Shown: in pieces, positions 1 to 34,381 of the stretch
Numbering within the stretch: position 1 is the first letter of the stretch
How the letters are laid out: each line of letters starts with the position of its first letter
DNA from: Acidobacteria bacterium RBG_13_68_16
GTDB lineage: Bacteria > Acidobacteriota > Thermoanaerobaculia > Thermoanaerobaculales > Thermoanaerobaculaceae
Direction: 5' to 3'
DNA length: 34,381 nt
Assembly (NCBI GenBank): GCA_001766905.1
Contig: MEKI01000084.1
Location: 1-34,381 of the forward strand
The notes under the pieces: generated by a model
What the model was told of the DNA's origin: nothing
What the model saw: the letters and a program-made list of their open reading frames with translations, nothing else
Databases searched by the model: none
Translations under genes and position numbers: made by a program

Positions 1-1120
1 CGGCGGGCGAGGTGCCATCAACGCCGTCGCTGCCGGCGGCGAGCAGACAGCGCTCCGGCACGTCGGCGAGGGCACAGGCGGCCGCCAGCGCCAACTCGAG
101 GTTGCGCCCGCCACAGCCATCACCGCGCACCGTGACTGTGGTCTCCCCGGCGCAAAGCAGGGCGGTGGCCTCGCCCGGCGCGAGGCTTGCCGCGAGGGCA
201 GCAAGCGCGGTACCCATGGTGCGGGCCTCGCCGCGCATGGTACGGGTGAGCTCACAGGCCCGGAGGCCGGCCTGTTGCGCCACCACCGCCGCGGCCCGGA
301 GGGCGTCCCCGCTGCAGCCGAGGAGGTGCGCGCGAACGTGCTCGAGACGGCGGTCGCCGGGTTTGGGGGATTCGGGAAGCTGTCCACGAGCTCCCGAAGC
401 GAGAAACGCCACCGCGTCCGGGAACGAGGTAGCAAGCCCCCGGCGGGCGAGGACGGAGACGGCGTCCGCGAACGTCGTGGGGTCGGGCACCGTCGGGCCG
501 GAGCCGATCGACGAGAGGTCGTCGCCTGGCACGTCCGAAACCAGCAGGGTGAGGATCGGCGCACGGCAAGTGAGCGCGAGCCGACCGCCCGCGGCGGCCA
601 GCAGGTGCTTGCGCACCGTGTTGAGCTCATGGATGGGGGTGCCGGCGCCCAGAAGCGCGAGGGTCAACGCTGCAAGCATCTCGAGCGTCACGCCGGGCAG
701 CGTCTCGGCAAGCAGCGACGAGCTTCCACCGGACAGGAGCAGCACGACGCCGTCGCGGGGCTCGCACGACGCAAACAGTGAAAGCAGCTCACGTGTCGCG
801 GCGGCACCGCGGGCATCGGGCACCGGATGACGCGCACGTCTTGCAAACGGCGCCACCGACGCCGGAACTTCGATGCCGTCTGGCACGAGCACGAAAACCG
901 AGTCTGGCGGCCGTTGGCTGCGGTGGACGAACGCGGCTGCGAGTCCGGGGCCCGCCTTGCCCAACGCGACGAGGTGCAGCCTGCCCGCTGGGCGGAGAGC
1001 CGAGCCGCCGAACTCGACGCCGTCGGGGAAGAAGGCAATGCGGCGGGCGAGAGCGTTTGGCGCCACCGCCGCGACCGCTGCGGCAAGCATGGAACGCGCG
1101 AGGTCGGAAAGCGGCGTCAC
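1..1120 (-). CDS. Glycerate 2-kinase (MOFRL family), C-terminus runs off the window start
   Basis: Reverse-strand open frame absent from the ORF track because it has no stop in the window: GTG start at 1120 (MTPLSDLARSMLAAAVAAVAPNALARR...LVALGKAGPGLAAAF...), ...VLLLSGGSSSLLAETLPG..., ...LLVSDVPGDDLSSIGSGPT..., ...ERCLLAAGSDGVDGTSPA. The SGGSS, SDVPGDD and AAGSDGxDG motifs are characteristic of GckA/TtuD glycerate kinases. Confidence 0.92.
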   Translation of the reverse strand, partial: MTPLSDLARSMLAAAVAAVAPNALARRIAFFPDGVEFGGSALRPAGRLHLVALGKAGPGLAAAFVHRSQRPPDSVFVLVPDGIEVPASVAPFARRARHPVPDARGAAATRELLSLFASCEPRDGVVLLLSGGSSSLLAETLPGVTLEMLAALTLALLGAGTPIHELNTVRKHLLAAAGGRLALTCRAPILTLLVSDVPGDDLSSIGSGPTVPDPTTFADAVSVLARRGLATSFPDAVAFLASGARGQLPESPKPGDRRLEHVRAHLLGCSGDALRAAAVVAQQAGLRACELTRTMRGEARTMGTALAALAASLAPGEATALLCAGETTVTVRGDGCGGRNLELALAAACALADVPERCLLAAGSDGVDGTSPA

Positions 1121-1359
1121 TCGCCCCTGGCGGGGGCAAGGTTCAAGAATGCACGCATCTGCCCCTCCAGCGTCTTTCGTGCGTCCGGGTCGATGAGGTT
1201 GAGACGGTACTCGTTGATCAGCATGACCTGGGTGCGCAACCACTCGCGCCAGCAGGCCGGGCACACCCGCTGCTGAATCTCCGTGCCCAAGGCCGTCGGC
1301 ATCGGTGGCTGCGCCATGGCCTCGCTCGCCTGGCCACACCGGGAACATGTGACGCGCAT
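1117..1359 (-). CDS. YggX-like Fe(2+)-trafficking protein with two CxxC motifs (80 aa)
   Basis: MRVTCSRCGQASEAMAQPPMPTALGTEIQQRVCPACWREWLRTQVMLINEYRLNLIDPDARKTLEGQMRAFLNLAPARGE; the W..WL..Q.MLINE.RLNL.DP.AR..L..QM pattern is the YggX family signature. Internal start chosen inside the 1117..1995 ORF. 4-bp overlap with the glycerate kinase start. Confidence 0.8.
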   Translation of the reverse strand: MRVTCSRCGQASEAMAQPPMPTALGTEIQQRVCPACWREWLRTQVMLINEYRLNLIDPDARKTLEGQMRAFLNLAPARGE

Positions 1360-1425
1360 GGGTCCTCCACCGTCGGCCACCGCGCGTAGAATAGCGCGTC
1401 GGGGCGACGTGGGAGGCAACCTGGG

Positions 1426-2136
1426 GTGAGAGGGCACGATTCCCCACAGGCGGTGCTGTTGGATGCGGGCGGCACGCTGATCGAGGCGCGCCCCGCAGCC
1501 CCGGAGGTGTATGCGGCGACCCTCTCGCGGTGGGGTTCTCCCGTCGATGCACGCGAGGTGGCGCCGATCTTCCAAGAGGTCTGGACCGAGCTGACCCAGC
1601 TCCACCCCCGCGGTCTCGACCGCTATCACCACCTCAAGGGCGGCGAGTGGGAGTGGTGGGGCGAGTTCCTGCGGCGGGTCCTCACGCGGCTCGGACACCC
1701 CGCGCCCTGGGAGCCGGTGCTCCAAGAACTCTTCGACGCGTTCGCGGACCCGACCCTCTGGCACGTCTTTCCCGAAGTCGCGGAAGTGCTCGCGAGCTTG
1801 CGGTCGGACGGGGTGCGCCTGGCCGTTGTCTCGAACTGGGACTCCCGGCTGCCGGGGCTGCTCGACGGTCTCGGTCTTTCGGAGTTCTTCGACGAGCTGC
1901 TTGTGTCCTCGCTGGAGGGGGTCGAGAAGCCGGGGACCGAGATCTTCCGGCGCGCCGCTGGTCGGCTCGGGGTCCCGGTGGCAGCCTGCCTCCACGCCGG
2001 CGACTCACCGCTCGACGACTACCGCGGGGCCGAGAGCGCAGGGATGCGCGCCGTGCTGGTGGACCGCGCCGGACTCTTCGCCCACCCCTACCTGAGGGTG
2101 GCTGACCTGCGGGAGCTCTATGACATGGTCGCCTGA
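1426..2136 (+). CDS. HAD-superfamily hydrolase
   Basis: LLDAGGTLIEARPA (DxGGT motif I), AVVSNWDSRLPGLLDGLGL (motif II), EKPGTEIF and HAGDSPLDDYRGAESAGM (motifs III/IV). Confidence 0.9.
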   Translation: MRGHDSPQAVLLDAGGTLIEARPAAPEVYAATLSRWGSPVDAREVAPIFQEVWTELTQLHPRGLDRYHHLKGGEWEWWGEFLRRVLTRLGHPAPWEPVLQELFDAFADPTLWHVFPEVAEVLASLRSDGVRLAVVSNWDSRLPGLLDGLGLSEFFDELLVSSLEGVEKPGTEIFRRAAGRLGVPVAACLHAGDSPLDDYRGAESAGMRAVLVDRAGLFAHPYLRVADLRELYDMVA

Positions 2137-3214
2137 CGGAATGCCCCTGTACGCACTGGTGATGGCGGGTGGCGCGGGGACGCGGTTCTGGCCGCTGTCG
2201 CGGCGCTCCCGGCCCAAGCAGATGCTGCCGTTCGCCCAGGGACGCTCGCTGCTCGCCTCCACGGTGGAGCGTCTGGCTCCGCTGGTGCCGCTGGAGCGCA
2301 CGCTGGTGGCAACCTCGCTGGAGATGGCCGACGCCGTGCGCGCGGAGCTCCCCCAGTTACCGGTACGCAACCTCCTGGCCGAACCGACCGGGCGCGACAC
2401 CGCGGCGTGTGTCGGGTGGGCGGCTTGGCGCATGGCGCGCTCCAACCCAAAGGCGGTGATGGTCGTGGTGCCCGCCGATCACCTGATTCCGGATGGTTCC
2501 GCGCTCCGCACTGCGCTCGCTGGCGCAGCCGCGACCGCGGCGGCCCGCGGCGGCCTCGTGACGCTGGCACTGCGCCCGACCCACGCCGAGACCGGCTACG
2601 GCTACCTGGAGCTGGGCGAGGTCATGGGCGCGGCGGCGGGCCGGCCGGTGCAGGTGGTCAAGCGCTTCGTCGAGAAGCCGAGCAGGGCGCTCGCGGAGGA
2701 GTTCGTCGCCGCCGGGAACTACTGCTGGAATTCCGGGATGTTCGCGTGGACGGTGGAGGCGATTCGCGGAGCCATTCGCGAGCACCTTCCAGAGCTCGCG
2801 GCCGGCCTCGACGAGCTGATGGCTGCCGCAGACGAGCTTGGCGAGGAAGAAGCAGTCCGGCAGCGGTACGCCTCGCTGCCCAGGGTTTCCGTGGACTTCG
2901 GGGTGATGGAGAAGGCAAAGCCGGTCTGGGCGGTGGGTGTGGACTTCGCCTGGTCCGACGTGGGCTCCTGGGCGGGGCTGGCCGAAGCCCTCCCCTCGCA
3001 GGATGCCGGCGTGACGATGGGGGATGTGGTCGCCCTCGACACCAGCGGGTCGGTGTTGGTCTCCGAGGGCCCACTAGTGGCGGTGGTCGGCGTGCACGAC
3101 CTGGTCGTGGTTGCGACCCCGGACGCCGTCCTCGTGGTCCCCAAGGACCAGGCACAACGCGTCAAGGAGCTCGTCGAGAGGCTGCGCGAGGGCGGGCGCG
3201 ACGAACTCTTGTAG
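2120..3214 (+). CDS. manC: Mannose-1-phosphate guanylyltransferase (single nucleotidyltransferase domain)
   Basis: ALVMAGGAGTRFWPLSRRSRPKQMLPF, LLAEPTGRDTAACVGWAA, VVVPADHLIPD, FVEKPSRALAEEF, YCWNSGMFAW, VDFGVMEKA, FAWSDVGSW. Start may be the internal ATG at 2141. Confidence 0.93.
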   Translation: MTWSPDGMPLYALVMAGGAGTRFWPLSRRSRPKQMLPFAQGRSLLASTVERLAPLVPLERTLVATSLEMADAVRAELPQLPVRNLLAEPTGRDTAACVGWAAWRMARSNPKAVMVVVPADHLIPDGSALRTALAGAAATAAARGGLVTLALRPTHAETGYGYLELGEVMGAAAGRPVQVVKRFVEKPSRALAEEFVAAGNYCWNSGMFAWTVEAIRGAIREHLPELAAGLDELMAAADELGEEEAVRQRYASLPRVSVDFGVMEKAKPVWAVGVDFAWSDVGSWAGLAEALPSQDAGVTMGDVVALDTSGSVLVSEGPLVAVVGVHDLVVVATPDAVLVVPKDQAQRVKELVERLREGGRDELL

Positions 3215-3220
3215 AAGAAG

Positions 3221-3305
3221 GCACGAGGCAAAAGACACGAGGCGCGAGGGAGAAGCGAACACGAGATATGCGCTCGACTCGCCCCTCGTTTCTCCTGCCT
3301 TGTGC
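3221..3305. repeat. Imperfect inverted repeat with 28-nt arms (23/28 identity to reverse complement) and 29-nt loop; internal CACGAGGC direct repeats
   Basis: Left arm 3221-3248 GCACGAGGCAAAAGACACGAGGCGCGAG; right arm 3278-3305 CTCGCCCCTCGTTTCTCCTGCCTTGTGC aligns ungapped to the left arm reverse complement. Lies between convergent genes manC and the lipoprotein gene. Confidence 0.75.
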
Positions 3306-3313
3306 GTGTCTGC

Positions 3314-3625
3314 TCAGCAGCGGTCAAGGGTCCAGTAGAAGTCCTCGCCGGTGGCGAGCTCGATGGCGCGGCGCTGGACCAGCCTTCCCTGCGGATCCAT
3401 CGCCTCGAGAACGTGGCGCCCCGGACCGATGTCATCCAACGTGCCGTCGGAGCCCGCACGCACCGCGAAGGCCTCTTGGCCATCCACGTACACGGAAAGG
3501 CTGCACGAGCTCTGGTTGAGGACCACGAGGTTGCACTCCGATTCCAGCAGGTCCTGGCTGCAGGCGGGCAGCGCGAGCGCGAGGACCAGGATCAGCACGC
3601 GGGAGCGGGGGCCACGAAGGTGCAT
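3314..3625 (-). CDS. Small predicted lipoprotein of unknown function
   Basis: MHLRGPRSRVLILVLALALPAC|SQDLLESECNLVVLNQSSCSLSVYVDGQEAFAV...: signal peptide with LPAC lipobox. Start placed at internal ATG 3625. Confidence 0.7.
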   Translation of the reverse strand: MHLRGPRSRVLILVLALALPACSQDLLESECNLVVLNQSSCSLSVYVDGQEAFAVRAGSDGTLDDIGPGRHVLEAMDPQGRLVQRRAIELATGEDFYWTLDRC

Positions 3626-3648
3626 CGCCAGAATGGTAGAGCGCCAGG

Positions 3649-3677
3649 TTGACGACGGCAAGGGATGCCTCTACGCT
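3649..3677 (+). promoter_or_regulatory. Candidate sigma-70-type promoter upstream of the substrate-binding protein gene
   Basis: TTGACG (3649-3654), 17-bp spacer, TACGCT (3672-3677); -35 matches 5/6, -10 matches 3/6. Confidence 0.4.
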
Positions 3678-3732
3678 CAGGCCGCGCCACGGTTTGCGAG
3701 CCTTGCTCGGGCGCTTGGCGCAGGGAGGGGTC

Positions 3733-4869
3733 ATGAACGGCCTCGCCGCCGGGGCTACGGTGCTCATCCTCGCGAGCGGCTGCAACCCCACGGTGCGGAT
3801 CGGGGTCGTGCTCCCCGAGACCGGCGAGGCCGCCGTCTATGGCTCCTCCGTGAAGAGCGGCGTCAAGCTTGCCTTCGATGGTGCCCAGGAGGTGAAGGGG
3901 GCGGCCCGGGGCCTCGAGGTCCTTTACCGTGACTCGGGATCGGACCCCACGCGGGCGGCGAGCGCGGCCGAGGTCCTCTTCGAGCACGGGGCACTGCTGG
4001 TCATCGGCGGCGTCACCTCCGCTGAGGCAAAGGCGATCATCCCGGTGGCGGACCGCATGGGCCGTGTGCTCCTCTCCCCCTCGGCCTCGGCACCCGAGCT
4101 TGGGGGACGCTCTCAGTACTTCTTTCGCGTCTACCCGTCCGACGATCTCGAGGGTGTCAAGGCCGCCGACTTCCTGGTCCTGGTGAGGAAGACCCGCAGC
4201 GTCCTGGTCTTGCAGGAGGACAACGACTACACCCGCGGCCTGCTGCCGGTCTTCGTTGGCGAACTCGGCAGCCACAGCGGCCGGGTCGTGGGCTCGGTGC
4301 GGCTTGCAGGGGAAGGGTGGCAGGAACAGCTTCGCGGAGCGCTGGCCCGGCAAAGCCCCGAAAGCGTGTACATCTGCGGCTACGGCGAAGCGATCCTCGG
4401 TGCGCTGCGGGTGCTTCGCAGCCTGGGGTTCAAGGGGAGCATCTGCACGACCTCCGCATTCAACGCATCCTCGGTCCTGCAGCGGGCGGGGTCGCAAGCC
4501 GAGGGGGTTTTTTTCCCGCTCGCGAGCCTCGACGTGAGCTCTCAGCAAGAGCCGGTTCGAACGTTCGTGGCGCATTACCGCAAGATCTACAACCTGCTCC
4601 CCGACATCTACGCCGCTCACGGTTACGACGCCGCTCTCGCCGCGATGTACGCGATCCGGGACCTCACCGAGCGCACGGGGGCGGCCGTGCGACAGCGCAT
4701 GCGTGCGCTTGGGGGCATGGAGGGTGTCATGGGCCCCCTGGCGTTCGACGACTACGGGAATATCAAACACGCACTGCGCAACCACTGGATCCACCTCGGC
4801 AGGGCCGAGGACTATGAGTCGTACCTGCAGCGGGATAAGGAGCGCCCGGTTCCGGGCGGCGCGATTTGA
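3733..4869 (+). CDS. Periplasmic substrate-binding lipoprotein (LivK/Peripla_BP_6-like)
   Basis: MNGLAAGATVLILASGCNPTVRIGVVLPETGEAAVYGSSVKSGVKLAFDGAQEV...VIGGVTSAEAKAIIPVADRMGRVLLSPSASAPEL... is typical of branched-chain amino-acid-type binding proteins; lipobox-like ASGC. Internal ATG chosen over the 3649 TTG. Confidence 0.85.
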   Translation: MNGLAAGATVLILASGCNPTVRIGVVLPETGEAAVYGSSVKSGVKLAFDGAQEVKGAARGLEVLYRDSGSDPTRAASAAEVLFEHGALLVIGGVTSAEAKAIIPVADRMGRVLLSPSASAPELGGRSQYFFRVYPSDDLEGVKAADFLVLVRKTRSVLVLQEDNDYTRGLLPVFVGELGSHSGRVVGSVRLAGEGWQEQLRGALARQSPESVYICGYGEAILGALRVLRSLGFKGSICTTSAFNASSVLQRAGSQAEGVFFPLASLDVSSQQEPVRTFVAHYRKIYNLLPDIYAAHGYDAALAAMYAIRDLTERTGAAVRQRMRALGGMEGVMGPLAFDDYGNIKHALRNHWIHLGRAEDYESYLQRDKERPVPGGAI

Positions 4870-5687
4870 GCGTTGCGCCAGCGCCAGGGGAAGGCGTGCT
4901 CGCGTCGCTCTACCGCCAGCGCGGGCTGGTGGTGGCACTCGTCGCGCGCGACCTCAAGGCACGGTACCGCGGAACGTTCCTCGGTTACCTGTGGTCGCTG
5001 CTCAACCCCCTGCTTCTGCTTGCGGTCTACACCCTGGTCTTCACGTTTGTTATCCCGGCACGGGTGCCGACCACAGTTCCGTACCCGCTGTTCCTCTTTG
5101 CGGGACTGCTGCCGTGGCTGTTCGGGTCGGGAGCGCTGCTCGACGCCGCTGTGGTGCTGACTGACAACGGACCGCTGCTCAGGAAGGTCGTGTGCGCGCC
5201 GGAGGTCTTTCCGGCAGTGACCGTGCTCTCCCACCTGGTTCATCACCTGCTGGCGCTGCCGGTGCTGCTGATCGCGACCGCGGTCGTGGCCGGGCTCGGC
5301 GTCGCGCGCTTCCCGTGGACGGTGGTTCTACTGCCCGCTGCGCTGGCCCTGTGGGTGTGTGCGGTCGCCGGGCTCAGCCTGGCGGTGGCGGCCCTCGCAG
5401 TGCACTTCCGGGACCTCAAGGACTTGCTGCACAACCTGCTCAACCTCTTCTTCTTTGCGACCCCGATCATCTACACCCTGGACATGATCCCGGTGCGCGC
5501 CCTGAGGAGAGTGGTCCAGGTGAACCCCGTGACACCGCTGATCCAGGTGTACCGGGACGTCGTGCTGCTCGGTCGAGTCCCCTCGCTGCTGACGTGGGCG
5601 TGGGCCGCCGCCGTCGCCCTCGTGAGTTGGGTCGTCGGTGCATGGATCTTCTCGCGCCTGCGCGAGACGATCGCGGAGACGGTATGA
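4866..5687 (+). CDS. Polysaccharide/O-antigen ABC exporter permease (Wzm-like)
   Basis: VALVARDLKARYRGTFLGYLWSLLNPLLLLAVYTLVFTFV...LFLFAGLLPWLFGSGALLDAAVVLTDNGPLLRKV; TTG start overlapping the upstream TGA. Confidence 0.92.
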   Translation: MSVAPAPGEGVLASLYRQRGLVVALVARDLKARYRGTFLGYLWSLLNPLLLLAVYTLVFTFVIPARVPTTVPYPLFLFAGLLPWLFGSGALLDAAVVLTDNGPLLRKVVCAPEVFPAVTVLSHLVHHLLALPVLLIATAVVAGLGVARFPWTVVLLPAALALWVCAVAGLSLAVAALAVHFRDLKDLLHNLLNLFFFATPIIYTLDMIPVRALRRVVQVNPVTPLIQVYRDVVLLGRVPSLLTWAWAAAVALVSWVVGAWIFSRLRETIAETV

Positions 5688-6922
5688 GCGCGCCGACGGC
5701 CGTCCGTCTCGCTGGTGTTTCCAAACGCTATCCCTTGCTGACGCGGCGCGGCCGCCTGCACTCCCTGAAGGGTGCGCTGCTGCGGGGCGAGCTTTGGCGC
5801 CTTCAGCAGGAGCGCGAGGGTTTCCTGGCACTCTCCGGCGTGGATCTCGAAGTACGGCAGGGCGAAACCGTGGCGGTCGTGGGCCCCAACGGGTCCGGCA
5901 AGTCCACGCTTCTCAAGCTGGTCGCGGGGATCTTGCGCCCCACACTGGGACGCGTCGAGGTGAACGGCCGCGTGACCGCGCTGATCGAGCTTGGGGCGGG
6001 GTTCCACCCCGAGATCTCTGGGCGCGACAACGCGATCGTCAACGGCATGATGCTCGGGCTCTCGCGGACCGAGATCATGCGCCGTCTCCCGGAGATCGTC
6101 GAGTTCTCCGGCATCGGCGAGTTCATCGACCAGCCCGTCAAGACCTATTCCTCGGGCATGTACGTCAGGCTCGGGTTCTCGGTGGCGGTCACGGTGGAGC
6201 CGGACGTGCTGGTGGTGGACGAGATCCTGGCGGTGGGGGACGAGGTGTTTGCCCACCGCTGCCTGGACCGGATTGCAAGGCTGCAACGTCGCGGGGCCGC
6301 AATCCTGCTGGTCAGCCATGACCTGGGCCTCGTCGAGCAGCTCGCCCACCACGGTCTCTACCTCCGGCAGGGCAAGCCGGTGCTGGTCGGGCCGGCGGCC
6401 GCGGTGGTGTCGCGCTACCGCTCTGACGTGGCCAGCGAAGAGACGGGCGCGCAGGTCGCGGGCGGGAACGCCCGGCGGTGGGGCAACGGCGCGGTGAGCC
6501 TGGATGGCGTCGACCTCGTCGACGCCGCCGGGCGGCCGGTACGGCTCCTGTCGAGCGGTGAGGCGGCGGCGATCCGAATCGCATACACCGTGCGCCAGCC
6601 GCAGGAGGATTTCGTCTTCGGCGTAGCCATCCACCGCGAGGACGGCAGCAACGTGTTCGGGACCAACACGGAGCTCGACGGGTGGCGGCCGGAGCGCCTG
6701 GCCGGCAGTGGTGAGATGAGCCTCGAGTTCCCGCGTCTCGAGCTCGCGCCCGGGCAATACCTCGTGGATGCAGCCGTGCACAGCAGGGCCGGCCTGGCTT
6801 ACGACTACGCCTGCGAGGTGACCTCGTTCACGGTCAGCGCGCCGGTGGGGTGGCCGGGGTGCTATGCCCCTCGTCATCAATGGCAGCCGCGCGGTCCCGC
6901 GATGTCCCCGCCCACCGGATGA
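5684..6922 (+). CDS. Polysaccharide ABC exporter ATPase (Wzt/TagH-like) with C-terminal carbohydrate-binding-like domain
   Basis: Walker A VVGPNGSGKSTLLKLVAGI, ELGAGFHPEISGRDN, signature YSSGMYVRLGFSVAV, Walker B DVLVVDEILAVGDEVF; about 150-aa C-terminal domain (…GWRPERLAGSGEMSLEFPRLELAPGQYLVDAAVH…). Start ATG 5684 inside the 5192..6922 ORF. Confidence 0.92.
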   Translation: MSAPTAVRLAGVSKRYPLLTRRGRLHSLKGALLRGELWRLQQEREGFLALSGVDLEVRQGETVAVVGPNGSGKSTLLKLVAGILRPTLGRVEVNGRVTALIELGAGFHPEISGRDNAIVNGMMLGLSRTEIMRRLPEIVEFSGIGEFIDQPVKTYSSGMYVRLGFSVAVTVEPDVLVVDEILAVGDEVFAHRCLDRIARLQRRGAAILLVSHDLGLVEQLAHHGLYLRQGKPVLVGPAAAVVSRYRSDVASEETGAQVAGGNARRWGNGAVSLDGVDLVDAAGRPVRLLSSGEAAAIRIAYTVRQPQEDFVFGVAIHREDGSNVFGTNTELDGWRPERLAGSGEMSLEFPRLELAPGQYLVDAAVHSRAGLAYDYACEVTSFTVSAPVGWPGCYAPRHQWQPRGPAMSPPTG

Positions 6923-9149
6923 ACCCCGCCGCGAGCAGCAGGAGGATCGGCCCCACGAGGCCCGCGCGGTAAGGTGTCGGGTCGAGGAAGAGCGCGACGC
7001 GATGGCGACCCGCCGGAACCCGGACGCCGATGTTTGCGCCGTTGGCCACCTCGACCGAGGCCGGGCGTCCGTCCACGGTCGCGCGCCAGCCGCGCATGAA
7101 GCTCTGTTGGACGACCAGCAACCCGGAACCCGCGGCCGTTACATCGAAGAGGCGATGGTGTGGCCGCCCGATGAGTTCAGTCACCTCTCCACCGCCGGAC
7201 TCCTGCACGCCTCTCGCCCCCGCGACTACCGCGTCCTCTCCTGGCCGGAAGCTCGCCGCTGCGAGCGCCGTCGCGGCGGCAACTGTCCCCTCGGCCGGCA
7301 CAATCCTCTTTGCGAGGTAGACGCGGGGGGATGGACGATCGACCCCGCTGATCCATAGGGCACCGGCGGGGGCCACGGGCCGGCCAGTGACCGGGGCGCG
7401 GGCGATGACAGCCGTGGCGCCAACCGCCTGTGCCAGACGGGCACGATCCTCGAGCGCCATCGAGGCGGAGGCGGCTGCCAGCAGCTCCTGCCGGACCGGC
7501 TCCAGGCCGTCGGGGCCGCGGGTTAGAACGTACGCTGCGCCCCAGCGGGCACCGTACTCGGGGACGAGGGCGAGGCGCAGCTCCCAGAAGCGCCCAAGCG
7601 GCGGGCCAGAACGCCTCTCGGGCGACGCCCCGGGAAGTTCGATCGGTGCGAGGGTGGGGCGTGGAGGCAGCGCGGCCATGGCGGGCGGGGGTTGCGCCCA
7701 GGCGGCGCTGTCGGCGAACAACAGCACACCCGCGCCGCCGGTCACGTTGGCGACGAGCACCGCGCCGGCGGCGGCCACCGGGACCGGTCCGGCGAGGGCG
7801 AGCACCGCCGGAGGCACGAGCAGCGCCGCCCAATCGAGAAGCGCTGCACGGCGGAGCGTTGCCGTCGGGACCTCGGAGGCGGCGGTGCGAGACGCGGGGT
7901 AGAGCGCGGCGAGGATCGGCCGCAGAAGGCGGTCAGGTGCGATCGCCGCCGGGGCGAGCACGACCGTGATGAGCGCGAGCGTCCGGACCCACCGGCGCGC
8001 ACCGCGTTCCCATCGGGCGACGAGACCCTCCCAGCCGGCGGCGAGCAGTGGTGGGAGGGCCATTACCGTGAGCACCAGGAGCTTGATCGCGTATCGCATG
8101 GCGCCGAGCAGCGGCAGGTTCCGTGCCACGGCGGCGACGGCCGGCGGGGCGAGCACCGCTGCGCCGACCAGGCCCGCGAGCGCCATCGCCCACCACGGCG
8201 CCAGGCGCCTCCCCGCCCGCCGGGCAAACGGCAGGCACAGCAGAGGTGCGGCCCCGAGGAAGATCACCGGGTAGTAGCGCTGCCACGGGAACGAGGGTGC
8301 GGCCCAGAACCCGCCGGCAAGGTCGGCAAGCGGCGGGCCCAGCAGATTCGGGGCGAACAGCTCGAGGAAACGGCGCGGCGCGAGGGCATCGGCGGCGATG
8401 GCCAGAGCGGCGGGGCCGAGAGTCCCTCGCACGGTCTCTGGGAAGGCCACGAGAAGCGGTACCAGGACCGGGGCCGCGAGCGCCACGGCGGACGCGGGCA
8501 TGACGACGAGAGGGGCGACCGGAAGCGGCCGCCACGTGCTCAGCACCACAGCAGCCCAGGCGAGGGCGGCGACTGCCGCCGTGACCGGCTCGCCACCCAG
8601 GAACGAGAGACCGACCAGAGTCCCCCCTAGGAGGGCGCGGCGCACCGCTGGCCGCCCCGGGGTGGGCGGCGGTACCGCCGATGCGAGTGCCCAGACCGCC
8701 CAGGTGAGAGAGGCCTGGAAGTTGAGGAACGTGACGCTCGACCACACCACGCCACAGGTTGCCGTGGCCGCCGTCGCGACGGCCGCGCCCGGGGGTGCGG
8801 CGCCGGTCCGTCGGGCCAACCGGTAGCACCCCACGATGAGCAGCAGGTGGTGGAGGGCGATGTGCCAGGCCGCCGCACACTCCGGCGACGTCAGGAGGAA
8901 GAGCAGCGTGCCGGGGTAGACGGCCATGGTGTTCGGGTTGGCCAGGAGCGGGCGGCCGCCGCTGGAGTACGGGTCCCAGAGTGGGGGCGAACCGGCGAGC
9001 ACCTGTTCCCGCCACACCGTGCGCCACGGGAGCTGTGTGGCTGCGACATCGCGGGCCGGCAGCGTGTCGCCCTTCAAGAGATGGGGGAGGTAGAGGGCCG
9101 CCCAGAACGCGAGTACGAGCGCCAGCGGAAGCCTGTCACGGCCCGCCAT
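6834..9149 (-). CDS. YfhO-like multi-TM membrane protein (putative GT-C glycosyltransferase)
   Basis: 771 aa, ARDVAATQLPWRTVWREQVLAGSPPLWDPYSSGGRPLLANPNTMAVYPG near the N-terminus, many hydrophobic segments, C-terminal …SFMRGWRATVDGRPASVEVANGANIGVRVPAGRHRVALFLDP… as in the YfhO family. Confidence 0.8.
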   Translation of the reverse strand: MAGRDRLPLALVLAFWAALYLPHLLKGDTLPARDVAATQLPWRTVWREQVLAGSPPLWDPYSSGGRPLLANPNTMAVYPGTLLFLLTSPECAAAWHIALHHLLLIVGCYRLARRTGAAPPGAAVATAATATCGVVWSSVTFLNFQASLTWAVWALASAVPPPTPGRPAVRRALLGGTLVGLSFLGGEPVTAAVAALAWAAVVLSTWRPLPVAPLVVMPASAVALAAPVLVPLLVAFPETVRGTLGPAALAIAADALAPRRFLELFAPNLLGPPLADLAGGFWAAPSFPWQRYYPVIFLGAAPLLCLPFARRAGRRLAPWWAMALAGLVGAAVLAPPAVAAVARNLPLLGAMRYAIKLLVLTVMALPPLLAAGWEGLVARWERGARRWVRTLALITVVLAPAAIAPDRLLRPILAALYPASRTAASEVPTATLRRAALLDWAALLVPPAVLALAGPVPVAAAGAVLVANVTGGAGVLLFADSAAWAQPPPAMAALPPRPTLAPIELPGASPERRSGPPLGRFWELRLALVPEYGARWGAAYVLTRGPDGLEPVRQELLAAASASMALEDRARLAQAVGATAVIARAPVTGRPVAPAGALWISGVDRPSPRVYLAKRIVPAEGTVAAATALAAASFRPGEDAVVAGARGVQESGGGEVTELIGRPHHRLFDVTAAGSGLLVVQQSFMRGWRATVDGRPASVEVANGANIGVRVPAGRHRVALFLDPTPYRAGLVGPILLLLAAGFIRWAGTSRDRAAAIDDEGHSTPATPPAR

Positions 9150-9252
9150 GGCGAGAGTCTAGCCGGTCCGGGGGCGGCCCAGGGGTCTGCGCCCGGAAGC
9201 TGGAGGTGCGCCCGGCTCGGAATGGGCACGGGCGGTCTCGTAGGCCGTTTTT

Positions 9253-9268
9253 TGGCGCGACTTTTGCA
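9253..9268 (+). promoter_or_regulatory. Candidate sigma-54 promoter of first prepilin gene
   Basis: TGGCGC-GACTT-TTGCA (consensus TGGCAC-N5-TTGCW, one mismatch); -24 GG and -12 GC correctly spaced. Confidence 0.65.
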
Positions 9269-9282
9269 TTTCTTTAGGGCTA

Positions 9283-9735
9283 ATGAGACAAGCAAACCGC
9301 GGTTTCACCCTGATTGAGCTCTTGATCGTGGTCGCCATCATAGGGATCATCGCGGCGATCGCGATCCCCGGCCTCACCTCGGCGATCCAGCGCGCGCGCC
9401 AAAAGCGGACGATGGTGGAGCTGCGTACCGTGGCGACTGCCGTCTCGAGCTACGCCACCGACTTTGCCTACGTTCCCAGGGTCCCCACGGGAGTGGTCGA
9501 AGACCTCACCCCGTACCTTGCCCCGACCTACCTCAAGGTCCTCCCCTACCTGGATGGCTGGCGGCGCTCTATGCTGTACAATTCAGAGGGGCTTAACTAC
9601 ACCGTGCGCAGCAACGGCAGCGACGGGCTCATGCAGCCGGGTCCACCGATGGGCCCCACGACGAGCTACGCCGACGACATGGTGATGGTGAACGGGGTGT
9701 TCGTGCAGTGGCCGGACGGGATGCAGGTGAACTGA
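9283..9735 (+). CDS. Type IV pilin / GspG-like (pseudo)pilin precursor, copy 1
   Basis: Class III prepilin leader MRQANRG|FTLIELLIVVAIIGIIAAIAIPGLTSAIQRARQKRTMVELRTVATAVSSYATDF. Confidence 0.93.
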   Translation: MRQANRGFTLIELLIVVAIIGIIAAIAIPGLTSAIQRARQKRTMVELRTVATAVSSYATDFAYVPRVPTGVVEDLTPYLAPTYLKVLPYLDGWRRSMLYNSEGLNYTVRSNGSDGLMQPGPPMGPTTSYADDMVMVNGVFVQWPDGMQVN

Positions 9736-9813
9736 TGTGCCGTGTGGTGGCATTCTGCGGGTTCGGTGGTGACGCTGGGCGTCATCGCCGGGGGCGGCAA
9801 GAGGACGGTTCAG

Positions 9814-9829
9814 TGGCACGGTACTTGCT
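9814..9829 (+). promoter_or_regulatory. Sigma-54 promoter of second prepilin gene
   Basis: TGGCACGGTACTTGCT: perfect match to TGGCACRNNNNTTGCW with correct -24/-12 spacing; predicted leader contains AAGGAGG before ATG 9858. Confidence 0.88.
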
Positions 9830-9845
9830 TTTGATGTGAGTCGAC

Positions 9846-9852
9846 AAGGAGG
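9846..9852 (+). promoter_or_regulatory. Strong Shine-Dalgarno for second prepilin
   Basis: AAGGAGG, 5 nt before ATG 9858. Confidence 0.8.
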
Positions 9853-9857
9853 AGCGT

Positions 9858-10313
9858 ATGAAAAGGCAAAAGGGTTTCACACTGATTGAGTTGCTCATCG
9901 TGGTCGCGATCATCGGCATCATCGCGGCGATCGCGATCCCCAACCTGCTGAACGCCATCAACCGTGGCCGGCAGAAGAGGACGATGAGCGACATCCGGAG
10001 CATCGCGACCGCTCTGGAAGCCTACTCGGTGGACTTCAACTTCTACCCGAAGGGCCTCTCAACTGGAGTTGTGACCCAACTGACGACCTACGTCATGCCC
10101 ACGTTCATCAAACGGCTGCCGACGAACGATGGGTGGAACCAGGCTCTTCAGTTGGACATGGAAACCGCTGGTCAGAGCTACACCATCTGGTCGTTGGCCA
10201 AGGGCGGCACGGGCGCGGTCGGGACCGGTGGCCCGAAGACGGACTTCGCGGACGCCATCGTGTTTTCGAACGGCCAGTTCTACGCCTGGCCCGAAGGCAT
10301 GCAGACCAACTGA
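9858..10313 (+). CDS. Type IV pilin / GspG-like (pseudo)pilin precursor, copy 2
   Basis: MKRQKG|FTLIELLIVVAIIGIIAAIAIPNLLNAINRGRQKRTMSDIRSIATALEAYSVDFNFYPKG; C-terminus …FADAIVFSNGQFYAWPEGMQTN parallels copy 1 …YADDMVMVNGVFVQWPDGMQVN. Confidence 0.95.
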   Translation: MKRQKGFTLIELLIVVAIIGIIAAIAIPNLLNAINRGRQKRTMSDIRSIATALEAYSVDFNFYPKGLSTGVVTQLTTYVMPTFIKRLPTNDGWNQALQLDMETAGQSYTIWSLAKGGTGAVGTGGPKTDFADAIVFSNGQFYAWPEGMQTN

Positions 10314-10336
10314 ACGTACCTTGCCGCTGCACGCAC

Positions 10337-10359
10337 GGGGGACGCAAGTCCCCCTTTTT
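10337..10359 (+). terminator. Intrinsic (rho-independent) terminator after prepilin copy 2
   Basis: GGGGGAC-GCAA-GTCCCCC-TTTTT: perfect 7-bp stem, GNRA (GCAA) tetraloop, T-tract. Confidence 0.88.
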
Positions 10360-10425
10360 GTTTGCGACCCCTCGAGCACCAAATGTGCACCACGCCCGGT
10401 CCGGGTGGACGATGCTGATCCGGGC

Positions 10426-10431
10426 TAGACT
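10426..10431 (+). promoter_or_regulatory. Candidate -10 element (TAGACT), 6 nt upstream of ATG 10438
   Basis: GGCTAGACTCGTCTCATG; closely resembles the upstream region of the minus-strand gene starting at 9149. Confidence 0.45.
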
Positions 10432-10437
10432 CGTCTC

Positions 10438-12003
10438 ATGGCGTCGCGGCGCTTGCCGTTGGTGGTGGCGGCTGCCGGTGTGGCGGCCGGTTGGGGCGCG
10501 GCGCGCTACGCCGCCTTCGCCCCCCTGCTCTGGCTCGCGATCCTTGCCGTGCTCGTTGCCCTGGCGTCGGCAGAGCGGCGTCTGTTCGACCGCCGCTGGC
10601 TGTTCGTGGGCCTCGTGCTTCTCGGGTGCTCCTGGATGGTCGCTGCGGACCACGAAGCCGCGCTCCGCCTCTCGCTACTGTTTGTGATGGCGGCGCTGCT
10701 CTTCGGCCTCGCGCGCCGCGCGCCTCCCGACGACCGCTTGGTGGGCTTGATCGCGCTCGGCATCGCCCTCACGGCCCTTGTAGCGCTCACCCAGGTGTTC
10801 GGAGGGCTCGAGCGCGCGCGCGGGATGGTGACGGACCTCCCGCCGCAGTGGCGCGAGGCTGCCGCCGCGCGGCTGGGCGGAGGCAGGGTGTTTGGGACCT
10901 CCGCGTTGCCGGGTCACTTCGCCGCCCTCCTGCTGCTCGCCGCGCCTCTCGTGATCGAACGCGGGTGGCGTTCCGTGCGCTGGCGGCGGGTGGGCTGGAG
11001 CGCTCTGCTTGCCCTAGTCGCGGTTGCGATGGTGCTCACGCGCTCCCTGGCAGCCCCGGCCATCGCGGCAGTATTGCTGGTCCCGCTGGCGGCGGATAAG
11101 GTGCGCAGTCGTCTCGTGCAGGTAGGTGCAGGCCTGGTGCTGGTTGTGGCCGTGGCGGTTGTGGCCTCGCGCCACGACCTGGGGAGCCTCGAGCCGATCC
11201 GGCTGCGCTGGGTGAACTGGCAGACGACGGGGTGGGTGTTCGGCCAGCATCGCTGGCTCGGCGTGGGCCTCGGGGGCGTAGGACAGGCCGGGCTCCTGGC
11301 TCCGACCGCCGCGGCGAACATCACACCATACGCGCACAACACGTACCTGCAGCTGCTGGCCGAGCTTGGCATCGCGGGGGTCGGGGTATTGGCGGCCGGC
11401 GTGTGGGCACTCCTGCGCCTCATCAGAACCGGATTCGCGACCCACCCGGGGCTCGCGCTGGCCGTCGCGACGATTCCCTTGCACAACGTGGTGGACTTCT
11501 CGGCGTACGCGCCGGAGGTACTGCTCCCCTGGGCGGTGCTCGCGGGGACGCTCGCCGGCCGCAGCCTCCCGCTGCCGGAGCGTCCGCTGCGGGGAAGCGT
11601 GGTGCTGACTCTGGCGGGGATCGGCGCGCTGCTATCCACCCTCGTGTGGCGTGGCGAGGTCGAGCTGGTCTCGGCCACCGCGCCCCCGTCGGCGCGCCCC
11701 GTGGAGACGGCTCTGGCAGCCGCCCGGTGGGTACCGTGGGAGGTCACGCCGGTGGAGTTCGCGGCCGGCCTCGCCCTGGAGGGCGTCGAGCCCGCGGTCG
11801 TCCTCTCGAACGTGGATCGGTTGTTGGCTGCGCGGGCGTGGGTGCGGCCCCACTCGGCGAGCTGGGCGGAGAGCCGCTGCCGGCTTCTGCTGGCCCAGGG
11901 GCGCCAGGGGGAGGCGCTGGTATGGGCACGCGAGGCGCGCCGGCGTGCGCCCTGGCGGGAGGGTCTGACGGAGCTGGAGGCCGCGTGCTCGCGCCCGCGC
12001 TGA
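10438..12003 (+). CDS. O-antigen ligase/polymerase family (Wzy_C-like) membrane protein
   Basis: Multi-TM; GVGLGGVGQAGLLAPTAAANITPYAHNTYLQLLAELGIAGVGVLAAGVWALL is the typical Wzy_C segment (G.GxG....YAHN.yLQ.L.E.GI.G). Confidence 0.85.
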   Translation: MASRRLPLVVAAAGVAAGWGAARYAAFAPLLWLAILAVLVALASAERRLFDRRWLFVGLVLLGCSWMVAADHEAALRLSLLFVMAALLFGLARRAPPDDRLVGLIALGIALTALVALTQVFGGLERARGMVTDLPPQWREAAAARLGGGRVFGTSALPGHFAALLLLAAPLVIERGWRSVRWRRVGWSALLALVAVAMVLTRSLAAPAIAAVLLVPLAADKVRSRLVQVGAGLVLVVAVAVVASRHDLGSLEPIRLRWVNWQTTGWVFGQHRWLGVGLGGVGQAGLLAPTAAANITPYAHNTYLQLLAELGIAGVGVLAAGVWALLRLIRTGFATHPGLALAVATIPLHNVVDFSAYAPEVLLPWAVLAGTLAGRSLPLPERPLRGSVVLTLAGIGALLSTLVWRGEVELVSATAPPSARPVETALAAARWVPWEVTPVEFAAGLALEGVEPAVVLSNVDRLLAARAWVRPHSASWAESRCRLLLAQGRQGEALVWAREARRRAPWREGLTELEAACSRPR

Positions 12004-13712
12004 AGTGGCTTCCCGTGCTCGTGGTCCCGGTGGCGCTCGCCTGGGTGCTGGCCCCGGGATGGGCGGCACCCGCACCGTGGGTCGTGGCGGTGACGGTCGT
12101 GGTGGTGTCCGGGCTTTGCCTCGCCAGGGGGGGGTGCGCGGTCCGGAACGGCCCGCCGGCGTGGTTGGCGGGGCTCCTGGTGTGGGCTGCTGTCGATGCG
12201 GCGCTCCGACCCGTTGCGACCACCGACGCGGCACGTCTGCTCGCGGCCGGGCTCGTGGCGCTGGGGCTGGCGGTCGTGACGGGGACCCCGCGCGGAGCAG
12301 CGTGGGGGCGGGTGGGGGCGGTCGCCGCAGGGACCAGCGCAGCGGCCTGGTTGATCGCCGAGCGCCTGCTACATGCCGGGCGGCCGCCGGGGCCGTTCGG
12401 GAACCCCAACCTCGCTGCCACTCCGGCTCTGCTGGCCTTGGCGTTGGCGCCGTTCCTGCCTGCCCCAACGGTGGTGCGCGGGGGTCTGGTGGCGGTCGCA
12501 GCCGCCGGGGTCGTGGCCTCCGGATCCCGCGCGGCGATGGTGGGCGCCGTTGTGATGGCAGCCACGTGGGCCCTGACGCGCCGGGGCGGCCGCAGGATGC
12601 GGCTCGCGGCCGCCATCCTGGTGGTGATCGCGGTGGCCGGCTTGACCGTTCGTTTCGCGACCGACCGGGACCCCCTGCGCTACGAGCGCGTCCGGATCTG
12701 GGCCGTCGCGTTGCGGGTTGCCGCTGCGGAGTTTCCCCTCGGCTGTGGACCAGGCGGGTATGCGGACGCCGCGATGGCGCACAACTTCCCGCGTGACGGG
12801 GAGTTTGCGCGCTTCGCCCGTCTGCCCGATGTGGCCGAGAGCGACCTGCTCCAGTTGGCGGCCTCACTCGGCCTTCCCGGGGTGATGCTGCTTGCCGGAC
12901 TGGCGTGGAGCGTGGCTCGTCGCCTGCCGAAGGCAGACGCTCGGGCGTGGGGGGTGCTGGCCGCTGCGTTGGTCACTTCGGCGTTCAACTCGCAGCTCAT
13001 GGTGCCAGCAGTGGCGTGGACGCTGGCCCTTGCTGTCGGGAGCGTTGTGCCGCGAGTCGCGATGCGGCGAGATCGTGGGTCGCGATGGGCAACCGTGGCG
13101 GCGGTGGCTGCCGTCACGGTCGTGACGGGGGCCGTACTGGCGCTCCCGGACTTCGGTGCGGGCGAGGCGCCGGAACGTCTGGTGGACCGCGCCGACGCGG
13201 TCCTGCGCACCCGCCCTTCCGACGGCGACGCGCTGGCGGACGCTGAGGCGATGACGTGGCGGGCGTGCGGCGCGAGGCCGCGCTACGGGCGCGGCTGGCG
13301 GATCCTCGGGAGCATCCGCCTGCGCCGGGCCGCGCTCTGCGGCGAGGCGGACGTCGCGGCTGCGGCGGCTGAGGCGTTCGCGCGGGCGCGGGCGGTCAAC
13401 CCACTGGATGTCTGGGGGGCGGTCGGGGAGGGCCAGGCGCGGCGCATGCTGGGTGACACCCGAGGCGCCTGGCAGGCGTTCAACGCCGCGGTGCTTCTCG
13501 AGCCGAACTGCGTCCCGGCGTGGCTCGAGCAGGCGGTCCTCCACCTGGCCGAGGGGGAGCTCGGGCCGGCGCGCGGGGCGCTGCGCCGTGCCGAGGCCGC
13601 GCAGGCCCGGGCGCGCGGAGTGGCGTTCGTCAGCGCCTACGAAGTGGCACTGGCATCTGCCGACCCCGTGACGGTCGAGCAGCTTCGTGCCGCCACCGGG
13701 GAGGCCCGGTGA
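11985..13712 (+). CDS. Second O-antigen ligase-like membrane protein with C-terminal helical/TPR-like region
   Basis: GTG start overlapping the previous gene: VLAPALKWLPVLVVPVALAWV..., GRPPGPFGNPNLAATPALLALALAPF, …FPLGCGPGGYADAAMAHNFPRDGEFARFARLPDVAESDLLQLAASLGLPGVMLL…, then TPR-like …AAAEAFARARAVNPLDVWGAVGEGQARRMLGDTRGAWQAFNAAVLLEPNCVPAWLEQAVLHLAEGE…. Confidence 0.82.
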   Translation: MLAPALKWLPVLVVPVALAWVLAPGWAAPAPWVVAVTVVVVSGLCLARGGCAVRNGPPAWLAGLLVWAAVDAALRPVATTDAARLLAAGLVALGLAVVTGTPRGAAWGRVGAVAAGTSAAAWLIAERLLHAGRPPGPFGNPNLAATPALLALALAPFLPAPTVVRGGLVAVAAAGVVASGSRAAMVGAVVMAATWALTRRGGRRMRLAAAILVVIAVAGLTVRFATDRDPLRYERVRIWAVALRVAAAEFPLGCGPGGYADAAMAHNFPRDGEFARFARLPDVAESDLLQLAASLGLPGVMLLAGLAWSVARRLPKADARAWGVLAAALVTSAFNSQLMVPAVAWTLALAVGSVVPRVAMRRDRGSRWATVAAVAAVTVVTGAVLALPDFGAGEAPERLVDRADAVLRTRPSDGDALADAEAMTWRACGARPRYGRGWRILGSIRLRRAALCGEADVAAAAAEAFARARAVNPLDVWGAVGEGQARRMLGDTRGAWQAFNAAVLLEPNCVPAWLEQAVLHLAEGELGPARGALRRAEAAQARARGVAFVSAYEVALASADPVTVEQLRAATGEAR

Positions 13713-15646
13713 GGCCGTCGCTGCGCCTTGCGGCGGCCGCGCTCCCCGGTGCGGCCCTGGCGCTGGCGGCCTGTCTCGGTTTCGCCCCCGCCGTGCGCGA
13801 TGTGCCCAGCTACTTCGTGCCCCTTCGGGAGCGCACCGCCGAGGTTCTTGCCGGGGCCCGCGGGGCGTTCTGGGACCCGGACGTGGGGTGTGGTGAGCCG
13901 TACTTCGCCAACCCCCAGAGCGGACTGCTCTACCCGCCGGCGTGGCTGGCAACCGTGCTTCCCCCGGCCCTCGCGGTGGGTGTGGAGGCTGGCCTCCACC
14001 TCGCGATCCTGGCGGTGGGGTGTGCGCTCCTCGCGCGTCGCCTGGGTGCGGGCGGGTGGCTGGAGGTGGCCGCCGGGTGGGGTGTAGTGGCGGCCGGGCC
14101 CGTGCTGGACGCGGTCGGGGTCCTCAACAACCTGGACACGGTGGCATGGATGCCGTGGGCGTGGGGGGCCGCGCTCGCCGGCTCGCTGTTCGGCACGGCG
14201 GCGTTCCTCGCCCTTACCTTCCTGGCGGCCGAGCCCCAGCTCGCGGTGGTCGCCGCGGCGGTCGCCGTCGCCCTCGCCCCGCGGCGACGCACCGTGCTTG
14301 CCGTGCTGCTGGCCGGTGGCCTCGTGGCGGTGCAGGCCCTGCCGTTTGCGGCGTGGGTGCGGGGAGGGGACCGGGGGGCCTCCCGCGAAATTAACGAGGT
14401 GGTCGGCGGAGCGGTGCGCCCGGGCGAGCTCGCGGCGCTGGCGATCCCCGGTGCGCCGCTGCCGCCCCGCTCGGAGCGGTTCGTGACCGACCTCACGGTG
14501 CCGATGTGGGCGCTGGTGCTGGGCGTCGCCGCGCTGTTTTCGAGGAGGAAGGAGGTGTGGGTGCTGGCCTGCGCGGGGTGGGCCCTGCTCGCCGCCAGCG
14601 TGGTGGCCGGGGTGCGGGGGCCGGATGTGGTGTGGGCCGCGCTCACGTTCGGGCTTGTGCGCTACCCGGGGAGGCTGGTGTTTGCCGCCGTGGTTGCGCT
14701 CGTGCCTGCGGCAGCGGCTTCGGTCGGCAGGCGGCGCCCGCCGCTCTGGAGCGCCGCGGTGGTGGCGCTGCTCGCGCTTGGTGGCGGTGTGCTGTCGGGC
14801 GGGAGCATCGTGGCGACGGCGGTGCAAGGGGTGGCCGCGGGCGCCGCGCTGGCCGGTCCGGGCGCGCCCGTGGCAGCGCTTCTTGGCAGCGCCGCGCTGA
14901 TGCCGGCTCATGCGCGCGTTCTCGTCCTCCGGCCCGCGGGTTTGCAGGAAGCGGCGGCGTGTCTCGAGGCGCAGCGGGAGAGCACGCCCCGGATCTACGC
15001 GGTCCAGCCCTCCTGGGACCAACTGGGGTGGGTGAGCGGGGATCGGGAGCGTGGGAGATCGCTCGGGTGGGGGTACACCGCGCTCTCCGATGGGCGCCGA
15101 TCGGTGCGCACCTTTGCGCCCCTGCAGTCCGTGCGTCTGACCCGGCACCTGGACGAGGCGGATCGGGGACCGGCGGGGCGGTGGTGGCTGAACGCGCTGG
15201 GTGCCCGCAGGGTCGTGGCGCACCACCCGGTGCCGGGTTTCCCGGCCCTCTGTCAGGAGCGTGGTGTCACCGTGTTCGACAACCCGCAGGCCTGGCCGGA
15301 GGTGACGGTCGTCCGTGCCGTGCCGCGGCCCGACCAACCGCCGGAAGCGCACGGGGAGGTGCTCGCCTCCGCGGGAAGCGACGACTGGCGGCGGTGGCGG
15401 GTCCGGGTCGGTGTGGGCGGCGGGGTGTTGCTGTGGCTCGAGACGCCCGATGAGGGGTGGCGCCTGCTCGTGGACGGCCGGCCCGGCGAGGAGGTGGCCG
15501 GCCCCGGCATCCTGCACGGGGTGACCGTGCCGGCGGGGGAGCATGAGGTGAGCGCACGCTACCGTCCCCCGGGCCTGTTGGCAGGGGCGGCAATCTCGCT
15601 TGCGTGCGTGTGCCTCTTGGGGTTGGCGGCATGGCGACGGTGGTAG
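13709..15646 (+). CDS. Second YfhO-like multi-TM membrane protein
   Basis: GTG start; FVPLRERTAEVLAGARGAFWDPDVGCGEPYFANPQSGLLYPPAWLATVLPP, C-terminal …LLVDGRPGEEVAGPGILHGVTVPAGEHEVSARYRPPGLLAGAAIS…; same architecture as the 6834-9149 product. Confidence 0.75.
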   Translation: MRPSLRLAAAALPGAALALAACLGFAPAVRDVPSYFVPLRERTAEVLAGARGAFWDPDVGCGEPYFANPQSGLLYPPAWLATVLPPALAVGVEAGLHLAILAVGCALLARRLGAGGWLEVAAGWGVVAAGPVLDAVGVLNNLDTVAWMPWAWGAALAGSLFGTAAFLALTFLAAEPQLAVVAAAVAVALAPRRRTVLAVLLAGGLVAVQALPFAAWVRGGDRGASREINEVVGGAVRPGELAALAIPGAPLPPRSERFVTDLTVPMWALVLGVAALFSRRKEVWVLACAGWALLAASVVAGVRGPDVVWAALTFGLVRYPGRLVFAAVVALVPAAAASVGRRRPPLWSAAVVALLALGGGVLSGGSIVATAVQGVAAGAALAGPGAPVAALLGSAALMPAHARVLVLRPAGLQEAAACLEAQRESTPRIYAVQPSWDQLGWVSGDRERGRSLGWGYTALSDGRRSVRTFAPLQSVRLTRHLDEADRGPAGRWWLNALGARRVVAHHPVPGFPALCQERGVTVFDNPQAWPEVTVVRAVPRPDQPPEAHGEVLASAGSDDWRRWRVRVGVGGGVLLWLETPDEGWRLLVDGRPGEEVAGPGILHGVTVPAGEHEVSARYRPPGLLAGAAISLACVCLLGLAAWRRW

Positions 15647-17991
15647 CGGCGCTCTTCTTCCTCTCGGGGATGGTGGCACTCGCCTACGAGGTGGTCTGGG
15701 TGCGTGCCCTCGGGCTGGTGGTGGGGAACTCGCTGTGGGCCGCCGTCGCGGTTGTGGCGGCCTACATGGGTGGCATGGCGATCGGCAGTGCGCTGGTGGC
15801 GCGGTACGTGCACCGCCTGCGACGGCACGTGCGCCTCTACGGTTTGGCGGAGGCCGTGGCAGCCCTGGTGGCCCTCGCGACCGCGCCAGCGCTGCACGTC
15901 CTCCAGCGACTGGCGGCCGGCCTCGGCCCAGAGCCGCTCGCCGGCTGGGGGCTGCCGTTGCTGGCGAGGTTTGCCCTCGCGTGGGCATTCCTGGCGCCGC
16001 CGACGGTGGCGATGGGCGCCACGCTCCCGTTGCTGGTGGCCCGGGTGGGGCAGCAGAATGCGCTGGCGTGGCGGGTCGGGCGCCTGTACGCCGCGAACAC
16101 GTTTGGCGCGGTGGCCGGCGTCGTGCTGGCCGGGTTCTTCGCCCTGCCGGAGCTGGGAGAGCGGGGCACGCTCGCGGGCTTCGCGGCGCTTGGGCTGGCG
16201 ATCGCCGGAGTGGCGTGGTTCCTGGAGCCCCGCGTGCCGGCCGCCGCCGAGGTCGTCGTTGACGGCGCCCGCGCGGATCGGCGGTGGTGGCTGCTCTACC
16301 CGGCGCTGTTCGGCTTCGTGGCGCTGGCGTGCGAGCTGGTCTGGACCCGCGTCCTGCTCCTGCACCTGGGCTCGCGTGTGTACGCGTTTGCCCTGATCCT
16401 GGCGGTCTACCTGGCGGGGATCGCGATCGGCGCGGCGCTCGCGCGTTCGGCGTCCGTGCCCCGGCGTGCGCTGGCGGCATGTCAGATCGTTGTGGGGGTG
16501 CTCCTGGCGCTCCAGATTCCCCTGCTTTCCAGGTTCGGCGACCTCCTCGGCTGGATCGGCTTCCACGGCAGGCTGAATACCTTTGCCGAGCTGCAGCTCG
16601 GTCTCGGGCTCGCGGTCGCAGCGCTGATCCTGCTGCCGACCGTGGCGTTCGGCGCCAGCTTCCCGCTCGCGGTGGCGGCGTACCCCTCGCAGGCACCGGA
16701 GGCCTCACGCACCGGCCTGGTGGCCGCGGCCAACACCGTGGGTGCGATCGCGGGCACGGTCCTCGGCCCCCTCATGCTGGTGCCCCTGATGGGGACTCAG
16801 AATCTCATTCTGGCCCTGGGGGCGATGAGCGCGCTCGCGGGAAGCGTGCTGGGGCCCTCCCACCGCCTGCGGGTAGCCGGCGTTGTGGTTGCCGCGACGT
16901 TGGTGGCGGAGGCGGCGCTCGTCCCGAAGGGCACGGTGCTACGCGGGGCGGCAGCGGTGTCCGATGGTGTGATCGAGCAGCTCCGGGAGAGCGCGTCGGC
17001 GACCGTCGTGGTTCGCAGGTTCACCGACGCCCGCGGAAACTGGCGCTCGCTTGAGCTGAACGGAGTCAACGTCGCCGGAACCTCGCCCGAGCTGCGCGCC
17101 ATCCAGCGGCTCCAGGGCCACCTTCCCCTCCTTCTCCACGGTCGCCCCGAGAGGGTCCTTCACATCGGCTTCGGCTCAGGGGGCACCGCGTGGGCGGTGG
17201 CTCAGCATCGCGTCGGGCAGATCGCCGTGGCGGAGATCTCCCCGGAGGTCTTGGCGGTCTCCGACGAGGTCTTCGGCGACGTCAACCACGGAGTGCTGCG
17301 GGACCCGCGCGTGCGCGTCCTCCTCAACGACGGTCGCAACGTGCTCCTGGCCATGCGCGAGAGGTTCGACGTCATCCTCTCCGACTCCATCCACCCCGTC
17401 TACGCCGGCAACTCGACCCTTTACACCCGCGAGTACTTCGAGCTCTGCCGCCGCCACCTGGGGCCCGACGGGGTCATTTCGATGTGGCTGCCGCTCTACT
17501 CGCTCACCGAACAGTCCTACCTGGCGATCCTTCGGGCGTTCTGGGAGGTGTTCCCCTCGACGTGCGTCTGGTACGACCCGGTCGTGCTCAACGAGTTCAC
17601 CGTGATCACCGGCTCGGTCGAAACGGGGCCGGTGCGGCTGCGCTGGCGTGAGGTGGACGACCCTGCCCTCGCGGCCACGCTTGCCGAGGCGGGAGTGCGG
17701 AGCGCTGAGACCCTGGGGGCCATGCTCCTGCTGGGGCCCCATGAGGTGGCCGCGCTGGTCAGCGACGTGCCCCCGCACGTGGACGACTTCCCGGAGGTCG
17801 AGTACCGCTCGGGGCGTCTCTTGAACCGTAACGGCTCGTGGCTCGCCAACCTCCGCATGCTGTACGCGACTCGCACCGGAACGAACCCCTTCGAGGCCTA
17901 CCCGGGTGACTTCCGCTCGGCTGTCGCGGTCCGCGACGAGACGCTCAGGGCTCAGCTGCGAGAGCTCGCGGTTCGCGCCGTTGCCCGGTAG
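15631..17991 (+). CDS. Fused MFS-like transmembrane / spermidine synthase-like protein
   Basis: N-terminal TM region (FFLSGMVALAYEVVWVRALGLVVGNSLWAAVAVVAAYMGGMAIGSAL; NTFGAVAGVVLAGF) and C-terminal aminopropyltransferase-like Rossmann domain (VLHIGFGSGGTAWAVAQHRVGQIAVAEISPEVL…VILSDSIHPVYAGNSTLYTREYFELCRRHLGPDGVISMWLPLYS). ORF opens at 15604; ATG 15631 preferred. Confidence 0.85.
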   Translation: MATVVAALFFLSGMVALAYEVVWVRALGLVVGNSLWAAVAVVAAYMGGMAIGSALVARYVHRLRRHVRLYGLAEAVAALVALATAPALHVLQRLAAGLGPEPLAGWGLPLLARFALAWAFLAPPTVAMGATLPLLVARVGQQNALAWRVGRLYAANTFGAVAGVVLAGFFALPELGERGTLAGFAALGLAIAGVAWFLEPRVPAAAEVVVDGARADRRWWLLYPALFGFVALACELVWTRVLLLHLGSRVYAFALILAVYLAGIAIGAALARSASVPRRALAACQIVVGVLLALQIPLLSRFGDLLGWIGFHGRLNTFAELQLGLGLAVAALILLPTVAFGASFPLAVAAYPSQAPEASRTGLVAAANTVGAIAGTVLGPLMLVPLMGTQNLILALGAMSALAGSVLGPSHRLRVAGVVVAATLVAEAALVPKGTVLRGAAAVSDGVIEQLRESASATVVVRRFTDARGNWRSLELNGVNVAGTSPELRAIQRLQGHLPLLLHGRPERVLHIGFGSGGTAWAVAQHRVGQIAVAEISPEVLAVSDEVFGDVNHGVLRDPRVRVLLNDGRNVLLAMRERFDVILSDSIHPVYAGNSTLYTREYFELCRRHLGPDGVISMWLPLYSLTEQSYLAILRAFWEVFPSTCVWYDPVVLNEFTVITGSVETGPVRLRWREVDDPALAATLAEAGVRSAETLGAMLLLGPHEVAALVSDVPPHVDDFPEVEYRSGRLLNRNGSWLANLRMLYATRTGTNPFEAYPGDFRSAVAVRDETLRAQLRELAVRAVAR

Positions 17992-19040
17992 ATCGCCGCC
18001 AGCTCCCGTGCGGTCCGCTCCCAGGTGAACGTGCGCGCCCGGGCGAGTCCGGCGTGGATCAGGGCGGCGCGACGGCCAGGCTCAGCGTGGAGAGCGAGCA
18101 TCGCCTCGCGCCACGAATCGGGAAGGTTGGGGTCGAGGAGCACCGCCGCTTCGCCACACACCTCAGGGAGCGCGCCGGCGCGGGCGGCGAGCACCGGACA
18201 CCCGCACGCCATTGCCTCGAGGGCGGGTAGGCCGAACCCTTCGTTGTGCGACGGAACGAGCAGAGCGAGCGCTCGCTGGTAGAGAGAGACCAGCGTGCGA
18301 TCGTCCGGACTTGCTTCACGGCGGACGCGCCCGTGCAGGCCCGGCTCCGAAAGCCGGGGATCGTCGGCGGCGGCTCCCACCACTACAAGCGGGGGCAGCC
18401 GGCGGGCATCCGGCGACCTCAGCACCGCAAGCACCAGCTCGAGGTTCTTGTGCGGATCGGAACCGCCGACGAACAGGAGGTGTTCCGGCGGCACTTGCGT
18501 GGAGGCAGCGAGAAACTCAGGGCCGACGCCGAGGTGGGCCACGAACACCCTCTCCTGTGGGACGCCGACCGTCGCGAGCAGCTCGGATTTCGCGTGATTC
18601 GAGATCGCATGCACAGCGGCGGCCCGTGCGAGGGAGCGGATCGCTTGCCGGGCCCGGTACCGGCGCCAGGGCTCGGGTGGCGACGGGAAGCGGAACGGCG
18701 TGGCGTCGTAAAAGGTGGCGACCACCGGTACCGGGAGGCGGGGCGGCACCGTCCACGTCGGCAGGTGGAGGACGTCCACCGGGGTGCGGGCCAGCGTCAT
18801 CCGCCACGCCGGGCCGTCGAAGAGGAATGCGCCTCGTCGTGGCCGGCGCAGCGCGACGATCCGAGCCGCGAGCGGGTACCATGGTTGAGGTACAGGAGAT
18901 CCGTGGGGAACGAACAGCACGACCTCGCCCGGCAGCAGCCGCAGCAGCTCCCCGGCGAGGGAGCGAGTCACGCGGCCGAACCCCCGGTTGGGGTCGAGGA
19001 ACGCCGCCCGGGCGTCGAGGCCGATCCGCACCTCCCCCAT
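17952..19040 (-). CDS. Glycosyltransferase (GT-B, GT4-like)
   Basis: MGEVRIGLDARAAFLDPNRGFGRVTRSLAGELL…VFVAHLGVGPEFL…LLFVGGSDPHKNLELVL…ALLVPSHNEGFGLPALEAMACGCPVLAARAGALPEVCGEAAVLLDP; E…E motif of GT4. Confidence 0.9.
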   Translation of the reverse strand: MGEVRIGLDARAAFLDPNRGFGRVTRSLAGELLRLLPGEVVLFVPHGSPVPQPWYPLAARIVALRRPRRGAFLFDGPAWRMTLARTPVDVLHLPTWTVPPRLPVPVVATFYDATPFRFPSPPEPWRRYRARQAIRSLARAAAVHAISNHAKSELLATVGVPQERVFVAHLGVGPEFLAASTQVPPEHLLFVGGSDPHKNLELVLAVLRSPDARRLPPLVVVGAAADDPRLSEPGLHGRVRREASPDDRTLVSLYQRALALLVPSHNEGFGLPALEAMACGCPVLAARAGALPEVCGEAAVLLDPNLPDSWREAMLALHAEPGRRAALIHAGLARARTFTWERTARELAAIYRATARTASSRS

Positions 19041-19067
19041 GATGCCACCGCCTGGGGACGCTGGAGC

Positions 19068-19901
19068 GTGGTCATCCCCACCAGGGCGGGGTGGGAGCAC
19101 CTGGCGAGCACCCTGCCCCCTCTCCTCGCGATCCTGGGTGCCGCCGATGAGGTGATCGTCGTCGGCGACCGGTGCGAGGCGCCGCTGCCAGAGACGCGGG
19201 ACGCACGCTGCCGCGTGGTGGTGCACGGTGGACCGCCAGGGTTCGCGCCCGCGTGCAACCGCGGCGCCCGAGACGCGCGCGGCCGTCTCCTGCTCTTCCT
19301 CAACGATGACGTGGTGGTGGGCGCGGGCCTGCTCGATCGGCTGGAGGACGAGCTGCTCCGTCCTGGCGTTGGAGCTGTTTCTCCCGATGTGCTCTCCGAG
19401 CTCCTAGGCCGGAGCGAAAGCGGGACGACCCTGGCCTGGCACCACGGCGTGTTGGAGTCGCGCCAGGAGTCCCTGCGGGGGGAGGGCCGGGTGAGCGTGC
19501 CGTACGTGAGCGGGGCGGCGCTCGCCGTTCGCCGCGACGACTTCCTTCGCCTCGCTGGCTTCGACGAGCGCCTGGCGCCCTACTTCTGGGAGGACCTCGA
19601 TCTCTGCCTGCGTGTGCGTGAGAACGTCGGGGACACCGTGGTGGTGAGCGGGGTGAGCGTCGCCCACCGCCACGGCGCCACGATCGGCAGGGATCCGGAG
19701 GGGTGGCGGCGGGCGGTCTACGAACGCAACCGCCTGCTCGTGAGCTGGCGGCATCTGCACGGGTGGCGCTGGCTCTCTCACCTGGTCTGGCTCCCCCTGC
19801 GGTTGGCCGCGGGGCTCGTGCGCGATCGGGCGGTACCGAAAGGGTTCCTGCTGGCGGTGGTCAGGCTGGTCTCGGGGAGGGGCCGTGCGGATCGGGATTG
19901 A
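19068..19901 (+). CDS. Glycosyltransferase family 2-like
   Basis: VVIPTRAGWEHLASTLPPLLA…FAPACNRGARDARGRLLLFLNDDVVVGAGLLDRLEDEL…SGAALAVRRDDFLRLAGFDERLAPYFWEDLDLCLRVRE. GTG 19068 is a tentative start inside the 18246..19901 ORF. Confidence 0.85.
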   Translation: MVIPTRAGWEHLASTLPPLLAILGAADEVIVVGDRCEAPLPETRDARCRVVVHGGPPGFAPACNRGARDARGRLLLFLNDDVVVGAGLLDRLEDELLRPGVGAVSPDVLSELLGRSESGTTLAWHHGVLESRQESLRGEGRVSVPYVSGAALAVRRDDFLRLAGFDERLAPYFWEDLDLCLRVRENVGDTVVVSGVSVAHRHGATIGRDPEGWRRAVYERNRLLVSWRHLHGWRWLSHLVWLPLRLAAGLVRDRAVPKGFLLAVVRLVSGRGRADRD

Positions 19902-20925
19902 CGGCAAGCCCCTGCTGCCGCCTCGGGCAGGCGTCGCCCGCTACCTGGAGGGGCTGCTCGCCGGCTGGGCCGCCGTGTCCCACGCCGACGCCGAACTCGA
20001 CGTTGTGATGCCGGCCGGACCCCGGCGGACGCTGCCCTGGGTGCTCTGGGAGTTGCAGCGCGCGACCGCGCGTGGCTACTCCGTCTTCCACTTCCCCTTC
20101 TACTACCCGCCACTGGCCCCACGCTGCCCGGTCACCGTGGCGATCCACGACGTGCTGGTGCTCGAGCACCCGGAGTGGTTTCCGAGGCCGTTCCTGAACC
20201 CCCTCCGCCGCCTGGCGCCCCGGGGAGCACGCCTGGCGGCGGCGGTGGTCACCGGCTCGCGCTGCGTGGCGGATGCAATCGCCGAGCGATGCAACGTCCC
20301 CCGCGAACGCGTCCACCTGACCGGGTACGGCGTGGACCGTGCGAAATTCGCCCCGCCAAGCTCGGAGCGCCGAGCGGACGTCCGCCAGCGGCTCTCGCTC
20401 TCAAAACCATACCTCTTGCAGCTCGGGGCGTTGGAGCCACGGCGCGGGGTGGACCTGGCCCTCGCTGCGGTCACCTCGTTACGCGAGCGCACTTCTGACC
20501 TGGAGCTCGTGCTGGTGGGCGCCCTCCGAGCGCACGTGCCGGCGCTCGACCAACCCCCGGCGTGGGTGCGACGCCTCGGGTTCGTCGAGGATGGAGACCT
20601 GCCCGCGCTCTACGCGGGGGCGGAGGCGGTGCTTGCACCCTCGCGTGGGGAAGGCTTCAACCTGCCGCTTCTGGAAGCGCTGGCCTGCGGCGCCGTAGCG
20701 GTTGCGTCTGACATCCCGGTGCACCGTGAGCACTTCACCCAGGCGGTCGAGCCGTTCACGAGCGGCGACGCCGAGGCGCTCGCGGCGGCGACGCTGACGG
20801 TGCTCGAAGACTCCGCTCGGGCCGCCGCGCTGCGCGCGGCCGGTCCTGAACTGGCCGCGGGGTTCGACTGGTCGGACGTGGCGCGCCGCCACCTCGATCT
20901 CTGGCGGCAGGTGGGACGGCGATGA
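19885..20925 (+). CDS. Glycosyltransferase (GT-B, GT4-like)
   Basis: MRIGIDGKPLLPPRAGVARYLEGLLAGW…VYGVDRAKF-like HLTGYGVDRAKFAPP…YLLQLGALEPRRGVDLALAA…LAPSRGEGFNLPLLEALACGAVAVASDIPVHRE. Confidence 0.9.
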   Translation: MRIGIDGKPLLPPRAGVARYLEGLLAGWAAVSHADAELDVVMPAGPRRTLPWVLWELQRATARGYSVFHFPFYYPPLAPRCPVTVAIHDVLVLEHPEWFPRPFLNPLRRLAPRGARLAAAVVTGSRCVADAIAERCNVPRERVHLTGYGVDRAKFAPPSSERRADVRQRLSLSKPYLLQLGALEPRRGVDLALAAVTSLRERTSDLELVLVGALRAHVPALDQPPAWVRRLGFVEDGDLPALYAGAEAVLAPSRGEGFNLPLLEALACGAVAVASDIPVHREHFTQAVEPFTSGDAEALAAATLTVLEDSARAAALRAAGPELAAGFDWSDVARRHLDLWRQVGRR

Positions 20926-21866
20926 GGGCGGGCGCCGTGGTTGTCAACTTCAACGGAGGTGCCGACCTGCCCGTCTGCTTGGCCGGACTGCGGGCCCAGA
21001 CCGTGCCGGTGGAGGTGGTGCTCGTGGACTGCGCCTCGACCGACGGGACGCGTGCCCTGGCGGAACGACCGCCGGACGGCGTGCGGGGGCTGCCGCTGGC
21101 CGAGAACCTCGGCTACGCGGGCGGATGCGCGGCGGGCCTCTCGCGCCTCGATCGTTCGGTCGAGGTGATCGGGTTCTTCAACCCGGACTGCTTCCCCGAG
21201 CCGGGGTTCTTCGCGGTGTGTACCGAGGCGCTCGTTCAGGAACCGGATGTGGGAGGGGTCGCCGGAAGGTTGCTGCGGCCGGGCGGCGCGGCGCTCGACT
21301 CGTGCGGCCAGGTGCTCACACCGTTCCTGCTGCGCGTGCGCGACCGCGGGTACGGCGCCGCGCCCGCGGGCGCCTTCGAGACGCGCGCTCGGGTCCTGTC
21401 CGCGTGCGGGGCGGCAATGGTCTACCGACGGTCGGCGCTTGACGCGGCCGCCGTCGAGGGCGAGGTGTTCCCCGACGATTTCTTCGCCTTCTGGGAGGAC
21501 CTCGACCTCGGCTGGCGGGTGAACAATGCGGGCTGGCGCGTGATCTACGAGCCGAGGGCGCTCGCCACCCACCGCCGCGGAGCCACGGCCACACCGGGCG
21601 GGGGCCGGCTGATCTTCCGCCGCACTCCGGAGCTGGCGGCCGGCATCCTCGCCAACCGCTGGGCGACGCTGTTGCGGAACCTGCACCCGGTTGATTTCCT
21701 CCTTCGCTTGCCCGTACTTTTTTCTGGAGAGGTTCTGATGCTGATAGTGCTCGTCCTGCGCCACCGGGGCGTCCTGCCCGCCCTGCGGCGGGCTCTACCT
21801 CGTGTCTACAGGGCGGCGCGTCAGCGGCGCCTTCTCCCACGTCGCCGGCTCGGAGAGCTGGCATGA
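20922..21866 (+). CDS. Glycosyltransferase family 2 (rhamnosyltransferase-like)
   Basis: AGAVVVNFNGGADLPVCLAGLRAQTVPVEVVLVDCASTDGT…LPLAENLGYAGGCAAGLSR…GFFNPDCFPEPGFF…DDFFAFWEDLDLGWRVNNAGWRVIYEPRALATHRRGAT. Confidence 0.9.
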   Translation: MRAGAVVVNFNGGADLPVCLAGLRAQTVPVEVVLVDCASTDGTRALAERPPDGVRGLPLAENLGYAGGCAAGLSRLDRSVEVIGFFNPDCFPEPGFFAVCTEALVQEPDVGGVAGRLLRPGGAALDSCGQVLTPFLLRVRDRGYGAAPAGAFETRARVLSACGAAMVYRRSALDAAAVEGEVFPDDFFAFWEDLDLGWRVNNAGWRVIYEPRALATHRRGATATPGGGRLIFRRTPELAAGILANRWATLLRNLHPVDFLLRLPVLFSGEVLMLIVLVLRHRGVLPALRRALPRVYRAARQRRLLPRRRLGELA

Positions 21867-22876
21867 GCGCGGCGCTCATCCCGCTGGCGTTCGTGCTGGC
21901 GCTGCTGCTGGCGCTTTACTTCACGCCGCTCGCACGCGAGGCCGCGCTGCGCTTTGGGATAGTGGACCGCCCCGATGGAAGACTCAAACAGCAGGCAACG
22001 CCGGTGCCGTACCTGGGGGGGCTCGCGGTGTTCCTCGCCTACCTGGTGGCCCTCGGCATGGTGTTTGCCTTCGACACGCTGCTTCTCGGCCTGCTGCTTG
22101 CGGGCACGCTCACGCTGCTGGTCGGGCTGGTTGACGACTTCGGGGTTCTGACCCCGGCCGCAAAGCTCGCCGGCCAGGCGGTGGCGGTGTTCGTACTGCT
22201 GCGCAGCGGCGCGGTCATCGAACTCACGCAGGTACCCCAGGGGCTGCGCTGGCCGCTCGCCGGCCTGTGGCTTTTCGGAATCTGCAACGCCTTCAACCTG
22301 CTCGACGTCATGGACGGCCTCGCGGCCGGCGTCGGGACCGTCACCGCGGTCGCGTTCGGTGTGGTGGCGCTCTCCACCGGGGAGTACCCCGAGGCGGCGG
22401 CCAGCTTCGCGCTCGCCGGGGCGCTCGCGGGGTTCCTGGTGTTTAACTTCCAGCCGGCCCGCATCTACCTCGGGGACGCTGGCTCGCTGGCGGTCGGGAT
22501 CACCCTCGGCGCGCTAGCGCTGGCGATTCGCTGGAGCGAGAGGAGCGCCGCGGGGTTCCTTGCGCCGCTCGCCATCCTTGCCGTGCCGCTGGCCGACACC
22601 GCGTTCGTGAGCGTGCTCCGCGCCCGTGCCGGCAGGCCTTTCTGGCACGGCAGTCCGGACCACTTCCCGCTCCGCCTGCACCGCTTGCTGGACGGAAGCG
22701 TGCGCAGGACCGTGAGCGCGGTTTTCGGTCTCTCCGTCCTCGGCGCGATGGTGGGGGTGGGGACCGCTGCGCTCTGGCCGTGGGAGGCGGGTCTCTGGAC
22801 CCTCGGCGGGTACGGTCTTGGCTTCGTGGTGCTGCTCGTCGTGCTTGCCCGGGTGAGGATGGAGACCCAGCCGTGA
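21863..22876 (+). CDS. WecA/MraY-like undecaprenyl-phosphate glycosyl-1-phosphate transferase
   Basis: DRPDGRLKQQATPVPYLGGLAVFLAYL, LLVGLVDDFGVLTPAAKLAGQ, NAFNLLDVMDGLAAGVG, NFQPARIYLGDAGSLAVG; PNPT family motifs intact. Confidence 0.93.
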   Translation: MSAALIPLAFVLALLLALYFTPLAREAALRFGIVDRPDGRLKQQATPVPYLGGLAVFLAYLVALGMVFAFDTLLLGLLLAGTLTLLVGLVDDFGVLTPAAKLAGQAVAVFVLLRSGAVIELTQVPQGLRWPLAGLWLFGICNAFNLLDVMDGLAAGVGTVTAVAFGVVALSTGEYPEAAASFALAGALAGFLVFNFQPARIYLGDAGSLAVGITLGALALAIRWSERSAAGFLAPLAILAVPLADTAFVSVLRARAGRPFWHGSPDHFPLRLHRLLDGSVRRTVSAVFGLSVLGAMVGVGTAALWPWEAGLWTLGGYGLGFVVLLVVLARVRMETQP

Positions 22877-24168
22877 GGCGCGTGGTGGTGCTCGGGGCCG
22901 GCCTCACCGGTCTTTCGGCCGCCTACCACTTGAGGCAGGGCGGAGTGGACGCGGAGATCCTCGAGAAAGGCGGGCGAGCGGGCGGAGCGTGCCGAACGGT
23001 GGAGAGGGACGGGTTCTCCTTCGACCTCACCGGGCACCTCCTCCACCTGGCGCGGGCGGAGAGCCGCAAACTCCTGGGTTCGCTCGGTGTGACGAGAGCG
23101 CTACGGACCCACCGCAGGCGGGCTGGGGTTGCGCTGGCCGGGACCGTGACGCCGTACCCGATCCAGATCAACACCTATCGTTTGCCGCGCGAGGTGCGGC
23201 GGGACTGCCTGCTCGGGTTCGTGGAGGCCCGGATGAAACCGGAGGATCCGGCCGGCGAGCGGGCCACGTTCGCCGAGTGGGTCCTGAGCCGATTCGGTGA
23301 AGGGCTCGCCCGGCACTTCTTCTTCCCCTACAACCGCAAGCTCTACTGCACGGACCCTGGCGAGCTGACCACCGAGTGGGTGGGGCGGTACGTCCCGCGG
23401 CCCTCCCTCGCCGACGTGATTGAAGGATCGCTCGGGCTGTACCGGAAGCCGGTGGGCTACAACGCCACATTTCTCTACCCTCGTCAGGGCGGGATCCAGC
23501 TGCTGGCGGATACCTTGGCCGCGAGGCTGCCGGACCTGCGCCTGGCGACCGGTGTGCGCGCTGTGCACCTGGGCGAGCGCGAGCTCGTGCTGGACACCGG
23601 GGAGAGGATGGGTTGGGACACCCTCGTGGCCACCGTGCCGCTATCACGCCTGTCCGCGATGACAGTAGACCTGCCCGCCGAGCTTTGCTCCGCGGCGGCG
23701 GGGCTGCGCGCGGTCGGGGTCGTCAACCTGAACCTGGGCGTGCGGGGGCCCGCACCTCGGAGGGAGCATTGGCTGTACGTGCCCGAGGAGAGGTTCCCGT
23801 TCTACCGCGTGGGTATCCCCTCCAACCACGGCGAGGTGGCGCCGGCCGGATGCCACACGCTGTCGGTGGAGGTGAGCGTGCCCACCGGCGTCACGCCCCC
23901 CGCGGACCTGGCCCAGCGCTGCTTCACGGGACTTTCAGAGCTCGGGCTGTTGCGGGACCGTTCGGACGTGGAGGTCGTGGAGCAGGTCACCCTCGACCCG
24001 GCCTACGTGATCTTCGACTCAGCCCGGCCGGGCCGAGTCGCGGCGCTTCGCGATCACTACCGTGCCGCCGGCGTGATGCTCTCGGGCCGTTGGGCGGAGT
24101 GGAAGTACTCCACGATGGAGGACGCCCTCTGGGACGGAGCAGCGGTGGCTAAGCGGATGGCGCCGTGA
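22873..24168 (+). CDS. FAD-dependent UGM/protoporphyrinogen-oxidase-like enzyme
   Basis: GTG start; VVVLGAGLTGLSAAYHLRQGGVDAEILEKGGRAGGACRT (dinucleotide fold), HFFFPYNRKLYCTDPGELTTEWVGRYVPRPSLADVIEGSLG. Confidence 0.82.
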   Translation: MRRVVVLGAGLTGLSAAYHLRQGGVDAEILEKGGRAGGACRTVERDGFSFDLTGHLLHLARAESRKLLGSLGVTRALRTHRRRAGVALAGTVTPYPIQINTYRLPREVRRDCLLGFVEARMKPEDPAGERATFAEWVLSRFGEGLARHFFFPYNRKLYCTDPGELTTEWVGRYVPRPSLADVIEGSLGLYRKPVGYNATFLYPRQGGIQLLADTLAARLPDLRLATGVRAVHLGERELVLDTGERMGWDTLVATVPLSRLSAMTVDLPAELCSAAAGLRAVGVVNLNLGVRGPAPRREHWLYVPEERFPFYRVGIPSNHGEVAPAGCHTLSVEVSVPTGVTPPADLAQRCFTGLSELGLLRDRSDVEVVEQVTLDPAYVIFDSARPGRVAALRDHYRAAGVMLSGRWAEWKYSTMEDALWDGAAVAKRMAP

Positions 24169-25319
24169 AGCCGCTGCGGGTGATGCACGCAATCACGATG
24201 CTGGAGCTGGGCGGGGCCCAGCGCAACACCGTCGACACCGTGGCCTCACTCGACCGGGGCGAGTTCGCCGTCGCCCTTGCGTGTGCCGACGAGGGCGAGC
24301 TGCTCGCGGAAGCGCGAGCGCTACCCGATGCCGACCTCTTCGAGCTGCGCCACCTGCGGCGCGAGGTGCGGCCGCTGGCCGACGTTCGGGCGCTCTTCGA
24401 GCTTCGGCGTGCAATCCGCAGCTTCCGGCCGGAGATCGTGCACACCCACTCCTCCAAGGCCGGGATCCTCGGGCGCCTGGCGGCCCGTCGTGAGGGCGTG
24501 CCGGTCGTGATCCACTCGATCCACGGCTTCGGCTTCGGGCCGCATCAACCCCTGCCGGTGCGCATCGCGTTCCTCGCCGCCGAGCGGCTGGCTTCGCGCT
24601 GGACGACAGCGTTCGTCGCGGTGTCGCGACGTAACCTCGAGGATGGCGTTCGACTGGGGCTTTTCCCTGCCTCGCGCGCGCGTGTGATCCGTTCCGGGGT
24701 CGACCTGGAGTCGTTCGCTGGACACCGGGGCGGCGGTGCGCTGAGGGAGGAACTCGGTATCCCGGTCGGTGCTCCGCTGGTGGTGCAGATCGCGTGCTTC
24801 AAGCCGCAGAAGGCGCCGGAGCGCTTCGTCGAGGTCGCGGCGCGTCTGGCGCCCCGATTCCCCGCCGCGCACTTCCTGCTGGCCGGAGAGGGCACGCTGC
24901 GGCGGCGGCTGGAGCGCCTCCGGCGCCAGGCCGGCCTCGAGCGCCGCCTCCACCTTCCGGGGTGGAGGCGGGACGTGCCGGCGATCTACGACGCCGCCAC
25001 CGTCGTAACGCTTACCTCCCGCTTCGAGGGACTTCCGCGGGTGATAGTGGAAGCGCTGGCGGCCGGGGTTCCGGTGGTGGCGATGGCGGTGGATGGGGTA
25101 CCGGAGGTCGTGCGCGACGGGGAGAACGGTTTCCTCCTCGCGCCCGATGACGTCGCCGGTGTGGTGGAGCGCGTCGCGGAGATCCTCGCCGACGATGGGC
25201 TGCGGTCTCGGCTATCGGTGGGCGCGGCGAGCGGTCTGGAGGAGTTCGGGCGGGAGGCGATGGTGAGGCACCAGGAGGAGCTGTACCGGGAGCTGGCATG
25301 CCAGGCTGGTTTGCGATAG
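24165..25319 (+). CDS. Glycosyltransferase family 4
   Basis: RVMHAITMLELGGAQRNTVDTVASLDRGEF…IVHTHSSKAGILGRLAAR…IRSGVDLESF…FVEVAARLAPRFPAAHFLLAGEG…VTLTSRFEGLPRVIVEALAAGVPVVAMAVDGVPEVVRDGENGFLL. Confidence 0.93.
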   Translation: MKPLRVMHAITMLELGGAQRNTVDTVASLDRGEFAVALACADEGELLAEARALPDADLFELRHLRREVRPLADVRALFELRRAIRSFRPEIVHTHSSKAGILGRLAARREGVPVVIHSIHGFGFGPHQPLPVRIAFLAAERLASRWTTAFVAVSRRNLEDGVRLGLFPASRARVIRSGVDLESFAGHRGGGALREELGIPVGAPLVVQIACFKPQKAPERFVEVAARLAPRFPAAHFLLAGEGTLRRRLERLRRQAGLERRLHLPGWRRDVPAIYDAATVVTLTSRFEGLPRVIVEALAAGVPVVAMAVDGVPEVVRDGENGFLLAPDDVAGVVERVAEILADDGLRSRLSVGAASGLEEFGREAMVRHQEELYRELACQAGLR

Positions 25320-26071
25320 CCGTCACGGCCGCCTACGGGCTGGTTCTCGGGAGCTTTCTGAATGTGGTGATTTACCGCCTGCCGCGCGGAATGTCGCTGG
25401 TGCGGCCCGGCTCCCACTGCCCGGCGTGCGGGGCGGCGGTGCGGTGGTTCGACAACGTCCCGGTGTGGTCGTACCTGCTGCTCGGCGCGCGCTGCCGGAC
25501 CTGTCGGGCGGCTATCTCGCCACGCTACCCGCTCGTGGAGCTCGCGACCGGCTTCCTTGCCGTCGCGGTGGTCGCGCGGTTCGGCTTGACGTTGCTGGGC
25601 CTGGAGGCAATGCTGCTCGTGATGCTGCTGCTGCCGCTGGCGTTCATCGACCTGGAGCACCACCTGCTCCCGGACGTGCTGACGCTGCCCGGGATCGCCC
25701 TGGGTCTCGGCGGCTCGCTGGCAGGGGGGTTCGTGCCGCTCCTCGACTCGCTTGTCGGGGCGCTGGTCGGTGCGGCGGTACCGTACGCGGTGATCGTCGT
25801 CTACCGCTGGCTGCGGGGCGTCGAGGGGATGGGCCTCGGCGATGTCAAGCTGCTGGCCATGATCGGGGCGTTCCTGGGCTGGCGCGGCGTCCTCCTCACC
25901 CTTGGCCTGGCGGCCACCGCCGGTGCGCTCCTCGGCTTGACGCTGATCACGCTCGGCAAGGGAAGAAGGGACACCGAGTTGCCGTTCGGCACGTTCCTCG
26001 CGGGCGCCGCGACGGTCGTGCTCTTCGCCGGAGGAACTCTCCTCGTGCTGCTGGGGTGGGTGCGTCCGTGA
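25298..26071 (+). CDS. pilD: Prepilin peptidase (A24 family)
   Basis: GLVLGSFLNVVIYRLPRGMSLVRPGSHCPACGAAVRWFDNVPVWSYLLLGARCRTCRAAISPRYPLVEL, FIDLEHHLLPD, GLGDVKLLAMIGAFLGW; CxxC pairs and both catalytic Asp motifs present. Confidence 0.95.
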   Translation: MPGWFAIAVTAAYGLVLGSFLNVVIYRLPRGMSLVRPGSHCPACGAAVRWFDNVPVWSYLLLGARCRTCRAAISPRYPLVELATGFLAVAVVARFGLTLLGLEAMLLVMLLLPLAFIDLEHHLLPDVLTLPGIALGLGGSLAGGFVPLLDSLVGALVGAAVPYAVIVVYRWLRGVEGMGLGDVKLLAMIGAFLGWRGVLLTLGLAATAGALLGLTLITLGKGRRDTELPFGTFLAGAATVVLFAGGTLLVLLGWVRP

Positions 26072-27717
26072 CCAGCCGCCTGCCCTCACGTCGCTTCCGT
26101 GAAGCGCAGCTGCTGATCGGGGCCGCTCTCCTGATGCTGGTGGGAATGGTCGTCGTGGAGATGGTCGGGATGCTGGCCGTGGCGCGGTTGGTCGAGGACG
26201 AGGCCCGGCGCGCTTCCATTGCCTCCGCGCGCATGGTGGCCTCCCGCATCGCACGCGGCGAGTCGGCACGCTTCTCAGCGGCGCTCCGGCAGGAGGGCTG
26301 GGGTGTGGCGGTCCTGTTTGATGGCAGGGTCGTGGAGACCCTGGGTCAGGCGGGCCCATCCGAGCCGGCGTGGTGGCCGTGGGCGTCGCGTGAGGAGTGG
26401 GAGCGGGCCGGGCAGCAGGTGAAAGGATCGCTCGCCGGCGGGGGTGGACGGGTGTTTGTCGCCTACCAGCCGCTGGCCGACGGCCGCGTGGTGCGAACGG
26501 TGGTGCCAGTCTCAGGCGCCGGCACCATGGGGCGCCTGCGAGACGTGGGGGCGGCCCTCTCGCTGGTCGTGGCGGTAGGCGGGGGTCTGCTCGCCTGGGC
26601 GCTGATCGCCCGCGTGCTCGCCCCCTACCGCGAGCTGCTGGCCGAGGCGGCGCGGATCACCCGAAGGCCCGGCGACGAGGCCGAGGACCACTTCCTGGTG
26701 GAGACTTTCCGCGACACCGTCCGGCGCCTCGAGGTCTCGGAGGCGGCGTTGCGCCGGCGTGCCGACGAGCTGGAGGTGCTGGCGGAGGTGCTGACGCGCG
26801 GGTCCGCCGCCGGCGTGGTGATCACCGACCCCGGGGGCATCGTGCGGGCCGCCAACACCGCGGCGGTCGAACTCGTCCCGGCCCTGGTTGTCGGGGCAGC
26901 GCTCCCGGTGACGCTGGCCGGGGGTGAGCAGAGCAGGCGTTTGGGGGAGCGGGTGATGGAGGCACGGCGGCTCGCCTTGCTGGCCGACAGCGGAGCAACC
27001 CAGGGCGAGGTCCTTTTCCTCACCGACCGCACCGCCGTGGAGGCGCTCGAGCGGGCCCTCGCGGAGCGCGAGCAGATGGCGGCGCTCGGCGAGCTGGCGG
27101 CGGGGATGACCCACGAGCTGCGCAACGCCCTCGCCACGATGCGCGGCTACCTGCGGCTGCTCCCCGACGCAGTACGCGAGGATCGGGCCCGTTTTGTGGC
27201 CGCCATCAACGACGAGGCGGAGGGCCTGGCCGAACTGCTGGACCGTTTTCTGCGGTTTGCCCAACCGCGCGAGCTGCGGCGCGAGCCGGTCGAGCTGCTG
27301 GCTCTCGTCGAAGAAGCGGCGCGCAAGGTGCGCACGGCGTTTCCCGATATCACCCTCGGCGTGGAGGGTGTGCCGGTCACCACTGTCGGCGACGCGCTGG
27401 CGCTGGGCGTGGTCGTGGAGAACCTGCTGCGCAACGCAGCCGAGGCGGTGGCGCACCAAGGCGGCTCCGTGTCGGCGCGAGTTGAGGGTCCGCCCGGCCT
27501 GGCCCGTATCGTCGTCGACGACGACGGACCCGGGGTGAGCGAGGAGCTGCGGGGCAGGCTGTTTCTGCCGTTCGCCTCCAGCAAAGCATCGGGCGGTCTC
27601 GGCCTTGCCCTCGCGCGGCGCTTCGCGCGCCTGCACGGGGGCGATGTTGTCCACGAAGCGCGGCCCGGGGGTGGCTCGCGGTTCCTGGTGTGGTTGCCCC
27701 GTCAGGGGGTCGCTTGA
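26068..27717 (+). CDS. Sensor histidine kinase (NtrB/PilS-like)
   Basis: GTG start; two TM segments, H-box MTHELRNALATMRGYLRLL, N-box ENLLRNAAEAV, G-boxes VDDDGPGVSEELRGRLFLPFASSKASGGLGLALARRFARLHGG. Confidence 0.92.
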   Translation: MTSRLPSRRFREAQLLIGAALLMLVGMVVVEMVGMLAVARLVEDEARRASIASARMVASRIARGESARFSAALRQEGWGVAVLFDGRVVETLGQAGPSEPAWWPWASREEWERAGQQVKGSLAGGGGRVFVAYQPLADGRVVRTVVPVSGAGTMGRLRDVGAALSLVVAVGGGLLAWALIARVLAPYRELLAEAARITRRPGDEAEDHFLVETFRDTVRRLEVSEAALRRRADELEVLAEVLTRGSAAGVVITDPGGIVRAANTAAVELVPALVVGAALPVTLAGGEQSRRLGERVMEARRLALLADSGATQGEVLFLTDRTAVEALERALAEREQMAALGELAAGMTHELRNALATMRGYLRLLPDAVREDRARFVAAINDEAEGLAELLDRFLRFAQPRELRREPVELLALVEEAARKVRTAFPDITLGVEGVPVTTVGDALALGVVVENLLRNAAEAVAHQGGSVSARVEGPPGLARIVVDDDGPGVSEELRGRLFLPFASSKASGGLGLALARRFARLHGGDVVHEARPGGGSRFLVWLPRQGVA

Positions 27718-28979
27718 GCGCGCCGCTCCTCGTGGTGGAGGACCGTCGCAGCCTGGGGGAGATGCTGGCCGAGACGCTGCGCACCGAGGGATACGAGGTC
27801 GAGCTGGTGCTGCGGGGCGACACCGCGGTCCAGCGTCTCCGGGAGGGCGGTCCATACCTGGCGGTGCTCACCGACCTCAAGCTCCCGGGGATGGACGGTC
27901 TGGCGGTGCTGCACACCGCCCGAACCGTAGATCCCCTGCTCCCGGTATTCCTGATCACCGGGTACGCCACGGTGGAGACGGCGGTGACGGCGCTCAAGCA
28001 GGGGGCGCGGGACTACTTCCCCAAGCCCCTCGACATGGAGCGCGTTCTGGAGGGTCTGCGCGCGGCCTGCGAGCCGCGGCGCACCCTGCTCGAGGTCCCG
28101 CCGACTGGCGAGGGGCTCCCCGAGTTGGTGGGCACCGCCCCGGCGTTCGTCGGCGCGGTGACCGCGCTCCGCCGCGTGGCGCCGACCGACGCGGCGGTGC
28201 TTCTGCTCGGAGCCTCGGGAAGCGGGAAGGAACTTTTCGCGCGCGCCCTCCACCAGCTGTCGCGGCGGCGGAATGGACCCTGTGTGGCCTTCAACTGCGC
28301 GGCGGTGCCCGAGAGCCTGGTGGAGTCGGAGCTGTTCGGCCACGAACGCGGCGCGTTCACCGGCGCTAACACCCGCCACATCGGGCGCTTCGAGCAGGCC
28401 CACGCCGGTACCCTCTTCCTCGACGAGGTCGGGGAGGTCCCCCTCTCGACGCAGGCCAAGCTCCTGCGCGCGCTCGAGGAGCACCACATCACCCGCCTTG
28501 GCGGTGAAGGTGAGATCGTCGTGGACGTGCGGGTCGTGGCCGCGTCCAACCGCAACCTCGAGGAAGCGGTCATCGGAGGCTCGTTTCGCCGCGACCTCTT
28601 CCACCGCCTGAACGTCTTCCCGATTCAACTGCCGGCCCTCATCGAGCGCCGCGAGGACATCCCGGCGCTGACCCTCCACCTATTGACGCGCGCGGGTGCC
28701 CGCCACGGGGTCCCGGTGCCGGCGCTGCGGCCGGCGGCGATGGGGGCGCTCGTGCTCGCACCTTGGCCCGGAAACGTGCGCGAGCTCGCCAACCTGCTGG
28801 AGCGAGTTGTAATCCTGGCGGAGGGCCGCGCGGTGGGGGTTGCCGAGCTGGGGCTCGATCCGGCAGAGTGTCGTGAGGGTCTAACGGAGGGGGCCGCCCG
28901 GCGCCTGGCCGTGCGCCTCGCGGGGGGAGACACCGGGGAGCTGGCCGCGTTCCTGGGCGTCTCCGTGGCCCAGTTGTAG
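27714..28979 (+). CDS. Sigma-54-dependent response regulator (NtrC/PilR-like), C-terminal HTH apparently truncated
   Basis: Receiver: LLVVEDRRSLGEML, AVLTDLKLPGMDGL, LITGYA, YFPKPLD; AAA+: LGASGSGKELFARALHQLS, ELFGHERGAFTGANTRHIGRFEQAHAGTLFLDEVGEVPLSTQAKLLRALEEHHITRLGG; ends …RRLAVRLAGGDTGELAAFLGVSVAQL*. TTG start overlapping the kinase stop. Confidence 0.93.
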   Translation: MSAPLLVVEDRRSLGEMLAETLRTEGYEVELVLRGDTAVQRLREGGPYLAVLTDLKLPGMDGLAVLHTARTVDPLLPVFLITGYATVETAVTALKQGARDYFPKPLDMERVLEGLRAACEPRRTLLEVPPTGEGLPELVGTAPAFVGAVTALRRVAPTDAAVLLLGASGSGKELFARALHQLSRRRNGPCVAFNCAAVPESLVESELFGHERGAFTGANTRHIGRFEQAHAGTLFLDEVGEVPLSTQAKLLRALEEHHITRLGGEGEIVVDVRVVAASNRNLEEAVIGGSFRRDLFHRLNVFPIQLPALIERREDIPALTLHLLTRAGARHGVPVPALRPAAMGALVLAPWPGNVRELANLLERVVILAEGRAVGVAELGLDPAECREGLTEGAARRLAVRLAGGDTGELAAFLGVSVAQL

Positions 28980-28982
28980 CCG

Positions 28983-30320
28983 CTAGCTCCGAAGCGCCTC
29001 GAGCAGCGCGCGCCGCAGGTGGCGGTCGTGCTCCGGGGGCACCGCGCGCAGGTCAAGCATTACCCTGCCCTCCTCGACGCGCCCGATAACCGGAGGCGTC
29101 GCTCTCCGCAGTCTGGCCGCAGTGGCGTCGCCGCCCGCGAGCGCGATGCCCCACGAAGGGAGTGTCTGATCCGGGGTGGTTCCGCCGCCGAGCACCGCCC
29201 GGGTGGCCACCACCTCAGCCGGGACCCCGGCCGCATTCAGGCCGCGGGCCAAGCGCCGCGCGCGGGTCCGCAGCTCGGACTCCGGGAGTGCGAGCAGCCG
29301 GTAGAGCGGCACCGTCTCTGGCCGGTCCGCCAGGTAGGCATCGAGAGTAATGGCCAGGGTGACGAGGGCGCTCTTGTCCGGGCGCAGCGCCCGCCGAAGG
29401 GGGTGGCGGCGCAGGGGGGCGATGGTCGTACGGTTTCCCAGCATCACACCAGCCTGCGGTCCTGCAAGCAGCTTGTCGCCGGAGAACAGCACCGCATCCG
29501 CACCGAGTGCCAGGATCTCCTGCACGGTGGGCTCGCGGCGGAGACCGTAGCGCGAAAGGTCAAGGTGGCACCCCGAGCCCTCGTCCACCCAGAGCGGCAC
29601 CCCGCGGGCGTGCGCCAGCTCGACGAGATCGCGGAGCTCGGGGGTGGCGACGAACCCCTGGAGGTGGAAGTTGGAGCGGTGAACGACTAGGATTCCTGCC
29701 GTGTCGCCACCCACGGCACGCGCGTAGTCCTCGGTGCGGGTGCGGTTGGTGCACCCGACCTCCACCAGCCGGGCGCCGGCCGCGGCCATGATCTCGGGCA
29801 GCCGGAACGAGCCGCCGATCTCGATGAGTTCCCCACGCGAGACGATCACCTCGCGGCCAGGGGCATGGGCGGCGAGCAGCAGCACCAGCGCCGCCGCGTT
29901 GTTGGTGACGACCGTGGCGGCCTCGGCACCAAAGTAGCGAGTCAGACGCCCCACGACTGGGGCAAGCCTCTCGCCCCGGGCGCCTGCGTCCAGGTCGTAC
30001 TCGAGGGCCAGGTAACCTGACACGTCGGCGGGGAGGCGCGGCGCGCGCCCCAGGTTGGTGTGGATCAGGACACCGGTGGCGTTGAGGACCCCGGGGTAGG
30101 CGGCCGACTCGCGACGGGCCAGCAGCGCCCTCGCCTCCGCCACCAGGGCAGGCGACGCGGGCGTCGGCTCCCCCTGCGCCACACGCCGCCTGGCCTCCGC
30201 CAGGACCTCGCGCACCGCTGCCCGCACGGTCGCTGCGCCATAGCGCTCGCGCGCCTGCCGTAGGTGCTCCTCGGCCAGGAGGCGATGAACGGCGGGGAGC
30301 CCTGCGAGAGGGTTGGCCAT
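28983..30320 (-). CDS. selA: L-seryl-tRNA(Sec) selenium transferase
   Basis: AYPGVLNATGVLIHTNLGRAPL-type motif (VLNATGVLIHTNLGRAPRLP), VVTNNAAALVLLLAAHAPGREVIVSRGELIEIGGSFRLPEIM, VGCTNRTRTEDYA, DEGSGCHLDLS, FSGDKLLAGPQAGVMLG (PLP lysine), LPSWGIALAG. Confidence 0.95.
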   Translation of the reverse strand: MANPLAGLPAVHRLLAEEHLRQARERYGAATVRAAVREVLAEARRRVAQGEPTPASPALVAEARALLARRESAAYPGVLNATGVLIHTNLGRAPRLPADVSGYLALEYDLDAGARGERLAPVVGRLTRYFGAEAATVVTNNAAALVLLLAAHAPGREVIVSRGELIEIGGSFRLPEIMAAAGARLVEVGCTNRTRTEDYARAVGGDTAGILVVHRSNFHLQGFVATPELRDLVELAHARGVPLWVDEGSGCHLDLSRYGLRREPTVQEILALGADAVLFSGDKLLAGPQAGVMLGNRTTIAPLRRHPLRRALRPDKSALVTLAITLDAYLADRPETVPLYRLLALPESELRTRARRLARGLNAAGVPAEVVATRAVLGGGTTPDQTLPSWGIALAGGDATAARLRRATPPVIGRVEEGRVMLDLRAVPPEHDRHLRRALLEALRS

Positions 30321-30326
30321 CGCGGG

Positions 30327-30332
30327 ATTCTA
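30327..30332 (-). promoter_or_regulatory. Candidate -10 element (TAGAAT), 6 nt upstream of selA ATG
   Basis: Reverse complement GGGTAGAATCCCGCGATGG. Confidence 0.45.
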
Positions 30333-30389
30333 CCCTCACCGCGTACGGGGATGGCATGGAAAGCGGACGGGTTGTGTATCCTTGCAGCC

Positions 30390-30932
30390 GTGAGCAACGG
30401 GGACCTTGTCGGTCAGCTGGACCGCAGGCTGGAGGAGCTGGCGCGGAAGTGGGAGCGCTTCTTCGCCCGGGACCACCAGGTGCCGACGCCCCCGGAGCGC
30501 GAACGGACCGCGCTGGAGCGGCAGCTGCGGGAGGTGAGCCGCTACGAGGGCCGCACCTCGGCCGACCAGTTCCGGATGGAGCAGCTACTGCACCGCTTCG
30601 CTACATATAACCAACTGTGGCAGCGTCAGATACGCGAGCGCGAGGAAGCGCGCACCGGAGCCGCCGGGGCGGCTCGTCCGCCCAACGTTCCCGGCCCCAC
30701 CCACGTAGGAGGGGACGGCGACGAGTACCAGGGCGTCTTCACCCGGTACGTGGATGCCCTCAGGAAGTCAGGCAAGGACGCTGGGTTGGGTTTCGACAAC
30801 TTTCGGCGGACACTGGAGCAGCAGAAGCGCCAGCTCGAGGAGCGGGGGTCGGTGGTGGAAGGGTTCGAGGTGGTGGAGGACGGGGCGCAGGTTCGGGTCC
30901 GTGCACGGGTTCGTCGCGGGAGGCGGGAATGA
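30390..30932 (+). CDS. Charged, coiled-coil-like conserved protein (resembles MXAN_5187 C-terminal-type proteins)
   Basis: GTG start after …CTTGCAGCC: VSNGDLVGQLDRRLEELARKWERFFARDHQVPTPPERERTALERQLREVSRYEGRTSADQFRMEQLLHRFATYNQLWQRQIREREEAR…GVFTRYVDALRKSGKDAGLGFDNFRRTLEQQKRQLEERG. Family name is recollection, unverified. Confidence 0.6.
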   Translation: MSNGDLVGQLDRRLEELARKWERFFARDHQVPTPPERERTALERQLREVSRYEGRTSADQFRMEQLLHRFATYNQLWQRQIREREEARTGAAGAARPPNVPGPTHVGGDGDEYQGVFTRYVDALRKSGKDAGLGFDNFRRTLEQQKRQLEERGSVVEGFEVVEDGAQVRVRARVRRGRRE

Positions 30933-31726
30933 GGCGTTTGCTTCCGGGGGTGCTGGTCCTGACGCTGGCGACCCTGGCGTCGGGGATGGTGTTTGAACGA
31001 TTCCTCTCGCCTGACCAACCGAATGACCGGGCAATCATGAACTACATGGCACTCGAGCAGGCCGGGAAGGCGACCTCCACGGACCTCGCGAACCTGGGCG
31101 TACTGATCCTCGAAAAGGGTTTTCCGAAGGACGCCGAACACTACCTTCGGGAGGCCCTCAAACTCGACGAGGGGAACTACGAGGCAGCCTACCGCCTGGG
31201 GTTGGTGCTGCAGCGCCAGGGACACGACCACAAGGCGTTGCGGTACTACAAGAGAACGCTGAAGGTGCGCCCCGGATACGCCGAGGCCCGCTTTATGCTC
31301 GCCCTGGCGGAAGAGCGATGCGGCTCGCGCGACGCCGCGATCAAGGACTACGTGAGGGCGTACCGGCACGCACCCGACCTCGCCAATCCAGACGTCAACC
31401 CTCTCGTCTACGACTCGCAGCTGCAAGCGGAGGCGGGGCTCAGGTACTACCGGGAGAGGGTCGTCGCCTCGACGCTCAAGGTCACGCCGATCGATCCCGC
31501 GGCGGTGCGCCAGATGATGCAGGTCCGCGCGGCGCTGGCGGGGACCCTGGTGGTCGAACCGGCCCCCCAGGCGTCACCGGAACCGCAGGTCCAGCCGACC
31601 GAACAACCGCAGCCGACACCACAAGCGCAACCCGTGGCCAGGCGGCGCCCGCCGACGCCCCAGCCCGTGACGGTACCGGGGGGGCTGGTCCTGAACCCTC
31701 CAGCGACCCCGACCCCGCGACCCTAG
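30929..31726 (+). CDS. TPR-repeat protein with signal/anchor and Pro/Gln-rich C-terminal tail
   Basis: MRRLLPGVLVLTLATLASGMVFERF…; TPR-like …AEHYLREALKLDEGNYEAAYRLGLVLQRQGHDHKALRYYKRTLKVRPGYAEARFMLALAEERCGSRDAAIKDYVRAYRHAP; tail PQASPEPQVQPTEQPQPTPQAQPVARRRPPTPQP. ATGA overlap with the previous gene. Confidence 0.8.
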   Translation: MRRLLPGVLVLTLATLASGMVFERFLSPDQPNDRAIMNYMALEQAGKATSTDLANLGVLILEKGFPKDAEHYLREALKLDEGNYEAAYRLGLVLQRQGHDHKALRYYKRTLKVRPGYAEARFMLALAEERCGSRDAAIKDYVRAYRHAPDLANPDVNPLVYDSQLQAEAGLRYYRERVVASTLKVTPIDPAAVRQMMQVRAALAGTLVVEPAPQASPEPQVQPTEQPQPTPQAQPVARRRPPTPQPVTVPGGLVLNPPATPTPRP

Positions 31727-32796
31727 ACGCTGAAGCGGAACGTGATCACGTCACCGTCCCGGACGGCGTAGTCCTTGCCCTCCAAGCGCAGCGTGCCGTG
31801 CGCACGGCACGCGGCGAACGTACCCGCCTCGACGAGCGCTTGCCACGGCGTGACCTCGGCGCGGATGAATCCCCGCTCCATGTCGGTGTGGATGACCCCA
31901 GCCGCCTTGACCGCGTGGGTGCCGTCCGGGATCGACCAGGCACGGACCTCCTGGTCGCCGACCGTGAAGAACGAGACCAGCCCGAGCAGCTCGTAGGCGG
32001 CGCGCAGCAGTCGGTCGAGCGCTCGGTCAGGCAGGCCGAGGTCGGCGAGGAAGGCCGCCTGGTCGGCGGGGGCGAGCAACGAGATCTCCTGCTCGAGGTT
32101 CGCGCACACCGCGCTCGCCGCCACACCGGGCCTGCCACGCCAGCGGTCCAAGCCCGAGCCGACCAGCGCGTCAGCGAGGTCGGAGGTACTCTCCTCGCCG
32201 ACGTTGAGCACGATGAGGAGAGGTTTGAGCGACAGAAAACCGAAACCCCTGAGGTGTCCTCGGTCCTCCGCCGAGAGGGCGGCCTGGCGCAGCGGCGTGC
32301 CGGCGTCGAGGGCGAGCCGGCAGCGCTCGAGGGCCGCACGCTCCGCCTCCAACTCAGGCGTCCTGTGCTTCCTGAACTCACCCTCGAGGCGGTGCAGGCG
32401 GTTCTCGATGACAGCGAGATCGGCGAGGAGCAACTCGGTCTCGAGCAGCTCGACGTCGCGGGCCGGGTCGATGCTCTCCTCGGGGTGGGGCACAATCGGG
32501 GACACGAATCCGCGCACGATGGCGGCCAGCCCGTCCATGGTTCGGAGCTCAGGGATGTTGAGGCTCGCCGACCCGCCCTTGACGATGCCCGGCACATCGA
32601 CGAAGCGCACTATCGCGGCGACGGCCTTGCGCGGCGCGAATAACGCCGCCAGACGCTCGAGCCTTGCATCCGGCACGTGCGCGACGCCGACGTGCGCCTC
32701 GCGCTTGCCGTGCACGGCGGCGACGTGATGACCGGTGAGCAGGGAGAACAGCGTGGTCTTCCCAGACAGCTCCAGGCCCAGGATGCCAAACTCCAT
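31723..32796 (-). CDS. YchF/Obg-like GTPase with divergent P-loop and C-terminal TGS-like domain
   Basis: MEFGILGLELSGKTTLFSLLTG, FVDVPGIVKGGSASLNIPELRTMDGLAAIVRGF, LLIVLNVGEE (NxxE in place of NKxD), C-terminal LVSFFTVGDQEVRAWSIPDGTHAVKAAGVIHTDMERGFIRAEV…GKDYAVRDGDVITFRFSV. Confidence 0.88.
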   Translation of the reverse strand: MEFGILGLELSGKTTLFSLLTGHHVAAVHGKREAHVGVAHVPDARLERLAALFAPRKAVAAIVRFVDVPGIVKGGSASLNIPELRTMDGLAAIVRGFVSPIVPHPEESIDPARDVELLETELLLADLAVIENRLHRLEGEFRKHRTPELEAERAALERCRLALDAGTPLRQAALSAEDRGHLRGFGFLSLKPLLIVLNVGEESTSDLADALVGSGLDRWRGRPGVAASAVCANLEQEISLLAPADQAAFLADLGLPDRALDRLLRAAYELLGLVSFFTVGDQEVRAWSIPDGTHAVKAAGVIHTDMERGFIRAEVTPWQALVEAGTFAACRAHGTLRLEGKDYAVRDGDVITFRFSV

Positions 32797-32812
32797 GGCT
32801 GCCTCCGCCACG

Positions 32813-32818
32813 ATTCTA
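32813..32818 (-). promoter_or_regulatory. Candidate -10 element (TAGAAT) for the YchF-like gene
   Basis: Reverse complement CGCTAGAATCGTGGCGGAGGCAGCCATGG. Confidence 0.4.
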
Positions 32819-32842
32819 GCGGAGGTGGCCGCCGCCCCCTGC

Positions 32843-32848
32843 TAGACT
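32843..32848 (+). promoter_or_regulatory. Candidate extended -10 element (TGCTAGACT) for the TatT/TPR-like gene
   Basis: CTGCTAGACTTGCGGCGAGGAGCCCGATCATG; divergent to the 32813-32818 element. Confidence 0.4.
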
Positions 32849-32867
32849 TGCGGCGAGGAGCCCGATC

Positions 32868-33626
32868 ATGAGAGCGAGCATTCTCACGTGGGTGGTGGCG
32901 CCGTGCGTTCTGGCGGGCGCGGGGGGGCTGGCGCAGCCGATGTCCCCGATGGGTGCTTTTGAGGAGGCGCGCTCCGCGTACGAGGCGCGTGCCGAGGCCA
33001 CCCAGGCCAAGGCCGCGGTGGACCTGTTCCAGAGAGCAGCGACCGAGGACCCGGCCTCCTACCAGGCGCGTTGGGAGGGTGCCCGTGCCGCGTACTTCTA
33101 CGGAACCTACGTGCGCACCGACGCGCCGGACACCGAGAAGATGGCCATCTTCGACCGCGGGATCACCCTGGCAAAGGAGGCGGTAACGCTCTTGCCCAAG
33201 GGCGTCGAGGGGCACTTCTGGCTCGGCGTCCTCTACGGCGTGTACGGCGAGGCCAAGGGGATCTTCAAGTCGTTGAGCCTGGTCCCTGTGATCAAGCAGG
33301 AGATGCAGACCTGTCTGGAGAACGACCCCGCGGTCGAGGGGTGGGGACCGGACCGGGTGCTGGGGCGGATGTACTACAAGCTGCCGTTCTTCAAGGGGGG
33401 CGACAAAAAGAAATCCGTCGCCTACCTCGAGAAGTCGCTCGCCGGCGCGCCCACCAACGCCCTCACGCGGCTCTACCTCGCCGAGACCTACCGCTCCGAA
33501 GGGAGGAAGGCCGACGCGATCCAGCAACTCAGGGAGATCGTCGGCATGACACCGGACCCGCGCTGGACCCCGGAGCACCCCTGGGTCAAGGCGCAGGCGG
33601 AGAGGTTGCTGAAGAAGCTGCAGTAG
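32868..33626 (+). CDS. Exported TPR/TatT-like (TRAP transporter T-component-like) protein
   Basis: MRASILTWVVAPCVLAGAGGLAQ signal peptide; AVDLFQRAATEDPASYQARWEGARAAYFYGTYV…EGHFWLGVLYGVYGEAKGIFKSLSLVPVIKQEMQTCLENDPAVEGWGPDRVLGRMYYKLPFFKGGDKKKSVAYLEKSLAGAPTNALTRLYLAETYRSEGRKADAI. Confidence 0.65.
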   Translation: MRASILTWVVAPCVLAGAGGLAQPMSPMGAFEEARSAYEARAEATQAKAAVDLFQRAATEDPASYQARWEGARAAYFYGTYVRTDAPDTEKMAIFDRGITLAKEAVTLLPKGVEGHFWLGVLYGVYGEAKGIFKSLSLVPVIKQEMQTCLENDPAVEGWGPDRVLGRMYYKLPFFKGGDKKKSVAYLEKSLAGAPTNALTRLYLAETYRSEGRKADAIQQLREIVGMTPDPRWTPEHPWVKAQAERLLKKLQ

Positions 33627-33740
33627 GTTAGGTCGAGCCTCAGGGTGGTGGCTCGCCCGGCGCTGCGTCGTTCAGCGGCGCGGGGTTCCGGCCGGCCTGG
33701 TTTCCTCGCGCCGTCGTACCGGCCGCAGCCCCCGGGAACG

Positions 33741-33776
33741 AACCGAGCGGCTCCCCCGGGGAATCTCCCCTCGGTT
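33741..33776. repeat. Short inverted repeat AACCGAG…CTCGGTT upstream of the last gene
   Basis: AACCGAG 33741-33747 and CTCGGTT 33770-33776, perfect 7-bp complementarity around a GC-rich 22-nt loop. Confidence 0.35.
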
Positions 33777-33840
33777 ACTTGCATCTCCACGGGCAGGCGC
33801 ACCAGATTGGTGGGGTGAGGCGTCCGAGGGAGGGTGTCCG

Positions 33841-34381
33841 ATGCGTACGAGGCTTGCGATCTCATTCATCACCATGTGTCTGGCCGGGGTTGCGACGGCC
33901 GGGGAGTTGGTGCTGCCGGTGTTCGCGCTGCGCTGGCCGGGCAAGGACGGCAACCGGTGGTCCTCCGAGGTGTTCCTGACCAACCCGGGGCCGGCGACGG
34001 TCCGGGTGGGCGGCCCGCAGGTCATCCCCGGCACCGTCAGGACCACCGTTCCCTGCCTCCCGCCGGTGCCCGCCGCCCGCGACGTGCCGCCGTACAGGAC
34101 GGTAATGCTGACGGCGAGCGAGCTGAGCCTGGACCTCGGTTGCCCTGACGCGGTGCTCGGGGGGCTCGCGTTCGATGCGGACGGACCGATCCGGATCTCG
34201 AGCCGTGTCATCAACGACCGGGGGGTGGGTGATGTTGGCGGGGTGCTGTCCGGCCTCGGCCAGGACGTTCAGGCGCTCGCTGGAGCGGACCTGGCCGGCC
34301 CGGGGGGCGTCCACCAGCTCCCCGGGCTGATCTGGGATCCGTTTCGCTGCGGGCACCCGCCGCTGTTCGCGGGCTACCTTT
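33841..34381 (+). CDS. Secreted protein of unknown function, truncated by window end
   Basis: Open frame not in the ORF track (no stop in window): MRTRLAISFITMCLAGVATAGELVLPVFALRWPGKDGNRWSSEVFLTNPGPATVRVGGPQVIPGTVRTTVPCLPPVPAARDVPPYRTVMLTASELSLDLGCPDAVLGGLAFDADGPIRISSRVINDRGVGDVGGVLSGLGQDVQALAGADLAGPGGVHQLPGLIWDPFRCGHPPLFAGYL; signal peptide, SD-like GGGAGGG upstream. Confidence 0.7.
   Translation, partial: MRTRLAISFITMCLAGVATAGELVLPVFALRWPGKDGNRWSSEVFLTNPGPATVRVGGPQVIPGTVRTTVPCLPPVPAARDVPPYRTVMLTASELSLDLGCPDAVLGGLAFDADGPIRISSRVINDRGVGDVGGVLSGLGQDVQALAGADLAGPGGVHQLPGLIWDPFRCGHPPLFAGYL

Follow-up and report, generated by a model that had tools for sequence, protein, structure and literature searches.

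Conserved sigma-54 promoters before two neighbouring prepilin genes of an Acidobacteria genome, one with a probable enhancer and one with a predicted near-leaderless message

The window analysed here, the whole stretch of 34,381 nucleotides from Acidobacteria bacterium RBG_13_68_16 (contig MEKI01000084.1, assembly GCA_001766905.1), carries two prepilin genes side by side, called A and B below, and a distant cluster with a prepilin peptidase, a sensor histidine kinase and a sigma-54 activator (Table 1). A and B share the N-terminal methylation motif and a T2SSG-like domain with the pilins that have a GspG-type domain (PF08334, TIGR01710). Prepilin B is not filed as GspG, because its score of 71 bits falls below the equivalog cut-off of 88.85 bits. 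Among solved sequences, geopilin domain 1 and GspG come nearest. Named organisms in which the pilin has its closest relatives are Thermoanaerobaculaceae and other Acidobacteriota, which points to an acidobacterial origin of the window, probably in class Thermoanaerobaculia.

Table 1. Features of the two prepilin genes and of the regulatory genes beside pilD in the window.
Feature	Positions	Strand	Sequence	Remarks
Sigma-54 site of prepilin A	9253..9268	+	TGGCGCGACTTTTGCA	1 mismatch; 14 nt before ATG 9283
Prepilin A	9283..9735	+		150 aa; paralogue of B; mRNA predicted near-leaderless, without usable SD
Distal, weaker dyad copy	9736..9754	+	TGTGCCGTGTGGTGGCATT	32 bp further upstream than the proximal dyad; 5 mismatches in the window
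Proximal enhancer-like dyad	9768..9786	+	GGTGACGCTGGGCGTCATC	core TGACG-N5-CGTCA at 9770-9784; fixed position in orthologues
Sigma-54 (-24/-12) site of prepilin B	9814..9829	+	TGGCACGGTACTTGCT	exact consensus match; kept in 29/29 distinct orthologues
Predicted leader of B	9840..9857	+	GTCGACAAGGAGGAGCGT	18 nt; read from sequence, start site inferred
Prepilin B	9858..10313	+		151 aa; N_methyl and T2SSG-type domain; likely major pilin
Terminator-like hairpin with T run, 3' of B	10337..10359	+	GGGGGACGCAAGTCCCCCTTTTT	read from sequence
Prepilin peptidase, PilD-type	25298..26071	+		Peptidase_A24
Sensor histidine kinase, named PilS2	26068..27717	+		HisKA, HATPase_c; start approximate
Sigma-54 activator without DNA-binding HTH, named PilR2	27690..28979	+		receiver and AAA+; no HTH_8

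The site before B lies 28 nt upstream of ATG 9858 and is the only exact consensus match in the window. With up to two mismatches allowed, 14 matches are found across the window against 11.8 expected, which is no enrichment, so the case for this site rests on its position and its conservation. Taking the GC of the site as -13/-12 puts the predicted start of transcription at G9840, and the leader that would result contains AAGGAGG at 9846-9852. The host genome (3.61 Mb, 91% complete) encodes one rpoN (PF04552, 1.7e-63) and holds 10 exact sigma-54 sites, as against 3 for a reversed-pattern control. Exact sites at L002, L003, L006, L008 and L010 of this genome fall shortly upstream of plausible gene starts, that at L003 preceding a gene for a signal-peptide protein, and these loci are likely further members of the sigma-54 regulon.

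Orthologues of B, picked by protein similarity alone, were matched in 32 of the 37 genomes of the host's order. Every one of the 29 distinct genes has a sigma-54 site with at most two mismatches (0.18 in dinucleotide shuffles), and the site is exact in 15 of them, where shuffles lead one to expect 0.0; the genomes compared are related, and the orthologue counts are accordingly not independent of one another. The GG and the GC core are invariant, and the distance from site to ATG stays between 25 and 38 nt. The first-pass annotation had read an exact -24/-12 match as an RpoN-type promoter of B, had estimated a leader of about 18 nt with AAGGAGG before ATG 9858, and had named the presence of rpoN and conservation of the site before orthologous prepilins as checks; on all of these points its reading of B holds. 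It had overlooked the sigma-54 site of A and the dyad upstream of B, both described below. Among Aminicenantes relatives, TGGCA[A/T]-type sites are seen 33-37 nt before prepilins at L064-L067.

The region upstream of the B site contains an inverted repeat with the consensus AGTGACG-N5-CGTCACT. Allowing up to four mismatches, this dyad starts 45-47 nt before TGGCAC in 24 of 29 B orthologues, and a second copy is found at -77 to -79 in 13 of the 29 (0.22 in shuffles in either case). The copies are about 32 bp apart, near three helical turns. A combined pattern, in which the dyad is followed after 24-31 nt by a sigma-54 site, occurs in 20 of the 37 genomes of the order, once in each and always before B, with 0 control matches; 18 of these coincide by position with the B orthologues, and L167 and L180 turned out on reading to be B genes. 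A phylum-wide sample of 297 genomes yielded a similar pattern in just four, all from the host's order, and in none outside it. Prepilin B is thus preceded by a conserved dyad at a fixed distance, as befits the upstream activator site of a sigma-54 promoter, and the dyad is a probable enhancer. Its conservation calls for an activator that binds DNA. In genera g6 and g10 the dyad is decayed or missing, though the PilR-type regulator introduced below is kept there.

Two further observations concern the dyad elsewhere. Dyads of the form TGTGACAAAA[A/T]TTGTCAAA lie 76-78 nt upstream of the sigma-54 sites that precede prepilin genes in Aminicenantes (L065-L067), possibly the same enhancer with a slightly different half-site in a distant class. 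Perfect GTGACG-N5-CGTCAC palindromes also occur elsewhere in the host genome, at L150, L152, L153 and L155.

Prepilin A, too, is preceded by a sigma-54 site. The start codon of A is unambiguous, since there is no other start codon between ATG 9283 and the GFTLIE motif. With transcription starting 11 nt past the last base of the site, the predicted +1 falls near 9279 and the leader is predicted to be about 1-5 nt, so that no SD fits, and the A mRNA should be near-leaderless. The layout recurs: in 19 of 26 distinct A-type genes, some of which have uncertain start codons, an in-frame start follows 10-18 nt after a site with at most two mismatches, against 0.08 in shuffles that had the same freedom of start-codon choice as the real genes. 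In these 19, GG and TTGC are constant and the spacing, measured to the best-fitting start, is 12-16 nt with a mode of 13. In L024, L029, L097, L100 and L104 the 12-16 nt spacing is better matched by an in-frame start upstream or downstream of the nearest ATG. Absence of an SD from the leader together with conservation of the layout, as expected of a leaderless gene, is likewise seen in 19 of the 26. Six genes depart from the near-leaderless plan (L034, L040, L042, L102, L105 and L107), and L036 has a weaker site with 3 mismatches. No dyad at a fixed place was found in the 600 bp before or the 250 bp after the A-type genes; L042, grouped with A by sequence, does carry one. Both neighbouring pilin genes, then, have an evolutionarily conserved predicted sigma-54 promoter.

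Near-leaderless messages are plausible in this lineage from two lines of evidence. In the loci examined, TANNNT boxes that end exactly 6 nt upstream of the codon are about 17-fold commoner at ATGs (10 of 372) than at other codons, and Zheng et al. predicted 13.3% leaderless genes for three Acidobacteria, using sigma-70 boxes only (PMC3160421). Like such leaderless genes, A has a predicted transcript that begins at or close to the start codon, with no room for an SD; it differs from them in its sigma-54 promoter and in a predicted leader of 1-5 nt rather than zero (PMC3160421). Three genes of the window have the TANNNT box 6 nt before their ATG, starting at 30320 (selA, minus strand), 9149 (minus) and 10438 (plus), and are probably leaderless; the box-to-ATG layout of selA recurs in several of its orthologues. 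In the open literature searched, outside which most subscription papers lie, no report was found of sigma-54 promoters giving leaderless messages, and the few papers found there that touch on both topics describe none. The unusual feature of A is therefore the sigma-54 type of its promoter and not the near-leaderless message itself.

Sigma-54 promoters always depend on an activator, and the host genome encodes 11 sigma-54 activators, ten besides PilR2. The first-pass annotation had pointed to a PilR-like activator in the window, with the implied role of PilR at the B promoter. The likeness extends to the receiver (PF00072) and to the AAA+ domain (PF00158) with its GAFTGA motif, both present in PilR2. 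It fails at the C terminus, where the Fis-type HTH (HTH_8) typical of PilR was not found in PilR2. In all 14 family orthologues the C terminus ends short at the expected recognition helix, and all 14 score about 0-9 bits with an HTH model, as against 30-114 for HTH-bearing activators (the mis-extracted row L136 is left out of this scoring). It also fails in the tree, which holds no PilR reference from outside and where PilR2 forms a long-branched clade of its own away from the PilR-type clade. An AAA+ sigma-54 domain without an HTH is instead the domain make-up of FlgR-type activators. Across the family (window 27690-28979, L118-L130) the activator has lost the HTH but kept the receiver and AAA+ domains, and in most genomes its gene stands beside pilD and a kinase gene. 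In the second family, f2, which keeps both promoter and dyad, PilR2 was not found, and no PilS/PilR pair was seen beside pilD.

Lacking an HTH, PilR2 is a poor candidate for the dyad; on this absence and the failure to find PilR2 in f2 it was rejected as the dyad-binding protein. The RpoN-type promoter of B is supported, and the role of PilR that had been implied for the window's activator is not. The best candidate for the protein that would bind the dyad is a PilR-type regulator on contig C151, whose gene directly follows a histidine kinase gene and which has an HTH_8 (7.9e-9); the activator is most likely this one. A single orthologue is present in each of 33 of the 37 genomes, by a search whose query started with MTR where the native protein has VSR. 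The recognition helix of the regulator, YRAFRYHAEK, is similar to that of known PilR proteins, and the name serves as a lead.

Comparison among relatives establishes both predicted sites, their spacing, the dyad and the conservation of all of these. It is very probable on these grounds that 9814-9829 is a functional promoter of B served by a dyad-bound activator and that A is transcribed from its own, near-leaderless sigma-54 promoter. A sensor kinase would phosphorylate a PilR-type activator with a Fis-type HTH, both as yet putative proteins in this role. The activator would bind TGACG-N5-CGTCA, whose centre is some 63 bp before the transcription start, and often also the second copy, some 32 bp farther out, and would remodel the sigma-54 polymerase waiting at 9814-9829. 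Transcription of B would begin near G9840, with translation from a strong SD. Prepilin A would be read from its own weaker sigma-54 promoter, which has no dyad, and with a leader of about 0-5 nt its translation must start without an SD. A weaker promoter with no enhancer and a near-leaderless message together suggest a low, co-regulated dose of A. From the promoters and the SD, B is probably the major and A the minor pilin. Along with the start sites and the identity of the activator, we infer this balance of little A and much B.

How the enhancerless promoter of A obtains an activator allows of two suggestions. The B enhancer lies some 500 bp downstream of the A promoter and, in the window's family, might act on both genes; against a shared enhancer, A-type and B genes were found on different contigs in many f2 genomes. 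PilR2 might also act on A from solution, and here the A promoters of f2, where PilR2 was not found, argue against this as a general rule.

A broader version of the second suggestion, that PilR2 and its kinase regulate the pilin promoters directly from solution in the manner of FlgR of Helicobacter, appears unlikely. PilR2 is linked to the pilins and pilD in the window and shares a contig with pilins in several relatives, its HTH is missing from all family orthologues, and A-type promoters without a dyad would suit an activator that does not bind DNA. The same promoters nevertheless persist in f2, where PilR2 was not found, and the conserved dyad before B calls for an activator that binds DNA. 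An equally doubtful reading concerns A and would have it transcribed from an upstream sigma-70 promoter, with the sigma-54 polymerase parked over the start of A as a block or the site left as a relic. The A site is indeed the weaker of the two sites and is not accompanied by a dyad, but the constant GG and TTGC and the tight 12-16 nt spacing in the 19 matching genes, with 0.08 for the layout in shuffles, count against this reading. That the match at 9814-9829 arose by chance, as the want of window-wide enrichment at two mismatches or fewer might suggest, is contradicted by its conservation in 29 of 29 orthologues with a fixed dyad and has a negligible probability.

The preferred reading, with a dyad-bound activator at B and a separate sigma-54 promoter at A, builds on well-known biology. 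Sigma-54 control of pili is established (PMC3162934, PMC2725144, PMC6058289), and pilA of Pseudomonas aeruginosa and of Geobacter sulfurreducens is under RpoN and PilS/PilR (PMC6058289, PMC2725144). The present locus has in common with these a -24/-12 sigma-54 pilin promoter and, in the genome, a PilR-type activator with a kinase partner. It differs from them in that each of its two paralogous pilin genes has one sigma-54 site, the TGACG-N5-CGTCA dyad stands at a fixed place and A is predicted to be near-leaderless; the PilR-type regulator and its kinase are encoded on a contig other than that of the window, whose own activator lacks an HTH. Activators without a DNA-binding domain are also known, namely FlgR of Helicobacter, CtcC of Chlamydia and FleT of Rhodobacter (PMC3162934). 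PilR2 is like them in its AAA+ domain with GAFTGA and receiver and in its missing HTH, and unlike them in its linkage to pilD and in a genome with ten other sigma-54 activators. Sigma-54 control of pilins is thus familiar, and what is new is this two-promoter architecture.

With these findings, sigma-54 control of pilins reaches into a phylum that has been little studied and is for the most part uncultured, and it does so with a very specific signature of enhancer and promoter. Prepilin A offers a concrete case in which sigma-54 seems to drive near-leaderless messages. It can be proposed, tentatively and at somewhat less than even chances, that the order possesses a class of promoters in which an activator-dependent, near-leaderless minor pilin sits beside an enhancer-driven, SD-led major pilin, so that sigma-54 would set the ratio of the two by the way in which translation of each begins; in such an arrangement PilR2 may act at the promoter that lacks an enhancer. 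Since A and B differ in this respect, a link between how translation starts and the ratio of the pilins can be tested directly.
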